The position numbers were made by a program, and so were the translations under genes. The notes beneath the pieces were generated by a model. The model was given only the letters and a program-made list of their open reading frames with translations. It ran no database searches and was not told the DNA's origin. Below are positions 1-64,000 of a stretch of DNA of 64,000 nt, in pieces. This DNA comes from an uncultured Clostridia bacterium. Lineage in GTDB: Bacteria; Bacillota; Clostridia; Oscillospirales; Acutalibacteraceae. How positions within the stretch are numbered: position 1 is the stretch's first letter; each line of letters begins with the position of its first letter. The stretch is from assembly GCA_944384815.1 (NCBI GenBank), contig CALWUW010000025.1, positions 153,896 to 217,895 on the forward strand, given 5' to 3'.

Positions 1-459
1 ACTGCGATTTAAGTATACAATAGGAAGAAGCAAAAGAAACTGCGTCAAAGCCAAAATCATGGAGTTTTCCGCCCCATGGAACAAAGGTGGAAGAGGAAAA
101 TTCATCATATGCCCCATGGAAAGATACATCAGCATCACTAGAAATACAATGGAGAAAATCAGCCTGTGCTTCATGGCTTTTGCCGAATCCTCCGTTTCCT
201 CTTTCCGTTTTTCCACGGCCGATGAACCTTTCCCGCCGTTTTCCAAAAGCTGCGCGCCGTATCCGGCCCGATCCACCGCCTGGATGATCTCCTGCGAAGA
301 ACAACGCTCGGGATCGTATTCTACCTGCATACGGTTTTGCAGCAGATTGACCTGCACTTTCGATACGCCCGGGCATGAAGCAGCCGCTTTTTCCACGTGG
401 GCGCTACAGGCGCTGCAGGTCATGCCGGTGACCTGATAGGTTTCTTTCATACTTTGCAT
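1..459 (-). CDS. copA: Copper-exporting P-type ATPase, N-terminal part (cut by window edge)
   Basis: First 153 codons of a P1B-type metal ATPase; the gene runs off the left edge. The ATG at 459 has GGGG 8 nt upstream; a second in-frame ATG lies at 450. Residues ~5-70 form one heavy-metal-associated domain with the metal site GMTCSAC. A charged linker (~75-95) leads into the first two membrane segments, which carry the Met/His-rich stretch MGHMMNF typical of Cu(I) exporters. In this family the protein exports Cu(I) from the cytoplasm at the cost of ATP. A CsoR-like operator over its promoter supports copper rather than zinc or cadmium. The ATPase core (CPC, DKTG) lies outside the window, so the metal is inferred. 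Confidence 0.87.
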   Translation of the reverse strand, partial: MQSMKETYQVTGMTCSACSAHVEKAAASCPGVSKVQVNLLQNRMQVEYDPERCSSQEIIQAVDRAGYGAQLLENGGKGSSAVEKRKEETEDSAKAMKHRLIFSIVFLVMLMYLSMGHMMNFPLPPLFHGAENSMILALTQFLLLLPIVYLNRS

Positions 460-487
460 ACCATTTTCCCCTTTCCGCAGATCTTTA

Positions 488-512
488 AACACCCCCACGG
501 GGTGGGGGTATA
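488..512 (-). promoter_or_regulatory. CsoR-like copper operator
   Basis: A GC-rich palindrome ACCCCCACGGGGTGGGGGT sits at the predicted transcription start of the copper ATPase gene. It resembles operators of the Cu(I)-sensing repressor CsoR (C-tract and G-tract arms with AT flanks). Repressor binding here would block transcription until copper is present. No csoR gene lies in the window. Confidence 0.7.
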
Positions 513-515
513 TAA

Positions 516-544
516 AGAATAGCATAAACTAACTGGATTGTCAA
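516..544 (-). promoter_or_regulatory. Sigma-A promoter of the copper ATPase gene
   Basis: On the minus strand TTGACA (539-544) and TATTCT (516-521) are separated by 17 bp. The -10 box abuts the CsoR-like palindrome, so the operator overlaps the start site. Confidence 0.85.
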
Positions 545-734
545 TCATATCTGCTTTCCCTCTTTACTTTGTGATTTTTCTTTAATCCCAGTGAAATCTG
601 CAAAACTTGTGGAAATAAAGAAAATTTTACCGAATTTTTTCTTTTCATTTGGGTATTTTTATGCTAAAATACACATATATTGGAAATTTTTCCAAAAAAT
701 TTTGTTTTACATCTCAGAAGAAAAGAGGATCCGT

Positions 735-2039
735 ATGAAGCTGAATACCAAGCAAACCTTTTTTGTGGGCCTGGCTTTCCTTTCTATCTGCGCATTTTGG
801 CAAGTGTATGACAGCATAATTCCCCTGATCCTGAAAAATTCTTTCCATATTTCCGACACTTTAGCCGGCGCGGTTATGGCGCTGGACAATGTGCTGGCCT
901 TATTCATGCTCCCACTGTTTGGCAGCCTTTCGGATCGGGTCCATACACCTTTGGGCCGCCGCACGCCCTTTATTTTGGGAGGAACCGCCGGCGCTGTCAT
1001 TACCATGCTTTTGATTCCTCTGGCGGATCATCTTCTTTCTCTCCCACTGTTTATCTCCGCCCTGCTTCTGGTGCTGATTTCCATGGCGGTTTATCGGTCC
1101 CCGGCTGTGGCTCTGATGCCCGATGTAACCCCAAAGCCTCTTCGCTCCAAAGCCAACGCCATCATCAATCTGATGGGCGCTGTTGGCGGGATGCTTACTT
1201 TGGTTCTTGTGGCTGTATTGGTGCCGAAATCCCAAAAGCCCGACTATTTTCCTTTGTTTGGCGCTACGGCGGCTATTATGGTAGCCGCTGTGCTGCTTAT
1301 GCTCTGGAAAGTCCGGGAAAATCGCCTGGCGGAGGAAATGCGGGCGCAGGACCCCGATTCCCGGGAAGAATCTTCCCAGGAATCCCCGGAAGCTGCTTCG
1401 GCGGATTCCGGCAAGAAAGCCCGGCTTCCTGCGGATGTCCGTCGCAGCCTTATATTCCTGCTTCTTTCCGTGGCCTTCTGGTTTATGGGATACAACGCCG
1501 TGACCACGGCCTTCTCCAAATACGCCCAAACCTACTGGAAAATGGAGGGCGGAGAATTTGCCTACAGCCTTTTGATCGGCACAGGGGCTGCCATTGTCTC
1601 CTATATCCCCGTAGGCATCGTGGCCACAAAACTGGGACGCAAAAAGACCATTTTATTTGGCACGGCTCTTCTTACGGTGCTGTTTGGGGCAGCCTGCCTG
1701 TTTACCACGTTCAATCCTGTGATCAATATAATGTTCGCATTGGTGGGAATTGCCTGGGCCGCTATCAATGTAAACTCCTATCCCATGGTAGTGGAAATGG
1801 GAAAAGGAAACGACATTGGAAAGTTCACCGGTTTTTACTACACGTTCTCCATGGCTGCCCAAATTTTTACCCCCATCCTTTCCGGCGCACTTTTGGAGCA
1901 CGTGGGATATGTTACTCTTTTCCCCTATGCCGCTCTGTTTACCGGGCTCTCTTTCGTGACCATGCTGTTTGTCCGCCATGGAGACAGCAAGCCTGCTCCC
2001 GCTTCCAGCAAATTGGAAGCCTATGATACGCCGGATTAA
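735..2039 (+). CDS. MFS transporter (SLC45/GPH-like, probable sugar porter)
   Basis: A 434-residue polytopic membrane protein. I chose the ATG at 735, preceded by AAAAGAGGA, over an upstream in-frame ATG at 591 that would add 48 low-complexity residues. About twelve hydrophobic segments are visible. The loop after helix 2 reads GSLSDRVHTPLGRRTPFI, the MFS signature in the form seen in the SLC45/glycoside-pentoside-hexuronide branch. A hydrophilic Ser/Glu-rich loop (~197-235) separates the two six-helix halves. The family moves sugars or glycosides with a proton or sodium ion; the substrate cannot be read from sequence. The phosphodiesterase gene follows 14 bp downstream, so the two are probably co-transcribed. 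An extended -10 (TGCTAAAAT, ~663-671) upstream could serve as promoter. Confidence 0.82.
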   Translation: MKLNTKQTFFVGLAFLSICAFWQVYDSIIPLILKNSFHISDTLAGAVMALDNVLALFMLPLFGSLSDRVHTPLGRRTPFILGGTAGAVITMLLIPLADHLLSLPLFISALLLVLISMAVYRSPAVALMPDVTPKPLRSKANAIINLMGAVGGMLTLVLVAVLVPKSQKPDYFPLFGATAAIMVAAVLLMLWKVRENRLAEEMRAQDPDSREESSQESPEAASADSGKKARLPADVRRSLIFLLLSVAFWFMGYNAVTTAFSKYAQTYWKMEGGEFAYSLLIGTGAAIVSYIPVGIVATKLGRKKTILFGTALLTVLFGAACLFTTFNPVINIMFALVGIAWAAINVNSYPMVVEMGKGNDIGKFTGFYYTFSMAAQIFTPILSGALLEHVGYVTLFPYAALFTGLSFVTMLFVRHGDSKPAPASSKLEAYDTPD

Positions 2040-2053
2040 GGAGGCGATTTCCC

Positions 2054-2899
2054 ATGATCTTTCTTTATATAGCCGGAGGGATCCTTCTCCTTATTCTGCT
2101 GTACTTCTTTCTTCTGGCGCCCCGGCTGCGCAAAAAAAGCGGATTGGCCGCTGTCTTCCCCAAACCCTATGCCCATCGGGGGCTTCATGGATCTTCCACC
2201 GGCTTTCCGGAAAACTCCCTTTCCGCTTTTCAGGAGGCCGTCAACCGGGGATTTGGAATTGAGCTGGATGTTCATTTGGCATCGGATGGTGCTTTGGTAG
2301 TGATGCATGACGAGGATCTGCTGCGCACCTGCGGCGTTTCCCGGAAGATTTTTTCCAGCACCCGTCAGGAACTTTCCGCTTTTCATCTGGAAGGCACCCA
2401 GGAACCCATTCCTTTTCTGGAGCAGGTTTTACAGCAGGTCCACGGACAAGTTCCCCTGCTTCTGGAACTGAAAACCGCCGGATCCAACGCCGGTGCTCTT
2501 TGTGAAGCCGTGTGCCTTTTGCTGGATCATTATCAAGGCCCCTTCTGCGTAGAATCTTTTGACCCAAGAGTCTTGCTTTGGCTGAAAAAGCATCGGCCCA
2601 ACTGGATCCGCGGCCAGCTTTCCATGAAATTTGAAAAAGACTCCGGTCTTCCTTTCTGGATCCGCTTTCCGCTGGGGAACCTTTTGACGAATTTCCTTAC
2701 AAAGCCCGATTTTATCGCCTATCATTTTCAGGACCGAAAAAAACTTTCCCCATGGCTGTGCCGGAAAGGGTTTCACTGCCCGGAATTCAGCTGGACCATT
2801 ACGCAACCTTCCTGGGAACAACAAGTAGAAAAAGAAAAAGGATGCTGTATTTTTGAAGGGTATCTTCCCGGCTGCTCTGAAGAGCTCTTGCATACATAA
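2054..2899 (+). CDS. Glycerophosphodiester phosphodiesterase, membrane-anchored
   Basis: A 281-residue GDPD-family protein. The start is fixed by TAAGGAGG 8-10 nt upstream of ATG 2054. Residues ~3-24 form one membrane segment. The TIM-barrel follows with the motif AHRG at about residue 40, then ENSLSAF and ELDVHLASDG, which supply the His, Glu and Asp of the metal-dependent catalytic site. The enzyme hydrolyses glycerophosphodiesters to an alcohol and sn-glycerol-3-phosphate, probably at the membrane in lipid or teichoic-acid turnover. It lies 14 bp downstream of the MFS gene and is followed by an intrinsic terminator. Confidence 0.88.
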   Translation: MIFLYIAGGILLLILLYFFLLAPRLRKKSGLAAVFPKPYAHRGLHGSSTGFPENSLSAFQEAVNRGFGIELDVHLASDGALVVMHDEDLLRTCGVSRKIFSSTRQELSAFHLEGTQEPIPFLEQVLQQVHGQVPLLLELKTAGSNAGALCEAVCLLLDHYQGPFCVESFDPRVLLWLKKHRPNWIRGQLSMKFEKDSGLPFWIRFPLGNLLTNFLTKPDFIAYHFQDRKKLSPWLCRKGFHCPEFSWTITQPSWEQQVEKEKGCCIFEGYLPGCSEELLHT

Positions 2900-2902
2900 C
2901 GG

Positions 2903-2934
2903 ATTTCGCCCTGAAAAATCGGGGCGGAATTTTT
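2903..2934 (+). terminator. Intrinsic terminator after the GDPD gene
   Basis: The arms ATTTCGCCC (2903-2911) and GGGCGGAAT (2922-2930), with one G-U pair, are followed by TTTTT. Confidence 0.75.
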
Positions 2935-3073
2935 ATCGGCTGCAACAGTTCAATTTTTTAAAATCTTCGGGAATCTTTTCTATCTTCTTCCAAAGATTCT
3001 ATTTCTATTTTCCTTCGCTATATAATGATTGGGAACTATACCGGCTTGGCCGAATTTTTAGGGAGGAACTGTT

Positions 3074-4510
3074 ATGCCGTTTGATTTTCAAAAGAAAACT
3101 CCGGAAAGCCTGGGGATTCGTTCCAAAGACATCCTCACTTTTCTGGATCGTTTGCAGGAAAAACATGTAGAATTACATAGTCTGGTGCTTCTTCGCCATG
3201 GAGATTTGGCCGCGGAGGGGTGGTTTGCTCCGTATCGTCAGGAGCTTCCCCATGTGCTGTATTCTTTAAGCAAAAGCTTTACCAGCACCGCCATAGGCTT
3301 TGCCATTCAGGAAGGGCTCCTTTCGCTGGAGGACTTTGTGGTCTCCTTTTTCCCGGAAAAGCTCCCGGGCAGACCCTGTGAAAACATGGAAGCCATGCAG
3401 ATCCGCCATTTGCTCACCATGAGCACCGGGCACGAGGAAGAACCCGGCATTATCGGCACAGAAGACTGGGTGGAGACCTTCCTCACTTCCTACGTGCCCC
3501 ATAAGCCCGGCACCCATTTTCTGTACAACACTCCGGCCACCTATATGCTTTCCGCCATTCTGCAAAAGGTTACCGGTATTTCCGTGGAAGAATATTTAAC
3601 CCCCCGTCTGTTTGAGCCGCTGGGGATCCAGGAACACCGCTGGGAGGTTTGCCCCAAAGGAATCACCACCGGCGGTTTCGGACTGAACCTGAAAACCCGG
3701 GATATCGCCCGTTTCGGCCAGTTCCTGCTGCAGGAAGGAAAATGGGAAGGCCGCCAGCTGCTTGACCCCCAGTGGATCCGGGAGGCTACTGCGTTCCAAG
3801 TACAAAGCGCCTGGGAAAAAGACTGGGGCTGCGGCTATGGCTACCAGTTCTGGCGCTGCGTGCCCGGACAGGGCATTTACCGGGCTGACGGCATGCATGG
3901 CCAGATCTGCGTGGTTTTCCCGGAACAGGATGCGGTTTTGGCTGCCACAGCCGGCACCAATGGTCAAACTGAGCTGGACTGCGTTTGGGAAAAGCTTCTC
4001 CCGGCTTTTCAGGATCATCCCCTTCCGGAAGATCCTTCCGGGTTGGCTCAGCTGGAGGAACGTCTTTCCTCGCTTTCCCTTCCCTTACCGGAAGGCGAAG
4101 CCCATCACTCCCAAGAGGCAGAATTCTCCGGGCGTTTGTATGAGCTTTCTTCCAATTTCTTAGGCCTTACAGCTCTTTCCTTTACCTTTGGCCAAAAGCC
4201 TTCCGTAACATTCTATGCAGGCGAAGCCAAAGCCTGTATGCCTATCGGGCTGGGCTGCTGGAAGGAAAGCCTTGCTTTCACAAAGCTGGACGATGTGCAC
4301 ACCTTCCAGCCGGTAGGCTTTGAACGCGCCGCCCTGGCCGGCGCATGGGACGGCGATACGTTTTGCCTTAAGATGATCTCCAATACCACCCCTTATACGG
4401 ATCTTTTCCGTATTTCCTTTGAAGGGAACGCTTTGGTGGTGGAGCATCAGCGTCCTTTGAACCCCTTTAGTACTTCCCAGGAACGCATTCTGGGTGTATG
4501 CCACCTGTAA
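3074..4510 (+). CDS. Serine hydrolase of the beta-lactamase (class C/penicillin-binding) fold
   Basis: A 478-residue protein with GGAGG shortly before ATG 3074. Residues ~20-330 are a beta-lactamase-family domain: the SxxK nucleophile motif is SLSK (Ser64, Lys67), a YNTP motif supplies the catalytic Tyr (~150), and a Gly-rich region (~185-200) follows. The C-terminal ~130 residues resemble the extra beta-rich domain of non-lactamase members. No signal peptide is visible, so it is probably cytoplasmic. The family includes esterases, D-amino-acid amidases and peptidases; the substrate is unknown and antibiotic resistance should not be assumed. A TATAAT lies at about 3022 without a good -35 box. 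Confidence 0.83.
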   Translation: MPFDFQKKTPESLGIRSKDILTFLDRLQEKHVELHSLVLLRHGDLAAEGWFAPYRQELPHVLYSLSKSFTSTAIGFAIQEGLLSLEDFVVSFFPEKLPGRPCENMEAMQIRHLLTMSTGHEEEPGIIGTEDWVETFLTSYVPHKPGTHFLYNTPATYMLSAILQKVTGISVEEYLTPRLFEPLGIQEHRWEVCPKGITTGGFGLNLKTRDIARFGQFLLQEGKWEGRQLLDPQWIREATAFQVQSAWEKDWGCGYGYQFWRCVPGQGIYRADGMHGQICVVFPEQDAVLAATAGTNGQTELDCVWEKLLPAFQDHPLPEDPSGLAQLEERLSSLSLPLPEGEAHHSQEAEFSGRLYELSSNFLGLTALSFTFGQKPSVTFYAGEAKACMPIGLGCWKESLAFTKLDDVHTFQPVGFERAALAGAWDGDTFCLKMISNTTPYTDLFRISFEGNALVVEHQRPLNPFSTSQERILGVCHL

Positions 4511-4528
4511 AAGTAAAAAACAGAAAAA

Positions 4529-4564
4529 ACTCCCGCTCTTGTTTTGCAAGAGCGGGAGTTTTTT
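4529..4564. terminator. Bidirectional terminator between the serine hydrolase gene and pheT
   Basis: A 13-bp inverted repeat (ACTCCCGCTCTTG, 5-nt loop, CAAGAGCGGGAGT) is flanked by an A-tract on the left and a T-tract on the right. It can end both converging transcripts. Confidence 0.92.
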
Positions 4565-4592
4565 ATTACTGCTGGGCTGCCCGGCAGATCGT

Positions 4593-6959
4593 TTACGCTT
4601 TCAGAAGGATTCCCATGCCTTCCAGATTTTTTAGGATCCGGTCCACACTGGGCTGCACTTCCTCCCGGGTCAGGGTCTTTTCATGAGACAAGAAAGAGAA
4701 CCGGAACGCCAGACTCTTCTGGTGGCCGTCGTCAAAGCTATCCACCAGATACACCTGCTGAAGCAGCGGAAAATCTTCCTGGGTCCATGCTTTCTGAATA
4801 TCGGAGAAGATCGTCCCCTGAGGGATCACCAAAGAAAGATCCAGTTCCATGCCCGGATATTTGGAGGGCTCCTGGTAATGGATGTCCGAAGACGGAACCG
4901 CCGCAAAATCATCCATATCCAGCTCCGCCGTTACAACGGAAGCCTTTCGGTCGATATTGGCCAGCACAGCCGGATGCAGGGCGCAGATGCTGCCCATTTT
5001 CTGGCCATGGACCCAAACCTCCGCGGTGTTCTTGGGATGCTGCCAAGTATGTTCCGGCGCTGTTTTCCGGAAAGTGACTTCCGACTGTTTCAAATCCTGC
5101 CCCAATGTGCTCAGCATTTCCAGCAGAGAGAAGAACAGCTCTTTTTCGCTCCGTGTCCGGCTGAACAAGGCAATGCCCAGCTTCTTACGCTCCCGGCACT
5201 CTCCGTTTTCCTTTTTGCCTTCCACAACCCGGCCAATTTCAAATATGCCGAAATCCGGAGCAAAGCTTTTGTTTTCCTGAACAAAGCACAACAACGTGGG
5301 AGCCATGCAGCTGCGCAAGGTATCGTTTTCCGGCGTCATGGCGTTTAACAGCCGTACATTGGGCTCCGTCTCGATTCCCAACTCCCGGCACTTCTTCCCG
5401 TCGTACCAGATATAGGAATGGACCTCGTGGAGGTTGTATTTCTGCACCAGAAGATCTTTGGCAAAATTATCCGCCTTATTCCCGGCATTTCTCTGCTCCG
5501 GATACAAAGCGCTGCGAGTGGTGGTGATTTTAAAATTGTCATAGCCATAGATCCGGGTGATTTCCTCAATGATGTCCGCTTTAATGGTTACATCCTTTGT
5601 GGCCCGCCAGCTGGGAACTTCCACGGAAAATACCTGGCCCTCCTTGGAAGCGGAAAAGCCCAAGGCGTTTAAAGTATGCAGGATCTGCTGGTCGGAAATG
5701 TCGATTCCCGTATAGCGATCCACATAGCTCTTATCAAAGGAAAGAGAAATCTGGGGATATTTTCTTACGTATACGTCCGTCATCCGGGAGATCACCTGCA
5801 CCTGGGGGTCGATCTCCGTCAGAAGCTTCATAAACCGTTCAATGGCCACCGTGGTCATTTCCGGATCCAGGGTCTTTTCATAGCGCATGCTGGCATCTGT
5901 CCGCAGGCCCAGGCGCGTGGAGGATTTCCGCACGCTGACCGCATCAAAATTGGCGGATTCCAGCAGCAGGCTGTCCGTATCGTCCTCGATTTCGGAATCC
6001 AATCCGCCCATAATACCCGCTACCGCCACCGGCTCCCCTTTGGAGCAGATCATCAAAGTATTTTCATCCACCCGGCGGACCTGGCTGTCCAGCGTTTGGA
6101 AATCAAAGGGTTCCGGGAACCGCTTTACTTCGATGGAATCCACCTTGGCGCAGTCAAAAGCGTGCATGGGCTGGCCCAATTCCAGCATCAGGTAGTTGGT
6201 AAGATCTGCCAGCAGATTGATAGCCCGGGTTCCGCAGTAGTAAAGCCGGATGCGCATTTCCACAGGGCTGATCTTCTTTTGGATATTCCGGACCTTCAGC
6301 CCGGTATACCGGTAGCAGTGTTCCGTATCCAGCACCTGGATATCCACCGGATCCAATCCGTCAAAAGCAGAAAGATCCAGCGTGGCAAGAGGCTGCAGAG
6401 GGCGGCCGGTGAGCGCCGCAAATTCTCTGGCGATGCCGTAGTGGCCCCAAAGGTCCGGACGGTTGGTAAGGGATTTATTGTCCACTTCGAACACAATGTC
6501 CCGAATCGGATAAAGCTCCGTTATATCCGTTCCCGGAACGGTGTCTTCCGGAAGCTCCATCAGCCCTCTGTGATCCGCGCTGATTCCCAGCTCGCTTTCA
6601 GAGCAGCACATTCCGTGGGATTCCACCCCGGCGATTTTCGCACAACGGATCTCCATTCCTCCCGCAAAGCCCCCTTCTTTTACAAAGGGAACCACCACGC
6701 CTTCCCGCACATTGGGAGCGCCGCAGACTACATCATAAATTTTATCTCCCGCATCCACCTTCAGCAAATGCAGCTTTTTGGAATCCGGATGGTTTTCCAC
6801 CGTCAGGATTTTTCCTGCCACCACATCCCGCAGCTGGCTGCCCATATGATATACTTCGTCCACTTCCGCTGTGGAAAGGGTGAAACGATGGATCAACTCT
6901 TCAATATCAAGACCGGAAAGATCGACAAAATCGCCGATCCAATTCATGGAAATAAGCAT
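4593..6959 (-). CDS. pheT: Phenylalanine-tRNA ligase beta subunit
   Basis: A 788-residue protein of normal length for bacterial PheT. The N-terminal ~150 residues hold the tRNA-binding (EMAP-like) domain. B3/B4 follows, including the editing region; then B5 (IEVPSWRATKDVTIKADIIE region) and a C-terminal anticodon-binding ferredoxin-like domain. With PheS it forms the alpha2-beta2 enzyme that charges tRNA-Phe and hydrolyses Tyr-tRNA-Phe. It begins 11 bp after pheS in the same transcript and is therefore under T-box control. The bidirectional terminator lies just downstream. Confidence 0.97.
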   Translation of the reverse strand: MLISMNWIGDFVDLSGLDIEELIHRFTLSTAEVDEVYHMGSQLRDVVAGKILTVENHPDSKKLHLLKVDAGDKIYDVVCGAPNVREGVVVPFVKEGGFAGGMEIRCAKIAGVESHGMCCSESELGISADHRGLMELPEDTVPGTDITELYPIRDIVFEVDNKSLTNRPDLWGHYGIAREFAALTGRPLQPLATLDLSAFDGLDPVDIQVLDTEHCYRYTGLKVRNIQKKISPVEMRIRLYYCGTRAINLLADLTNYLMLELGQPMHAFDCAKVDSIEVKRFPEPFDFQTLDSQVRRVDENTLMICSKGEPVAVAGIMGGLDSEIEDDTDSLLLESANFDAVSVRKSSTRLGLRTDASMRYEKTLDPEMTTVAIERFMKLLTEIDPQVQVISRMTDVYVRKYPQISLSFDKSYVDRYTGIDISDQQILHTLNALGFSASKEGQVFSVEVPSWRATKDVTIKADIIEEITRIYGYDNFKITTTRSALYPEQRNAGNKADNFAKDLLVQKYNLHEVHSYIWYDGKKCRELGIETEPNVRLLNAMTPENDTLRSCMAPTLLCFVQENKSFAPDFGIFEIGRVVEGKKENGECRERKKLGIALFSRTRSEKELFFSLLEMLSTLGQDLKQSEVTFRKTAPEHTWQHPKNTAEVWVHGQKMGSICALHPAVLANIDRKASVVTAELDMDDFAAVPSSDIHYQEPSKYPGMELDLSLVIPQGTIFSDIQKAWTQEDFPLLQQVYLVDSFDDGHQKSLAFRFSFLSHEKTLTREEVQPSVDRILKNLEGMGILLKA

Positions 6960-6970
6960 ATGCGTCCTCC

Positions 6971-7999
6971 TTATTCATGCACAAACTGGGAAAGAGCTTT
7001 CAGGTTTCCGCTGTTCAGATCCCGAATATCCTTCACGCCGTATTTCATCATAGCCAGACGGGTCAGGCCCAGACCAAAGGCGAAGCCGGTATATTCCTCC
7101 GGATCAATCCCGCCGGCTTTCAGCACATTGGGATGGATCATGCCGCAGGGGCAAAGCTCCAGCCACCCGGAATTTTTGCAGGAGGGGCATCCTTCTCCGC
7201 CGCAGATCAAGCAGCTGATGTCCAGCTCAAAGCCCGGCTCCACGAAGGGGAAAAAGCCCGGACGCAGGCGGACATTGATGTCCTGCTGGAACACATGGGA
7301 AAGCATGGTCTTCATAAAATAGATCAAGTTGGAAATGGAAATATCCTTGTCGATCATCATGCCTTCCATCTGGAAGAATGTGTTTTCATGGCAGGCATCC
7401 GTGGATTCGTTCCGGAAGCAACGTCCCGGGAAAATGGCCCGCAAAGGCGCGCCGTACTTTTTCATAATGGCGTTCTGGGCCGCAGAAGTATGGGTCTTCA
7501 AAAGCTGGCCGTTATCCAGATAATAGGTGTCCTGCATATCTCTGGCCGGGTGATGCTTGGGAATATTCAAAGCTTCAAAGCAGTGATAATCGTCCACGAT
7601 CTCGAAATAGTCCTCAATAGTGAAGCCCATGGAAGCGAAAATTTCTTCCACCTGGCGCTGCACCAGAGTAATGGGATGATAGGAGCCCTGCACATTCCGG
7701 GAAGGCAGCGTTACATCATACTCTTCCGCGGAGTCCACCTGCCGCTGCAGCTCTTCCGCTTTGATCTGGGCAATTCGGGCGGAAATGTGCTCTTCCGCGT
7801 ACTTTTTCAGGGCGTTGATCTGCTGGCCTGCTTCCTTTTTCTCTTCTCCGGAAAGCTCCTTCAGGCCTTTCAGAAGCTCGGTGACCGATCCCTTTTTTCC
7901 CAAATAGGCAACTCGGATTTTTTCCACCGTTTCGCTGTCTCCTGCGGACTGAAGCTCTTCTGCGATCCGCATTTTCAGCTGTTCGATTTTTTCCTTCAT
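6971..7999 (-). CDS. pheS: Phenylalanine-tRNA ligase alpha subunit
   Basis: A 342-residue protein. The start is ATG 7999 (MKEKIEQLK) with GGAG upstream; a longer open frame runs into the T-box terminator and was rejected. The N-terminal ~90 residues form the coiled-coil tRNA-binding arm. The class II catalytic core follows: motif 2 around FPGRCFRNESTDACHE and motif 3 GFAFGLGLTRLAMM. A Cys-rich loop CLICGGEGCPSC lies between them. It activates phenylalanine with ATP. It is first in a pheS-pheT operon that starts with a Phe T-box. Confidence 0.97.
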   Translation of the reverse strand: MKEKIEQLKMRIAEELQSAGDSETVEKIRVAYLGKKGSVTELLKGLKELSGEEKKEAGQQINALKKYAEEHISARIAQIKAEELQRQVDSAEEYDVTLPSRNVQGSYHPITLVQRQVEEIFASMGFTIEDYFEIVDDYHCFEALNIPKHHPARDMQDTYYLDNGQLLKTHTSAAQNAIMKKYGAPLRAIFPGRCFRNESTDACHENTFFQMEGMMIDKDISISNLIYFMKTMLSHVFQQDINVRLRPGFFPFVEPGFELDISCLICGGEGCPSCKNSGWLELCPCGMIHPNVLKAGGIDPEEYTGFAFGLGLTRLAMMKYGVKDIRDLNSGNLKALSQFVHE

Positions 8000-8032
8000 A
8001 CTTCTCCGTTCCTTTCTTGTGGTGGGCATTTC

Positions 8033-8281
8033 AAAATAAAAAGCCCCGCCCCATACAACATGGGGCGAGGCTGTGCTCGCGGTACCACCCAATTTCAGCG
8101 GAAATTCCGCCCTTTACGCGTCTGTAACGAGCCGCCGCCCGTCGAAGCCTACTGAAAACCGGTTCAGCTCCGCCGCTCCAAAGGGAACTTCCCCGCCGCC
8201 GCCTTCGGATGTGCGCTTGCAGCCTATGACGCACACTCTCTGCCCGTGCCTTCGGAGGTACTTTCCTTTTTCCACGCGTTT
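8033..8281 (-). promoter_or_regulatory. T-box leader of pheST (tRNA-Phe sensing)
   Basis: On the minus strand the leader contains the T-box core GGGTGGTACCGCG (about 8078-8090) and a downstream terminator (8043-8071, stem GCCCCGCCCC/GGGGCGAGGC, then T-rich). Stem I carries the AGAGAG bulge region. Aligning it with the thrS leader places the specifier codon at 8187-8185, reading TTC (Phe). Uncharged tRNA-Phe should stabilise the antiterminator and allow pheST expression. Confidence 0.93.
8043..8071 (-). terminator. Attenuator hairpin of the pheST T-box
   Basis: GC-rich stem with a short loop. On the minus strand it is followed by TTTTTATTTT. It is mutually exclusive with the T-box antiterminator. 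Confidence 0.88.
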
Positions 8282-8287
8282 ACAGTC

Positions 8288-8316
8288 AGTTTAGCACAAA
8301 GCCATCCTTTTTTCAA
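8288..8316 (-). promoter_or_regulatory. Sigma-A promoter of the pheST leader
   Basis: TTGAAA (8311-8316) and TAAACT (8288-8293) are separated by 17 bp, with an extended TG element before the -10 box. It lies in the 360-bp gap between pheS and the TM1266-family gene. Confidence 0.85.
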
Positions 8317-8359
8317 GAGGGCAAGGCCGTCTTTTCTTCCGGCTTCTTCTCCCTCTTTT

Positions 8360-8641
8360 TCAGGATTTGGAGTAAAGGGTTTTGGTCTGCACCCCGGGAA
8401 GCATCCCCAGTTTTCCGGAAAGGGCGCTGATCACCGGATTGGGAGCATCCATTACAACGCTGATAATGGAAAGCTTCCTCTCCCGATAGGGAAGGCCCAT
8501 CCGCCCGATAATATATGACCGGTAGGTGTGCAGCAAGGCGTTGATTTCTTCCACGGCTTCCGGATTTTCCACCAAAATTCCGATGAGAGCAATGCGGGTA
8601 TCTTTTTCCGGGCCCTGCAATTTCTTTTCGTCCTGTTCCAT
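8360..8641 (-). CDS. TM1266-family iron-only hydrogenase system regulator
   Basis: A 93-residue protein, the usual length of the TM1266 family, which has an ACT/NikR-C-like ferredoxin fold. Visible family features are the N-terminal strand RIALIGILVENPEAVEEIN, the central RMGLPYRERKLSIISVVM and the C-terminal LSGKLGMLPGVQTKT. The family is typically encoded beside hydrogenase maturation genes and is assumed to be regulatory; its ligand is unknown. Here it is the last gene of the array, 12 bp after hydF, with AGGAGGG before the ATG. Confidence 0.85.
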   Translation of the reverse strand: MEQDEKKLQGPEKDTRIALIGILVENPEAVEEINALLHTYRSYIIGRMGLPYRERKLSIISVVMDAPNPVISALSGKLGMLPGVQTKTLYSKS

Positions 8642-8653
8642 CTTTGCCCTCCT

Positions 8654-9877
8654 TTATTCCAAAAGCGCCAATGTCTGAGGGAAAATCTCCAGGCTGCGCC
8701 TGAGGATTCCTGTCACCTGGGCGATCACCATTCCGTAATTGGAAATGGGGACTCCCTGGTCCGCCGCGCAGCGGATCCTGTATTTCATTTCCCGCTCATT
8801 CAGCATGCAGCCGCCGCAATGAATCACCATTTGATAAGGCGAAAGGTCCTCGGGGAATTCCGTCCCGCTGGTCCAAACGAATCGAAGTTCTTTTTGGGTA
8901 TAGGACCGGATCCAGGCCGGGAGCTTTTCCGTTCCGATATCTCCGCACTGCCGATGATGAGTGCAACCTTCGGAGATCAGCACGGAATCTCCGTCCTGCA
9001 GATTTTCCAGCGCCCGTACTCCTTTTACCAGCTCCTGCAGATTGCCTTTGTGCCGTGCAAACAAAATGGAAAAGGAGGTAAGGGGAATTTCCTTGGGCGT
9101 CTGCCGGGAAACATTGGCAAATGCCTGGCTGTCTGTAATTACCAGCCGGGGCGGCGTACGCAGCGTTTCCAGCGCCTGGGAAAGTTCCTCCGGCTGCACC
9201 ACAAGGCTTACCGCTCCCGCTTCCAGCGCTTCCCGAAGGGTTTGCTGCTGGGGAAGGATCAGCCGGCCTTTGGGTGCGGCTTTATCAATGGGCGTTACCA
9301 GAATCACATTGTCGGAAGGGGCGATCAGGTCCCGCAAAATAGGATATTCCGAAAGATTTTCCGGCACTAAAGCCGCCAGTTTCTCTTTCAGCTCATAAAT
9401 GTTTTCCCCGGTGGTGCAGCTGACAAACAGGACCTCCCCTCGGGGAGCGGGAAGAAGCTCCAGGGCCTTGCCTTTTTCCCGAAGCTGGTCCAGCTTATTT
9501 ACAGCGATCACATAGGGGATCCGTTTTTCCAAAAGGCGGTTTTCCATAGCTTGATCTTCCGGCGTAAAGCCTTCTTCTCCGTCCACCACCAAAACCGCCG
9601 CGTCCACTTTGTTCAGGACCTGATAGCTTCTTTTTACCCGTAAAGCCCCCAGCTCCCCCTGGTCGTCCACACCGGGGGTGTCGATAAGCACTACCGGCCC
9701 CAGGGGCAAAAGCTCCATGGCCTTCTGCACAGGATCTGTGGTAGTCCCTTTCACAGGCGAAACAATGGAAAGGGATTGCCCTGTCATGGCATTGATCACG
9801 CTGGATTTTCCGGCGTTTCGCCGGCCAAAAATTCCAATATGCACTCGATCTCCGGAAGGGGTTCCGCTCATGCTCAT
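8654..9877 (-). CDS. hydF: [FeFe]-hydrogenase H-cluster maturation GTPase HydF
   Basis: A 407-residue protein of normal HydF length. Residues ~13-170 are a TrmE/Era-type GTPase domain: P-loop GRRNAGKS (18-25), switch II DTPGVDD, and NKLD. A dimerisation domain follows. The C-terminal domain carries the FeS motif CTH...HCGGC (CxHx~50HCxxC), which ligates a [4Fe-4S] cluster. HydF is the scaffold on which the [2Fe] subcluster is assembled from HydE and HydG products before transfer to hydrogenase. Its ATG overlaps the stop of the ABC ATPase gene by 4 bp. Linkage to a nitrogenase-like operon, not to a hydrogenase or hydG, is unusual. Confidence 0.95.
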   Translation of the reverse strand: MSMSGTPSGDRVHIGIFGRRNAGKSSVINAMTGQSLSIVSPVKGTTTDPVQKAMELLPLGPVVLIDTPGVDDQGELGALRVKRSYQVLNKVDAAVLVVDGEEGFTPEDQAMENRLLEKRIPYVIAVNKLDQLREKGKALELLPAPRGEVLFVSCTTGENIYELKEKLAALVPENLSEYPILRDLIAPSDNVILVTPIDKAAPKGRLILPQQQTLREALEAGAVSLVVQPEELSQALETLRTPPRLVITDSQAFANVSRQTPKEIPLTSFSILFARHKGNLQELVKGVRALENLQDGDSVLISEGCTHHRQCGDIGTEKLPAWIRSYTQKELRFVWTSGTEFPEDLSPYQMVIHCGGCMLNEREMKYRIRCAADQGVPISNYGMVIAQVTGILRRSLEIFPQTLALLE

Positions 9878-10689
9878 CTTTCCGTTTCCTCCTTTTCCTC
9901 CGCAGGCTGAGACACCGGGAACACACAGGCATATTCCCGCTGCCCTATTTTTACTTTTTCCAGATACACCGGGATATCAAAGGCTTTTTCCAAAGACTCC
10001 CGGGTCAAAATCTCCGAAGCGCTGCCGAATACGGATGTGCCGTCCGGCAAAAGCAGCAGGGACAAATGGGAAATATCCAAAGCGTGCTCCGGGTAATGAG
10101 TGTTCAGCACGGCGGAAAGATTTTCTTCCTCACAAAGCCGGCGGATCACGTCCAGCACGATCCTCTGGTTCTTGAAATCCAGGTTAGATTCCGGTTCATC
10201 CAAAACCAGCATAGAAGGTTTCGCCGCCAAAGCCCTCGCTACCAGTACCAGCTGATATTCTCCACCGCTGATCCGGCTGCACAAACGGTCCTGAAGATGA
10301 GAGATCCCCACTCGCTTCAAGCATTGCTCCACCACGGCCCAGTCTTCGGCGCCGGGCTGCTCCCACACCCGAAGGTGGGCGCTTCTCCCCAGCACCACCA
10401 TTTCCTTTACGGTATATACAAAGGACAAAGGCTTTGCCTGGGGAACGTATCCGATCTGCTTCCAAAGCTCCCGGGAAGGGATTTTGCGCAGATCCTTGCC
10501 GTCCAGATAGGAGCCGCCGGCGCTCCAGGGAAGCAAACCCAACATACACCTCAGCAGCGTGGTTTTTCCAGCGCCGTTAGCCCCCAGTATAGAAAGAATC
10601 TGCCCGTCTTTCACAGAAAAGGATACCTTGCTGAGGATTTCCCTTCCCTGCTTGTAAGCGAAATTTCCTTCCTTCACTTCAAAGATCAT
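9874..10689 (-). CDS. FecE/BtuD-type ABC importer ATPase
   Basis: A 271-residue nucleotide-binding protein. Walker A is GANGAGKTTLL (~33-43), the signature is ISGGEYQ, and Walker B is MLVLDEPESNLD. It powers the type II importer formed with the permease and binding protein encoded just upstream. Members of this class import iron-siderophore, haem or cobamide complexes. It overlaps the permease gene by 4 bp and hydF by 4 bp, so its translation is coupled to both. Confidence 0.93.
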   Translation of the reverse strand: MIFEVKEGNFAYKQGREILSKVSFSVKDGQILSILGANGAGKTTLLRCMLGLLPWSAGGSYLDGKDLRKIPSRELWKQIGYVPQAKPLSFVYTVKEMVVLGRSAHLRVWEQPGAEDWAVVEQCLKRVGISHLQDRLCSRISGGEYQLVLVARALAAKPSMLVLDEPESNLDFKNQRIVLDVIRRLCEEENLSAVLNTHYPEHALDISHLSLLLLPDGTSVFGSASEILTRESLEKAFDIPVYLEKVKIGQREYACVFPVSQPAEEKEETER

Positions 10690-11702
10690 GTCCGGATCCC
10701 TCCTGTCTTTCGCAGCAGCCCGATGAAAAACGGCGCGCCGATAACAGCGGTGAGAATGGAAACCGGGATCTCCGCGGCGGTGGCCGAACGGGCGACGGTG
10801 TCGATCACCAGCATAAAGATGCTACCGAAGCCCATACTGGCAGGGATCACACTCTGGTTATTGTTTCCGAAAAGCATCCGGGAAACGTGGGGGATCAAAA
10901 GCCCCACCCAGCCGATCAGGCCGCACATGGAAACCACCGAGGCGGTGATCATGGCCGAGCCTAAAATCGTCAGCCAGCGAATCCGCTTTACCGGGATACC
11001 CAAAGACGCCGCTTCTTCCTCCGGCAAGCTCATGGCGTTAAGCTTCCAGCGCAGCACATACAAGATCCCCATTCCCAGAAGGATCAAAGGAGCGCCCATG
11101 AAAAGAGTCTCCCGGGTTGTGCCGGTGAGGCTTCCCATAAGCCAAAAGGTGATAGCCGGCAGAACATCCTGGGGATCCGCCGTGTATTTCACCAAAGAAA
11201 CCAGAGCGGAAAACAGCGCGCTGATAACCATTCCGGAAAGAATCATCATGATCATGGACGAACCTGTTTTCCCCTGGCCCAGGGTGTATACCAGCACTAC
11301 AGCCAGAAGTCCGGTCCCCAAAGCGCAAAGCTGCACCAAAAGCCCTGGAAGCCCCAAAAGGATCCCCAGTGCCGCTCCAAAGGAGGCTCCGGTGGCTACA
11401 CCCAGCGTATCCGGCGTAGCCAAAGGGTTGGAAAACAGCGCCTGAAATGCCCCGCCTGCGGCGCTTAGCCCGGCACCGGCCAAAAGCGCCAGCAGGATCC
11501 GGGGAATCCGGATATTAAAAATCACGTTCTGCACAGCCGCCGGCACCTCCTCCCCGGGGAAAAGCCCGGGGAAAAAGGCCTGCAAAAGCTCCCGGGGAGA
11601 GACGGCGTATCTTCCCACCATAATGGCCGCAATGGAAAGCAGCACAATCGCCCCCAATGTGCCGGCGATCCATAGTCCTTTTTTTCTGTTTGATCCTTTC
11701 AT
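10686..11702 (-). CDS. FecCD/BtuC-type ABC importer permease
   Basis: A 338-residue protein with about ten hydrophobic segments. It has the FecCD hallmarks RIPRILLALLAGAGLSAAGG and NPLATPDTLGV near the N-terminus and MCGLIGWVGLLIPHVSRM later on. I chose ATG 11702, with AAGGGAA 8 nt upstream; an in-frame ATG at 11738 would add 12 residues but has a poorly spaced site. It forms the homodimeric translocation channel for the metal-complex importer. There is only one permease gene, as in BtuC/HmuU systems. Confidence 0.92.
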   Translation of the reverse strand: MKGSNRKKGLWIAGTLGAIVLLSIAAIMVGRYAVSPRELLQAFFPGLFPGEEVPAAVQNVIFNIRIPRILLALLAGAGLSAAGGAFQALFSNPLATPDTLGVATGASFGAALGILLGLPGLLVQLCALGTGLLAVVLVYTLGQGKTGSSMIMMILSGMVISALFSALVSLVKYTADPQDVLPAITFWLMGSLTGTTRETLFMGAPLILLGMGILYVLRWKLNAMSLPEEEAASLGIPVKRIRWLTILGSAMITASVVSMCGLIGWVGLLIPHVSRMLFGNNNQSVIPASMGFGSIFMLVIDTVARSATAAEIPVSILTAVIGAPFFIGLLRKTGGIRT

Positions 11703-11764
11703 CTTCTCCGTTCCCTTCCCGCGAAATGGTTCCGCCATCTTCCCGGTCTCGGCAAGATTTTGGT

Positions 11765-12895
11765 TCAGCGCAAAAGTCCTTCCGCTTGATGGCTTTCCGG
11801 ATTGTACATTTTCTGCACCTGCTCATCCGTCAGCTCCACGCCGTAGATTTCCTTATAATAGTCCTTGACTTCCTGCTCCAGGTCGATATCGGCAAAAAGG
11901 TCCGGATATACTTTCTGCGCCATCCAAAGCAAAGTAACCGGCGTATCGGCTCCGGGAGTAAAGCTTCTGTAAGAACCCAAAGGCATTTTATACACTTCCT
12001 GGTTTTTCACCGCCTGCACCGTGCTCCAGTCCTGGCCGCCGATAGCGTTGGTGTAAAGGTCTTCCGGCATAGCCGCCGTAAAGTTGGTCAGGAATACCAC
12101 GTCCGGATCCCAAGCCAGGATCTGCTCCATATTGATCACCGCCGTGGAGTTTTCCGCTTCGATCTCCTCTGCCGCGTTCCGTCCGCCTACGGCGTCGCAC
12201 CAGAACTGCCCGAAGAAATGCTTGCCGGAAGTAATTATCTGCTTGTCATCATACTGATACAAAAACAGAATGTCTTTTTTCTCTTCTTCCTTCAGCCCGG
12301 AGACCCGTTCCTGAATGGTGTCGTAAACTTCCTGGCTGTATGCCGTTACTTTTTCCGTCTTGCTTTGCTCCGGGAAGATCTGGCTGAGGATTTGGATCCA
12401 GTTCTCAAAGGTTTCCAGCACGTCGTAATCCCATTTTCCCGTGGAAATTCCCACAGCCGGGATCCCCGCTCCTTCTAAGGCCGTCTGCCACTGGGTGTTG
12501 CCTGCCAGGTAAAAGACCACATCCGGCTCCAGCTTCATCAGCTCCTCAATGTTCAGGTCGCTGCCATTGGTATAGCCGGTCTCCGCGTTCAGGATCTCCG
12601 GGAAAATCTCTCCCAAAAGCCCCATTTCCGCCGCACTCATGGATGCCGGAGGCATACCAACGATCTTTTCCGCCGAGCCCAAATACATAGCCAGAACCGA
12701 GGGGAAGGGAAGGATTCCCACCACGGCGATACGGTCGATCTGTTTGGGAACTTCCACGGTGATCCCGCCATGGTCCACCACGGTTATGGTCTCCGATTCC
12801 TGCTGAGAGGATGAGGAAGTCTCCGAGCCGGAACATCCGGCAAGCAATGTCATCAGCAGAGTCAAGCAAAGAAACAGACTTAAAATTTTACGCAT
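11765..12895 (-). CDS. Periplasmic-binding-type lipoprotein (FecB/BtuF-like)
   Basis: A 376-residue lipoprotein. ATG 12895 follows AAAGGAG. Residues 1-~20 are a lipoprotein signal with lipobox LLAGC, then a Ser/Glu-rich linker. The mature part is a class III solute-binding protein with ITVEVPKQIDRIAV at its start and a second lobe around the middle. It captures the ligand outside the membrane for the permease. A Tyr/Phe-rich segment near LGSYRSFTPGADTP could line the ligand site. The ligand is unknown; iron complexes, haem or cobamides are the known choices for the class. It opens the transporter half of the array, 92 bp after the nitrogenase-like gene. Confidence 0.9.
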   Translation of the reverse strand: MRKILSLFLCLTLLMTLLAGCSGSETSSSSQQESETITVVDHGGITVEVPKQIDRIAVVGILPFPSVLAMYLGSAEKIVGMPPASMSAAEMGLLGEIFPEILNAETGYTNGSDLNIEELMKLEPDVVFYLAGNTQWQTALEGAGIPAVGISTGKWDYDVLETFENWIQILSQIFPEQSKTEKVTAYSQEVYDTIQERVSGLKEEEKKDILFLYQYDDKQIITSGKHFFGQFWCDAVGGRNAAEEIEAENSTAVINMEQILAWDPDVVFLTNFTAAMPEDLYTNAIGGQDWSTVQAVKNQEVYKMPLGSYRSFTPGADTPVTLLWMAQKVYPDLFADIDLEQEVKDYYKEIYGVELTDEQVQKMYNPESHQAEGLLR

Positions 12896-12915
12896 TTTTT
12901 CGTCTCCTTTTTTAT

Positions 12916-12929
12916 CCGCCTCCAGGCGG
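12916..12929 (-). other. Intercistronic hairpin before the binding-protein gene
   Basis: A perfect short inverted repeat CCGCCTCCAGGCGG lies just upstream of the ribosome binding site of the lipoprotein gene, in the only sizeable gap of the array. It is followed by A-rich, not T-rich, sequence, so it is not a terminator. It could mark an RNA-processing or stability boundary. Confidence 0.45.
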
Positions 12930-12987
12930 TTATGAATATCGGCCTGCGAATCAGAGAACAAGACCCCAAATCACAAAGCCTCATTTC

Positions 12988-14193
12988 TTACAGCAAAACC
13001 GTTTTCAGCCGGTCTTCCATCCAGCGGGAAAACGCTTCCCCCGCCAGAACCGGGATCTGCGCCCGATACATACGCCCGGAATACCCCTCATGGGGCAAAT
13101 CCACAAAGGGGATCTCTTTCCCCCGCAGGGCTCGGCGATACAGCGGGTCTGCCACAATGCAGGCCGCCTGGGGAAACTGCTCCAGAAAATCGTCTTCTTC
13201 CGCCGGAGAAAGGTCCCCCGGCTGCAAAATACCCGTTCCCCCTTCCAAGGGAGTAAGAATTTTCACGGAAGGAACTCCCGCTTCCCGCCGGAACCATTCC
13301 CGGAGAGAAGCACAAAATACCGGTTCTCCCACCAAAACAAAGGGCTTTTCTTCCGATGTCACCGATTTTTCCGGCAAATCCGGCATAAAAGCGGAGGGAA
13401 CTTTTTCTCCCCGGGCCGACGCTTTTAAAGCTTCCAGCAGCACAGAGGAAAATTTTTCTCCCAGAGGAACCCCTGTGACCCACGGCGTCCCATATTTTTG
13501 AAACAATTCCCCGGCCAACGCTTCCCCGCATTGGGAAAGCACCAAATTTACATGGGCCTTTCCGGCGCTCATCAGCTCCTCCCAGGTGCTTCCCATGGCC
13601 CAGCAGCTCTGCACCTGAAACCCGTTTTCTTCCAAAAGGCTTCGAATTGCTTCGACCGATCCGTTCACGGAAAAATCCAAAGGTGTGACGCCTAAAAGAT
13701 TCACCTTTACCGGCATTCCAGGTCTTATGGGGTCCGGCTTTACGGAAGGATCACAAAACCGCCGGGCCACCGCTGCCAGCGCCATACCGGCGCCGGAAAG
13801 GTAGGACCGCATCCCGTTGGTGGAAAACCCAAAAGCGGGAATACCGGAGCGTTTTTCGATCATCCGAGCCAGCCCGGGAAAATCCGTTCCCATCATCATG
13901 GGGATAGGCGTCCCTGCTAAAGCTACGAACCGCGGGCGCAGCTGCCGGGCGGTTTCCACCGCCTGCTGCACCAACCGTTCTTCGTCTCCCAAAACCGCCT
14001 CCATCTCCGAAAGGGCGGAAATATACACCATGGACGGCGTATGGTACCACCTTGGTTCATCGTGGGTATTGTAAGTGGAATTGCACCCGGAAGCATCGTG
14101 CATAATGGTCATGCCTCCCATTTCATATAAAGCGGAACAAACGCCGGACACATCCGCCGTATACGTGGAAAGCAATCCGCATACCTGCTTCAT
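12988..14193 (-). CDS. Nitrogenase component-1-like subunit (NifK/NflK-like, second subunit)
   Basis: A 401-residue member of the nitrogenase/oxidoreductase component 1 family. The start is ATG 14193 ([17 protein letters not shown]), which overlaps the previous stop as ATGA. Cys19 and Cys37 (in MHDASGCNSTY) match the first two cluster cysteines of the family. The place of the third, in LAGTPIPMMMGTD (about residue 95), has no Cys. Further Rossmann-like segments follow (SGIPAFGFSTNGMRS, QCGEALAGELFQKYGTPW). It is about 100 residues shorter than NifK, as in chlorophyll- and F430-type relatives. It presumably pairs with the adjacent D-like subunit and receives electrons from the NifH-like protein. 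The substrate is unknown. Confidence 0.88.
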   Translation of the reverse strand: MKQVCGLLSTYTADVSGVCSALYEMGGMTIMHDASGCNSTYNTHDEPRWYHTPSMVYISALSEMEAVLGDEERLVQQAVETARQLRPRFVALAGTPIPMMMGTDFPGLARMIEKRSGIPAFGFSTNGMRSYLSGAGMALAAVARRFCDPSVKPDPIRPGMPVKVNLLGVTPLDFSVNGSVEAIRSLLEENGFQVQSCWAMGSTWEELMSAGKAHVNLVLSQCGEALAGELFQKYGTPWVTGVPLGEKFSSVLLEALKASARGEKVPSAFMPDLPEKSVTSEEKPFVLVGEPVFCASLREWFRREAGVPSVKILTPLEGGTGILQPGDLSPAEEDDFLEQFPQAACIVADPLYRRALRGKEIPFVDLPHEGYSGRMYRAQIPVLAGEAFSRWMEDRLKTVLL

Positions 14194-15557
14194 CCGCAGC
14201 ACCCCCATCCTTTTACCTGTATAATAGCCTGGGTGTCCTTTTCCCGGGCCGCCGCTTCCTGTATCTCTTCCATCAGCCGACAAATCCCGCCGTAACCCCA
14301 AAGACTGCCACCGTCCAGAAGATTGACAAAATGGCGGGTCCCTGTAAAATATGCTGCCTTCTGCCCGATAGCCAGAACCTTGTTTCCGGCTTTCTCTTCC
14401 GGCACCCGGCTGTAGATCCCCATTTTGGGGTGCATGGTGGCAAAAAGGCGCATCCGGGGAGCATGCTGCCGAAGCCAGAGGAAATCCTCCTGTTCCTGGG
14501 AAAGAAAAGAATCCGCATACAGGGACGTAACGGTAAATCCGTGTTCTACCAGCAGCCTGGTCAGGCTCAGGATCCGGGGGGCCGCTGTGAAATCCAGGGA
14601 AATCTCAAAATCCTTAACAGCCTCCGCGGTTTTCCAAAGAGCCTGCTCCGCTTTTTCCCGGTTTTCGCTCCAATCCGGCGGAGAGGAAATCCCCAGAGCC
14701 TCTGCTGCCCGGGAAAGCTCCTTTCCGATTTCTTCCAGCCCGTAACCGAAAGACAAATGCAAATGAGGCTGCCCCAGCCGTTTTTCCAGAGTGTCCCCCG
14801 CCAGTTTGGCGGAAGGCTGGTAGGTGATATTCATCCGGCTTTTCCCCATCTCCAAATATTCCGGGTATGTACGGCAGGTGCAAATATCCCGAATGCCATA
14901 CCCGGCTTTTCGGATCAGCTGCACCAGTTCCGAATCCTCCGGGGTGGCCTGGGTATTCCCTATAAAGTTCACAAAATTATCTTTCTGTTCCCCGGGCTTC
15001 AGGAAACTGTATAGCTGCTGCCGCATTTTGGCATCCGGAGGCGTTTTGCTTTTCCGCATGATGGGATTCATGTAGCAATCTGTAAATTCCACGTCCGGAA
15101 ACCGCTGCCGCAGCTGCCCGTAAACATAGTTTAAATCGCAGCCGATAAAGTGGTGAATACAGCTAGTAAACAAAAGCACCGCTTTGGGCTTTTGGGGAAG
15201 CTTCCCCAAAATATCTTCTACACCGGAAAGGATCAGCTCTTCCATATCCCCTTGCATAACGTTCCGTTCCTGCACGGCAATGGTGGAAAAGCGATCCATG
15301 GCGCCCATTTCCGCCGCCGTCAGCACAACGCCCCGCAGACAGCCCTGGGCGCAGACAAAGATCTGATGGCTCTCCGGCAAAAGCATCCCCACATGGACAA
15401 TGTTCCAGCCTCCCCGAGCCGGCGCCGCGTATTCCAGCCCCGAAGCAAAGGGGACCGGAAACGCAGCCTGCTCCAAAGGAAGCTCCGCCCCGCTCCAGTC
15501 CACCGGCGCTCCCAAAGGGCGAATGCCGGGGAACCCTCTTTCTTTTTCGCTGTTCAT
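14190..15557 (-). CDS. Nitrogenase component-1-like subunit (NifD/NflD-like, first subunit)
   Basis: A 455-residue component-1-family protein. The ATG at 15557 overlaps the NifH-like stop (ATGA) and has AAGGAG upstream. Cys73 (VCAQGCLRG) and Cys133 ([12 protein letters not shown]) occupy the second and third cluster-cysteine positions; the first position has no Cys, though Cys69 is close. In the segment [20 protein letters not shown], which lines up with the NifD region holding FeMo-co ligand Cys275, the ligand is replaced by Tyr or Gln. The His442 region ([12 protein letters not shown]) has no His. So it is not a dinitrogenase. Its predicted role is a low-potential reductase of an unidentified substrate, working with the next gene product. 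Confidence 0.88.
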
Positions 15558-16318
15558 ACCGGCTCCTTTCCGCAAGCCGCCAGAACCTGCTTGGCCAAAA
15601 CTCTGTATCCTTCCGCCATGGGGCTTTCCGGAAACGCTTCCAGCACAGTTTTCCCCTGCTCTTCCGCCTGCTGCACCAGCGGGCTGAAATCCAGTGCGCC
15701 TACCACCGTGGTTTTCAGGTCTTCCGCCAATTCCTGCACTTTTTCCTCTTCCCGGGGAACGCCTCTGCGGTTTAAAATCACGCCTGCCAAAGTGGCGTAC
15801 CCTCTGGAAGAAAAATGCTCCACGGCCGCGGCAATATTGGCCGCCGCATGAATGGCCATATTTTCCCCGGAAGTCAGCACAAACACATTTTCCGCGTATC
15901 CTTCCCGAATGGGCATGGCAAAGCCGCCGCAGACCACATCTCCCAGAACGTCATACAGCACAACGTCCGGCTGATACACCTGGAACGCATGGGCTTCTTC
16001 CAGGCATTCCAGCGCGGCGATGATCCCCCTTCCGGCACAGCCCACTCCCGGGGTGGGCCCGCCCGCTTCCACGCAAAGGATCCCGGCGCAGCCTTCCGTC
16101 ACCAATTCTTCCAGAGCCGCCTGCTTTCCCTTTTCCCGGAGAATTTCCAGCACGGTTTTTACCGGCTTGCCGCCCCGGAGCAATACGGTGGAATCCGCTT
16201 TGGGATCACATCCTACCTGCATCACCCGCATTCCCTGCTGGGCAAAAGCCACAGAGAGATTGGAAACCGTGGTGGATTTTCCAATGCCGCCTTTTCCGTA
16301 TATTGCCAGCTTGATCAT
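15554..16318 (-). CDS. NifH-like ATP-dependent reductase (iron protein)
   Basis: A 254-residue NifH/BchL/CfbC-family protein, slightly shorter than NifH. It has the P-loop GKGGIGKST (8-16), GCDPKADST, the cluster ligand Cys94 in [12 protein letters not shown] with the conserved Arg97 (ADP-ribosylation site in NifH), and the second ligand Cys130 in [14 protein letters not shown]. Two such chains bridge one [4Fe-4S] cluster and pass electrons to component 1 with ATP hydrolysis. Its ATG overlaps the hydE stop by 4 bp and its stop overlaps the D-like start by 4 bp, so it is firmly part of the same operon. All catalytic residues are intact. Confidence 0.94.
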
Positions 16319-17415
16319 AGCGTTCCTTCCTTTCCGGGGTAATCTCCCCGACCAACCACCATTTCATAACCAATGCTCCGAAAGCTTTCCCGAAGTTCCC
16401 GAAGGCTTTCGCCGATTTCTCCCTTGGATTCGATTTTCCCGTCATACAGCCTGTACTTTTTCCTGGCCTCTTCGGGGGAAATGTTAGGCATGACCACATT
16501 GGCTCCCGCCAGGATCCCCTGCTCTCTGCCGTCCGGCGCTATGGTTCCCAGAGCGGTGGTTGCCGGCAGAAGCACCCGGGGGTGCATCAAGCGAATCAGG
16601 CTTAAAAGGAACAGCACATCTTCCAGCTTCCCCGGGGGAAAGGCTTTAAAAGGCGTCTGCCCATGGGGAATAAACGGGCCAATCCCGATCATCTGAGGCT
16701 GGAAATCCTGCATATACAAAAGGTCCTGAGCCAGATGCTCCGCCGTCTGATACGGCGAACCCACCATGCAGCCGCACCCGGTCTGATACCCGATCTCTTT
16801 CAGATCTTCCAGGCACTGCATTCGGTGGGCCAGGGAAAGCTCCGGCGGATGCAGCTTGGCGTAATGCTCCGGGCATGCTGTCTCGTGGCGAAGCAGATAG
16901 CGGTCCGCTCCGGCTTCAAACCAGCGCCGGTAAGTCTCTTTTTCTTTTTCGCCCAGGGAAAGCGTCACAGCGCAGTCCGGGAAACGGGCTTTGATACGTT
17001 TCACCAGATCTTCCACCGCCCGATCGTCCCAGAAAGGATCTTCCCCTCCCTGGAGCACGAAGGTCCGAAATCCCGCTTCATATCCCCATGCACAGCCCTC
17101 CAGGATCTCCTGGGGAGTAAGACGGTAGCGGGGGGCTTGCCGGTTGCTCCGCCGAATACCGCAATAGAGGCAATCGTTTTTGCAGATATTGGAAATTTCC
17201 AAAAGCCCCCGGATATAGATGCCGTTGCCAAAACAGCTTTGAGAGATTTTCCTGGCTTTCTCTCCGGCGAATCGGCGGTCCTCCGGGGTATAGGAGGACA
17301 AAAGTGCTGTCAGCTCTTCTTTGGAAAGACGTTCTCCTTTTTCCAAACGAGAAATTTTCTCCCGGTTAATCAAGGATGTTTCTTTTAAATTTCTCTCATT
17401 TTTCTCATCCCGCAT
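16315..17415 (-). CDS. hydE: [FeFe]-hydrogenase H-cluster radical SAM maturase HydE
   Basis: A 366-residue radical SAM protein. I chose ATG 17415 (MRDEKNERN), with AAGGTGG 5 nt upstream; longer in-frame starts overlap a terminator. The CX3CX2C motif is CKNDCLYC (Cys78, 82, 85), inside [19 protein letters not shown], typical of HydE. TIM-barrel signatures LQGGEDPFW and [16 protein letters not shown] follow; the latter matches the HydE substrate cavity. HydE makes part of the [2Fe] subcluster in hydrogenase maturation. It is first in an operon that continues directly into nitrogenase-like genes. No hydG lies in the window, so this copy could serve hydrogenase, the nitrogenase-like enzyme, or both. 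Confidence 0.93.
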
Positions 17416-17494
17416 AGTTTCCACCTTCTTCTCCCATTCTGTGGAAAATCTTTTCAGAAAGCGGAAACTGCCTTTCCGCTCTTTTTCACCCATA

Positions 17495-17527
17495 GAAAAA
17501 GCCCTTTTGCCGAAAGGCAAAAGGGCT
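17495..17527 (-). terminator. Terminator inside the hydE leader
   Basis: A 12-bp perfect stem (AGCCCTTTTGCC, GAAA-type loop, GGCAAAAGGGCT) is followed on the minus strand by TTTTTC. It lies between the promoter at 17728-17756 and the hydE start at 17415, so it acts as an attenuator rather than an operon end. The AAAGGGC unit of the stem recurs at 17529-17535 and 17538-17544, exactly 9 nt apart. Confidence 0.85.
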
Positions 17528-17721
17528 GAAAGGGCATAAAGGGCACAAAGAAACAAGGCCTGTTCCAGATCCTACGTCTTCCGACTCCGAAGCAAATCAT
17601 CGTCAACTCAGAACGCACATACATTTAATTTTTTCAAGTGAGGGCAATGCAGGCAGACACTTTCCCCGAAACCGTCCGGAACAAACCATTCCGCCCGGGC
17701 AAAAAGCGCTGCTGTTCTTCT
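17500..17721 (-). promoter_or_regulatory. Unassigned structured leader RNA upstream of hydE
   Basis: About 220 nt of transcribed leader separate the promoter from the attenuator. On the minus strand AGGTGAG near the 5' end can pair with CTCACTT about 90 nt later, closing a domain. An inner hairpin CGGAA/TTCCG and several G-rich segments lie within it. The layout (closed domain, linker, terminator) is that of a riboswitch or protein-binding attenuator. I matched it to none of the riboswitch consensus motifs I know, and it has no T-box motif. Confidence 0.55.
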
Positions 17722-17727
17722 CACCTC

Positions 17728-17756
17728 ATCATAGCACAGAGAAAAAAGGAATACAA
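17728..17756 (-). promoter_or_regulatory. Sigma-A promoter of the hydE-nflHDK operon
   Basis: TTGTAT (17751-17756) and TATGAT (17728-17733) have a 17-bp spacer and an extended TG before the -10 box. It sits just after the stop of the ACT-domain gene, making the array an independent transcription unit. Confidence 0.85.
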
Positions 17757-17763
17757 GAGCCAA

Positions 17764-18195
17764 TTACAGCTCGGAGAGATCCTCCTGGCAAATCAGATGA
17801 ACACGATTGGCTGCCAGAACATCCACCGCCTTTTCATTGTCCTCCACCCGAAATACCATATAGGCCACTCCCGCTTTCCGGGTGATAAACGCATAGGTAT
17901 ATTCCAGATTGATGCCGTTGTTTCCTAGGATCTCCAGGATGCTGTCCAGCCCACCGGCCTCATCCGGCACTTCCGCCGCCAAAACCGGCGTGATGGAGCA
18001 GATATACCCGGCTTCCTTCAAAACACAGGCTGTTTTATAGGAATCGTCTACGATCAGGCGCAAAATGCCGAAATCCGGCGTCTCCGCGATGGAAAGCGCC
18101 CGCATGTCGATTTGATTCTCCCGAAGCACCTTGGTCAGGCCGGAAAGGCGCCCGGGTTTGTTCTCCAAAAATACAGAAATTTGCTTAACCGTCAT
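17764..18195 (-). CDS. Tandem ACT-domain protein
   Basis: A 143-residue protein made of two ACT domains (about 1-70 and 72-143). The first begins KQISVFLENKPGRLSGLTKVL, the second around DSILEILGNNGINLEYTYAF; both keep the Gly and Leu of the ACT ligand-binding turn. Such proteins bind amino acids. This small form is commonly encoded beside phenylacetate-CoA ligase in anaerobes, as here (62 bp downstream of that gene), and is assumed to sense an aromatic or branched amino acid. Confidence 0.85.
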   Translation of the reverse strand: MTVKQISVFLENKPGRLSGLTKVLRENQIDMRALSIAETPDFGILRLIVDDSYKTACVLKEAGYICSITPVLAAEVPDEAGGLDSILEILGNNGINLEYTYAFITRKAGVAYMVFRVEDNEKAVDVLAANRVHLICQEDLSEL

Positions 18196-18257
18196 TCTTC
18201 ACCCTTCTTTCAGAAATCAAGCTTTGTATCTCCCGGATCCGGGAAACACACCGGAGC

Positions 18258-19559
18258 TTAATACAATTTCCGCTTGTCAATGATACGAACCGCTTTTCCC
18301 TCGCTGCGGGCAATGGTTTTGGGGGAAACCAGCTTTACATGGGCGTAAATACCCAGCATGGACTTCAGCGCCTCCACCAATTCCTTTTCCCGGTTGCTGA
18401 TGTCCTTAACCGTATCCGAGAACATTTCCGGCGTCATTTCCACTTCTACATCCAGCTGGTCACTGTTGTTTACGCGGGTAACAATGATCTGATAGTTGGC
18501 CGGGTAGCCTTTGTTCAGCAGCACCGTTTCGATCTGAGAGGGGAATACGTTGACGCCCTTGACGATCAGCATATCATCACTGCGGCCCATGGGCTTGGTC
18601 ATCTTCACGTGAGTCCGCCCGCAAGAGCATTTCTCATGGGAAAGAATGCAGATATCCCTTGTGCGGTAGCGAAGCAGGGGGAACGCTTCCTTGGTAATGC
18701 TGGTAAATACCAACTCGCCCTTTTCTCCGTCCGGAAGGACTTCTCCCGTCTCCGGGTCAATGATCTCCGCAATGAAATGGTCCTCATTGATGTGCATACC
18801 GGTCTGGGCGCTGCACTCAAAGGAAACGCCGGGGCCGGAAATCTCCGTGAGACCATAAATGTCATAGGCCTTGATCCCCAGCTTATCCTGAATATCCTGG
18901 CGCATTTCCTCGCTCCAGGCCTCCGCGCCGAAAATACCCGCCTTCAAGCGGATCTGATCCCGAAGGCCTCGTTCACAAATGCTTTCTGCCAGGTAAGCCG
19001 CATAAGAAGGGGTGCAGCAAAGAATGGTGGACCCCAGGTCGCACATAAACTGGATCTGCCGATCGGTATTTCCGGAGGACATGGGGAGAGTCAAGGATCC
19101 CAGCTTATGGGAGCCGCCGTTCAGGCCGGGGCCTCCGGTAAACAAGCCATACCCATAACAAACCTGCACCACATCATCCTTGGTGCCTCCTGCCGCCACC
19201 AAAGCTCTGGCGCAGCATTCTTCCCAAAGATCCAGATCATGCTGGGTATAAAAAGCCACTACCCGGCGGCCAGTGGTGCCGCTGGTGGACTGGATCCGCA
19301 CACAGTCAGAAAGCGGTTTGGCCAGCAATCCGTAAGGATACGCGTCCCGTAGATCCGCCTTGGTCAAAAACGGAAGCTTATGAAGATCATCCACTGAGCG
19401 GATATCTTCCGGCGTTACCCCTTTCTTTTCCATCAAAGCCCGATAATAGGGCACGTTTTCATAGACATGCCGCACCTGTTTGACAAGCCGTTCATCCTGC
19501 CAAGCCCGGATCTGTTCCCGGGAGGCGCACTCGATCTCCGGCTGATAATAGTTTCCCAT
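18258..19559 (-). CDS. paaK: Phenylacetate-CoA ligase family protein
   Basis: A 433-residue adenylate-forming enzyme of the PaaK branch. I chose ATG 19559, with AAGGGGA upstream. The AMP-binding P-loop is IQSTSGTTGRR (~95-105). The A5-like motif YGLTEISGPG and the C-terminal AMP-binding lid with MLIVKGVNVFPSQIE are intact. It converts an aryl-acetate to its CoA thioester with ATP. In clostridia it usually works with indolepyruvate:ferredoxin oxidoreductase in aromatic amino-acid fermentation, but no iorAB genes are in this window. It is co-transcribed with the ACT protein. Confidence 0.9.
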   Translation of the reverse strand: MGNYYQPEIECASREQIRAWQDERLVKQVRHVYENVPYYRALMEKKGVTPEDIRSVDDLHKLPFLTKADLRDAYPYGLLAKPLSDCVRIQSTSGTTGRRVVAFYTQHDLDLWEECCARALVAAGGTKDDVVQVCYGYGLFTGGPGLNGGSHKLGSLTLPMSSGNTDRQIQFMCDLGSTILCCTPSYAAYLAESICERGLRDQIRLKAGIFGAEAWSEEMRQDIQDKLGIKAYDIYGLTEISGPGVSFECSAQTGMHINEDHFIAEIIDPETGEVLPDGEKGELVFTSITKEAFPLLRYRTRDICILSHEKCSCGRTHVKMTKPMGRSDDMLIVKGVNVFPSQIETVLLNKGYPANYQIIVTRVNNSDQLDVEVEMTPEMFSDTVKDISNREKELVEALKSMLGIYAHVKLVSPKTIARSEGKAVRIIDKRKLY

Positions 19560-19739
19560 GATACTCAATCCCCTTTGCGTACATACGCTTTTTCTATAAA
19601 AACGTGTTCCAAAGCCCAATCAGCCACCGGCAAACACCGAATAGCCGCCGATTTCGGAGCAGCCCTGAAACCTGTTTTCTCTGAAAAGACATGCTGTTTT
19701 TAGAAGCGGAAGCCCGCACCCATGCCTTTTTTCAAATTC

Positions 19740-19768
19740 ATGATACCATGTTTCTTTTTTGGCGTAAA
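19740..19768 (-). promoter_or_regulatory. Sigma-A promoter of the paaK-ACT operon
   Basis: TTTACG (19763-19768) and TATCAT (19740-19745) are 17 bp apart. The resulting leader to the paaK start is about 175 nt, in which I see no clear structure. Confidence 0.7.
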
Positions 19769-19793
19769 CCCGTTTTGAAAATTTTTGAAAAAT

Positions 19794-19834
19794 CCCCCTG
19801 CAGATTTCGCTGTGTTCGCAGGATCTGCAGGGGG
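19794..19834 (-). terminator. Terminator of thrS
   Basis: A 12-bp stem CCCCCTGCAGAT/ATCTGCAGGGGG with a 17-nt loop. On the minus strand it is followed by ATTTTT. Confidence 0.88.
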
Positions 19835-19857
19835 TATATTTTCAGAAAAAGGAGCGA

Positions 19858-21804
19858 TCAATCTTTGGCTTTGGTGGCTACCTGCATCAGGACCTTGCTG
19901 AGGAAGTCTTCCACGCTCATGGCCCCCAAGTCGCCTTCCTTGCGATGACGGACGGAAACCGTACCGCTCTCCGCTTCCTTCTCGCCTACGATCAGCATAT
20001 AAGGAATCTTCTGCAGCTGCGCTTCCCGGATTTTATAGCCGATCTTCTCGCTGCGCATATCGCAGGTTGCCCGAAGCCCCGCGTTTTTCAAGGCTTCCGT
20101 TACCTCCTGGGACTTCTCGTGGAAGCGCTCACTAATAGGCAGGATACGGACCTGCTCCGGCATCAACCACAAAGGCAGAGCGCCGGCATATTTCTCAATA
20201 AGCAGAGCCAGCGTGCGCTCGTAGCAGCCGATGGAAGTACGATGGATGATATAGGGATTTTTCCGCTTTCCGTCGGAATCCACATACTCCATGCCGAATT
20301 TTTCCGCCAGCATCTGGTCGATCTGGATGGTAATGAGGGTATCCTCCTTGCCATACACGTTCTTGATCTGAATATCCAGCTTGGGCCCGTAGAAAGCGGC
20401 TTCGCCCACACCTTCCACATAGGGGATCTCCAGATGGTTCAGGATGCGGCGCATGGTTCCCTGGGCTTCATCCCACTGTTCCTGGGTGCCGATATATTTT
20501 TCCCGGTTTTCCGGATCCCACATGGAGAACCGATAAGAAACATCCTCGTAGAGCCCCAGCGTCTTCAGCATGAAGATCACCAGCTCCAGGCAGCCCTTAA
20601 ATTCATCTTCCAGCTGGTCAGGGCGGCACATCAGGTGCCCTTCGGAAATGGTAAACTGACGGACACGGATCAGGCCGTGCATCTCGCCGGAAGCCTCGTT
20701 GCGGAACAGGGTAGACGTCTCATTATACCGCAAAGGCAGATCCCGATAAGAGCGCTGACGATTCAGATAAGCCTGATACTGGAAGGGGCAGGTCATGGGG
20801 CGCAAAGCAAATACTTCGTCGTCCTTTTCCTCATCGCCCAGCACAAACATGCCATCCTTATAATGATCCCAGTGCCCGCTGACTTTGTACAAATCGCTTT
20901 TGGCCATAAAAGGCGTTTTCGTCAGCTGCCAGCCCCGTTTCTGCTCTTCATCTTCCACAAAGCGCTGCAGAAGCTGGATCACTCTGGCGCCGTTGGGAAG
21001 CAAAATAGGCAGGCCCTGGCCAATCAGATCGCAGGTGGTAAAATATCCCAGCTGACGGCCCAGCACGTTATGATCCCGCTTTTTGGCTTCCTCCAGAGCG
21101 GTGAGATGTTCTTCCAACTGAGAAGCTTTGGGGAAGGATACACCGTATACCCGCTGGAGCATATCATTTTTCGCGTCCCCGCGCCAATAGGCGGCGGTGG
21201 CGGCAGTAAGCTTCACCGCTTTGACACAGCCGGTGCTCATCAAATGGGGGCCGGCGCACAGATCGGTGAAATCACCCTGGCGATACAGGGAAATGGCCTC
21301 CCCTTTCCCGGCATGCTCCCGGATCAGCTCCACTTTATACTTCTGGCCATGCTCCTCCATGAATTTTTCCGCCTCTTCGGGGGAAAGCTCAAACCGCTCC
21401 AAAGGCAGGTTTTCCTTAATGATCGCTTTGATCTCCCCTTCGATCTTGGTCAAATCTTCCGGCGTGAAAGGACGCACGCCGCCGATATCATAGTAAAAGC
21501 CATTGTCCACAGAAGGGCCCACACCAAAGATGGCCTCGGGGAACAAACGCTGCACCGCCTGCGCCATAATGTGGGACGTAGTATGCCAATACGCCTTCTT
21601 GCCTTCGGGATCATCAAAGGTCAAAATAGCCAGTTCACAGTCTTCGTTTATAGGGGTGCGCAAATCCACCACCTGACCGTTCAGCTTGCCGGCGCAGGCT
21701 GCTTTATAAAGCCCCGCTCCGATGGATTTGGCTACATCCGCCACCGTGACCCCGGCTTCGAATGTCCGTGCATCTCCCTTTAAAGTGATTTGAATTGTAC
21801 TCAT
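19858..21804 (-). CDS. thrS: Threonine-tRNA ligase
   Basis: A 648-residue protein of normal ThrRS length. I chose ATG 21804 over a TTG two codons upstream; AAGGAG precedes it. Domains in order: TGS (~1-65), the SAD editing domain (~70-230), the class II catalytic core (~240-535, with motif 2 near YNETSTLFRNEASGEMHGL and the Zn-ligand Cys in RPMTCPFQ), and the anticodon-binding domain (~540-648). It charges tRNA-Thr. It is a single-gene unit under a Thr T-box. A long open frame on the opposite strand is a composition artefact. Confidence 0.97.
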   Translation of the reverse strand: MSTIQITLKGDARTFEAGVTVADVAKSIGAGLYKAACAGKLNGQVVDLRTPINEDCELAILTFDDPEGKKAYWHTTSHIMAQAVQRLFPEAIFGVGPSVDNGFYYDIGGVRPFTPEDLTKIEGEIKAIIKENLPLERFELSPEEAEKFMEEHGQKYKVELIREHAGKGEAISLYRQGDFTDLCAGPHLMSTGCVKAVKLTAATAAYWRGDAKNDMLQRVYGVSFPKASQLEEHLTALEEAKKRDHNVLGRQLGYFTTCDLIGQGLPILLPNGARVIQLLQRFVEDEEQKRGWQLTKTPFMAKSDLYKVSGHWDHYKDGMFVLGDEEKDDEVFALRPMTCPFQYQAYLNRQRSYRDLPLRYNETSTLFRNEASGEMHGLIRVRQFTISEGHLMCRPDQLEDEFKGCLELVIFMLKTLGLYEDVSYRFSMWDPENREKYIGTQEQWDEAQGTMRRILNHLEIPYVEGVGEAAFYGPKLDIQIKNVYGKEDTLITIQIDQMLAEKFGMEYVDSDGKRKNPYIIHRTSIGCYERTLALLIEKYAGALPLWLMPEQVRILPISERFHEKSQEVTEALKNAGLRATCDMRSEKIGYKIREAQLQKIPYMLIVGEKEAESGTVSVRHRKEGDLGAMSVEDFLSKVLMQVATKAKD

Positions 21805-21873
21805 ACGCAAAGCTCTCCTTTCCTGCTTTCACCATTTTAGCAAAAGCGTATAACGCCGCATTACGCATCTATA

Positions 21874-22146
21874 TGCAAAAAATCCCCGCCCCACAAAGGG
21901 GCGAGGATTCTCTCGCGGTTCCACCCTAATTCAGCAGCGCAGGCTTTCACACGAACACAAAAGCCGCCTGCCCTTATCTGCCTGTTAACGGAGGCAACCC
22001 GGCACGCCTTTTCAGCGCACGCTCCGGGGCGGTACCTTCTTTCCAAACCGCGTGGAAGCTTTCAGCCGGGGCTCCCACTCTCTGCCGCCGTTGTTATGGA
22101 AAAAGGCTTTCCCATCTGCGCTTTATACATATAAAGCTCTTATCTG
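21874..22146 (-). promoter_or_regulatory. T-box leader of thrS (tRNA-Thr sensing)
   Basis: The minus strand carries the T-box core GGGTGGAACCGCG (21914-21926) and a terminator. Stem I contains the GAGAG bulge. The segment before CGGAGCG aligns residue by residue with that of the pheS leader and puts the specifier at 22033-22031, reading ACC (Thr). This matches the downstream gene and confirms both assignments. Confidence 0.93.
21875..21908 (-). terminator. Attenuator hairpin of the thrS T-box
   Basis: Stem ATCCCCGCCCC/GGGGCGAGGAT with a 5-nt loop, then TTTTTT on the minus strand. Confidence 0.88.
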
Positions 22147-22152
22147 CCTTAA

Positions 22153-22181
22153 AGAATAGCATTCCAAAAAACATAAGTCAA
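22153..22181 (-). promoter_or_regulatory. Sigma-A promoter of the thrS leader
   Basis: TTGACT (22176-22181) and TATTCT (22153-22158) with a 17-bp spacer. Confidence 0.85.
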
Positions 22182-22336
22182 GGCCTGGGGAAGAGTTTTA
22201 TCCCACGATTAAAAAAACGCGGTTAAATTCCTCTTTTTCCAACATTTTTTATAAAAAGTTTTCCTCTCTTTGTGATACACGTTTTACAAATTCCTGTTCC
22301 CAATTTAACAATTTGTACAGATTCTGTTCAAATTCC

Positions 22337-22366
22337 TTGACAGAACAGGGGCAAACGTAATACAAT
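22337..22366 (+). promoter_or_regulatory. Sigma-A promoter of rny
   Basis: TTGACA (22337-22342) and TACAAT (22361-22366) with an 18-bp spacer. The AT-rich 22182-22336 stretch before it holds nothing else I can name. Confidence 0.75.
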
Positions 22367-22390
22367 TATTCACAAGGGAGCGGAAGATTT

Positions 22391-22424
22391 CGGTTCCGGA
22401 ATAACGCATCCGGGGCCGTTTTTT
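22391..22424 (+). terminator. Terminator-like hairpin 1 in the rny leader
   Basis: The arms CGG..CCGGA and TCCGG..CCG enclose an 8-nt loop and are followed by TTTTTTG. It lies only about 20 nt after the predicted transcription start and well before the rny start codon. Confidence 0.6.
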
Positions 22425-22444
22425 GTTTTTGCCTCCTTTCGTTT

Positions 22445-22478
22445 GGTTTTTCCTTCTTGGCAAGGAAAAACCATTTTT
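22445..22478 (+). terminator. Terminator-like hairpin 2 in the rny leader
   Basis: An 11-bp perfect stem GGTTTTTCCTT/AAGGAAAAACC with a 6-nt loop is followed by ATTTTT. It is the second such hairpin between the promoter and rny. Confidence 0.6.
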
Positions 22479-22564
22479 AAGCGAAAGCCGTACTGGTCCT
22501 TTCGCTTTCTGACTAACCTAAATACAACTTGATACAAACCGAAGAAAAGGAGGTGTCGGCAAAT

Positions 22565-24121
22565 TTGGATCCAATTGTAGTAAATATTGTTGTGGGTGTG
22601 CTCTGTGCGGCGGCGGCCGGTTCTATATGCTTTTTCGCCGGAGTGAGCCACCGAAAAAAACAAGCTGAATTGACTATTGGCTCCGCTGAACAGGAAGCGA
22701 AACGCATTGTCAGCGACGCCATTAAAAATGCCGAAGCAAAGAAAAGAGAAGCCATTCTGGAAGGAAAAGACGAGATCCATAAGTTCCGGAACGAAACCGA
22801 ACGGGATCTGAATGAACGCAGAAAAGAAGTGCAGCGTCAGGAACGCCGCATTCAGCAAAAAGAGGAAAACCTGGATAAAAAAATGGAGGCTCTGGAAGCC
22901 AAGGATGAACTTCTGAACAGCAAATGCCAGCAGGCCGATCAACGTCTTGCCGAAGCGGAAGCTGTGAAAAAAAGCCAGTTTGATATGTTGGAACGTATTT
23001 CCGGCTTTACTGTGGAGCAGGCAAAAGAGTATCTCCTTCATAACCTGGAAGATGAGTTGACACATGATAAAGCCTTGAAGCTGATGGAATTTGAACAGCA
23101 GACCAAAGACGAGGCGGACAAAGCGGCCCGGGAGATCATCTCCATGGCCATCCAGCGCTGTGCGGCGGACCATGTGGCGGAAGCAACCATCTCTGTTGTT
23201 CCTCTTCCCAACGATGAAATGAAAGGGCGCATCATTGGTCGGGAAGGACGGAATATCCGTGCCATTGAAACCATGACCGGTGTGGATCTGATCATTGACG
23301 ATACACCGGAAGCCATCACTCTTTCCTGTTTTGAACCTGTGCGCCGGGAAGTCGCCCGTATTGCTTTGGAGCGGCTGATCACCGACGGACGAATCCATCC
23401 CGCACGAATCGAGGAAACCATTGAAAAAGCTCGCCGGGAAGTAGAGACTACCATTAAAGAAGAGGGCGAACGAGTGGTAATCGAAGCCGGCGTTACCGGG
23501 ATCCATCCCGAGCTGGTTCGTCTGCTGGGGCGTTTGCGTTACCGCACCAGTTATGGCCAGAATGTTTTGCATCACTCTCTGGAAGTGGCGCACCTTGCCG
23601 GTATTATGGCATCGGAGCTGGGGCTGGATCCCACCGTTGCCCGCCGAGCCGGCTTGCTGCATGATATCGGCAAATCTCTGGATCACGAGATCGAAGGCTC
23701 CCATGTGGAGATCGGCGTAGACGTGGCACGGAAATATAAGGAAAGTGAAACGGTTGTCCATGCTATTCAGGCGCATCACGGAGACGTGGAAGCCAAGACC
23801 GTTCTGGCCTGCATCGTCCAGGCCGCTGATGCGATTTCCGCCGCCAGACCGGGCGCTCGCCGTGAGAATCTGGAAAATTACATTAAACGTCTGGAAAAAC
23901 TGGAAGAAGTCGCCTCCTCCTTTGAAGGAGTGGAACGCTGCTTTGCCATTCAGGCCGGCCGGGAAATCCGCGTAATGGTGAAACCGGAGATCATCACAGA
24001 CGACCGCATGGTGCTCTTGGCCCGGGATATCTGCAACAAGATCGAAAGCGATTTGGAATATCCGGGGCAGATCAAGGTAAATATCATTCGGGAAAGCCGG
24101 GCTATCGAATACGCAAAATAA
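22565..24121 (+). CDS. rny: Ribonuclease Y
   Basis: A 518-residue protein, matching the usual ~520. The start is TTG 22565: AAGGAGGT (22547-22554) lies 10 nt before it, and no ATG fits; longer in-frame starts would place the SD inside the gene. Domains: one N-terminal membrane segment (~8-25), a long charged coiled coil (~30-190), a KH domain with [15 protein letters not shown], and an HD domain with [11 protein letters not shown] and [10 protein letters not shown]. It is the membrane-anchored endonuclease that starts mRNA decay in Firmicutes. ymdB follows about 100 bp downstream, the usual pairing. Confidence 0.96.
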
Positions 24122-24130
24122 ACATCAGAA

Positions 24131-24163
24131 GGGGAACGGGGCTGAACCGCTCCCCTTTTTCTT
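24131..24163 (+). terminator. Terminator after rny
   Basis: GGGGAACGG and CCGCTCCCC arms with one mismatch and a 7-nt loop are followed by TTTTT. Some read-through into ymdB is likely, since no strong promoter is visible between the two genes. Confidence 0.75.
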
Positions 24164-24225
24164 CCGTTCCTTATTCATAGCCGGAAAGATGTTTTGGTAA
24201 ACCCGGTATTCAGAAAGGAGCTCCT

Positions 24226-24993
24226 ATGAAAATTCTTGCAATCGGAGATGTTGTAGGCAATATCGGATGCCGATTTCTTCGGGAAAAGCTTCCTTCCCTG
24301 AAGAAAAGCAAAGGAGTGGATCTCGTCATTGCCAATGGAGAAAATTCTGCAGACGGAAACGGCATTACCCCTTCCTCGGCGGATTTTTTATTTCACAGCG
24401 GCGTGGATGTGATCACCACAGGCAACCATACCTTTCGGCGAAAGGAAAGCTATCCCCTGTTTGACTCCTGCGAAACATTGCTTCGCCCGGCTAATTTCCC
24501 TGCCACGGCACCGGGAAGGGGCGTTTGTATCTATGATATGGGAAGAATTCAAATCGGTGTTATCAATCTGTTGGGAGAAGTTTATATGGACCCTATCGAT
24601 TCTCCCTTTCAGATTATGGATCGTCTCTTGGAAACGTCTCTGCCGAAAATCACGCTGGTGGATTTTCACGGGGAAGCTACTGGGGAAAAGCGCAGCTTTG
24701 GGTATGCCTTCGACGGAAAAGTTTCCGCTGTTTTCGGCACGCACACTCATGTACAGACAGCGGACGCTTCCATCCTTCCTTTGGGGACCGGCTATATTTC
24801 CGATTTGGGTATGACAGGCCCTATAGATTCCGTTTTAGGCGTGAAAAAAGAGTTGGTTATTGAAAAAATGCGCAGCCGAATGCCTGTACGCTTTGATTTG
24901 GCAACGGGCCCCTGCCAAATGGATTGCGCCCTGTTCACCATTGAAGAACGCACAGGAAAAACGGTTTCCGTGGAAGCAATTCAGATAAAATGA
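24226..24993 (+). CDS. ymdB: YmdB-family metallophosphoesterase
   Basis: A 255-residue calcineurin-like phosphoesterase of the YmdB family (2',3'-cyclic-nucleotide phosphodiesterase in Bacillus). AGAAAGGAG precedes ATG 24226. The dinuclear metal ligands are visible in GDVVGNIG, NGENSADG, TTGNHTF, DFHGEATGEK and FGTHTHVQTAD, and the length is normal. In Bacillus YmdB affects biofilm and motility gene expression and is encoded next to rny, as here; the RNA link is therefore conserved. Confidence 0.94.
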   Translation: MKILAIGDVVGNIGCRFLREKLPSLKKSKGVDLVIANGENSADGNGITPSSADFLFHSGVDVITTGNHTFRRKESYPLFDSCETLLRPANFPATAPGRGVCIYDMGRIQIGVINLLGEVYMDPIDSPFQIMDRLLETSLPKITLVDFHGEATGEKRSFGYAFDGKVSAVFGTHTHVQTADASILPLGTGYISDLGMTGPIDSVLGVKKELVIEKMRSRMPVRFDLATGPCQMDCALFTIEERTGKTVSVEAIQIK

Positions 24994-25014
24994 CGAATTT
25001 TTTTGCAATATCTC

Positions 25015-25043
25015 TTGTTTTTTTCTTCAAATTGACGTATGAT
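25015..25043 (+). promoter_or_regulatory. Promoter of spoVS
   Basis: TTGTTT (25015-25020) and TATGAT (25038-25043) with a 17-bp spacer fit sigma-A. In Bacillus spoVS is sigma-H dependent; I see no convincing sigma-H site here. Confidence 0.6.
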
Positions 25044-25084
25044 TACAGTAGACAAATTCATACTGGTTTAAAGGAGGAAGCCGA

Positions 25085-25345
25085 ATGGAAATTCTGAAAG
25101 TGTCTTCCAAATCCGCCCCCAATTCCGTGGCCGGTGCTATAGCCAATGTGATCCGCGAATCCGGTTCGGCCGAGCTACAGGCTGTGGGCGCGGGTGCCGC
25201 CAACCAAGCTATAAAAGCTGTAGCCATTGCCAGAGGATATCTGGCGCCCACAGGGATCGACCTGATCTGTGTGCCGGCCTTTGCCAGCGTGGAGATCGAC
25301 GGAGAAGAGCGTACAGCCATTCGTCTGATTGTAGAATCCCGATAA
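25085..25345 (+). CDS. spoVS: Stage V sporulation protein S
   Basis: An 86-residue protein, the full and highly conserved SpoVS length, with AAAGGAGG before the ATG. It begins MEILKVSSKSAPNSVAGAIA and carries the central AVGAGAANQAIKAVAIARGY and C-terminal EERTAIRLIVE, close to the Bacillus protein. It has an Alba-like fold and is needed for normal spore coat and cortex development. Its presence argues that the organism sporulates. It is a single-gene unit with its own terminator. Confidence 0.97.
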   Translation: MEILKVSSKSAPNSVAGAIANVIRESGSAELQAVGAGAANQAIKAVAIARGYLAPTGIDLICVPAFASVEIDGEERTAIRLIVESR

Positions 25346-25348
25346 TAA

Positions 25349-25380
25349 AAGCGCTTCCGAGCTTCGGAAGCGCTTTTTTG
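25349..25380 (+). terminator. Terminator after spoVS
   Basis: AAGCGCTTCCGA/TTCGGAAGCGCTT with a 2-4 nt loop, followed by TTTTT. Confidence 0.9.
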
Positions 25381-25428
25381 CCCTTTTCCATAGGAAGGAA
25401 AATCTTTTGAATTTCAAAGAGTTTACGA

Positions 25429-25457
25429 TTGCAGTTGCACGGTAAGTGTGGTATAAT
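25429..25457 (+). promoter_or_regulatory. Sigma-A promoter of fakA
   Basis: TTGCAG (25429-25434) and a consensus TATAAT (25452-25457) with a 17-bp spacer. Confidence 0.85.
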
Positions 25458-25547
25458 GCACTATATATAAAAATTCCCGGCGGCCGGGAGCGCCGCATTT
25501 GTTCCGTCTGAAAGGATAATAAAGAACCAAGGGAGTGTGCTGAAGAC

Positions 25548-27212
25548 GTGATCCAAGGATTAGAACTTCGGGATGCGCTGATTTCCGGCGCAAATGCCAT
25601 TGCAAAACATAAGACACAAGTAGATGAACTGAACATTTTCCCCGTGCCGGACGGTGATACCGGTACAAATATGGGCATGACCATGGGGGCTGCGGCAAAG
25701 GCTCTGGAAGATGCCTCCGGCTCCGCAGGGGAAATTGCCAAAAAGGCCGCCTCCGCTTTGCTGCGGGGCGCTCGAGGAAATTCCGGTGTAATTCTTTCCC
25801 TGCTGTTCCGGGGATTTGCCAAAGGCGTGGAAGGCCTGGAGAAGCTTACCGGAACGGATCTGGCCAACGCGCTGGGCATGGGCGTGGAAGCCGCCTACAA
25901 AGCTGTTATGAAGCCTACGGAAGGAACGATCCTGACGGTTTCCCGGGTAGCCTGTGAAAAAGGCAAAGCGGCTGCGGAAATCGATGATGACGCCGTTTAT
26001 GTATGGGGCGCTATCTGCAAAGGAGCGGCGGAAGCTTTGGAGGAAACTCCGGAGCAGCTTCCCGTTCTGAAGAAAGCCGGTGTTGTGGATGCCGGCGGAA
26101 AAGGTCTTTGCTATATTCTGGACGGCATGATGAGCGTATTTAAAGATCATGTGATCGTTTCCAACGACACCAGTGCAGCCGTAGCCGATATGAGCAGCGA
26201 TGAATTCTTCCGGAACGCCGCTGCAGAATTTGACCAGGATATTACCTTCACTTACTGCACCGAATTCATTGTGGGAAGAGACTCTTCCTGCAAGAAAGAT
26301 CCTATGGATCTTCGGAAGTATTTGGAAGGTATTGGCGACTGTGTGGTAGTTGTGGACGATGATGAAATCATCAAGGTGCATGTACACACAGAAGAACCCG
26401 GAAACGCTTTGCAGGCCGCTTTGGTATTCGGCCAGCTCCTTACGGTAAAGATCGAAAATATGAAGGAGCAGCATCGTAAAGCCGCAGAAGCCAATGAAGC
26501 TGCCAAAGCTAAAGAGCCTAAGCCTTCTTTGGATCCTGTTGAGCCTACGGAAGAGATCGGTTTTGTGGCCGTAGCCGCAGGAGAGGGATTGGAAACCCTG
26601 TTTACTGATCTGGGCTGCACCCATGTGGTCAGCGGCGGACAAACCATGAATCCCAGCACAGACGATATTTACGCGGCGGTTATGGCTACCCCTGCTAAAA
26701 CTGTTTTTGTGCTTCCCAACAACAAAAACATCATTATGGCAGCAGAACAAACCGTTCCCATGGTAAAGGACCGGAAAGTGATCGTCCTCCCCACCCGCAC
26801 CATTCCCCAGGGGCTTTCCGCCATGCTGGCCTATGACCCTGACGCTTCCATTGAGAAGAATGCAGTTTCCATGATGGAAGCAGCCGGAAACGTGGCTACC
26901 GGCCAGGTGACCTTTGCGGCCAGAGATTCCGAGTTCGGCGGCATGAAGATCCGGGAAGGAGATATTCTGGGGCTGGAAAACGGAAAGCTCACCATGGTAG
27001 AAAAGGATTTCGTCCACGCTTGCAGCAAGCTGACCCGCTCCATGGTGCACAGAGGCACTTCCTTCATCACGCTGATCTACGGTGCAGATGTGACGGAAGA
27101 ACAGGCTAATGACGCCTATACCCGCATTCGCTCCAAAGTCAGCAGCGATATTGAGATCACGTTGGTAAACGGCGGCCAGCCTGTGTATTACTTCATGGTC
27201 TCTGTGGAATAA
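25548..27212 (+). CDS. fakA: Fatty acid kinase subunit A (DhaL/YloV family)
   Basis: A 554-residue protein, the usual length of FakA/YloV. It starts at GTG 25548 with GGGAG upstream. The N-terminal ~200 residues are a DhaL-type ATP-binding domain with the Mg-binding motif NIFPVPDGDTGTNMGMT and ARGNSGVILS. A Cys/His-containing linker and a C-terminal FakA domain (~320-554) follow. FakA phosphorylates fatty acids bound to a FakB (DegV-type) partner so that they can enter phospholipid synthesis. In Firmicutes it is commonly encoded directly before recG, as here. No fakB gene lies in the window. Confidence 0.93.
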   Translation: MIQGLELRDALISGANAIAKHKTQVDELNIFPVPDGDTGTNMGMTMGAAAKALEDASGSAGEIAKKAASALLRGARGNSGVILSLLFRGFAKGVEGLEKLTGTDLANALGMGVEAAYKAVMKPTEGTILTVSRVACEKGKAAAEIDDDAVYVWGAICKGAAEALEETPEQLPVLKKAGVVDAGGKGLCYILDGMMSVFKDHVIVSNDTSAAVADMSSDEFFRNAAAEFDQDITFTYCTEFIVGRDSSCKKDPMDLRKYLEGIGDCVVVVDDDEIIKVHVHTEEPGNALQAALVFGQLLTVKIENMKEQHRKAAEANEAAKAKEPKPSLDPVEPTEEIGFVAVAAGEGLETLFTDLGCTHVVSGGQTMNPSTDDIYAAVMATPAKTVFVLPNNKNIIMAAEQTVPMVKDRKVIVLPTRTIPQGLSAMLAYDPDASIEKNAVSMMEAAGNVATGQVTFAARDSEFGGMKIREGDILGLENGKLTMVEKDFVHACSKLTRSMVHRGTSFITLIYGADVTEEQANDAYTRIRSKVSSDIEITLVNGGQPVYYFMVSVE

Positions 27213-27288
27213 GAACCACGAAAATTTTCCAAACAAAAAAGGGGATGCGGAAGCTTTGTCTTTCCGCTGAAAGTAACGGATAGACTGT

Positions 27289-27309
27289 GGACTAGGGACT
27301 AGGGACTAT
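27289..27309 (+). repeat. 7-bp tandem repeat over the recG start
   Basis: Three copies of a GGACTAG-type unit (27289-27295, 27296-27302, 27303-27309, the last ending in T) run into the recG ATG at 27308. The AGGG at the unit junctions is the only ribosome-binding-like sequence. Confidence 0.8.
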
Positions 27310-29344
27310 GCCTTCTTTATATGAACTTCCCATAACCAATTTAAAAGGCGTCGGCGAGACCCGCGCCCGGCTTTATCAGAAGCTGGGCGTGGATTCCGTC
27401 GGCGCTTTGCTACGTTTTTATCCCCGTTCCTATGTGGATATGAGCCATGTGTTCCCCATTGCTCACGCCCCTCTGGAAACGCCCTGCGCGCTGCGGGTGC
27501 GTCTGCTCTCTCCTCCGGTGGAGACAAGAGTCAAAGGCGGTATGTTGCTGACGAAAGTTACCGTTTCGGACGACTCAGCCTTTCCTTTGACTCTGACATT
27601 TTTCAACAACCCCTATATCAAGCGATCCATGAAAATGGATACAGAGTATCTGCTATATGGAAAAATCACCGCTAACTTTCTAAAACGGGAGATGACGGCG
27701 CCGGAATGGATGCAGGCGGAAACCGCTCCGGCTATCCGCCCGGTTTACCGGCAAACCAAAGGGCTCACCAGCCGCATGATTCAGGAGAATGCACGTCAGG
27801 CCCTTTCCCTGCTTCCTGACCCTATGCGGGATCCGCTGCCTTCGGCCATTCGGGAACAATATCAGCTTTGCCATCTGCGCTACGCTTTGGAAAATATTCA
27901 TTTGCCCCAGGACATGCTGGGAGCGGAATTAGCCCGGAAACGCCTGATTTTTGAGGAACTTTTGGTCCTTCAGCTGGCTCTTCTGCGGATGAAAAGCCGC
28001 AGCCGAAAAGCTTCCGGTATTATTTTTGAAAAAGACACGCTGGAGGAATTCTGCGCCCGGCTGCCGTTTACCCCCACCTCCGCCCAGATCCGGGCCATGA
28101 AGGAATGCACGGCAGATCTGCGCAGCGGATTCCCTATGAACCGGCTGATTCAGGGAGACGTGGGCAGCGGTAAAACCGCTGTAGCGGCCGCTTTATGTTA
28201 CGCAGCGGCAAAAAACGGATTTCAGGCCGCGCTGATGGCTCCTACGGAAATTTTGGCCCAGCAGCATTTTTCCACCCTTTCCCAATTTTTAGAAGGAACC
28301 GGCATTTCCCTTACCTTGCTCACCGGTTCCCTTTCTGCTAAGGAAAAGCGGGAAGCTTTGTCCGGCCTGGAAAACGGCTCGATTTCTTTGGCGGTGGGCA
28401 CCCACGCGCTACTCTCCCAAGGGGTACATTTTACCAATCTGGGGCTTGTAATCACCGACGAACAGCATCGTTTCGGCGTTGCCCAGCGGGAGGCTTTGGC
28501 AGGAAAAGGAAAGTCCCCCCATCTTTTGGTTATGAGTGCCACACCTATTCCCCGCACATTGGCTTTGATGATTTACGGCGATTTGGACCTCTCCGTTCTG
28601 GATGAGCTCCCCCCCGGCCGCACACCGGTAAAAACCTATGCCATTTCCAGCGACAAACGGCAAAGAGCTTTTGGATTTCTGCGAAAACATGTACGGCAAG
28701 GCCTGCAGTGCTATATCATCTGCCCCATGATCGAAGAAAGCGCCAACGATATGGCCAGTGTATCCCAATACGCGGAATCCCTTCAGAAAAACTGGCTTCC
28801 CGACTGCCGGATCGGTCAACTTCACGGAAAAATGTCCTCCCAGGAAAAAGAAGTCATCATGAAACAGTTTGCTCAGGGAGAAATTGATATTTTGGTCTCC
28901 ACCACAGTGGTGGAAGTAGGTATGGACGTGCCCAACGCGGCAGTAATGATGATCGAAAACGCAGAGCGCTACGGCCTTTCACAGCTGCATCAGCTTCGGG
29001 GGCGCGTGGGGCGCGGAAAAGCAGCCTCCACCTGCATTTTGGTCTCGGATGCGCAAAACGAGGAAGCCCAGGCAAGAATGCGGATCATGTGCTCCACTTC
29101 GGATGGCTTCCGCATTGCCGATGAAGATCTCCGCCTGCGGGGCCCCGGAGACTTTTTCGGTTCCCGGCAGCATGGCCTTCCGGAACTGAAAATCGCCGGC
29201 TTGCTTTCCGATACTTCCACCCTTCGGGAAACCCAGGAAGTGGCCCGGAATCTTCTCCGGGAGGATTTCTCCCTGGAACAGCCGGAACATCGGGGACTGC
29301 GGGGAGAAGTTTCTCTGTTATTAAAGAATCTGGGGAAAAACTGA
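27308..29344 (+). CDS. recG: ATP-dependent DNA helicase RecG
   Basis: A 678-residue protein of normal RecG length. The N-terminal wedge/OB domain (~1-230) contacts branched DNA. Helicase motifs follow: I GDVGSGKTAV, Ia APTEILAQQH, II DEQHRFG, III MSATPIPRT, V VEVGMDVPNA and VI QLHQLRGRVGRG. The C-terminal TRG-type motif region lies around LRGPGDFFGSRQHGLPELK. It remodels stalled replication forks and Holliday junctions. It probably shares a transcript with fakA (95 bp apart). Translation starts inside a 7-bp tandem repeat without a normal SD. Confidence 0.96.
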   Translation: MPSLYELPITNLKGVGETRARLYQKLGVDSVGALLRFYPRSYVDMSHVFPIAHAPLETPCALRVRLLSPPVETRVKGGMLLTKVTVSDDSAFPLTLTFFNNPYIKRSMKMDTEYLLYGKITANFLKREMTAPEWMQAETAPAIRPVYRQTKGLTSRMIQENARQALSLLPDPMRDPLPSAIREQYQLCHLRYALENIHLPQDMLGAELARKRLIFEELLVLQLALLRMKSRSRKASGIIFEKDTLEEFCARLPFTPTSAQIRAMKECTADLRSGFPMNRLIQGDVGSGKTAVAAALCYAAAKNGFQAALMAPTEILAQQHFSTLSQFLEGTGISLTLLTGSLSAKEKREALSGLENGSISLAVGTHALLSQGVHFTNLGLVITDEQHRFGVAQREALAGKGKSPHLLVMSATPIPRTLALMIYGDLDLSVLDELPPGRTPVKTYAISSDKRQRAFGFLRKHVRQGLQCYIICPMIEESANDMASVSQYAESLQKNWLPDCRIGQLHGKMSSQEKEVIMKQFAQGEIDILVSTTVVEVGMDVPNAAVMMIENAERYGLSQLHQLRGRVGRGKAASTCILVSDAQNEEAQARMRIMCSTSDGFRIADEDLRLRGPGDFFGSRQHGLPELKIAGLLSDTSTLRETQEVARNLLREDFSLEQPEHRGLRGEVSLLLKNLGKN

Positions 29345-29375
29345 TTTTTTGCTTCATAGGAAAGCTGTGTATGAA

Positions 29376-29404
29376 AAAAGCGCCGGCGAAAGCCGACGCT
29401 TTTC
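29376..29404. terminator. Bidirectional terminator after recG
   Basis: AAAAGCGCCGGC GAAA GCCGACGCTTTT has near-perfect arms with A- and T-tracts built in. It separates converging recG and the phosphoesterase gene. Confidence 0.85.
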
Positions 29405-29415
29405 ATTCTCTCTGC

Positions 29416-30093
29416 TTATTTTTTAGCAGGCGGTTCTGCAGGAAGGATCTCCCGGAACAATGCGCAATGCCGGGGCGTAACCACGCGGTCCATGTGGCAA
29501 GCACCAAAAAACCAGCGTTTATACTGCACCTGCTTGGCAATGGCTCGGAAAAAAGCCTTCAAAGGTGCCGCCGTTTCCCGGCTGTCTTCCTCGGATAAAT
29601 GCATCCCCGGCGCCGGCGTGTAGGTAATGATATAATCCACCTGCATATTGGCCTGTTTCAGTTTTTGCGCACCTTTTTCCATCTCCTCCATGGAGGGCAT
29701 TTCCTTTTCCCACCAATATCCGGCGTCTTGATACATTTGCTTCTCTGGGTTTTCCCCTCCGCCAAATACAAAAAAGGTCTTCCCCTCTAAAGTATAAATC
29801 TCCCCTCGAAGCAAATGAAAGATATTTTCTCCCAGCTTCTGCACTTCTCCCCCATTCCATTCTTCCCGGGGATATTCCTCCAGAAGGTCGTAATTTTCAT
29901 GCACACCATCGGCAAAGGCAATGGTGTATTTTTTCTTCTGCAATTTTTTCAGGGTTTTCTTCTCTGCGCTGTCCCCAGTCCAGAGGAATCCGAAATCGCC
30001 GCAAACCAGCAAGATGTCTCCCTTTTTCAGCTTGCGTGCCCCTTCATCCAAACGGCTGATATCCCCATGCAGATCTCCTGTTATATAAACCAT
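29416..30093 (-). CDS. Metallophosphoesterase of unknown substrate
   Basis: A 225-residue calcineurin-like phosphoesterase. I chose ATG 30093 (MVYITGDLHGD), with GGGAGG 7 nt upstream. Metal-ligand motifs seen are GDLHGD (~6-11), CGDFGFLW (GDxxD-like), ADGVHENYD in place of GNHE, and two His near the C-terminus (MHLSEED and the FGACHMDR segment in place of GHxH). The family is abundant in gut clostridia and usually sits alone. I cannot say whether the substrate is a nucleotide, phosphoprotein or other phosphoester. Confidence 0.8.
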   Translation of the reverse strand: MVYITGDLHGDISRLDEGARKLKKGDILLVCGDFGFLWTGDSAEKKTLKKLQKKKYTIAFADGVHENYDLLEEYPREEWNGGEVQKLGENIFHLLRGEIYTLEGKTFFVFGGGENPEKQMYQDAGYWWEKEMPSMEEMEKGAQKLKQANMQVDYIITYTPAPGMHLSEEDSRETAAPLKAFFRAIAKQVQYKRWFFGACHMDRVVTPRHCALFREILPAEPPAKK

Positions 30094-30265
30094 GCAAAAA
30101 CCTCCCAGTAAAACCAAAAAACCGAATAATTTCTTTGTCGTTCAAAAAGTTCATCTTTTCTTTTTCTTGTGTTCCTGCTATACTAAAATATGTTTGTACA
30201 TCATTTACCCGAAACTGACCGAAAACGGTTCCTATACATCATATCACAACGGAGGCAAAAGTTCC

Positions 30266-31624
30266 ATGAAAAAAAAGCTGGTTTCTTTTCTGATGGTTTT
30301 GCTGCTGGTGCTTTCTTCCTGTTTTATCCCGGCCCAAGCTGCTACGTTTACCATTGACTTTGATCTGCATTGCGCGGCTGTGGAGCTTGTGAATCTGGAC
30401 ACCGGCGCCGTTGTTTTCTCTAAAAATCCGGATGAGCGGCGGGAGCCTGCTTCCCTTACCAAAATCATGACGTACATTGTGGTGTGCGACGCCGTGAAGG
30501 ATCCAGACAACACGGTCGTTACCGTTTCCCAGAATGTAGAAGACGCCCTGTTGGGAACAGGGGGCTCCCTTTCCGGGTTGAAAGTAGGAGATCAATTAAC
30601 GGTGACCCAGCTGCTGAACTGCATGATGGTGGCTTCCGGCAACGACGCGGCTTTGGCTCTGGCGGACTATGTTTGCCAAGGAGACCTGAATGCCTTTGCG
30701 GAAAAAATGAACCAAAAGGCCCAGGAAATCGGATGCACCGGAACCCACTTCAATAATGTGCATGGTCTTCACGATGAAAACCATTACACCACAGCCCACG
30801 ATCTTTCTCTGATGACCCAGTACGCCATGAACCATTCTTCCCGCTTTATCGAAACTTCCAACCAAACCCGCTATCGCTATGAACCAGTAGGTGGCCCGGA
30901 GGCCGGAGTTTCCCGCCTTTTGACAACGCCCAACCGCCTGATCGACAAGAATTTGGATCCGCAGTATTATTATTCCTATGCCCAAGGAATTAAAACCGGA
31001 TTTACCGATCAGGCCGGTTACTGCATCGCTTCCATCGCCGTGAATCCCAATTCCGGATACAGTTATCTTTGTATTGCTCTGGGAGCTCCCAGTGTGGATG
31101 AAAACGGTAAAAAAATTACCACCCGGGGAGAATGTATTGACAGCGTCAACCTTTACAAATGGGCTTTTTCCAATCTGGCCATCCAGACCATTGCCAGCAA
31201 AGAAGACGCCGCTACGGAAATCGCGCTGGAATACGCCTGGAATAAGGACACTTTGCTTCTTACTCCGGAAGACGATTGCCGCACCATTCTGCCCAAGGAT
31301 ATTTCCCCCAGCAGTATTTTGGCCACTTTAAATGTTCCGGATTCTGTGGAAGCCCCGGTGAAGAAAGGCGATGTGATCGGAACGGTCACCTACAGCTATG
31401 CCGACCAGGAACTAACCACCGTGAATCTGGTGGCGGCGGAAAGTGTGGAGCGCAGCGAGCTTCTGAAAAGCGCCGCTACCGTTCGGGATGTAATCACCTC
31501 CGGCTGGTTTTTGGCCATTGCCGCTGTGATTGCCGTTTTGGTGGCCGCTTATCTGGTACTGGCTTTGGTCTATAATCGGAAAAAGAAAAAATTGCGGAAA
31601 GTTAAAAAATACAAAGACCTTTGA
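30266..31624 (+). CDS. D-alanyl-D-alanine carboxypeptidase (DacF/PBP5-like)
   Basis: A 452-residue exported protein. ATG 30266 has CGGAGG 9 nt upstream. The signal peptide (~1-28) ends at AQAA. The peptidase S11 domain has the nucleophile motif SLTK, SGN and KTG. A C-terminal beta-domain leads to one membrane anchor (~415-437) and a very basic tail KKKKLRKVKKYK. It trims the terminal D-Ala from peptidoglycan stem peptides on the outer face of the membrane. The C-terminal hydrophobic helix with a basic tail replaces the amphipathic anchor of classical PBP5. An extended -10 (TGCTATACT, ~30177-30185) is the likely promoter. Confidence 0.93.
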   Translation: MKKKLVSFLMVLLLVLSSCFIPAQAATFTIDFDLHCAAVELVNLDTGAVVFSKNPDERREPASLTKIMTYIVVCDAVKDPDNTVVTVSQNVEDALLGTGGSLSGLKVGDQLTVTQLLNCMMVASGNDAALALADYVCQGDLNAFAEKMNQKAQEIGCTGTHFNNVHGLHDENHYTTAHDLSLMTQYAMNHSSRFIETSNQTRYRYEPVGGPEAGVSRLLTTPNRLIDKNLDPQYYYSYAQGIKTGFTDQAGYCIASIAVNPNSGYSYLCIALGAPSVDENGKKITTRGECIDSVNLYKWAFSNLAIQTIASKEDAATEIALEYAWNKDTLLLTPEDDCRTILPKDISPSSILATLNVPDSVEAPVKKGDVIGTVTYSYADQELTTVNLVAAESVERSELLKSAATVRDVITSGWFLAIAAVIAVLVAAYLVLALVYNRKKKKLRKVKKYKDL

Positions 31625-31662
31625 TTTTCTGCGGGACTTTCACCCCATTGGGAGGAGAAAAC

Positions 31663-32361
31663 ATGAAATCTTATACCACGATTTTTCTGGATATGGACGG
31701 CACTCTTCTGGATTTTGAAAAATGCGAGTCTACGGCATTGGAGAGCATTTTCGCTAAACACGGATTCCCCTATTCCCCGGAGATCCGAAGCCGTTACAAT
31801 GAAATCAACAGTCACCTGTGGAAAGAATACGAGCTGGGCCACATTGAAAAAGCCATTATTCACAGCACCCGCTTTCAGCAGCTGTTTCAGGAAATGAATA
31901 TTCCCGGGGACGGAATTGCTTTTAATCGGGAGTATCTTTCCGAGCTGGGAAAAAATTGGTACCCTATACCGGGAGCCCAGGAGGTCTGCCGAATTCTGGC
32001 TTCTCGCTTCCGCCTTTACCTGGCTACCAACGGCGTGGGCCTGACACAAAGAAGCCGGGCCGAAGGCAGCGGACTTCTCCCCTTTTTGCAGAACATATTT
32101 ATTTCGGAAGAAATGGGCATCCAAAAGCCCCATCCCGGATTTTTTGAAAAGGCCGCTTCCCGCATCCCTCATTTTCAAAAGGATGAGACCCTGATCGTAG
32201 GGGATTCCCTTTCTTCGGATATGAAAGGTGGGCTGAACTTCGGAATCGATGTTTGCTGGTTCAATCCCGGCGGTGAGCCAAACCCCGGCCTGCCTTTAAC
32301 CTATGAGATCCGTTCCCTTTGGGATCTGCCCCCTCTTTTGGGTATTTCCAAGGAAGACTGA
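31663..32361 (+). CDS. HAD-superfamily phosphatase (YjjG-like)
   Basis: A 232-residue HAD hydrolase of the YjjG/YfnB type, preceded by GGGAGGAG. Motif I is FLDMDGTLLDF, motif II LATNGVG, motif III Lys in GIQKPHP and motif IV GDSLSSDMKGG. A helical cap lies between motifs I and II. YjjG relatives dephosphorylate nucleoside monophosphates (pyrimidine house-cleaning), but specificity in this branch is broad. It starts 38 bp after the carboxypeptidase gene, so the two are probably co-transcribed. Confidence 0.9.
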   Translation: MKSYTTIFLDMDGTLLDFEKCESTALESIFAKHGFPYSPEIRSRYNEINSHLWKEYELGHIEKAIIHSTRFQQLFQEMNIPGDGIAFNREYLSELGKNWYPIPGAQEVCRILASRFRLYLATNGVGLTQRSRAEGSGLLPFLQNIFISEEMGIQKPHPGFFEKAASRIPHFQKDETLIVGDSLSSDMKGGLNFGIDVCWFNPGGEPNPGLPLTYEIRSLWDLPPLLGISKED

Positions 32362-32382
32362 GAAAATCGCTTAAAGCAGATA

Positions 32383-32422
32383 AAAAGCCCTATGGGGAGA
32401 ATACTCTCCCCATAGGGCTTTT
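32383..32422. terminator. Bidirectional terminator between HAD and dehydrogenase genes
   Basis: An 18-bp perfect inverted repeat begins AAAAGCCCTATGGGGAGA with a 4-nt loop. Its own A/T ends serve both directions. Confidence 0.92.
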
Positions 32423-32433
32423 CGCTGCTTTTT

Positions 32434-33393
32434 TTAAACTACCCGATTTCTCCGGCCTCCCTGCAAAAACGACCGCATATTTTCGTAAACCTCCTGCACC
32501 AGGCGTTCCCGGGACTCCTTGGCGGCCCAGGCCATGTGCGGCGTCAAAAGCAGGCGGCGATCCTCCGCCGGGAACTGCAGAAAAGGATGTTCCTTGGGCA
32601 AGGGCTCCTGGGTAAAGACATCCATTGCCGCCCCGGCCAGCTTGTGTTCTTGCAGGGCTTTTACAAGGTCCTTTTCATTTACGATCCCGCCCCGCCCCAC
32701 ATTCAGCAAATAGGCTGTGGATTTCATCCTGGAAAGCTCCCGGAACGTAAAGCGATTTTCCGTGCTGGGATTCAGGGGCGCGTGAATGCTTAAAATATCG
32801 GAAACTTCCAGCAGGCTTTCCAGCTCCACTTGGGGATAGGGCTCCGGACGCTGAACACCGCTGGCGGAAGCATACACCACCGAGCAGCCGAATGCCTGAG
32901 CCAATTCGGCCACCCGGTGACCAATGGCGCCCAGGCCGAAAATCCCCCAGGTTTTTCCCCGCAACTCAAAAAAAGAGCGGGAAACCGGCGCGTACCGGTC
33001 TTCGGAGACGGAGGCCCATTTTCGTGTATACCTGTGATACGTATCCAACTGTTCCATCAAATGAAACAGCATGGCAAAGGTGTGCTGGGCCACACTGTCC
33101 GTAGAATATGCCGGAACGTTGCACACGCCGATGCCCCGGCTTTTTACATACTCCAGGTCCACGGTATTGACGCCTGTAGAAGTCAGGCAGATCAGCTGAA
33201 GATTTTGGGCACAGCTCAGCGTTTCCCGGGTAAAAGGGACTTTATTGCTCACCAGGATCTGGGCGTCTTTAGCCCGCTCCCGGGCTTCCTCCACCGTGGA
33301 ATGGGGGTACAGTGAAAGCTCCCCCAGCTCTTCCCAACGTTTGTAGGAAAGATCATCTCCCAGCGTTTGTGCGTCCAAAAGACAAATTTTCAT
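32434..33393 (-). CDS. D-isomer-specific 2-hydroxyacid dehydrogenase
   Basis: A 319-residue NAD-dependent oxidoreductase. I chose ATG 33393 with AGGAGGAAGG upstream. The Rossmann motif GLGAIG (~150) and the catalytic trio are visible: Arg in SIHAPLNPSTENR...NVGRGG, Glu near the following helix, and His in LLTPHMAWA. It interconverts a 2-oxoacid and a D-2-hydroxyacid (glycerate/hydroxypyruvate-like enzymes are closest by pattern). It stands alone between two terminators or gaps, and the substrate is not predictable from context. Confidence 0.9.
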   Translation of the reverse strand: MKICLLDAQTLGDDLSYKRWEELGELSLYPHSTVEEARERAKDAQILVSNKVPFTRETLSCAQNLQLICLTSTGVNTVDLEYVKSRGIGVCNVPAYSTDSVAQHTFAMLFHLMEQLDTYHRYTRKWASVSEDRYAPVSRSFFELRGKTWGIFGLGAIGHRVAELAQAFGCSVVYASASGVQRPEPYPQVELESLLEVSDILSIHAPLNPSTENRFTFRELSRMKSTAYLLNVGRGGIVNEKDLVKALQEHKLAGAAMDVFTQEPLPKEHPFLQFPAEDRRLLLTPHMAWAAKESRERLVQEVYENMRSFLQGGRRNRVV

Positions 33394-33622
33394 AGCCTTC
33401 CTCCTGATTTTAACCATTTTCCCGGAGCCATTCTCCGCTTATTCTCATTTTGATCTATATTACCGGTTTTCCCTGTCTGTGCCGGTGCCGCTTTCCATAC
33501 GCTTCGTGCACAGCTTGATTCATAACATAGCCACATCCCGAAAAATATAATTTCGGGACGCCATTTCAAATGGCCCCTTTCCCCCACGAAAAACGCAGGA
33601 GAAAGGGGCGTCATATTGGACA

Positions 33623-35284
33623 TCAAAGAGCTTTATACCGGAAGAAACGGAAATCTGCCGCTTTTTCTTCATCCCGCATATCCTGCACGCAAACGCCCAC
33701 AAAGGCGCCGGTAAAGGCTCCGGGAACCCGGTCATCCGAAAGGGCGGAAGCGTCCAATCGGCCGCCGATGGTCTTCCTCTGCCCTTCTTCTTCATACCAG
33801 AATTCGCCTTTTTCCATATGTACTTCCACACCCAGGCGATACCGCCCGGTTTCTTTCAGCGGCAGGGTTTCAAACCCCACCACTTTGCCTGCCAGAATGG
33901 AAAGCACATTGATGGTCAGGCTTCCGGTTTCATCATCCCGGCTGATAAACAAGTAATACTGATGGTCCTCATCGTAGCGATAGACAAGGCCCGCGCTTTG
34001 GGAATAGGTCTCCGGATCAAATTCCAGCTCCGTTTCCGCCTCAAAGGAGAAATCCGTCTGCCTTCTGGCCATCAGGGACTGGCGATACCGGGAGAAGATG
34101 CTTTCTCTTCCACGAATATGCAGCCATCCCGGACGATGGGTGATATTGATGTCCTGGGGATCCCTGGGAATCCGCAAAGTCTGGAAATCCCGGAGGAAGG
34201 TCCGGGCAAACTCTTCCTGGTCTTCAAAGGTGTATACCCGTTCTACGCCGGACTTGCGCATTTCTTCTATAACCGGGACATCCTCTTCCAATTCCACAAA
34301 GTCCTGGGGATGATTGCCTCCCTGCTTCAGATACAGCCAATCATCCTCCCGCCATTCCACTTCCTGTAGCGCCGTTTCTCTGCCTAAAACGCAGCAATTT
34401 GTACCGGGCAGGGGCCTTCCGCACAGATGCACCAGGAACCAGCGTCCGTCCGGCGTATCGCAAATACTGGCATGGCCAGCCTTTTTCAGCCCAGACTGTC
34501 CCATGTCGTGGAGAAGCCCTCGGAAAAGGTGGCTGGGCTTTTTCCCGTCAATGCTGCCTTCCCAGGCGGTGATCACCGGATTTTCCGGATGCACTTCATA
34601 GGGACCCTGCAAAGTGCGGCTTCTGGCCAATGTTTCCGCATGCTCGTAGCTGGTGCCTCCTTCTGCGCACATCAGATAATACCAGCCGTTGCGTTTATAG
34701 AGGTGCGGCCCTTCCGTACAAGCCAAAGGCGTTCCCTGAAAAACATTCAACGGCTTGCCCACCAGCTTTTTCAGCTGCGGATCATATTCCTGCAGCACAA
34801 TACCCACAAAGGGGTTCTCTCCCCGTACTTGCTTGCGGTAATCCATTTCCATGTTCACCAGCCATTTTCTGCCGTCGTCATCATGGAACAGGGAAGGATC
34901 AAATCCGCTGGAATTCAGATACACCGGGTCCGACCAAGGGCCGGTGATGGACGGCGCTGTGGTCAGATAGTTAGGGGTCTCAAAAATTTCCCGCATATGG
35001 CCCTTGACCACCGTATAAATCAGATAAAACAAGCCGTCACTGTAAGAAAGGCAGGGCGCCCAGATTCCTCCGGAAGGCTCCACGCCTGCCATATCCAAAA
35101 GCACCTTGCTGTCCAAAGGCATAGCTACGGTTTCCCAATTCACCAAATCTCTGGAATGATGGATCCGCACGCCGGGGAACCATTCAAACGTGGACGTGGC
35201 AATATAATAATCCTCGCCTACCCGGCAAATGGACGGGTCCGCATGAAATCCCGGCAAAATCGGGTTCACAATTTTTGTGGACAT
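33623..35284 (-). CDS. Glycoside hydrolase family 43 beta-xylosidase/arabinofuranosidase
   Basis: A 553-residue GH43 enzyme with AGGAGGAG before ATG 35284. The five-blade propeller (~1-330) shows the general base Asp in ILPGFHADPS (~15), the pKa-modulating Asp in GFDPSLFHDDDG (~128) and the acid Glu in CTEGPHLYKRNG (~190). A C-terminal beta-sandwich (~340-553) follows, as in XynB-type beta-xylosidases. It has no signal peptide, so it acts on imported xylo-oligosaccharides in the cytoplasm. It lies 64 bp downstream of an esterase gene of the same strand, giving a small xylan-utilisation unit. Confidence 0.93.
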   Translation of the reverse strand: MSTKIVNPILPGFHADPSICRVGEDYYIATSTFEWFPGVRIHHSRDLVNWETVAMPLDSKVLLDMAGVEPSGGIWAPCLSYSDGLFYLIYTVVKGHMREIFETPNYLTTAPSITGPWSDPVYLNSSGFDPSLFHDDDGRKWLVNMEMDYRKQVRGENPFVGIVLQEYDPQLKKLVGKPLNVFQGTPLACTEGPHLYKRNGWYYLMCAEGGTSYEHAETLARSRTLQGPYEVHPENPVITAWEGSIDGKKPSHLFRGLLHDMGQSGLKKAGHASICDTPDGRWFLVHLCGRPLPGTNCCVLGRETALQEVEWREDDWLYLKQGGNHPQDFVELEEDVPVIEEMRKSGVERVYTFEDQEEFARTFLRDFQTLRIPRDPQDINITHRPGWLHIRGRESIFSRYRQSLMARRQTDFSFEAETELEFDPETYSQSAGLVYRYDEDHQYYLFISRDDETGSLTINVLSILAGKVVGFETLPLKETGRYRLGVEVHMEKGEFWYEEEGQRKTIGGRLDASALSDDRVPGAFTGAFVGVCVQDMRDEEKAADFRFFRYKAL

Positions 35285-35348
35285 AAAAACTCCTCCTTTG
35301 TTTTGCCCCTTCCGGCAAATTTTAACACTTCATTCTTGTGTAGTTCGG

Positions 35349-36227
35349 TTACACATGTGCGTCCAAAAACTCCCGAATACTATCCAAAAGCTCCCGACTC
35401 CAAAAAGAACCTTCGTGAGGAGCTCCTTCCACCCGAATCATAGTCGCATCTGCACCATGATCCACCAAAACGTGGTACATTCTTTCACTTTGCCAGTAAG
35501 CCACCAACTCATCCTGATCGCCGTGAAGCAGCAGGAAGGGAGGATAGGATTTTCCCGGCACCAAATGGTTTTTGGGATCCATTTCCCGGATCCTGTCCCA
35601 ATCTTCCGGACGGTCACCGCCCCGAAGCCCCTGGAAGATCTCCTGAAACTCCAAATCGTCGCTTTCCAGCAAACTCATCCGCTCCACATCCAGATCCGCC
35701 GGGCCGAAGCAATCCACCACAGCCTTCACGCAATCGGAAACTTCCGGATAATCTTCCGTCTTATACCGGGCCTCATCCCCGGTGATTCCGGAAAGAAGAG
35801 CCATATTTCCTCCGGAAGAAGATCCCCAAATGGCTACTCGTTCCGGATCAATCCCATACTGAGCAGCATTGGCTCTTAAATACCGGATAGCAGACTTCAC
35901 GTCCTGCAAGCAGGCCGGGAAGGGGTGGCCTTCTTTACTGTTTCTGTGGGTCACTGTAGCTACCACATAGCCCGCCTGGGCAAACAGGCTCAGCTGGGGA
36001 ATCTGCACGTAAACATCCGGAAATGTCCAGGCGCTTCCCTGCACAAACACCAGCAAAGGAAATTTATGGGCGCCGGCCCCTTCTTCTCCCACCCAAGGCG
36101 ACAAAATCTGCATTTTCAAAGGAATTCCCTCCGGAGAGGCGAAAACAATATCCGGAAGCATGGAAGCCATTCCTTTAAGAGACGGGTTGCAGGCAAGCAC
36201 CCGGATCTCAGGATATTCTTTTTCCAT
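35349..36227 (-). CDS. Alpha/beta-hydrolase (acetyl-xylan/feruloyl esterase-like)
   Basis: A 292-residue alpha/beta-hydrolase of the BD-FAE/esterase-lipase type. The oxyanion segment is LVFVQGSAWTFP (in place of HGGG), the nucleophile elbow is GSSSGG (~150), and the acid/His pair is near LLHGDQDELV and EGAPHEGSFW. No signal peptide is seen. With the GH43 gene behind it, deacetylation of xylo-oligosaccharides is the likely role, which is inference. The SD GGAG is 12 nt from the ATG, somewhat far. Confidence 0.82.
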   Translation of the reverse strand: MEKEYPEIRVLACNPSLKGMASMLPDIVFASPEGIPLKMQILSPWVGEEGAGAHKFPLLVFVQGSAWTFPDVYVQIPQLSLFAQAGYVVATVTHRNSKEGHPFPACLQDVKSAIRYLRANAAQYGIDPERVAIWGSSSGGNMALLSGITGDEARYKTEDYPEVSDCVKAVVDCFGPADLDVERMSLLESDDLEFQEIFQGLRGGDRPEDWDRIREMDPKNHLVPGKSYPPFLLLHGDQDELVAYWQSERMYHVLVDHGADATMIRVEGAPHEGSFWSRELLDSIREFLDAHV

Positions 36228-36278
36228 GAACCATTCACGCTCCTTGTTTTTATTCTTAAAAATCCTTGTAAAGCAAAA

Positions 36279-36304
36279 GGCCGGGCATTATCCGTCGCCC
36301 GGCC
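36279..36304 (-). terminator. Terminator of the ABC exporter operon
   Basis: GGCCGGGC/GCCCGGCC stem with a 10-nt loop. On the minus strand it is followed by TTTTGCTTT. Confidence 0.8.
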
Positions 36305-36327
36305 ACGCTTTTTCGCCGGAATTTCTT

Positions 36328-38118
36328 TTATCCGGCAGCTTCTGCCGGATCTTCTCCCTCCAGCTGGGATACATACAATTGATAGTAAAGGCCCTTCTTG
36401 GCCATCAGCTCCTCATGAGAACCGCTTTCCAGAACACCTTTATCGGACACATAGAAAATCCGGTCGCAATTACGGATAGTGGAAAGACGGTGTGCCACGA
36501 TGAAAGACGTCCGGCCTTTCAGCATATTCTGCAAGCCTTCCTGTAGCTGCTTCTCTGTCTTTACGTCAATAGAAGAAGTGGCTTCGTCCAAAATCAGGAT
36601 CCGGGGATCCCGGAGAATGGTTCTGGCGAAAGCAATCAGCTGCCGCTGCCCCTGGGAAAGACGGCTGCCTTTTTCCTGCACCTGGGTGTTGTACCCATCC
36701 TTCATCTCTTCAATAAATTCATCAGCACATACCGTATGGCAGGCGCGCTTTACTTCTTCCATGGTGGCGTCCAGCTTGCTGTAGCGGATATTATCCAGGA
36801 TGCTGCCGGCGAAAATAAAGCTGTCCTGCAGCATAATTCCCATCTGAGAGCGCAGAGAATGCAGAGTCACCTGAGAAATGTCCATTCCGTCAATGAGAAT
36901 TTCTCCTCCGGTGAGATTATAGAAGCGAGAAATCAAATTGACAATGGTGGTTTTTCCCGCGCCGGTAGGTCCTACCAGCGCCACACTTTCTCCTTCTTTC
37001 ACATCCAGATTCAAATGTTCCAACACATTCACCTGGCCGTCATAGGAGAAGGTCACATCCTTAAATTCCACATGTCCTTTGATGGGCTTCATTTCCACCG
37101 CTCCGGGAAGGTCATCCACGGTCACAGGCTCATCCATGGTTTCAAAAATACGCTCCAGATATGCCAGGGTGTTGATCAGGTTATTGTACAGGTTGGAGAT
37201 ATTCAGGATGGGCTGCCAAAGTTTCCAGGCATAGTCTCCCATTACCACCAACACGCCGAAAGTCACCACAGGGCGGGTCCAGGCGATTCCCATAAGATAC
37301 ATCAAAGCCACCACGATCACGGAGATATTATCCACAAACCAAGGAACCAAGTTGGAAAGGCGAACCGCCCGCATCATGGTTTTCTGGTTAATGGTATTCA
37401 GCTGATCAAAAATTTCCGCGTTTTTCTCCTGCCGGGTAAAGCTTTGGGTAATCTTGGTGCCATCGATGCTTTCCTGAAGATACGCGTTCAAGTTGGAGCT
37501 TTTATTGTTTACCGCTCGCCAGGCACGGCGCTGCTTGGGGCGTAAAAGAACCAAAACTACCACCAGCACCGGAACACCCGCTAAAACTACCAACGTCAGT
37601 TGCACATTGGTGGTAAACATAAATCCTAAAATAAAAATAATATTAAAAATTTCCAAGACGAAATTGATGATACCGTTGGAGAGCATATCGGATACATTGT
37701 TTACATAGTTGATGATCCGAACCAAAATCTTTCCGTGAGGGCGATCATCGTAATACTGAAAAGGCAGCTTCTGCAAGTGTGCAAAAAGATCCTTCCGGAT
37801 ATCGTATACGATCTGCTGACCAACCACAACCATTTTCTTGGAGCGGAGGTATGAGAACAGAATATTCAGGCCAATAAGCACCACCATGCCTCCGGCCAGA
37901 ATGAACAGCTCCCGCAGGTCTTTGTTGGGAATGGTATTATCCACCGCATATCCTACCAGCTTAGGGGTGAGCAGGGAACAAATTACAGCAATGGCGGAGA
38001 AGAACAAAGAAATCAGCATCACCTTGGAGTGCTGGCGAATATACACAAAGGAACGCCTTAAATGCCCAACGTTAAAGGATTCCAGCTTTTCATCCACGTC
38101 AAATCGATTTCTAGCCAT
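36328..38118 (-). CDS. ABC exporter half-transporter, canonical site (BmrD-like)
   Basis: A 596-residue fused membrane-ATPase protein. Six membrane helices fill ~30-330. The nucleotide domain has Walker A GPTGAGKTT, signature LSQGQ and Walker B LILDEATSS with the catalytic Glu present. Its 5' end overlaps the partner gene by 8 bp. Together they form a heterodimeric type IV exporter of the BmrCD/LmrCD class, which pumps drugs or lipophilic compounds. The substrate is unknown. Confidence 0.93.
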   Translation of the reverse strand: MARNRFDVDEKLESFNVGHLRRSFVYIRQHSKVMLISLFFSAIAVICSLLTPKLVGYAVDNTIPNKDLRELFILAGGMVVLIGLNILFSYLRSKKMVVVGQQIVYDIRKDLFAHLQKLPFQYYDDRPHGKILVRIINYVNNVSDMLSNGIINFVLEIFNIIFILGFMFTTNVQLTLVVLAGVPVLVVVLVLLRPKQRRAWRAVNNKSSNLNAYLQESIDGTKITQSFTRQEKNAEIFDQLNTINQKTMMRAVRLSNLVPWFVDNISVIVVALMYLMGIAWTRPVVTFGVLVVMGDYAWKLWQPILNISNLYNNLINTLAYLERIFETMDEPVTVDDLPGAVEMKPIKGHVEFKDVTFSYDGQVNVLEHLNLDVKEGESVALVGPTGAGKTTIVNLISRFYNLTGGEILIDGMDISQVTLHSLRSQMGIMLQDSFIFAGSILDNIRYSKLDATMEEVKRACHTVCADEFIEEMKDGYNTQVQEKGSRLSQGQRQLIAFARTILRDPRILILDEATSSIDVKTEKQLQEGLQNMLKGRTSFIVAHRLSTIRNCDRIFYVSDKGVLESGSHEELMAKKGLYYQLYVSQLEGEDPAEAAG

Positions 38119-39886
38119 TCACCTCGCCTCCTTCCTCCCGGTTCACGCCATTTTGCAGGCAATAGACATCGTAATAATACCCTTTCTTCTCCAAAAGCTC
38201 CTGATGGCTTCCTTTTTCCAGGATCTTTCCCTGTTCCAGAATCACGATCAGATCCGCATGGCGCGTGGTGGAAATTCTCTGAGCAACCATGATCTTCGTG
38301 CAGGGGAAGGAAAGCTCCCGAAGACTCTTCTGGATGAATTTTTCTGTTTCCAAATCCAAAGCGGATGTGGTATCGTCCAAAATCAGGATGGGAGGCTGCA
38401 CTGCCAGCGCACGGGCCAGGGCAATTCTCTGCTTCTGGCCGCCGGAAAGACCCGTTCCTCTTTCGCCAATAATGGTATCGAAGCCGTCTGTCATACGATC
38501 AATAAAGTCCACCGCAGACATCCGGGCATACTGGGCCACTTCTTCCGAAGTAAGCTGCTGGTTTCCGTAGGCAATATTGCCGTCCACCGTATCGGAAAAC
38601 AAAAATACATCCTGGCTGGCCAAACCTACGTTTTTCCGAAGGGTGTTCAAATCGTAATCCCGAACATCCACGCCGTCGATCTCCAGTTTTCCGGAGCTGA
38701 TCTCCACAAAACGACTGATACAGTTAATCAGCGTGGTTTTTCCGCAGCCTGTGGTTCCCATAATGGCCACCGTCTGCCCAGCTTTAATATCCAAATCTAT
38801 GGAATCCAGAACTTTGGTGCCGTTGAGGACAACGCTTACATTCTTGAAAGAAATATCCCCCCGGAAGGGTTCTTCCTGGGTAACAGCGTCTTCTTTGCTC
38901 TGGATATCCGGCTGGCCGTAGTACAGCTCGATCACCTTGTTGATGCTGGCCAAGAAACGCTGGGCGTCATTCAGCAGCATGCCCAGCATCCGCATAGGCT
39001 GGCACAAGGTCCAGCACAGGGAGTTAAATGCCAGGAACGTACCGGCGCTGATTTTCCCGTCCATCATAAACCAGCCGCCTACCAGCAGCACGGAAACGGA
39101 CAAGGCCTGAGAAAGACCTTCAATGGCCGGGAAAAAGCGATACCAGGTCATACTGGCCTGCAGATTGGCTTTTTGGTATTCCCGGTTCTTTTCATCAAAT
39201 TTCTTCATTTCGTAATCTTCCGTTGCGAAAGCACGAATGACCCGGTTTCCCTCAATATTTTCCTGGGCATTGCTGTTCAGCTGGGAAAGCTTTTCCCGAA
39301 GATGGCGGAATCTGGGACCCACCGTTTTGGAAAAAGCCCGCATCACCAAGAACAAAAACGGCGTGAAAACAATCAGAGAAAGCGTCAGCACTACATTCTG
39401 GCTGAACATATAGACACACGTGGAAACATACAGGAAAAAGCATTCCAGGAGCCCTCGGCTGATGAAAGAAATAGCATGCCTTCCCATTTCCATATCACCA
39501 GTGAGGCACGTCATCAGATCTCCGGTTCTCCGCCGGGAAAAGAAACCCATATCCTGGGCCTGCAATTTGTCATACAGCTCCTTTTTTACCTTATAAAGGA
39601 ACTTTTGCCCGCAGCTTTCGTATGTAACCATAGATACATACCGCACGGTGGTTCGAAGCAATGTAAAACCGATCATAATGGAAACCAGAACCACCAAAGT
39701 ATGAATCAGTCCGTCCAAATTATCCGGCTGATTGGGTAGCTGGTATACCACATCGTCTACAATTTTCTGGCTGATGATCGGGTTGATCAACAGCATCACC
39801 TGCAACACAACCGTGGATAAAAGAGCAAAAATATACCGTTTCCGAAATCCTTTCATTTGCTCCCACATCCATTTAAGCTGTTGCAT
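38111..39886 (-). CDS. ABC exporter half-transporter, degenerate site (BmrC-like)
   Basis: A 591-residue partner. I chose ATG 39886 (MQQLKWMWEQ) with AAGGAGGG upstream. It has six membrane helices, then Walker A GTTGCGKTT, signature LSGGQ and Walker B LILDDTTSA. Here Asp replaces the catalytic Glu, the mark of the non-hydrolysing site in heterodimeric exporters. The order (degenerate subunit first, canonical second) is as in bmrCD. It diverges from an AraC-type regulator across a 384-bp AT-rich gap. Confidence 0.93.
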   Translation of the reverse strand: MQQLKWMWEQMKGFRKRYIFALLSTVVLQVMLLINPIISQKIVDDVVYQLPNQPDNLDGLIHTLVVLVSIMIGFTLLRTTVRYVSMVTYESCGQKFLYKVKKELYDKLQAQDMGFFSRRRTGDLMTCLTGDMEMGRHAISFISRGLLECFFLYVSTCVYMFSQNVVLTLSLIVFTPFLFLVMRAFSKTVGPRFRHLREKLSQLNSNAQENIEGNRVIRAFATEDYEMKKFDEKNREYQKANLQASMTWYRFFPAIEGLSQALSVSVLLVGGWFMMDGKISAGTFLAFNSLCWTLCQPMRMLGMLLNDAQRFLASINKVIELYYGQPDIQSKEDAVTQEEPFRGDISFKNVSVVLNGTKVLDSIDLDIKAGQTVAIMGTTGCGKTTLINCISRFVEISSGKLEIDGVDVRDYDLNTLRKNVGLASQDVFLFSDTVDGNIAYGNQQLTSEEVAQYARMSAVDFIDRMTDGFDTIIGERGTGLSGGQKQRIALARALAVQPPILILDDTTSALDLETEKFIQKSLRELSFPCTKIMVAQRISTTRHADLIVILEQGKILEKGSHQELLEKKGYYYDVYCLQNGVNREEGGEVNG

Positions 39887-39974
39887 AGGCACCCTCCTTC
39901 CATACACAAAACAACTTCCTTGCGATCCCTGAAAGAAAAACATCCGCAATGCTTTTCTCCTTCAGTTAAAAACT

Positions 39975-40003
39975 ATATTAAAAGAATCTTATTCGGTATA
40001 CAA
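39975..40003 (-). promoter_or_regulatory. Promoter of the ABC exporter operon
   Basis: TTGTAT (39998-40003) and TAATAT (39975-39980) with a 17-bp spacer. The surrounding 39887-40270 gap holds this promoter, the divergent AraC promoter and long A/T runs; I see no gene in it. Confidence 0.7.
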
Positions 40004-40166
40004 TGTCATTTTGTACGTTATTTTTTTCCGGAAATATAACAAAAAGACATCTTTTTTATTTTTACCTTTTCATCATTTCTTGATTTTTCCCAAAAGATAA
40101 TTTAAAAAACCAGTGTTAAAAGGTTTGGCTATTTTCAAAAAAAACTGTGTTTTTTCCATATTTCCC

Positions 40167-40195
40167 TTGACAAGCTTTTAGGGGTTTCGTATAGT
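40167..40195 (+). promoter_or_regulatory. Sigma-A promoter of the AraC-family gene
   Basis: Consensus TTGACA (40167-40172) and TATAGT (40190-40195) with a 17-bp spacer. A short inverted repeat GAATC-AAAAA-GATTC lies in the leader just downstream and could be an operator. Confidence 0.85.
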
Positions 40196-40270
40196 AAATA
40201 AGGATTTGGAACGAATCAAAAAGATTCATCCCATTCCGGATTTCTGTTATAAGGCAAAGGGGAACCCATC

Positions 40271-41113
40271 ATGAGTAGTAGTGATTGTTTTTCATTTTAT
40301 CTGGAAAAACCCATCCGGTATATGAAAACCGGAAAATTTGAATCGCCGGATCCGGAATGGGTCCATCTGGAACGCTGGTTAGCGGATGATTTTGAGCTGA
40401 TGGTGGTGACCAGCGGCGTTTTGTACATCGCCAGCGGGGAAACCCAATACGAAGTAGCCGCAGGAGAATATGTTCTTTTCCCGCCCCATTCCCATCAATA
40501 CGGATGGAAGCCTTCCTCCTGTGCCTTTTACTGGCTCCATTTCATTTCCGACTGTGCCAACGAAGCGGCGCCGCCGGAGGATCCCCAAACGATCCTGATT
40601 CCGCAATCCGCCCGGCTTCCCAATACGGACCGCCTGGTCATTTTGATGAAGCAGACCCAGGATTCCATCCGCAGGTATAATTCCCCTCTTCAGAATAACT
40701 ATCTGACCACCTCCATCCTCTGTGAATTAAACTGCCAGTGCTTTAACCCGCAAAGAAGCAAGGTGGACATTAAAAAGCAGCAAATTTATAATGACATCGT
40801 GGATTATGTGCACTGGTATCTGCACACGGACATTAAAGTGCAGGATATCGCCCGGCATTTTGGTTACAATGAGAAATACCTTTCACATTTGTTCAGCAAC
40901 GTGGCAGGGCTGCCTTTAAAACAATACATTCTGCAGCAAAAAATGGAGCAGGCCAAATTCCTTCTCTCGGATACCAACGATTCCGTCCAGAAAATCTCGG
41001 AGAAAATGGGATTTGGAGACAGCCGAAACTTTATGAAAATCTTTAAAAAGCTGGTAGGTATGACCCCTACGGATTACCGCAATTCCACTTTTCACCGTAT
41101 CGTCAATCATTAA
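40271..41113 (+). CDS. AraC-family transcriptional regulator
   Basis: A 280-residue regulator with AAAGGGGAA before the ATG. An N-terminal cupin-like sensor (~35-120, with FPPHSHQYGW) precedes a C-terminal double helix-turn-helix (~180-275: IKVQDIARHFGYNEKYLSHLF, then VQKISEKMGFGDSRNFMKIF). This architecture usually senses a sugar or other small molecule. It is divergent from the ABC exporter operon and may control it, but no target site is proven. It is a single-gene unit with a strong terminator. Confidence 0.9.
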   Translation: MSSSDCFSFYLEKPIRYMKTGKFESPDPEWVHLERWLADDFELMVVTSGVLYIASGETQYEVAAGEYVLFPPHSHQYGWKPSSCAFYWLHFISDCANEAAPPEDPQTILIPQSARLPNTDRLVILMKQTQDSIRRYNSPLQNNYLTTSILCELNCQCFNPQRSKVDIKKQQIYNDIVDYVHWYLHTDIKVQDIARHFGYNEKYLSHLFSNVAGLPLKQYILQQKMEQAKFLLSDTNDSVQKISEKMGFGDSRNFMKIFKKLVGMTPTDYRNSTFHRIVNH

Positions 41114-41174
41114 ACCGTTTGCCTTTTCCTTTCCCTTTTCGCAAAAATCAAAATGCTTGCCAAAGCATAGCAAG

Positions 41175-41217
41175 GGATCCCCTGAGAAACAAATTGTTTC
41201 TCAGGGGATCCTTTTTT
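41175..41217 (+). terminator. Terminator after the AraC-family gene
   Basis: A 16-bp stem GGATCCCCTGAGAAAC/GTTTCTCAGGGGATCC with a 5-nt loop is followed by TTTTTT. Confidence 0.93.
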
Positions 41218-41238
41218 ACATTTTTCTTTTATCGCAGG

Positions 41239-44199
41239 TCACACAAGCGATTTTTCTTTAAGAAGTCTGCAGATCCGCCCGGACTTCTCCTCCTCTGCCA
41301 TCCGAAGAATATGCTTGTGGCAGGTGAAAAGAAAAATTTGGCAATTCTGTTCCCTGGCGTATTGCTGTAAAAATGCCAGCCCTCTTCTGGTGCGGTTTTC
41401 GTCGTATTGGGCAAACACATCGTCTAAAAAGATGGGGGCTTCTCCTTCCCCGGGGGAAGCCAGAAGCCGGGAAATGGCCAGCCGTAAGGCAAAATACGCC
41501 TGATCCACTGTGCCGCTGCTAAGATATTTCCATTCCCGGGAAAGACTTCCGCCGTTTTCCAGAACGCTCAGCCCAAAGGAGCGGTCCACCAGCATACCGG
41601 TATACTTTCCCCCGGTCAACGCGGAAAGGATCTCTGCCGCTCCCTGATTTAGCATGGGGCCGTAGCCGGACTGCAATTCCCGAAAAGCCTGGCTCATGGT
41701 CTCCTGGGTCATTTGCAAAGCGGCCCAACGCGCTTTGGATTCTTCCAGAAGCTCCTTCTTTTCCTGGATTTCCCGTTCCAGCTGGCTTACCGTTTTCCGC
41801 CCGTCAAACAAATGCTGCAGCGCTTGTTCCTTTGCGGCGGCAGCTTCGCCTAATTTTCTCTGCTGCTCCAGGAGCTGCTCGCCTTCCCGGCGCAATTTTT
41901 CCGGATCCTCTGCCCAAACATTTTCATGGGGCATTTCCATCTCCTGCTGAAGTTTCTCCATGGCCGCTTCCACATCCGCCAAGGAAGGAAGCTCTCTCCC
42001 GGCCGATTGACGGATCGCCTCACAGACAGACTCCGTTTCCTCTTTCCGGCGCCGGGCATCCTCCAAAGAGGCAAAGATTTTCCGGGCTTCCCCCTCTTCC
42101 AGCGTTTCCGGAGAAGGGGCAAAGGGACGGATTTGCCTTAAAAAGGCTTCTTTGGCGCTTTCCAGCGCTTCTGCCGCCCGCCCACGAGCCTCAGTTGCCT
42201 TTTTGTATTCTCGCTGAGAAGCTTCTGTCTCCCGATTTTTCGCTTCACTCTCCCGGCACAATCTTCGCAATTCTTCCATGGAAGAACAGCCTTGCTGCTG
42301 AAGCAGGCCTGTGAGCTGTTCCTGCAGCATCTCCCATTCTTGCTGTTTCTGCTGCTGAAGCAGGCGCAAAACATCCAGATCGTTTTCTTCTCCCAGTTTT
42401 TTCTCCTCTTGGGAAAGTTCCTGCTGAAGCTGTCCAAGGGAAATTTCCGCCGCTGCTTTTCTTGCTTCTATTGTATACAGGTTCCGGTTAAGGGTTTCTT
42501 CCTGCTGCTGCAGCGGTTCCATTTCTTCTTTCTTTTCCTTCAAAGCCTCCTCTGTTTCCGAAAGGCGGCGACGAAGCTCTGTAAGGTCTTGACGGAAGGT
42601 TTCCGTGGTTCCTTTCAGCTCGATGATATCCCGATGGAGCTTTTGCTCCTCTTCCTCTGAAAAAGTCTTTCTCCGTTTTACCGTCATAACGGCTATTCCC
42701 ACCGAAAACACGCCCAAAGCCGCCAGTGCCCAAAGGGCCGGATGAACCGCCCATCCGGCGATCCCTCCTGAAACCACCAGCAAAAGCCCAAAAAGAGACC
42801 AAACGGCTGCCTTCTTTTTCCGGCTTTCCCAGTCTTTTTCAGCAGCCTCTTTCCGCTCTTTTTCCAAAGCCGCCCGGGTCTCTTCCTTTTTCTCACAGCT
42901 GATTCGAATATCCTCCAAACAACGCTCCCGATCTTCTTTTTCCCGTTCCAACGCTTCCCATTTTCCCTGGAAAAGTTCGACCTCTTTTTGCTTTGACTCC
43001 TTTTGCTGCGAAAGCCGTTCTAATCGCTGGTGGCAGGAAAATTCTTCCATTTCTGCTTTTCCCTTCTCTAAAAGAAGAGAACCCCAACGAACAGCGTTGT
43101 TTTTCAAGATCTTTTCCTGACGGGCTTTTTCCAAAGCCTGGGAAAGCCTCTCTCCCTGCTCTTCTGCCTCTTGCAGAGAGGATCCTTTTGGGGAAACAGA
43201 AGATTCCTGCTGTGGTTTTATCGATTGCAAGCCTTCCCAAGCGGCCGCTTCTTCCCGCACCGCCTGCTCATATACCGCTTCGGCAACTTCCCAGTTTTTT
43301 TCCGCAGACTGAGCCTTTTGGAAAAAATCTCCATCCGCCAAGGCGCCGTTCCTGCCCTGCAAAAAGCGCCGGGCAGCTTCACCGGCTTTTTCTTCCTTTT
43401 CCAGGCGAAGCACCTGTTCCCTTTTCTGCTTCCACTCTTCTAATGTTTTCTGCTTGTCCTTCCACTTCAGGCTTTTCTGAAATGTCTCATAGGTCTTTCC
43501 CAAAGCGGCCTGCTCTTCCCGGCAGGAGAGAATCTCCTTTTCCAAATTCCGCTGGGTTTCCTCTAAATCCCGGGCCTGCTGCCATTCTTTTTCCAAAGCT
43601 TCCACAGCCGCCTGCAGTTTATCTCCGGAACCTACCCCCCGTTTGGAAAACAAAGCGTTGGAGGCCTCTTGCAGACGCTTTTCTACCAAAGTGTAGGACG
43701 CCGTCTCGTCTCCGGAGGATACCAGATTGGTCAGCAGCCGGTTCATCTCTCCTTCTTTGTCTCCGGAGGAAGAAAAGCTGCCCAACTGCCCGATAAACAA
43801 GCTGCGTTCAAATGCCGAAGCACCCATCCCAAAAAACATTTCTCCCGGCTCATTGCCGCAGGGGATGGTTTCGCCGGTAACAGCGTCCACCAGAGAGACA
43901 CGATCCCCGGCGTTGCTGGCGCCGAAAGAACGCTGCAGCCGAAGCTGACGCCCTTTCCATTCCAGGACGATGGCGCCTTCCATTTTCGCGCCATCCCAGG
44001 GAAGATATTTTTTTCGAGGGTTGGTGGCCGCATCTCCGCCCCGGACGGAGGATCCGTAAAACATCATGCGGACAAATTCCATGACCGTGGATTTTCCTTC
44101 TTCATTTTCTCCGTAGAACAAGGAAAATCCGTCTTCCAACTCCAATGTATAATTCCGGAATTTTCCGAATGCGCCGATTTCCAGCCGTTTAATCCGCAA
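41239..44199 (-). CDS. YhaN-like SbcC/Rad50-type ATPase
   Basis: A 986-residue SMC-like ATPase. Walker A is GENEEGKST (30-38). Two long Glu/Lys/Gln-rich coiled coils (~170-465 and ~510-860) flank two membrane segments (~466-485 and ~488-507). The C-terminal half-site has a signature around YLSSGTVDQAYFALRLA and Walker B IFLDDVFAQYD. There is no CxxC zinc hook; paired central membrane helices in its place are a feature of YhaN-type proteins. With the nuclease gene that overlaps it by 11 bp it should form an MRN-like DNA end-processing complex, possibly membrane-tethered. Confidence 0.88.
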   Translation of the reverse strand: MRIKRLEIGAFGKFRNYTLELEDGFSLFYGENEEGKSTVMEFVRMMFYGSSVRGGDAATNPRKKYLPWDGAKMEGAIVLEWKGRQLRLQRSFGASNAGDRVSLVDAVTGETIPCGNEPGEMFFGMGASAFERSLFIGQLGSFSSSGDKEGEMNRLLTNLVSSGDETASYTLVEKRLQEASNALFSKRGVGSGDKLQAAVEALEKEWQQARDLEETQRNLEKEILSCREEQAALGKTYETFQKSLKWKDKQKTLEEWKQKREQVLRLEKEEKAGEAARRFLQGRNGALADGDFFQKAQSAEKNWEVAEAVYEQAVREEAAAWEGLQSIKPQQESSVSPKGSSLQEAEEQGERLSQALEKARQEKILKNNAVRWGSLLLEKGKAEMEEFSCHQRLERLSQQKESKQKEVELFQGKWEALEREKEDRERCLEDIRISCEKKEETRAALEKERKEAAEKDWESRKKKAAVWSLFGLLLVVSGGIAGWAVHPALWALAALGVFSVGIAVMTVKRRKTFSEEEEQKLHRDIIELKGTTETFRQDLTELRRRLSETEEALKEKKEEMEPLQQQEETLNRNLYTIEARKAAAEISLGQLQQELSQEEKKLGEENDLDVLRLLQQQKQQEWEMLQEQLTGLLQQQGCSSMEELRRLCRESEAKNRETEASQREYKKATEARGRAAEALESAKEAFLRQIRPFAPSPETLEEGEARKIFASLEDARRRKEETESVCEAIRQSAGRELPSLADVEAAMEKLQQEMEMPHENVWAEDPEKLRREGEQLLEQQRKLGEAAAAKEQALQHLFDGRKTVSQLEREIQEKKELLEESKARWAALQMTQETMSQAFRELQSGYGPMLNQGAAEILSALTGGKYTGMLVDRSFGLSVLENGGSLSREWKYLSSGTVDQAYFALRLAISRLLASPGEGEAPIFLDDVFAQYDENRTRRGLAFLQQYAREQNCQIFLFTCHKHILRMAEEEKSGRICRLLKEKSLV

Positions 44200-45313
44200 A
44201 ATCCGTCACTCCTCCTTCAAACGCTTTCAGCCCCAAACGCAGCGCCTGGCGGCAAAGCTGTTTCTCTTTCTCTGTTCCCGCAAGTTTTTCCTTTTCCAGC
44301 ATTTGACGGACAAAGATCCCTTTTAAAGACGTCTCCTGGGCCAACTGCTGCAAGTGTCCTTGGGGAAGGGTCTCGTCCCGAAGCTGGCAGAAATGCAGTG
44401 TTTCTCCCAGCCGCAACTGAGCCGCCTGCAGATCTTCCCCTGTAAGGCGGCATTCTCCCCGCAGCAGCACCTTGTAAAAATGCTGAGAAAAGGTTTCTCC
44501 AAAGCGTTCCCGTAAAGTCTCCTTTACTGCTTTTTCCAGCTCTTCCACACCGGAAATTCCCGTTACGTCCACTGTTTCCCGCAGATACATTCTTCGGCAG
44601 ATGGTGCGGAACTCCACCCGCACTTTCCCTTTTTCCACACACCCCACGCAAACGCCCCGGGGGCCGGTTTCATCAAATCCGGAGCCTTCCGGGCAGCCGC
44701 TGTAGGCATACAGGGTGTTTTCGGCCTGCAAAAAGCCGGAATGCTGATGAATATGGCCCAGGGCCACATATTGCAGCCCGCTTTCTCGAAGGTCTGCCTC
44801 CGTTATCGGATTATAAGCGCCTGTTCCTGTCAAATCTCCATGGAGAACACCCAGGCGAAATTTGTCCTGAGGATCCACGGATATTCTCCCCAGCAAAGGT
44901 TCCTTCTCATAGCTGGCGGAAAAACCTACCCCATAGATGGCGGTCTCTTTTTCAGGAAAACGGAATACGGAACCCTCCGGCAAAAAAATGTGCACATTAC
45001 TGCTCCATTCCCCTAAATACGGGGAGCGTGCAGAAATATAATCATGATTTCCCGGAGCAATCAGCACTTCCGTACCTTCCAGCGAAGCAAAGAGCGCCTT
45101 CACCCGGCGCACCAAGCTTTCGTCCGGGGCGTCCGTATCAAATACATCTCCCGGGATCAGAAAAAAATCCAGACTCTCTTTCCTGCAAATTCCCACGCAG
45201 GTTTCCAGAGCCCGGTAGAGTTCTTCCCGACGCTGGCCGGCAAGGCTGCCCAAAGCGGAGCATTCCGCTCCCAGGTGCAAATCCGACGCATGCAAAAACC
45301 GTATGGTATCCAT
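44189..45313 (-). CDS. YhaO-like SbcD/Mre11-type nuclease
   Basis: A 374-residue metallophosphoesterase. Its metal motifs are HASDLHLG (8-15), PGDVFDTD, APGNHDY, LGVLHGD and LGHIHQHSG, the Mre11/SbcD order. A C-terminal capping domain (~260-374) would bind the YhaN coiled coil. The predicted role is Mn-dependent exo/endonuclease in double-strand-break processing. It is first in a two-gene operon and overlaps yhaN by 11 bp. Confidence 0.9.
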   Translation of the reverse strand: MDTIRFLHASDLHLGAECSALGSLAGQRREELYRALETCVGICRKESLDFFLIPGDVFDTDAPDESLVRRVKALFASLEGTEVLIAPGNHDYISARSPYLGEWSSNVHIFLPEGSVFRFPEKETAIYGVGFSASYEKEPLLGRISVDPQDKFRLGVLHGDLTGTGAYNPITEADLRESGLQYVALGHIHQHSGFLQAENTLYAYSGCPEGSGFDETGPRGVCVGCVEKGKVRVEFRTICRRMYLRETVDVTGISGVEELEKAVKETLRERFGETFSQHFYKVLLRGECRLTGEDLQAAQLRLGETLHFCQLRDETLPQGHLQQLAQETSLKGIFVRQMLEKEKLAGTEKEKQLCRQALRLGLKAFEGGVTDFAD

Positions 45314-45377
45314 TTTTTCCGCCTTTCTTCATAAACCGGCAACCTAAAAGGCCGCCGGACAAACATTCTTATCTTCA

Positions 45378-45406
45378 AGTATACCTGAGGAAACGAGGGA
45401 ATGCAA
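45378..45406 (-). promoter_or_regulatory. Sigma-A promoter of the yhaO-yhaN operon
   Basis: TTGCAT (45401-45406) and TATACT (45378-45383) with a 17-bp spacer. The rest of the 45314-45605 gap holds the GH31 terminator and a CT/GG-rich low-complexity stretch (~45465-45530) with no assignable function. Confidence 0.8.
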
Positions 45407-45545
45407 TCCGAAAATCTTTTCTTCCCCAGAACGCAAGAATACAAGAATACAGAGACATAGGAATTCAGATTCTCAGGTTCCGGGGTCTCCAGGCTCCTGA
45501 GTTCCCCAGTTCCCGGGATTCTTAGATTTCTGATTGTTCACACCA

Positions 45546-45583
45546 GAAAAAGCCCTTCCCTGTGAATTTCACAAGGAAGGGCT
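45546..45583 (-). terminator. Terminator of the GH31 gene
   Basis: Stem AGCCCTTCCCTGTGAA/TTCACAAGGAAGGGCT, near perfect. On the minus strand it is followed by TTTTTCTGG. Confidence 0.85.
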
Positions 45584-45605
45584 TAAAACTACTTAAAAGA
45601 GGCTC

Positions 45606-47606
45606 TTAAATTTGTCCGATCAGATCTTCATGGCTGCCGTCACGCAGGAATGCAGGGATAACATCCAAAGGCGCATCCACAGAAACGGTCTGGCCGCCCT
45701 GGAAGGTTTCTCCGGTATGCATATTGGTCCAGGAAGCACCTGCAGGCAGATACACGTCCCGCTGGGAAGCGTGTTCGTACACCACCGGCGCCACCAGAAT
45801 GTCGCTTCCGAACATATACTGATCCTGTACATCCCAGCACGCGCTGTCCTGGGGGAACTCATAGAACAATGTCCGCATTACCGGGCTGCCCTTCTCATGG
45901 GCCTCCTCCATCAGCGTGCGAATATAGGGCCGCATTTTCTCACGCAGGCGGATGTATTTCTCCAGAATCTCGCAAACCTTCTCGCCGAAGCTCCAGATTT
46001 CGTTATCCGCTCCGGTCCAGAGCATTTCCGTTCCATCTTTGCGGAAAACTCTCTCGTTGTGCGGATCTCTGTCTCCATGCAGACGCATAACAGGAGAGAA
46101 GGCGCCATACTGGAACCAACGAACCAAAAGCTCCTTAAAGTCATCCTCATAAATATTTCCGTTGATGAAGCCTCCGATATCCGTGGTCCACCAGGGAATA
46201 CCGGCAATACCCATATGCAGGCCTGCGCAGATCTGGCGGCGGAAATCCTCATATGTGCTGTGCACGTCTCCGGACCATACCAATGCTCCGTAACGCTGGC
46301 TTCCTGCCCATGCGCACCGCACCAGGTTCACGATCTTATCCTCGCCTTCCGCTTTCATGCCCTCATAGAAGCCTCTGGAAAATCTCTGCGGATACACGTT
46401 GCCCACCTGAGCGTTGGGACCCATATAATAACGGTAGTTATCGAAATCATATACGCCATACTCCGGCTCCGCTTCATCCAGCCAGAAAAGATCAATACCC
46501 TTATCGTAGTAATTTTTCTTGCACTTCTCCCAAACATACTTCCGGGCTTCCGGATTGGTAGCGTCAAAGAACATGCTGTCTTCTACAAACTGCATTCCTA
46601 CCGGCGCGCCTTTTTCCGCCCGAACCAGCAGGCCCTTATCCAGCATTTCACGATAGTTTTCACTGGTCAGCGCCACCTGGGGCCAAACAGAAACCATCAG
46701 CTTCATGCCCATTTCGTGGAGCTCCCGAGCCATAGCTTCCGGATCCGGGAAGAACTCTTCGTCAAACCGGTAATCGCCCATGTGCGGCCAATGGAAAAAG
46801 TCCACCACAATAACATCCACGGGAATGTTCCGGCGCTTATACTCTCTCGCCACCTTCAGAACCTGCTCCTGGTTCCAGTAGCGCAGTTTGCACTGCCAGA
46901 AGCCCATGCCGTATTCCGGCATCATGGGAACTTTACCGGTAGCTTCCGCATACGCTTCTTCGATCTCGGCAGGCGTATCGCCGGCAGTGATCCAGTAATC
47001 CAGCTGCTTGGTGCTCTGGGCATACCATTCCGTGGTATTCTTGCCGAAGCTTACCCGTCCGATAGCCGGGTTATGCCAGAAGAAACCATATCCCAGGCTG
47101 GACAGCACAAAGGGAACACTGGCCTGAGAATTTCTGTGCGCCAATTCGAAATTGCAGTTCTTAATGTCAAAGATCGCCTGCTGATACTGGCCCATACCGT
47201 AAAGCTTCTCATCCGGATTGGAATCGAAAGAAGCTGTCAGCTCAAAATCGCCCCCGGTGATAGGCTTAAAATATCTGGGGAAACGAGCCAGCGCGCCGCC
47301 GTTGCTGATCTCTTTCAGCAAAAGCTCGCCTTTCTGATTATAAAAACCGATGCGGTGGGTTCTGCGCCAGTCATCCAGCTCGATCACAGCCTTGATCTTT
47401 CCGTTGGTAATGGATGCGGTCTCTTCCCCGATTTCAATTTCCGCCGTGCAGGGTTTGGGCGGCAGCAAAGCAAAATCCGTATCCAGAATTTCTCCCATCC
47501 GAACAGAGCGTACACGCAGGCTGTTTTCGCCCCAAGGCTCAATCCAAATCTTCTCGCCATCGGTAAGGATTTGAAGCTTACCGTTTTCGTTTCTGTAATA
47601 TCCCAT
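45606..47606 (-). CDS. Glycoside hydrolase family 31 (alpha-xylosidase/alpha-glucosidase)
   Basis: A 666-residue GH31 enzyme with AGAGGAG before the ATG. Order: N-terminal beta-sandwich (~1-210), (beta/alpha)8 barrel (~220-560), C-terminal beta domains. The nucleophile Asp is in DLFWLDEAEPEYG (~390) and the acid/base Asp in WSGDVHSTYEDF (~465). The WLDEAEPE form and the WQCKLRYWNQEQVL segment resemble bacterial alpha-xylosidases. There is no signal peptide, so it acts on imported oligosaccharides such as isoprimeverose or maltose-like sugars. An AraC-type gene of the same strand lies directly upstream. Confidence 0.9.
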   Translation of the reverse strand: MGYYRNENGKLQILTDGEKIWIEPWGENSLRVRSVRMGEILDTDFALLPPKPCTAEIEIGEETASITNGKIKAVIELDDWRRTHRIGFYNQKGELLLKEISNGGALARFPRYFKPITGGDFELTASFDSNPDEKLYGMGQYQQAIFDIKNCNFELAHRNSQASVPFVLSSLGYGFFWHNPAIGRVSFGKNTTEWYAQSTKQLDYWITAGDTPAEIEEAYAEATGKVPMMPEYGMGFWQCKLRYWNQEQVLKVAREYKRRNIPVDVIVVDFFHWPHMGDYRFDEEFFPDPEAMARELHEMGMKLMVSVWPQVALTSENYREMLDKGLLVRAEKGAPVGMQFVEDSMFFDATNPEARKYVWEKCKKNYYDKGIDLFWLDEAEPEYGVYDFDNYRYYMGPNAQVGNVYPQRFSRGFYEGMKAEGEDKIVNLVRCAWAGSQRYGALVWSGDVHSTYEDFRRQICAGLHMGIAGIPWWTTDIGGFINGNIYEDDFKELLVRWFQYGAFSPVMRLHGDRDPHNERVFRKDGTEMLWTGADNEIWSFGEKVCEILEKYIRLREKMRPYIRTLMEEAHEKGSPVMRTLFYEFPQDSACWDVQDQYMFGSDILVAPVVYEHASQRDVYLPAGASWTNMHTGETFQGGQTVSVDAPLDVIPAFLRDGSHEDLIGQI

Positions 47607-47663
47607 ACTTTATCTCCTCTCATATTTTTCCGGAAACGTTCTCCGGTTTCTTCCATTAGCTTT

Positions 47664-47669
47664 ATTATA
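47664..47669 (-). promoter_or_regulatory. -10 box of the GH31 gene, activator-type promoter
   Basis: A consensus TATAAT stands 58 bp upstream of the GH31 start, but the sequence 17 bp before it has no recognisable -35 box. This fits activation by the adjacent AraC-family protein, which is inference. Confidence 0.5.
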
Positions 47670-47716
47670 AAGACTTCTATGGGCTATTACTTCCTCTATA
47701 CTTGCAAAAAGTTAAA

Positions 47717-48658
47717 CTATTCTGATATTCTCCCCTTCTGCAAGGCATTTCGATATTCTCTGGGAGAACACCCCATACGCTTATGAAAAGCTCCGGTGAA
47801 ATAGTTTACACTGTTAAAACCGGTACTCATAGCGATCTCCGTCATTTTCTTATCCGTCTCCCGCAAAAGCCTGGCCGCTTGGGAGATCCGGCAGGAAATC
47901 AAATATTCCATAGGAGGGATGCGGCAGTTTTCCCGAAAGACCCGACTAAAATGTCCTTCGCTCATATGCAGGTATTCCGCCACATCTTTCACCGTTACTT
48001 TTCCGTCGTAGGCCTTTTGCATAAACTGGATGGCTTTTTTCATCTGCTCCGCCCGCTGCATTCCTACCGCATCTTCCGGTTCCTTCTCTGGCATTTCTTT
48101 CCAAAGCAAAAACAGCACCTGAAACAAATATGCCTTAATCAAAAGCTCAAATCCATCCGGCTTTTCTCTATATAGTCCGGCAATTTCCCGCAGCAAATCC
48201 AGCAGCTTTCCCTCACGGCGGGAATCTTGACGGCAACAAGGCAGAAGCCATGTTTTTTCAAACAAAGGCTCCACATATTTTCGCTGCACATCGTCCTGCA
48301 AAAGGCTGGACAGAAAATCCGAGTGAACCAATACAGCCGTAAACGCAATTTCTTCTTTTAAGGGATTGCCGGCGCTGTGCAGTACGTTGGGCTGTATAAC
48401 CACCACTTGCCCCGGGGACAAGAAGAAGGATTCGCCCCCTGCCGTAAACTCCGCCGAACCTTTCTCCAAATACAACAACTCCAGCTCGTCATGCCAATGG
48501 GGGTATAGAGCCACCTCTTCCCCGGCTGTGATAGTTTCATCATGCACCCGCATATGAAACAGCAGATCCCCATGGGGAACCGTTTCCCGGAGATGGGAAA
48601 TTCTCATCTCTGACGACACATTTTTGCGCTCTTTTCGGATCGGATGCTCATGCTCCAT
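47717..48658 (-). CDS. AraC-family transcriptional regulator (cupin sensor)
   Basis: A 313-residue protein. I chose ATG 48658 (MEHEHPIRKERK) with AGAAGGTG upstream; longer starts lack an SD. A cupin domain (~40-150) has YPHWHDELELLYLEKGSAEF and PGQVVVIQPNVLHSAG. The C-terminal double HTH (~205-305) includes VKDVAEYLHMSEGHFSRVF and MTEIAMSTGFNSVNYFTGAF. It probably senses the sugar released or imported for the GH31 enzyme encoded next and activates that gene. Confidence 0.9.
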   Translation of the reverse strand: MEHEHPIRKERKNVSSEMRISHLRETVPHGDLLFHMRVHDETITAGEEVALYPHWHDELELLYLEKGSAEFTAGGESFFLSPGQVVVIQPNVLHSAGNPLKEEIAFTAVLVHSDFLSSLLQDDVQRKYVEPLFEKTWLLPCCRQDSRREGKLLDLLREIAGLYREKPDGFELLIKAYLFQVLFLLWKEMPEKEPEDAVGMQRAEQMKKAIQFMQKAYDGKVTVKDVAEYLHMSEGHFSRVFRENCRIPPMEYLISCRISQAARLLRETDKKMTEIAMSTGFNSVNYFTGAFHKRMGCSPREYRNALQKGRISE

Positions 48659-48745
48659 ATCGTCACCTTCTCGCTTATAGCTTATGGCTTGCGATTTGTG
48701 CCTTTTATCTTTCTGGTGTTTTCTGGTGTTTATCGGATCACTTTG

Positions 48746-48775
48746 CAAGGAACGCCGCATTGCTGCGGCGTTTTT
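48746..48775. terminator. Hairpin between the acyltransferase-like and AraC genes
   Basis: AACGCCGCA/TGCGGCGTT with a short loop. A T6 tract follows on the plus strand only, although both flanking genes are on the minus strand. It may still act as a weak terminator for the minus-strand gene ending at 48816. Confidence 0.5.
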
Positions 48776-48815
48776 TCAAACTTTGTAATTTTAAAGCGGC
48801 TGCATTCCAAACTCT

Positions 48816-49673
48816 TTAGTAAACATCTTCCACTTTTTGAGCCAGGGGTGTTTCCAAAAGCTCCGGATGCCGCAAAAATTTTTTCAGCATTTTTAGGGAG
48901 CGGGCAAAATATAAGCCGTCGCAAAACCGTTCATCTGCTACAAAGCCAAACCCCATGCGTTTCTGCACGGTAATCTCTTTTCCGTCATATACCGGCTGGC
49001 GCCGTTCCTTGCCGATGGCCATGAAAAGCCCGGTTGTACCAAATTCATACACATGATGATAAATATGATTGATTCCCAAAGACTTCAGGTTGGTGATAAA
49101 GAAAGAAGTGTGAAACGGGCTGGCTTCCATTACAGCTTTAGGCATCATATTGTGCCGGTCCAAAAACATCAGCGTATTCACGGCAAACCGAATCAACGGC
49201 CCGGGAATGGACATAATTGTTTTTGCCATACGGTCCGTGGCGTTGGCGTCTTTTGTTTTGCGGGTTTCCTTTTCAATAGCCTGATTGATGGCTTCGGCGA
49301 TCTGCAGGATCGTTTCCGTTCCTTCAAAGCAAAGCTTGATGGTGGTTCCGGCTTTATCCTCCCGAAGATTCTGATGCACCACAAAGCTCACCCATATTTT
49401 CGGCCGGGTATAAATTTTCCCCCGCATGACAAACCGGTTCAGCTGGGGCCGCAAGGCGATCACGCGGATAAAGGACGCGATCATGATATGCAGATACCCC
49501 AGGGTAAGGCCTTCCTGAGCTTTTTTCTCTATGTATACATCCATTCCCTCACAGGCAATGCTTTCTTCAAACATATTCATGGAATCCGTCCGGGTTTTCA
49601 TAATATAAGGAACAATTTTCTGAAACGGTTCCACTTCATGGACTTTCCTTCCATCGCTTCGTTTTCCAAACAT
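48816..49673 (-). CDS. Stand-alone E2 acyltransferase-like protein
   Basis: A 285-residue protein with the fold signature of the catalytic domain of 2-oxoacid dehydrogenase E2/chloramphenicol acetyltransferase. It begins with MKTRTDSMNMFEESI and has LTLGYLHIMIASFIRVIA, and near the C-terminus MGFGFVADERFCDGLYFAR. The last segment corresponds to the DHRxxDG active site, but Glu stands where the catalytic His is expected. It has no lipoyl domain and no E1 or E3 gene beside it. So it is either an acyl-CoA-binding protein or an acyltransferase with altered chemistry. AGGGGAAA precedes the ATG. Confidence 0.78.
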   Translation of the reverse strand: MFGKRSDGRKVHEVEPFQKIVPYIMKTRTDSMNMFEESIACEGMDVYIEKKAQEGLTLGYLHIMIASFIRVIALRPQLNRFVMRGKIYTRPKIWVSFVVHQNLREDKAGTTIKLCFEGTETILQIAEAINQAIEKETRKTKDANATDRMAKTIMSIPGPLIRFAVNTLMFLDRHNMMPKAVMEASPFHTSFFITNLKSLGINHIYHHVYEFGTTGLFMAIGKERRQPVYDGKEITVQKRMGFGFVADERFCDGLYFARSLKMLKKFLRHPELLETPLAQKVEDVY

Positions 49674-49716
49674 ACCTATTTCCCCTTCCTCTTTCCCTCA
49701 ACACTCCGCAAATTAG

Positions 49717-49745
49717 AGTATATACGTTTTCAAAAGAAATCGCAA
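49717..49745 (-). promoter_or_regulatory. Promoter of the E2-like gene
   Basis: TTGCGA (49740-49745) and TATACT (49717-49722) with a 17-bp spacer. Its -35 box is the end of the terminator of the preceding operon. Confidence 0.75.
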
Positions 49746-49776
49746 GCCTTTACCAAAAATCGGCAAAGACTTGCGA
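49740..49776 (-). terminator. Terminator of the polysaccharide operon
   Basis: CGCAAG(C)CTTT and AAAG(A)CTTGCG arms with an A-rich loop; the minus strand continues TTTCTTTTG. It lies about 120 bp after the last glycosyltransferase gene. The intervening 49777-49895 is AT-rich with two AATAGCTTAAT repeats. Confidence 0.7.
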
Positions 49777-49895
49777 AACATAAAAATGAAAATATAAGGG
49801 GCTTAATTTCGGAGGACAAAGTTTTGCGCTGCTCCAAAGCAAAGAAACGGTCCGAATTTTTTTAATAGCTTAATAAAACAGCCTAACAAAATAGC

Positions 49896-51134
49896 TTAAT
49901 GAGGCATCTGAAATACATCCGCAAATCGTTTTGCCAGCACATCGTACTCATAATTTTCCAGAATAAAACGATGGCCCCGTTCTCCCATGGCCTTCCGCCC
50001 TTCTTCGGATGTCTCGGATAAAGTCACAGCGGCGCGGGCAATGGATTCGCTGTCTTCCGGAGGAATGGAAATACCGCAATCTGCCTCCGCTACCATATCA
50101 TTACCGGCTTCAATAGCAAAAATCACCGGTTTTCCCGCCATCATATAGTCCATCAGCTTATTGGGACTAACCCCAAAACGGAACAAAGGCTGACGCTGAA
50201 GCCCTACATACAAAGCGTCAAACTGAGAAAGAAGCTCCGGAACTTCTCCCCGCTTGACAGCCGGCAAAAATTCCACATTTTCTTCCACATGCAGCTCTTT
50301 TACTTTTTCCATTAAACGATCCCGCTCCGGCCCCTGGCCTACAGCAATCAGCTTAATGGGTTTTCCTGCAAGCTTTTGGCCAGCTTCCACATAGCTATCC
50401 AGCGCGTTGGCGATGCCGTGAGCCCCGGTATAACCCACCAGGAAAAAGCCCTGCTGCTTATACTGGGAAAGTTTTTCGTGATAAACCGGAGGTGTATGGA
50501 AGGGGGCTTCCCAATCCTTCTTTACAATTCCATTCGGGATGCAGACAAATTTCTCCGGAGCCATTCCATGCTCCACAAAATGTTCCTTGGAACAAGGCAG
50601 CAAGGAAACCACATAATCGCTATATCGGCAGCAATCGTTTTCCGCTTTTTGCATTAAGCGTATATACGGATGCTTGGGGCTCATTCCTCCCAGTTCGATA
50701 GGACTCAGCGGCCACAGATCGTGCACCTCGTAAATCAACATAGCGTTATATTTTTTCGCTATTTTACGCGCAGGATAAATATCCAGAGGATATGTGGAAG
50801 AAGCAATCACCACATCCGGCGCCTCCGGAGAAGCCAGCTGCTTCTTATGGGAATAGAGGCCCTTTAGGAAAGAAAGCATATTTCGAATCCGGGCCACGCC
50901 GTTTCCCTCATAGGCATTCCCGCGGATCCAGCAATGCCGTATTCCGTCGATTTCCTCTTCCTTATATTTTTTTCCCTGCATATCCGGGTTCTTGGTACGC
51001 AAATGGGAAAAAGAACTGGCCACAATAGTGACCTTATGCCCCATTTCCACCCAGCGTTTTGCCATAAAATACGGACGGTACTCCATTCCGTGAATGGCGC
51101 CACCGGCATAATGATTAATCAGCAGAATATTCAT
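49896..51134 (-). CDS. Glycosyltransferase family 4 (WbuB-like)
   Basis: A 412-residue GT-B enzyme. I chose ATG 51134 (MNILLINHYAGG) with AGAAGGA upstream. The N-terminal acceptor domain is typical of WbuB-type transferases (LRTKNPDMQGKKY; VIYEVHDLWP-like LIYEVHDLWPLSP). The C-terminal nucleotide-sugar domain has GYTGAHGIANALD and the retaining-GT4 motif near FGVSPNKLMDYMMAGKPVI. It adds one sugar (often N-acetylfucosamine or similar in this family) to the repeat unit. It is the last gene of the locus, separated by 250 bp from the next upstream gene. Confidence 0.9.
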   Translation of the reverse strand: MNILLINHYAGGAIHGMEYRPYFMAKRWVEMGHKVTIVASSFSHLRTKNPDMQGKKYKEEEIDGIRHCWIRGNAYEGNGVARIRNMLSFLKGLYSHKKQLASPEAPDVVIASSTYPLDIYPARKIAKKYNAMLIYEVHDLWPLSPIELGGMSPKHPYIRLMQKAENDCCRYSDYVVSLLPCSKEHFVEHGMAPEKFVCIPNGIVKKDWEAPFHTPPVYHEKLSQYKQQGFFLVGYTGAHGIANALDSYVEAGQKLAGKPIKLIAVGQGPERDRLMEKVKELHVEENVEFLPAVKRGEVPELLSQFDALYVGLQRQPLFRFGVSPNKLMDYMMAGKPVIFAIEAGNDMVAEADCGISIPPEDSESIARAAVTLSETSEEGRKAMGERGHRFILENYEYDVLAKRFADVFQMPH

Positions 51135-51340
51135 ACCATACATCCTTCTTAAAAAACGATGATGCTCCGAACAGATGGGAACGGGATAAAACCGCAGCGC
51201 CCGGAACAAAAATTTTTAAAAGCCTCTTGTCAAGAAAAATCTTTTTGGGGTTCTTTTCCAATATCCTTAATTTTTCTTGCCAGATTTCCAACTAAAACGC
51301 AGTTTCCCTTGGGAAAGCTTTTTAGTGACCACAGAATCAG

Positions 51341-51363
51341 CCCCCTACCACGGTATGGGGGGC
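51341..51363. other. GC-rich hairpin in the gap of the polysaccharide locus
   Basis: The palindrome-like GCCCCCTACCACGGTATGGG plus GGGC lies in the 250-bp gap between the FrhB-like gene and the last glycosyltransferase gene. It is just past the FrhB-like stop on the minus strand and has no T-tract. A TTGACA (51227-51232, minus strand) downstream of it could start a promoter, but no good -10 box follows. Confidence 0.4.
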
Positions 51364-51384
51364 CATGTGATACAAAGAAATTCG

Positions 51385-52695
51385 CTATCTCTTAATAGCT
51401 CTTTTTACATATCGGAAAACACGCACCGGAAGCATCAAAGTATTTTTTCGTTTCTGTTTTTTCTGCTGACGAGATTGTTCTTTTTGGCAGGCAGCCGTAA
51501 GCGCTTCTACTTCCTCTGCAGAATGGGACAAAAATCGAGATCGGGTATACCGCATCCGGGAAAGATAGTCTTTGTATTCTTTACGAGGAACCTCTTCCGT
51601 TTCCTTTTCCGCTGCCGGTGAAAGCTGATACGGATATTCCCAATTTTCCTGGCGACAAGCCCGATACCCGCTATACACCTTATGCACCAATCGGGGATAA
51701 ACCGTCTGCCCTTTCAGAATTTTTTCCGCGTCCAATTCCTCAAAGTGAATATAACCCGCCTGGGCAGCATCCAGTAAAAGCTCCAAGCCTTTTTCTGTAC
51801 GAGCAATGACCACGGTCTCTCCGGCTACATGATTTCCGGAAATTCCCCAGGGATCGCCACATACAATATCACCGGATGTGCACATCTGGTCATAGCACAA
51901 AAGGCATCGATACGCTTCAAACAAACTCTTGCTGCGCGTCCGGTACGATTTATCCACAGTATACCGGCTTGCATCCGTAACAATATGCACATTTCCAGGC
52001 CATCCGCCATAAGCCGGATGGGAATAGCGAAAGCGAAATTTCGCGATCCTCTCTTTTTCACCCATTTGGGCACAATTCGCCAGATAGGGTATCATATGGC
52101 GACTGTTCTGCCCGGCACATACTAATCCAATTACATATTCCGGACGCCACCCACTGCCTTTTCCAGCCAGTTGAAGTGCTTTTGCCTGGCATCCCAACGC
52201 TACAACAGCCAACCGGTTATTTTTATAGTGCAGAGCCGTTTCCGCTACGGCACTCTGGGCATAGTAAGACCCTGCCCCTCCAACAATTTCCTCTTTTGTA
52301 GAGGCATACACCGCTTTCGGGGCCTGTTTTTCCTGGCAAAATTGGTTCACCACGGCGCCGTCGATCTTCCCCGAATCCAGCAAATACAGCAAAAGAGCTG
52401 TAACCAAGCCTCCGCTTTGGCCTTCTCTCCGAATTCTCTTTTCGGCAGCATAACTAATGCCGCCTTTCAAAAAGGATCCTCGACAAGCCTCTCGTATGGT
52501 TTCCAACGATTGATTCTTTTCATAGGAAGGGCAAACCGTCAAACATTTTCCACAATGCACACACTGTGCCTCATCCACCTCGGCCACCAAGTAGCCGCCC
52601 AGATTGTGATTCATGGAGATTGCCTTTTTCCCGCAAACACCGGCACAGGCACCGCACCCCGTGCACAAAGCCTGCTCTGTAATCCGCTGAATCAT
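51385..52695 (-). CDS. FrhB-family (F420 hydrogenase beta-like) ferredoxin-domain protein
   Basis: A 436-residue protein. It begins with two 4Fe-4S ferredoxin motifs (CTGCGACAGVC and CVHCGKCLTVC, ~11-55). The FrhB N- and C-terminal domains follow (from GQSGGLVTALLLY to ~370), and then a basic tail. FrhB proteins carry FAD and [4Fe-4S] clusters. In polysaccharide loci they are found next to pyruvyl transferases, and their role there is undefined; a redox step on the pyruvyl donor or a sugar is possible. It starts 1 bp after the pyruvyl transferase stop, a strong sign of joint function. Confidence 0.87.
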   Translation of the reverse strand: MIQRITEQALCTGCGACAGVCGKKAISMNHNLGGYLVAEVDEAQCVHCGKCLTVCPSYEKNQSLETIREACRGSFLKGGISYAAEKRIRREGQSGGLVTALLLYLLDSGKIDGAVVNQFCQEKQAPKAVYASTKEEIVGGAGSYYAQSAVAETALHYKNNRLAVVALGCQAKALQLAGKGSGWRPEYVIGLVCAGQNSRHMIPYLANCAQMGEKERIAKFRFRYSHPAYGGWPGNVHIVTDASRYTVDKSYRTRSKSLFEAYRCLLCYDQMCTSGDIVCGDPWGISGNHVAGETVVIARTEKGLELLLDAAQAGYIHFEELDAEKILKGQTVYPRLVHKVYSGYRACRQENWEYPYQLSPAAEKETEEVPRKEYKDYLSRMRYTRSRFLSHSAEEVEALTAACQKEQSRQQKKQKRKNTLMLPVRVFRYVKRAIKR

Positions 52696-52696
52696 C

Positions 52697-53905
52697 TTAG
52701 GAATCCACCCCCAACATCTGCTTTCCTGCCGTAAGAACTGCCTCTTCCACTACAGGCTTTCTTGCCTGAATCTTTTTGCGGCTTTCTTCCCTCTGCTCCC
52801 AAAAACGATCAAACGTCTGCAAAAGTTTCCGGGAATCACAATCGTTTTCAGACAGCAGCCACTGATCCTGCTCATACCAATGCAGCAGTTCCTCATATTT
52901 ATAATGCCAGCCAATCACCAAAAGAGGGACACCGGCGGACAAAGAAGCTACACAGGAATGATACCGGGAAGCCACCATAACTTCACAAGCCGCAATATGG
53001 CTTTTCAACTGGCTGCTGGAAAGTTTTTCCACATCCAAGATTTCTACCGGCAAATCGTCACCCTGAAGCTGCTCCAAACAATCTTCTGCCACATCCACAT
53101 CGTTATATGAGGAATCGGGACTAAATTCGTTGGGGATCAGCAAAACAGAAGCGCCATATTCCTTGCAAATATGCCGGCATAACGCAGCCACACAGGAAAT
53201 ATAATCCTCGGGGCTGCTCCACTGCCGGACGATCTGGTGACTCACCGATATCCCTACGGTTTTTTGCGCAAAAGCAACAGAAGAAATCACCGGCATTAAG
53301 TTGGCAATATCCGGAGAATGAATAACTTTTTTAGGGGATACGCCGCTATCCAGCAAAAACTGAAGGCTTTTTTCCTCCCGAGCTACCATTTTGTCAAACA
53401 AAAATCGGCTGCAATATTTTGCCATCCGTTTGTAATAAGGGTTCTTAGCCGGACCAAAGCTGGACGCTGCTTTCAGAGACTTTACATGATACCGCTTAGC
53501 AAAAGCAGAAAAAGGAAAACGAAGCATGGCATAAAGGGGAAGTAAGGAAGATCTTTGGGTTTTTCTGGTTAATTTTTCACAAAAACAAATACCGTATAAA
53601 TTTAAAACCACATCTGCACTTTTTATAATCTCCGCTGCCTCCGAAAGGCTGATCCCTCTCTTCGCTTGTATTTTTTTCCCAAAAAAGTAAGCTTTAAAAA
53701 AATCTTTAGCGCCAAAAGGATCTACCGAAATAGTCTGAAATCCCATATCGGAAACGGCAAGATCCGGCACTTCTCCGATCTGCAGGTTAATAAGCTCTAC
53801 CTGGTCTCCATAAATTTTCTGTAACAGTTCCCGAATACCATGCAAAATGGAAGGACACCCCAAATTATACTGGGCAATTAGATCATACGTAACAATCCGT
53901 ATCAT
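52697..53905 (-). CDS. Polysaccharide pyruvyl transferase family protein
   Basis: A 402-residue member of the CsaB/WcaK family. I chose ATG 53905 (MIRIVTYDLIAQYN) with GAGGAG upstream. N-terminal features are YNLGCPSILHGIREL and a two-domain GT-B-like fold. The C-terminal half has the family motif in VMVASRYHSCVASLSAGVPLL followed by IGWHYKYEELL. It transfers pyruvate from phosphoenolpyruvate to a sugar as a ketal, giving an acidic decoration. It lies 74 bp downstream of the flippase gene. Confidence 0.9.
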   Translation of the reverse strand: MIRIVTYDLIAQYNLGCPSILHGIRELLQKIYGDQVELINLQIGEVPDLAVSDMGFQTISVDPFGAKDFFKAYFFGKKIQAKRGISLSEAAEIIKSADVVLNLYGICFCEKLTRKTQRSSLLPLYAMLRFPFSAFAKRYHVKSLKAASSFGPAKNPYYKRMAKYCSRFLFDKMVAREEKSLQFLLDSGVSPKKVIHSPDIANLMPVISSVAFAQKTVGISVSHQIVRQWSSPEDYISCVAALCRHICKEYGASVLLIPNEFSPDSSYNDVDVAEDCLEQLQGDDLPVEILDVEKLSSSQLKSHIAACEVMVASRYHSCVASLSAGVPLLVIGWHYKYEELLHWYEQDQWLLSENDCDSRKLLQTFDRFWEQREESRKKIQARKPVVEEAVLTAGKQMLGVDS

Positions 53906-53979
53906 AACCCGCTCCTCTTTCTCCAAATTTTAAAAGAATTTTATCCGCTTTAATAGCCAAAAATCGGTATCTAAAATTT

Positions 53980-55449
53980 TTAATCAATGCTGCCGGACTG
54001 ATTGATGGCTTTCCACTTTCGTTTGGCAAAAGGAAAAATCGTAGCTACATATAAAGCCGTCCAAACGGCTCCCAGCAGCAAAGCTTCTCCTGTTTGACCT
54101 ATAAACTGTTCCACAGGAAGAATTTCTTTAATGATAGCAAAAACAGCGGCAAAAGCAACATTCAAAAGAAAAATTTTCGCCAAAGATTTAAAGGGAATCA
54201 ACGTTCTCATGGGAAAATCCATTTTTTTCGCTGTAAGACGCATGAGTTTGGATGCGCTGTAATACGAAACCACCACCGTAGCCAAAGCCGGTCCGCAAAA
54301 TCCGAAGATCTTGTAAAAGAGCAGATTCAGCACCACGTTTAATCCCAGACAAAAAACGCTGTTCTTGAAAATAGCCTTGGTATTTCCTGTAGCGTTCAAG
54401 AAAAGCCCCCAGTAAGTACACCGCAGCAGTTCCAAAAACGCATAAATTCGAAACACCAAAACGCCCGGCAAATATTTCTCGGAATATAACAGCGTCATGG
54501 CCTCAGGTGCGTACGTAATTAAACCAAACACCGGGAGAGCAAGAATGGCAAAATTCAGCACCATACACTCTTTCCACAGAGAAGCCGCCTGCTCCTTTTT
54601 CTCACGTTTCAGAAGTACAGCCAGTTTTGGCATAATAACCGCAGTAGTAGAAGCGGCCAACACTGTCAGCGGTAATTCTTTAGCTGCATTAGCGAAAACC
54701 GCGTATTCTTCTGTCGTAAACAGTGCGGAAATAACCATTTTATCCAACTCTTTGGACAGGGTTCCCACAGCGGTTGCCAGGCCCAAAGGCAAGCTGAAAA
54801 CTAAGATGCTCCGAAGATATCCGAAATTAAGATGTAAAGCAAATCCACCCGCCAGTTTTCCAATAAGCAAATACACCCAAAGAGCAAAGATCAGCTCCAC
54901 AATTAAAAACAGCATCATATACTGCCAGAAGGAAAGCCCGATCCAATCCGCTGCCAATACAGCCAATAACAGCGCCAGACTGTTTAAGAAACGATAACAA
55001 ATCAGAATGTGTGTCCGCTCATACACAACCAGGACATTTTCTATGGAAGACATGGTCAAAGACGCAAATGGATATAAAAGCAAAAAGAAACCATATTGTC
55101 CAATAGCCGGGTTGTTATAGTACCATTCCAGCGCTGGAATTCCAAAGAACAAAACTACTCCCACCAGCAAAGAAAGAAGTAAATTTAAAGTATAATACTG
55201 ATTTAAGAAATTCCGTTTTTCTTCTCTTTCTTCCGCCCGAGCCAAAAAATAATTGATGCTTCCAGGGAGACCTAAAAGAAATAGGGTGGACACCAATGAA
55301 ACGCTCATAAGGATCTGGGAATACGTTCCGTATTCCTCCAGAGTGCGTATCCGGGAAAGCACCATAACGCACAGCATATTCATGATCAGGCTTAGCCCTT
55401 TGGACAGGCTAATGATCACTGTGCTTTTTCCAACAGATTGCTTACTCAA
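53980..55449 (-). CDS. Polysaccharide flippase (Wzx/MVF type)
   Basis: A 489-residue polytopic membrane protein of the Wzx family with 12-14 hydrophobic segments. I place the start at TTG 55449: GGAGG lies 7 nt upstream. An ATG 15 codons earlier would put that SD inside the gene and has none of its own. The N-terminal KSTVIISLSKGLSLIMNMLC is typical of the family. It flips the lipid-linked repeat unit across the membrane before polymerisation. Confidence 0.87.
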   Translation of the reverse strand: MSKQSVGKSTVIISLSKGLSLIMNMLCVMVLSRIRTLEEYGTYSQILMSVSLVSTLFLLGLPGSINYFLARAEEREEKRNFLNQYYTLNLLLSLLVGVVLFFGIPALEWYYNNPAIGQYGFFLLLYPFASLTMSSIENVLVVYERTHILICYRFLNSLALLLAVLAADWIGLSFWQYMMLFLIVELIFALWVYLLIGKLAGGFALHLNFGYLRSILVFSLPLGLATAVGTLSKELDKMVISALFTTEEYAVFANAAKELPLTVLAASTTAVIMPKLAVLLKREKKEQAASLWKECMVLNFAILALPVFGLITYAPEAMTLLYSEKYLPGVLVFRIYAFLELLRCTYWGLFLNATGNTKAIFKNSVFCLGLNVVLNLLFYKIFGFCGPALATVVVSYYSASKLMRLTAKKMDFPMRTLIPFKSLAKIFLLNVAFAAVFAIIKEILPVEQFIGQTGEALLLGAVWTALYVATIFPFAKRKWKAINQSGSID

Positions 55450-55490
55450 AGTATTTCCTCCAATAAATACCATTCTGCGCGCAAAATGAT

Positions 55491-56645
55491 TCAAATTATT
55501 TTTATTGCTCTACTACTTTCTCTTAATAAATCCTCATAACGTTTATTCTGGCGTGTCCGGGAAAATTGAGAGCAATATCCCGAATCTTCTGTTAAATATA
55601 AAATTTTTTGATCGATCATGGTGCGTATTGCAGCTTGAATCTTTTCGCTTGTTCGACATACAAAAGCATTTTCAGCATCTTTCAACAGATCCTCTATATC
55701 GTCTTTGGGCGGTGCCAAACAAAGAATCGGTTTATTCATCGCAATGCAATCATATACTTTTGTTCCCAATCCTAAAGTAATTATAGCCATAGCACTACAT
55801 TGTGTAGCCAAATTAATAGCTTTTTGATAGGGTTGCTGCCCATATTCCACTACAAATTTTGAAGAAAGTCCCGTTTCTTCCAATAAACGCCCCAAAGCTG
55901 GTTCATAAATTCCAATGTGATGAATATTTATAGAATAACCTTCCTGAATCAATCTTTTTACCGCATACAGCAAATTTTTTGCATACTCAGGACAATAATA
56001 TGCAAATTTTCCCAAAACACATATAGAAAAAGGAGATACACTCTTATTATCTGAAGAAAAGCATTCTAAAAGTTCATCCTCGTAGCCATTGTAAATGCAA
56101 ATACCTTTTTCCGCTTGCTTGGGGTAATGACGCTGCATAATTTCCAAATTTCCAGGAGACACCGTAACAAATCGAGTACAAATTTCCAGCAAATTCTTCT
56201 CTACTTTATGATTTTTCAGTATATTTCTGAAAAGGCCTAATCTTCCTCTAAGCGTTTTCTTCGATCTTGGATCATACAACCATAAATCCCTGAAATCAAC
56301 AATCAAAGGAATTTTTGATCGCTTTGTAAAAGAACAAATTGCAGGGATCGTATAATACGGCCCACATGTTAAAATCACGCAATCAAACTCATATTTCTTA
56401 TGAATCTTCATCAGCTCGTTGCTGAAATTTTCCGACTGCATTTCTAATTCATCATATTCATAAAAATTCGGGGCATCGCCACTCCAATTTTCGCTATCCA
56501 AATCGGAACCATAACATCCATTTTTTAACTTTACAACCACTATTTCCACGTTTTGCTTCAGCAAATACTTTGCAAGGCTTGTCATTCGCAAGGCCCCTAC
56601 ACCGGTATACGGATAAAAATAGGGAGAAACGATAAGTAACTTCAT
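55491..56645 (-). CDS. Glycosyltransferase family 4, AT-rich gene
   Basis: A 384-residue GT-B protein. Its N-terminal MKLLIVSPYFYPYTGVGALR and IVDFRDLWLYDP segments match GT4/WbuB-like enzymes. The C-terminal donor domain is less conserved (GLGTKVYDCIAMNKPILCL). AT content is clearly higher than in all neighbours and codon choice shifts to AAA/TTT/ATA, which suggests a later acquisition into the locus. GAGAGG precedes the ATG. The sugar is unknown. Confidence 0.85.
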   Translation of the reverse strand: MKLLIVSPYFYPYTGVGALRMTSLAKYLLKQNVEIVVVKLKNGCYGSDLDSENWSGDAPNFYEYDELEMQSENFSNELMKIHKKYEFDCVILTCGPYYTIPAICSFTKRSKIPLIVDFRDLWLYDPRSKKTLRGRLGLFRNILKNHKVEKNLLEICTRFVTVSPGNLEIMQRHYPKQAEKGICIYNGYEDELLECFSSDNKSVSPFSICVLGKFAYYCPEYAKNLLYAVKRLIQEGYSINIHHIGIYEPALGRLLEETGLSSKFVVEYGQQPYQKAINLATQCSAMAIITLGLGTKVYDCIAMNKPILCLAPPKDDIEDLLKDAENAFVCRTSEKIQAAIRTMIDQKILYLTEDSGYCSQFSRTRQNKRYEDLLRESSRAIKII

Positions 56646-56719
56646 TGTGTGAACCTCTCATTCATTTTTCTATTCCTGCAAAACACAACTGGCTTGATAG
56701 TATTCCTTAGAAAGTATTA

Positions 56720-58168
56720 TCAAACTATATCTTTATTAACCACGCCTTGCCAAGTACCCATCGATAAAGCAATGACGCCAAGATATAGCCACATCATCAG
56801 CAAATCCTGCGCATCTGAAGAAGCTGTAGAAACGACAGGATATAAAACCAAAATACAAAGGAGCAGCGCTATATATCCCATTTGCAGACGATTTTTCTTT
56901 CGAATTCCCTGTATACCTTTCTGCAGCAAATTTTTTAAGATTAGGAAAACAATGGCACCCATGGGAATCAACGCGAAAACGCCAAAATCGGAAATCAAAC
57001 GAGCAAGGAAACAATGAATACTCCAAATTTTAGCGTCAGGAATAACTTCTAATTTCTTAGCAAGCATTTCCGTATTGCCCAGGCCTACTCCCAATCCATA
57101 GGAATTTGCAAAACATTCTCCTGCATGTACAAGTAGCCGAGCCCTTATGCCGGCACTTCCCTCTGCGCGAAGCACAAGCTGACCTGTGGATTCATCCACT
57201 TCAAAAAATTGATCCCCCAAACTTTCTCCTTCCGGATCCTGAATATCCAAGCTGGCGGATTCTCCCTGCTGCAGCGCCTGGACATACGCAACAATTCGTG
57301 GCATCAGATAGTGATAGCGAGTAGCAAACTCTACTCCAAGGACACCTAAAATGATAAACAGCGGCACGAGAATTCTTCCAGGTTTCTTTTTTTCTCCAAA
57401 AACAAAGTAAAAAAAGATCCCGATAAATAAAATCAAACACCCCACCATACAGAGCCGGGCACCGGAAAACTCCACCAAGGCATACGTAAAAACGGCAAAC
57501 AATGCAACGGATAACGCCGCAAGCCGGGACCATTTTTTCTCGGGCTGCAGTCTCCATACTAAGAAAATTGAAAGCAAAAACAACAAGGTAGAAGCATAGT
57601 CATTGGTATTTCCACTGAAAACAACAGGGAACTGATAAATTCCGCCGAAAATATATACACGCTTGTAATCATCATACACCGGATCCAAAACTCCGCCAAA
57701 AAACACTTCATAAAGGCCAAGAAGCAGCAAAGCAGCAAGCATGACGGTACAAACCCGTACCGTCAAATTCCGAACTTCTGGGATATGATAGATTCGAAGC
57801 ACCATCAAAAAGAAAAATACGTCATAAGCCAAATTAAACAGTCGACGAAAGGTCCACTGAAAGTCCATTGCCCAAAAAAGAGAAAGGACCCCATAAATCA
57901 GCAAAGCTATTGCAAAAATGTAACACCATTTTTCTATGGTAGGAATACCGTTCCAAAATTTCTCCTTCCGAGGAATAGCCCAAACGAAATAAAGCACCAC
58001 TGTAATGGGCAACAAGAAACGAAAGGCAAACAACGTACCAAATACAGGCAACGAAACCGGCAGCAAATAGCTCCCAAAAAAAGCTGATACAACCGTTGCC
58101 AGCCAAAAACCCACCATCAATGTGTACTTTTTATCCCGTTGCCAGCTTTGTAAAATACGTTCCTTCAT
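56720..58168 (-). CDS. O-antigen polymerase/ligase-like membrane protein (Wzy/WaaL fold)
   Basis: A 482-residue protein with about 11-12 hydrophobic segments and one large extracellular loop (~290-370, from YHYLMPRIVAYVQ to SYGLGVGLGNTE). This is the Wzy/O-antigen-ligase pattern, with conserved Arg near SGARLCM and GIRARLL. It should polymerise or ligate the flipped repeat units outside the membrane. Its start overlaps the upstream glycosyltransferase stop by 4 bp. Confidence 0.83.
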   Translation of the reverse strand: MKERILQSWQRDKKYTLMVGFWLATVVSAFFGSYLLPVSLPVFGTLFAFRFLLPITVVLYFVWAIPRKEKFWNGIPTIEKWCYIFAIALLIYGVLSLFWAMDFQWTFRRLFNLAYDVFFFLMVLRIYHIPEVRNLTVRVCTVMLAALLLLGLYEVFFGGVLDPVYDDYKRVYIFGGIYQFPVVFSGNTNDYASTLLFLLSIFLVWRLQPEKKWSRLAALSVALFAVFTYALVEFSGARLCMVGCLILFIGIFFYFVFGEKKKPGRILVPLFIILGVLGVEFATRYHYLMPRIVAYVQALQQGESASLDIQDPEGESLGDQFFEVDESTGQLVLRAEGSAGIRARLLVHAGECFANSYGLGVGLGNTEMLAKKLEVIPDAKIWSIHCFLARLISDFGVFALIPMGAIVFLILKNLLQKGIQGIRKKNRLQMGYIALLLCILVLYPVVSTASSDAQDLLMMWLYLGVIALSMGTWQGVVNKDIV

Positions 58169-59325
58169 GTTTTTCCTTTCCTTATTAAAAAATCAAACAG
58201 TTCCACATATTCGTTAGCATTTTTCTCCCAGGTCTGCCCTTGGGCTTTTTCCATTCCCCGGCGAGCGATTTCTTCTGCCTTTTCTGGGTGCTCCAGACAC
58301 CAAAGAATCTTCTGGGAAATAACATCCGGCTGATCGGGAGGCACTAAAAATCCGTTCACTCCGTCTTCGATAAAGTCCGCGATACCTTCGCCTTCCGTGC
58401 CGATGGTAATACATCCGGAAGCCATGGCTTCCAGATACACAATGCCAAATCCTTCCCGCACACTGGGCATGACAAAGAATTTACTTTGCGCCATTCTTTT
58501 CATAACGTCTGCATTAGGGATCTCTCCTAAAAACACGACGGCATCCGTAATTCCCAATTCCTTGCACTGGGCTTCCAAATTCTCCTGTTCCGAACCTTTT
58601 CCAATAATAGTCAAAGTTGCCTTTGGGTGTTTTTTTAACACCTCGGCAAACGCTTCTATTGTTGTATCAAAATGCTTCTGCTGGATTAGATGCCCCACCT
58701 GTATTACGGATTCCCTGTTCCGAAATGTTTCTGGGAAAGAAACATAAGAATTATGCCCATTATATCCGTTTAAAATAACGGATATCGGCGTGCTCGTCCC
58801 GCTGGCACGCAATTTTTCAGCCAGAGGAGCCCCAACCGCCACCAAACTATCCGCACAATTGCAGGTATTCGCAAGTTCCCTTACCGTACCGCGTTCAAAG
58901 GGAACAGAAACATCCGATCCATGGGTGGTCACTACTAAGGGGCAGCCCAGCTTTTTTTTCAGATACGCTCCAAGATCACTGTCAAATCCTATCGTGTGGG
59001 CATGAATTACATCGGGGGTAAAGTCCTTTACCAGGCGGCGATAGCATCTTTCCAGTGCTCCCAGGGCACGAGCTGTGTTAAATCTTCGATCTCCATATTT
59101 GGACAGGGAAAGATATCGCATAAAGCAGTAATCTGCACCATCAACTTGTGCCTGTTGAATTCCACCGCCAAACCGTTTTCCATCCCAGCCCACCTTTCCG
59201 ATAGCAATGGGTGTCAAAACCCGGACACGGTGACCCAATGCCAAATAAGCGCGGATCTGATCATGTATAAAAATAGCAGATGGACTTCCGTCTCCCTGAT
59301 AATGGGCCACCACCAGGATGTTCAT
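58165..59325 (-). CDS. Glycosyltransferase family 4
   Basis: A 386-residue GT4 enzyme. The acceptor domain has DVIHAHTIGFDSDLG and VVTTHGSDVSVPFE. The donor domain carries VGHLIQQKHFDT, TLTIIGKGSEQENL and the EX7E-type motif in PSVREGFGIVYLEAMASG. It overlaps its upstream and downstream neighbours by 4 bp each, so it is translationally coupled within the polysaccharide operon. Confidence 0.92.
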   Translation of the reverse strand: MNILVVAHYQGDGSPSAIFIHDQIRAYLALGHRVRVLTPIAIGKVGWDGKRFGGGIQQAQVDGADYCFMRYLSLSKYGDRRFNTARALGALERCYRRLVKDFTPDVIHAHTIGFDSDLGAYLKKKLGCPLVVTTHGSDVSVPFERGTVRELANTCNCADSLVAVGAPLAEKLRASGTSTPISVILNGYNGHNSYVSFPETFRNRESVIQVGHLIQQKHFDTTIEAFAEVLKKHPKATLTIIGKGSEQENLEAQCKELGITDAVVFLGEIPNADVMKRMAQSKFFVMPSVREGFGIVYLEAMASGCITIGTEGEGIADFIEDGVNGFLVPPDQPDVISQKILWCLEHPEKAEEIARRGMEKAQGQTWEKNANEYVELFDFLIRKGKT

Positions 59326-60401
59326 TGATCAAACCTCCCGGTGAAATCCGTGGAGGCCACATTCTTCAGAGGCAGTTTCACCGGAGTGCCGGACGCTGCG
59401 GATTGATACATAGCCAGAATCATTTCCAAGGCGTTGCGGCCAGCTACCGCATCAATGTAAGGCTTGCGATCTTTTTCAATGGCGTCTATTACATCGGCAT
59501 ACACAGCCGTATGTCCGTTGCCATACACATTGCTGGTAGCTTCCTGCAGCCCCTCCAGACCGGCATCTTCCGGCCGCTTGTCTGCAAACTGCCATACATC
59601 AATATTGTTGGTGGAGGTGCCGCCGATCTTTACCGTACCGTTCTGGCCGAAAAGATACAAAGTCTCTTCCAGATTTTTGGGGTAAACATTGGTAGTTCCC
59701 TCAATGGTGCCAATGGCGCCGTTTTTAAATTTCACCACAGCCATGCCCACATCTTCGCACTCCAAATAATCGTGGAACTGCTGTGCCGTCTGGGCATAGA
59801 CCTCTTCCACTTCATCGCCCATCATCCAGCGCAGCAGGTCCACACCATGGATGCACTGGTTCATCATGCAGCCGCCGTCCTGGGCCCAAGTGCCCCGCCA
59901 GGGTGCCTGATCATAATATCCCTTATTCCGGTTCCAGCGTACATGGATGGAACCATGGGACATACGGCCAAACCGTCCTTCTTCCAAAGCCTTTCGGGCA
60001 GCCTGTACCGCCGGATTCAGCCGGTTCTGGTGGCAGGCGCACACCTTAACATGATAGGTTTCCGCCGCCTTTATAATAGCGTCTGCATCCTCCATGGACA
60101 TAGCCATGGGCTTCTCGATAATCACATGAATGCCATGCTGGATACAATACATGGCAATTTCCGCATGAGATCCGCTTTCTGTTGCAATCGCCACCAACTG
60201 GGGGTTTTCTGCCTGAATCATTTCCTTATAATCCGTGTAGCGATGGATGGAAGTCTCCTTTTCCAAGCCATGCTTGGCCAAAAGGTTTTCCATCGCCTCC
60301 GGCAGAATATCACAGACAGCGGCAAATTCCAGACCGTTATTAACGACGGCTTTTACATGGTTGGTAGCAATTCGGCCACAGCCGATGAGGGCGTAATTCA
60401 T
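59322..60401 (-). CDS. Gfo/Idh/MocA oxidoreductase (WbpB-like)
   Basis: A 359-residue NAD-dependent sugar oxidoreductase. The N-terminal Rossmann fold has GCGRIATNH and the conserved EKPMA motif (~95). The C-terminal alpha/beta domain includes the active-site region DGGCMMNQCIHGVDLLRWM with the catalytic Lys/His set. AAGGAGA precedes the ATG. In wbp-type pathways the WbpB enzyme oxidises C3 of UDP-GlcNAc-uronic acid before amination. The neighbouring epimerase, amidotransferase and dehydrogenase genes support this role. Confidence 0.87.
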   Translation of the reverse strand: MNYALIGCGRIATNHVKAVVNNGLEFAAVCDILPEAMENLLAKHGLEKETSIHRYTDYKEMIQAENPQLVAIATESGSHAEIAMYCIQHGIHVIIEKPMAMSMEDADAIIKAAETYHVKVCACHQNRLNPAVQAARKALEEGRFGRMSHGSIHVRWNRNKGYYDQAPWRGTWAQDGGCMMNQCIHGVDLLRWMMGDEVEEVYAQTAQQFHDYLECEDVGMAVVKFKNGAIGTIEGTTNVYPKNLEETLYLFGQNGTVKIGGTSTNNIDVWQFADKRPEDAGLEGLQEATSNVYGNGHTAVYADVIDAIEKDRKPYIDAVAGRNALEMILAMYQSAASGTPVKLPLKNVASTDFTGRFDQ

Positions 60402-60426
60402 AATATTTTCTCCTTTTACCTTATTT

Positions 60427-61524
60427 TTAGTGCAAAAATTTTCTCAAAATCGGGTCAATTTTGTCAACCTTGTAATCGGTATGCTCGTGGACAGGGGCAG
60501 ACATAATCCGTTTAAAATCCGCATCGGAAAGGCCCAACCGCTCTTTGATGATGGCAATATATCTGTTCATCATCTCCTCATCGTAGAGAGGTTCTTCTAG
60601 TTCTTTCAGTGCTTGTTCCCTGGTCATCTGACCAGACACAATCATGCTGGAGAGATGGGAAATTCGCTTGTCCGAGTTAAACTTCTTGGGAAGCCAATAC
60701 AGCTGGATAAATGCGGTCAAGATGTTTTCCAGATGCTTACGCCCATAATATTCAAACCCACAGAAATCGGAAAGCTCCTGGAACGCCCGATCCCGATTAT
60801 AATCAACATAATTAAGCGGTCTTAAATTGACTAATTTTCCAGTCTTTTGCAGCAGGTATTTTCGATAAGCGGATACAAACTGGAGCTTGTCTATTTTTTC
60901 TGTTCCGAATCGGCGATGAATGTCCCGAAGATTGGTTAAATCCATAGCACTATGAGTGTGTCCATGTTGAAGAATGCACTCTAATGCAAAATTGCCACCA
61001 TTCATAAAGTACGGGATCTTTGTTTCTCGAACGGCCTGATATAGGCAGGCAAACAAAATATTATCCTGAGGGATAGCCAAATTCGGCACGCCTGCTTCCA
61101 TATACGCCCGGGTCAAGGCATCATATTGCTTTTGATCGGGAACAATGGTGCGAAGGTCAATATTGGCTTTAGTACATAACTTTTGGATATTTTGTTTGGA
61201 GATTTCTGTATCATATCCGTCATCCACATGGAAGGCCAAAATACGCAGGTTCCATTTGTACCCCAGATAAGCCAAGTAAGAGGAATCCAGTCCACCGGAA
61301 ATACCCATAATGCAGTCGTAGGGTTTTCCCTTCCCGTCTTTTTTGACCGTCTCCAACATTCTTTCCAGACGGCGCTGCCCTTCCTCATTGGGAAAATAGG
61401 TGGTGGTATTAATTTGCGCAATGGCATCGTTACAATACTGGCAATGTCCTTGTTCATCGAAAGTGATGTTAGGATCGGCCACGGTATCCATAATGCAGCG
61501 AGTACAGCGTTGGTATTCCATCAT
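60427..61524 (-). CDS. N-acetyl sugar amidotransferase (WbpG-like)
   Basis: A 365-residue member of the WbpG/PseA-type amidotransferase family. An N-terminal Cys cluster CTRCIMD...CQYC (~7-33) binds metal. The PP-loop ATP-pyrophosphatase motif is GISGGLDSSYLA (~73-84). The enzyme adenylates a sugar amide or carboxyl and installs ammonia, giving an acetamidino or amidated sugar. The glutaminase partner (HisH2-type) and HisF2-like gene are not in the window and may lie beyond the right edge. The first ATG (61524) is followed at once by a second. Confidence 0.88.
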   Translation of the reverse strand: MMEYQRCTRCIMDTVADPNITFDEQGHCQYCNDAIAQINTTTYFPNEEGQRRLERMLETVKKDGKGKPYDCIMGISGGLDSSYLAYLGYKWNLRILAFHVDDGYDTEISKQNIQKLCTKANIDLRTIVPDQKQYDALTRAYMEAGVPNLAIPQDNILFACLYQAVRETKIPYFMNGGNFALECILQHGHTHSAMDLTNLRDIHRRFGTEKIDKLQFVSAYRKYLLQKTGKLVNLRPLNYVDYNRDRAFQELSDFCGFEYYGRKHLENILTAFIQLYWLPKKFNSDKRISHLSSMIVSGQMTREQALKELEEPLYDEEMMNRYIAIIKERLGLSDADFKRIMSAPVHEHTDYKVDKIDPILRKFLH

Positions 61525-61536
61525 TCTTTACCCCTT

Positions 61537-62649
61537 TTATTTGGAATCGTTCAAAATATCCTCATACAGGGCCAGAAGTTTCTTCTCTTCCACGCCCCAG
61601 TTAAACTCTTCTTTGACCGCACGGCGTCCGTTTTCTCCCATTTGCCGTGCTTCTTCTGGATGATCCAGAAGATAGCGAATGGCCTGGGCGATTTCATCGA
61701 CATTTTCCGGGTCCACACAGATGCCGCAGTGGTAACGCTCCACAAATTCTTTCCAACGGATAAAATGGGTGCAAACCACAGGCAATCCCGCAATCATTTC
61801 CTCAAAAATCTTAGTGTTTCCCATAGTTCCGTTGTTCCAGTCCGTATTGCGGCCCGGCCGCAACAATGCCAAACCCACAGAACATCTAGATAACTGAACC
61901 GCCACCTCCTGGTGAGGGATTTTACCCAGATAATCGGTCTGTGCCCAGCCGGGCAAAGTCTGCAGCTGGGAAAGATACCCCTCTCCACATGGGCCACAAA
62001 GAGTATACCGGCAGTCCGGAAGCAACTCCAGTGCCTTTAAAATTGCATCATGCATCCACTGAGCAGTTACACCACCTGCAAACCCAACGCGCTTTTCAGA
62101 AAAATCCGGAACGGCAACCTGTTCCGACACAGTGGGGTAATTTGCCACTTGAACCGTGTTGGAATTTATTTTTTGATAGTATTCCACCATATGTGGGGAA
62201 ACCGTTACGACTCCATCCAATTTTCGGCTAACACGATTCTCGTAAGCTTGATACCAGTGATGAACGGCACTACGCAGGAAAGACGGGAGCCATTTTTTTT
62301 CCAAAATGGCTTCCGAGGTAAATTCATGACTGTCAAAAACAACCTTTTTTCCTTTTCTTCTCAGCTTCAGTCCATAAGGCAGCAGTTCCGGATCATGAAA
62401 ATGGTAAATATCCGCATCCAGCGCCAAAGCTGTTTGATAGACCTTCTTAGCAAAAGAAGTCATCCGGGATAAACGGCCGCCGGAGGGTTCACCGACGCCG
62501 ATGATGTGGACGCCTTGCTTTTCAAAACTGTCTCCCGGAGCTACCAGATACACTTCATACCCGGCTTTTGCCAAAGAAACGCATTCCTTATGGAAAATCC
62601 GCACATCCTTCGCAGAATGCACACTGGTCATATGGCAAACCTTGCTCAT
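61537..62649 (-). CDS. Glycosyltransferase family 4 (WbpH-like)
   Basis: A 370-residue GT4 enzyme. ATG 62649 overlaps the epimerase stop as ATGA. The acceptor domain has DIYHFHDPELLPYGLKLRR and VVFDSHEFTSE; the donor domain has GFAGGVTAQWMHDAI and KIFEEMIAGLPVV. The HDPELL/DSHEF pattern is typical of transferases in wbp-like loci. It adds one uronic or N-acetylated sugar to the lipid-linked chain. Confidence 0.9.
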   Translation of the reverse strand: MSKVCHMTSVHSAKDVRIFHKECVSLAKAGYEVYLVAPGDSFEKQGVHIIGVGEPSGGRLSRMTSFAKKVYQTALALDADIYHFHDPELLPYGLKLRRKGKKVVFDSHEFTSEAILEKKWLPSFLRSAVHHWYQAYENRVSRKLDGVVTVSPHMVEYYQKINSNTVQVANYPTVSEQVAVPDFSEKRVGFAGGVTAQWMHDAILKALELLPDCRYTLCGPCGEGYLSQLQTLPGWAQTDYLGKIPHQEVAVQLSRCSVGLALLRPGRNTDWNNGTMGNTKIFEEMIAGLPVVCTHFIRWKEFVERYHCGICVDPENVDEIAQAIRYLLDHPEEARQMGENGRRAVKEEFNWGVEEKKLLALYEDILNDSK

Positions 62650-63728
62650 CGCCAATACTCCTCTATCTTTTCCACAATTTTTTCCGCGCTGTGACCGTCC
62701 CCAAAGGGTTGATAAGCAGGATCAAAGGTGATCTCCCGATGAAGCTTCTCCAGGATATCCTCTTTGTCCGGTTTGGCCAACTGATTATAGCCATTGGCCA
62801 TGGTTTCCGGCCACACCACAAAATCCAGCACCGTTACGCAGGGCTTCTTGGCAAAAAACGCTTCCCTCTGCACACCGCCGGAATCCGTAACGATCTTTTT
62901 GGCATGATTCACCAAGGAAATAGAGGTCTTATAGCCTACCGGCTGGGCAAGAAGCAGCTTCTTGTATCCTCCCTGAACCGCCAAACGCCGGGCGCGTTCC
63001 CGGTTTCTGGGATGAACAGGATAGATAGTGGGCGCATCCAATGCCTCCAGCGCATCAAAAATATGCTGAAGTTTTTCATCGGTATCCGTATTCTCCTGCC
63101 GGTGACAGGTCATATAATAAAACGCGTCCGGCACCGCAAGAGGTTTCCCGTCGGGATCCACCAATTCCTGGAGCTCACTGCCATCCAAACGCTGGGTATA
63201 ATAGCAGAAAGCGTCATACATAGGATCCCCCACTACCGTTGCCGTATGCCCAAGGCCTTCCCGTTTCAGGAATTCCAGGCTGGACTGGGTACAGGGCAGA
63301 TTGATGGAAGAAAGATGATCTGTCACTGTCCGGTTTACTTCCTCCGGGCTGTCCAGCGTGCCGAACCGATTTCCTGCTTCTACATGGCAGATGGGGATAT
63401 GCAGTTTTACCGCAGCCAAAGCCGCAGCCATGGTGGAATTGGTATCTCCAAAAAGCAGCACCATATCCGGTTTTTCCTGCACAAAAACCTTTTCCAGTTC
63501 AATCAGCATCTGCCCGGTCATCTGACCATGGCTTCCTCCCGAAATTCCCAAATTATAATCCGGCCGAGGAATATCCATCTCTTCAAAAAATACATCGGAC
63601 ATATTGGCATCAAAATGCTGCCCGGTATGGATCAGCACTTCCTGAAATCGCTTGCGCAAAACCCGGGAGACTACCGCCAGTTTGATAAACTGCGGACGAG
63701 CCCCCACAACGGAGCAAATCTTTCTCAT
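62646..63728 (-). CDS. Non-hydrolysing UDP-GlcNAc 2-epimerase family (WecB/WbpI-like)
   Basis: A 360-residue epimerase starting MRKICSVVGARPQFIKLA, with HTGQHFD, FGDTNSTMAAALA, CHVEAGNRFG and the C-terminal TDSGGVQREA motif, all landmark WecB-fold residues. It inverts C2 of a UDP-N-acetylated sugar. In this setting the WbpI variant, acting on UDP-2,3-diacetamido-glucuronate, is the more likely role, but plain UDP-ManNAc synthesis cannot be excluded. Its ATG directly follows the dehydrogenase stop and its stop overlaps the next glycosyltransferase gene. Confidence 0.92.
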   Translation of the reverse strand: MRKICSVVGARPQFIKLAVVSRVLRKRFQEVLIHTGQHFDANMSDVFFEEMDIPRPDYNLGISGGSHGQMTGQMLIELEKVFVQEKPDMVLLFGDTNSTMAAALAAVKLHIPICHVEAGNRFGTLDSPEEVNRTVTDHLSSINLPCTQSSLEFLKREGLGHTATVVGDPMYDAFCYYTQRLDGSELQELVDPDGKPLAVPDAFYYMTCHRQENTDTDEKLQHIFDALEALDAPTIYPVHPRNRERARRLAVQGGYKKLLLAQPVGYKTSISLVNHAKKIVTDSGGVQREAFFAKKPCVTVLDFVVWPETMANGYNQLAKPDKEDILEKLHREITFDPAYQPFGDGHSAEKIVEKIEEYWR

Positions 63729-64000
63729 TTACAGCACCTCGATATTCTTCCGATCCTCTACGGCTTTCATAGCATTTTTCGTGTCGAAAACAGCCTTGGC
63801 ATTGGCCGCCACCATGTCATAATCCACATTGGTGTGAGCAGCCGTTACCACAACCAGGTCATAGGATGCGATAGTCTCCGGATCAATGCCGGAAATACCG
63901 CTGTGCTGCTGGCCTTTGTATTTGTACACAGGGATGAAGGGATCGTAGAATTCCACCTGGGCGCCGGTTTTTTCAAACTCTTCGATTACCCGCAGCGCCG
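63729..64000 (-). CDS. Nucleotide-sugar 6-dehydrogenase, C-terminal part (cut by window edge)
   Basis: The last 90 codons of a UDP-glucose/GDP-mannose dehydrogenase-family enzyme; the frame stays open to the window end. Visible are the C-terminal domain segments VEFYDPFIP, DLVVVTAAHTNVDY and the final helix with VFDTKNAM. The enzyme oxidises C6 of a UDP-sugar such as UDP-GlcNAc or UDP-ManNAc to the uronate with two NAD. It supplies the acidic precursor for the epimerase gene that starts at its stop codon. WbpA/WecC assignment is by context. Confidence 0.85.
   Translation of the reverse strand, partial: ALRVIEEFEKTGAQVEFYDPFIPVYKYKGQQHSGISGIDPETIASYDLVVVTAAHTNVDYDMVAANAKAVFDTKNAMKAVEDRKNIEVL

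Follow-up and report, generated by a model that had tools for sequence, protein, structure and literature searches.

Known routes of hydrogenase cofactor assembly

In the textbook route of [FeFe]-hydrogenase maturation, HydG, which is taken to provide the H-cluster with its CO and CN- ligands, makes both from tyrosine and passes [Fe(Cys)(CO)2(CN)] to HydE, whose product goes by way of HydF to HydA. The Fe(CN)2CO unit of the [NiFe]-hydrogenases is made by HypCDEF, with the Hyp proteins supplying cyanide from carbamoyl phosphate. Nitrogenases and their Fe proteins are able to reduce CO2, cyanate and thiocyanate.

HydG is missing from many gut and acetogenic bacteria that have [FeFe]-hydrogenases. 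In a published survey, HydG is undetected, without explanation, in five of eight Clostridium acetogens, four of which have HypCDEF without HypAB, both absences being left open (PMC9431212). The operon described here, located in a window of 64,000 nucleotides (the whole stretch of DNA that was analysed) from an uncultured Clostridia bacterium, combines HydE and HydF with nitrogenase-like (Nfl) proteins and an ABC importer, and is probably a HydG-independent supply line for H-cluster assembly. Among the titles and abstract openings listed by searches of an open-licence library, which mostly excludes subscription journals and preprints, none connects nitrogenase-like genes to HydE/HydF or to the loss of HydG.

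Organization of the operon

All nine genes lie on the minus strand, from 17415 to 8360, over about 9 kb (Table 1), and belong to the families assigned to them in the preliminary description. HydE and HydF of the HydEFG maturation set are both present over their curated cut-offs. Against solved HydE chains, the window HydE, whose ATG start was picked from the sequence by the analyst, scores 284 bits. Since five junctions are 4-base overlaps and two of the three gaps (92, 26 and 12 bases) are short, seven of the eight junctions are tight; the tight spacing described earlier stands, with a count of seven in place of six. A strong promoter had also been claimed, for which a consensus scan of minus-strand positions 17415 to 17764, a method that can miss promoters, gave no promoter-like site. 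The same region contains a terminator-like hairpin (17527-17500).

Table 1. Genes of the operon and the upstream hairpin, in window coordinates
Feature	Length	Position	Strand	Basis
HydE, radical-SAM H-cluster maturase	366 aa	16315..17415	-	TIGR03956 536 bits, cut-off 255
NflH, nitrogenase-like Fe protein	254 aa	15554..16318	-	PF00142 295 bits
NflD, nitrogenase-like component 1 subunit	455 aa	14190..15557	-	PF00148 (Oxidored_nitro) 79.5 bits
NflK, nitrogenase-like component 1 subunit	401 aa	12988..14193	-	PF00148 (Oxidored_nitro) 108.5 bits
Substrate-binding lipoprotein, iron-complex/cobalamin-type ABC importer		11765..12895	-	PF01497 (Peripla_BP_2) 76 bits; lipobox LLAGC
FecCD/BtuC-type permease		10686..11738	-	PF01032 281 bits
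Importer ABC ATPase		9874..10689	-	PF00005 108 bits
HydF, GTPase scaffold for H-cluster assembly		8654..9877	-	TIGR03918 562 bits, cut-off 326
TM1266-family putative regulator of iron-only hydrogenase systems		8360..8641	-	TIGR03959 112 bits, cut-off 61
Terminator-like hairpin upstream of hydE	12 pairs + T-tail	17500..17527	-	consensus match only

A HydE specialised for a new substrate was also considered. A small set of 5 HydG-linked HydE sequences was compared with 41 Nfl-linked ones (counting that of the window, and with some genomes represented twice); no column conserved at 90% or more differs between the two groups. Because no column separates the two groups, the substrate of HydE is probably unchanged.

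Features of the Nfl proteins

Both cluster-Cys motifs are present in 86 of the 88 rows of NflH and NflH2, some of which represent one genome twice. In NflD, C70, C74 and C134 (numbering starts one residue before the ATG) are invariant in 33 rows, and the AlphaFold model has fold matches to NifEN, nitrogenase and Mar; with the Mar structures the profile match is weak, at 24 bits. In NflK, C37 is invariant in 31 rows and aligns with a NifK Cys that has a P-cluster role, and the model matches the folds of NifE and BchB. The profile alignment places no NflD Cys opposite the MCHRS stretch of NifD, the Cys of which is the ligand of the FeMo-cofactor. As in DPOR, a cluster between the subunits and no FeMo-cofactor are likely.

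The scores remain below the cut-offs of NifHDK (319 against 394 bits for NifH and, both on NflK, 44 against 654 for NifD and 18 against 427 for NifK), of CfbCD (311 against 402 for CfbC, 18 against 268 for CfbD) and of DPOR and COR (193 against 345 for BchL, 175 against 331 for BchX, 26 against 324 for BchN, 44 against 490 for BchB and 19 against 529 for BchZ). Tetrapyrrole reduction, considered for the likeness to DPOR and CfbCD, was set aside as the leading reading because the Nfl proteins reach none of these families' cut-offs; the neighbouring genes are annotated in part. Of the import and low-potential reduction proposed at the outset for an iron complex or a tetrapyrrole, the metal complex is plausible and the tetrapyrrole has gained no support. 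In a tree of 66 rows, built by a quick method, the NflH rows group as a clade separate from Nif and from a single BchL row on a very long branch; the distinctness claimed earlier holds with respect to these, in a tree that lacks Cfb, Mar, Isr and Nfa rows.

Gene neighbourhoods

Relatives of the window NifD-like protein are encoded on 335 stretches of the genome collection. The gene set of the operon recurs across other genera and, judging from contig titles, in other phyla, in differing gene orders. Co-occurrence of the Nfl genes with HydE/HydF and the importer thus extends far beyond this one genome, which supports the conserved, distinct system that the preliminary description proposed. At least one of HydE, HydF and TM1266 adjoins Nfl at 61 of 80 strict loci; all three are missing from the available stretch at the other 19.

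The importer and an NflH2D2K2-HypF-HypC-HypD-HypE module are interchangeable at Nfl loci: 48 of the 80 have the importer, 23 the Hyp genes, none both and 9 neither. Carriers of the Hyp type include C. ljungdahlii, in which HypF, HypC, HypD and HypE exceed their curated cut-offs, and A. hallii. HypD is found in all 25 Hyp-type genomes, and each of the 25 HypE rows has its C-terminal Cys; a [NiFe] large subunit is found in 7 of these genomes and in none of the other 18. A simple-pattern check failed to match one of the HypD motifs in 11 of 21 rows, and one of the HypF motifs in 4 of 24 rows.

When 240 unnamed neighbouring ORFs of at least 150 aa at the 80 loci were clustered, no recurring client gene was found in more than five loci, with the exception of one cluster of seven, in which the four members listed lie on the minus strand, close to the Nfl genes or overlapping them. 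The second-largest cluster spans five loci, and its one scanned member is a MATE transporter. In Megamonas and Megasphaera the operon continues after hydF with aspartate ammonia-lyase (two of four post-hydF genes were scanned). This enzyme is known to accompany hydF in genomes and supplies ammonia for the H-cluster (PMC11736057).

Nfl genes and the absence of HydG

Genomes with the strict NflHDK clade are nearly always without HydG (called with TIGR03955 at its curated cut-off), yet keep HydA. HydG is under the cut-off in nine of ten strict-clade genomes of a family draw. With kinship ignored throughout, HydG is missing in 8 of 10 Nfl-positive against 8 of 143 Nfl-negative genomes among 153 with HydF (p 8e-8), is present in 0 of 19 strict Nfl genomes against 241 of 374 others in a class-wide draw of 393 (p 7e-9), and is present in 6 of 50 named Nfl genomes, which cover 50 of the 80 loci and of which 48 have a HydA domain. 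The two are also exchanged within genera: g186 has six genomes with Nfl and no HydG and four with HydG and no Nfl, and the exchange is seen in g257, g307, g43 and g132 as well.

In the window genome, which is 92.6% complete, the best HydG match (62 bits against a cut-off of 312) lies inside hydE, and two genomes of the same genus, 99-100% complete, agree on the absence of HydG. Three PF02906 (HydA) matches are found there, one with the TSCSPGW, MPCTAKKFE and EIMCCPGGC motifs. A hidden HydG was considered for the 50 named genomes and rejected: the sub-cut-off matches reach at most 222 bits, and because they end at or before position 392 of the 470 in the model, the C-terminal part of HydG is unmatched. 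The stronger of these matches may be ThiH. A. hallii DSM 3353 has neither HydG nor a [NiFe] enzyme by the scans, and the species is called H2-producing in one paper (PMC5593888).

The pattern has exceptions. HydG and strict Nfl occur together in the six named genomes and in G216, and C. autoethanogenum is assigned a HydG in the acetogen survey (PMC9431212). A more distant clade, with NflD at about 30-34% identity, keeps NflHDK and the importer without adjoining HydE/HydF, and in the class draw four of its six genomes have HydG, as does G170; part of what the Nfl-importer unit does is therefore independent of the loss of HydG. Eight HydF-positive genomes have neither HydG nor Nfl matches. In the stretches examined, G202 and G257 have HydE, HydF and TM1266; G119 has HydF, TM1266 and a HydE-like protein of 31% identity; G038, G108 and G207 have HydF alone of the set; and G105 has a Hyp set in a stretch that excluded its HydF contig; G151 completes the eight. 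The Nfl-positive G243 has no HydF over the cut-off, perhaps because its contig ends there. The presence of HydA was also considered as proof of maturation. Since four of 24 genomes (G002, G003, G009 and G021) carry PF02906 HydA-like proteins with no HydF or HydG over the cut-offs, HydA alone proves no maturation route; all four have the last HydA motif, three of them (not G003) also have the middle one, and the first was checked in G002 and G003.

Proposed pathway and alternatives

The linkage of the genes, the importer/Hyp exchange and the absence of HydG with HydA kept are direct observations, and replacement of HydG by the Nfl system is well supported by the genomic evidence; the substrate and chemistry proposed for it are as follows. 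A low-spin iron complex already bearing cyanide and/or carbonyl would be obtained by either of two interchangeable routes, import through the FecBCD-type importer, as in the window, or synthesis in the cell by NflH2D2K2 with HypF-HypC-HypD-HypE. The chances that the imported and the Hyp-made compounds are equivalent are about even. NflHDK, as an ATP-driven two-component reductase without the Cys ligand of FeMo-cofactor, would reduce or remodel the complex, or add missing CO by reduction, to give a form accepted by HydE, a reaction that we put forward tentatively. HydE and HydF would complete and deliver the [2Fe] unit, and the product probably goes to HydA.

A bypass of this kind would name the missing genes behind HydG-less acetogens, give an uncharacterised nitrogenase-like group a role and join the maturation chemistries of [FeFe]- and [NiFe]-hydrogenases, and would matter for gas-fermenting Clostridia as well as for bacteria of the gut. 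It is conceivable, if rather doubtful, that bacteria share the organometallic block. Some would make it, as an iron-cyanide/carbonyl complex, with HypCDEF and a nitrogenase-like enzyme; HydG-less neighbours would import it through an ABC importer dedicated to it, complete it by means of a second nitrogenase-like enzyme and use it for their [FeFe]-hydrogenases. In that case HypCDEF would work for [FeFe]- and [NiFe]-hydrogenases alike, and the gut would contain a diffusible Fe-CN/CO metabolite.

Because HydG is absent and the importer is swapped for HypCDEF, the Nfl enzyme is suggested to serve HydE and HydF in making the H-cluster; the earlier idea that HydE and HydF make a cofactor for the nitrogenase-like enzyme probably has the direction wrong. 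In a chemical variant of the supply line, whose odds overlap with it, NflHDK itself would make the diatomic ligands, either CO (for example from CO2) or CO and CN- from a small N-C compound, and the importer or Hyp proteins would give cyanide or an iron carrier. The absence of HydG fits equally well, the Hyp route from carbamoyl phosphate would furnish the cyanide, and the reductions known for nitrogenases and Fe proteins offer precedents; since the cargo of the importer is left unstated and NflD has no FeMo-co-type ligand Cys, we consider this variant possible and somewhat unlikely. A new Fe-CO/CN cofactor for another enzyme, with HydE/HydF recruited and HydA unmatured or matured otherwise, would accommodate the genomes that have HydG plus Nfl and the HydA-bearing ones without HydF/HydG. 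It is quite improbable, given that a HydA domain is missing in only 2 of the 50 genomes, that neighbouring ORF clusters span at most seven and then five loci, that aspartate ammonia-lyase follows hydF at two loci and that A. hallii is called H2-producing.

Iron acquisition, in which NflHDK reduces an imported ferric chelate and frees its iron, would leave hydE, hydF and TM1266 in the operon through shared regulation of iron supply and hydrogenase assembly, and make the loss of HydG a side effect or compensated elsewhere. The importer belongs to the family of iron-complex importers, the distant clade lacks adjoining HydE/HydF, and a related NflHDK is set within a siderophore operon of a Sporomusa plasmid, which also encodes iron permeases and a hydrolase and has TonB receptor genes nearby. 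However, iron acquisition leaves unexplained both why the importer gives way to a second Nfl with HypCDEF and why HydG is nearly absent, and it is improbable. Coincidence, with operon shuffling having set the maturases beside an unrelated Nfl-importer unit, could draw on the variable gene order and the 19 loci without a hyd gene in the available stretch; an association that holds in many genera and, by contig titles, several phyla, in differing orders and with HydG anticorrelated, makes it extremely improbable.

Comparison with known systems

The operon has HydE, HydF and TM1266 over their cut-offs in common with the HydE-HydF-HydG maturation system, as well as the HydA domain in 48 of the 50 named genomes, but HydG is mostly missing, and NflHDK is present with the importer or with Nfl2-HypCDEF. 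With the HypCDEF route of the [NiFe]-hydrogenases, the Hyp-type loci share HypF, HypC, HypD and HypE, which exceed the cut-offs in C. ljungdahlii, and the HypE C-terminal Cys; here these genes are linked to nitrogenase-like genes, and 18 of the 25 genomes have no [NiFe] large subunit. The binding protein, permease and ATPase are of the same Pfam families as those of the FecBCD and BtuCDF importers, whereas the window importer reaches no substrate-specific NCBIfam cut-off among the matches listed. The NflK model resembles BchB of DPOR (BchLNB), but the Nfl proteins are far below the BchL, BchN and BchB cut-offs. Like the Group IV enzymes CfbCD, MarHDK, IsrHDK and NfaHDK, Nfl consists of a NifH-like protein and component-1 subunits, and the NflD model matches the Mar and NifEN folds; it differs from this group, of which Cfb, Mar, Isr and Nfa rows are absent from the tree, in its scores below the CfbC and CfbD cut-offs and in its gene neighbours.

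The operon and its distribution

Family profile searches bear out the nine genes of the named families on one strand, from hydE to the TM1266 regulator gene. Five of the junctions are 4-base overlaps, and the remaining gaps are 92, 26 and 12 bases. The strong promoter placed ahead of the operon in the preliminary description was not recovered: a consensus scan found no consensus promoter 5' of hydE, where a terminator-like hairpin lies instead. A T-box leader (Rfam RF00230, 105 bits) sits immediately downstream of the operon, ahead of the phenylalanyl-tRNA synthetase genes. The assembly is 2.0 Mb in 37 contigs, with a completeness of 92.6%. The operon is real, and of greater interest than first stated.

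Positions of features in the window and in loci of relatives
Feature	Stretch	Position	Strand
Nine operon genes	window	17415-8360	minus
Terminator-like hairpin, upstream of hydE	window	17527-17500	
T-box leader	window	8058-8283	minus
Conserved NflD C-terminus	window	14190-14230	
Single frame, likely NflD-NflK fusion	L032	16249-19020	
Single frame, likely NflD-NflK fusion	L033	7898-10723	
NflHDK relative, Sporomusa termitida plasmid	L229	4949-13080	
HydA-like protein	L062 (genome G002)		
HydA-like protein	L072 (genome G009)		
HydA-like protein	L074 (genome G003)		
HydA-like protein	L080 (genome G021)		

Of 300 same-family genomes searched with NflD, 16 have matches, the window's own among them; 16 stretches from the other 15 were examined. 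The gene order is identical in two genomes of the same genus (G031 and G155), and portions of it are present on short contigs of G124 and G216. G043, G221, G047, G166 and G243 have differing arrangements, the last three with Hyp genes. G170 has a distant Nfl with an importer, while G095, G213, G051, G008 and G152 have other nitrogenase-like or nif genes. One scan of the named genome collection gave 335 stretches encoding an NflD relative, assigned by their titles to Bacillota (Clostridia, Negativicutes and one Loigolactobacillus), Synergistaceae and Lentisphaeria. Among the best 80 of these 335, 61 loci encode at least one of HydE, HydF and TM1266 at 40% identity or more. Loigolactobacillus rennini (L126, L187), a lactobacillus relative, has a HydA-domain protein together with the Nfl-importer-HydE-HydF-TM1266 set.

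Exchange of HydG for Nfl

In the family draw, HydG (TIGR03955) is below cut-off in nine of the ten strict-clade genomes, the exception being G216; this draw, the class draw and the named set partly overlap, and all HydG/Nfl counts and p values ignore kinship. HydF is above cut-off in 153 of the 300 family genomes and HydG in 141. Among the 153, HydG is absent from 8/10 Nfl-positive vs 8/143 Nfl-negative genomes (Fisher p 8e-8), the ten including the distant-clade G170 and excluding G243, whose HydF is below cut-off. A separate class-wide draw of 393 genomes (completeness at least 90%) has 25 Nfl matches at E 1e-60 and 241 HydG matches at E 1e-90. HydG is found in 0/19 genomes with strong Nfl matches (E 1e-130 or better, a threshold set after the matches were seen) vs 241/374 of the rest (p 7e-9); with all 25 Nfl matches the counts are 4/25 vs 237/368 (p 2e-6). 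The 50 named genomes, out of the 80 loci, have HydG in six and a HydA domain in 48. Close relatives exchange HydG for Nfl: genus g186 includes six genomes with Nfl but not HydG and four with HydG but not Nfl, and comparable pairs occur in genera g257 and g307 (class draw) and g43 and g132 (family draw). Genome comparison gives good support for an Nfl-based system having replaced HydG.

PMC9431212 independently describes C. ljungdahlii, C. ragsdalei, C. coskatii and strain AWRP as having HydE, HydF and HypCDEF, with HydG, HypA and HypB not detected, and gives no firm explanation. It also describes C. carboxidivorans as lacking HydG and having HypAB, puts forward an atypical HydG candidate, credits C. 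autoethanogenum with a HydG, and reports HytABCDE1E2, purified from that organism, as an [FeFe]-hydrogenase. Our HydG search of C. ljungdahlii gave a single weak match of 68 bits. In A. hallii DSM 3353 (L151), HydG is not above cut-off, the [NiFe] large subunit is absent and five HydA-domain matches are present; E. hallii is termed H2-producing in PMC5593888, where strain DSM 3353 itself was grown.

Exchange of the importer for an Nfl2-Hyp block

The block NflH2-NflD2-NflK2-HypF-HypC-HypD-HypE, whole or partial, is present in loci of C. ljungdahlii, C. carboxidivorans, C. ragsdalei, A. hallii, Anaerostipes, Megamonas, Megasphaera and Lentisphaeria, and no importer genes were seen in these loci. 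The C. ljungdahlii HypF, HypC, HypD and HypE score 772, 71, 392 and 417 bits, all above NCBIfam cut-offs. Among the best 80 of 335 loci, 48 have the importer (at least one gene at 40% identity or more), 23 have Hyp (at least one gene at 45% or more), none has both and nine have neither. Seven of these nine loci lie on contigs no longer than 12 kb; L148 and L152 have the block elsewhere in the genome. HypE ends in PRIC in 25/25 listed rows, and Hyp motifs, as simple patterns, are retained in most rows, one HypD pattern being missed in 11/21 and one HypF pattern in 4/24.

HypD is found in 31 of 69 genomes searched and a [NiFe] large subunit in 12; we tallied these tables against locus types. All 25 Nfl2-Hyp genomes have HypD; the [NiFe] enzyme is absent from 18 and present in seven, four of which have a second HypD. 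The other 35 strict-clade entries are of importer type (the G124 contig stops before that point, and G043 and G330 are one genome); five have HypD, exactly those in which a [NiFe] large subunit scores weakly, and in the two of them examined (G155, G333) Hyp identity to the Nfl2-linked set is only 36-42%. The last nine entries are G170, without HypD, and eight genomes with HydF and neither HydG nor Nfl, with HypD only in G105.

Proposed role and its alternative

In the standard route, as outlined in PMC11736057, HydG makes [Fe(Cys)(CO)2(CN)], which HydE then reduces and dimerises before it passes to HydF. No column distinguishing the HydE of Nfl loci was found, and this HydE therefore likely acts on a substrate of the same kind. 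The importer and the Nfl2-Hyp block substitute for one another, which is most simply read as both delivering equivalent goods. Either would supply iron complexed with cyanide, and perhaps with CO as well, while NflHDK, common to both locus types, would carry out a low-potential, ATP-driven step ahead of HydE. PMC11736057 shows that aspA is a frequent hydF neighbour and an ammonia source for the bridging ligand; aspartate ammonia-lyase is next after hydF in Megamonas L136 and Megasphaera L139 (540 and 566 bits; cut-off 510), and a family scan of the genes after hydF in L148 and L149 gave no match. Clustering of 240 unnamed neighbour ORFs yielded no further client gene, the largest spread being 7/80 loci.

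Several genomes count against a simple replacement. HydG and strict Nfl occur together in G216 and in the six named genomes with HydG, and eight HydF-positive genomes match neither. In a HydA search of 24 genomes, four (G002, G003, G009 and G021) had HydA-like proteins and both HydF and HydG below cut-off; HydF is below cut-off in the Nfl-positive G243 too. HydE-HydF-TM1266 loci are seen in L180, L181 and L183 (G119, G202, G257), from three of the eight genomes without HydG or Nfl matches. The distant clade (L035, L223-L228; NflD about 30-34% identity) has an importer of the same kind with HydE and HydF not adjoining, and most of its genomes have HydG. The Nfl-importer unit could instead serve iron acquisition, an alternative that stays alive because an NflHDK relative is located in a siderophore operon. 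This relative, in L229, is flanked by iron permeases/ATPase on one side and an alpha/beta-hydrolase on the other, has TonB receptors nearby, and may be a nitrogenase-like enzyme that acts on ferric siderophores.

The nitrogenase-like enzyme

In a tree built by a quick method, the 39 strict NflH rows, importer and Hyp types mixed, form a single clade (SH-aLRT 98), separate from Nif, the siderophore-linked Nfl group and Nfl2. Both cluster Cys motifs are retained in 86/88 NflH/NflH2 rows. C70, C74 and C134 are invariant in NflD (33 rows), as is C37 in NflK (31 rows). The alignments place NflD C134 with a Cys in NifD and in BchN and NflK C37 with a NifK Cys, residues that have cluster roles in those proteins; the Cys of the NifD MCHRS motif has no counterpart in aligned NflD. 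NflD has a conserved tail, consensus IQxKGWGCxxC, which is missing from the NflD2 consensus and may possibly bind metal. The frames in L032 and L033 (923-941 aa) match NflK and overlie the NflD match, and are likely a natural NflD-NflK fusion. The predicted models of NflD and NflK have a mean pLDDT of 85 each and match the folds of NifEN, nitrogenase, Mar and DPOR.
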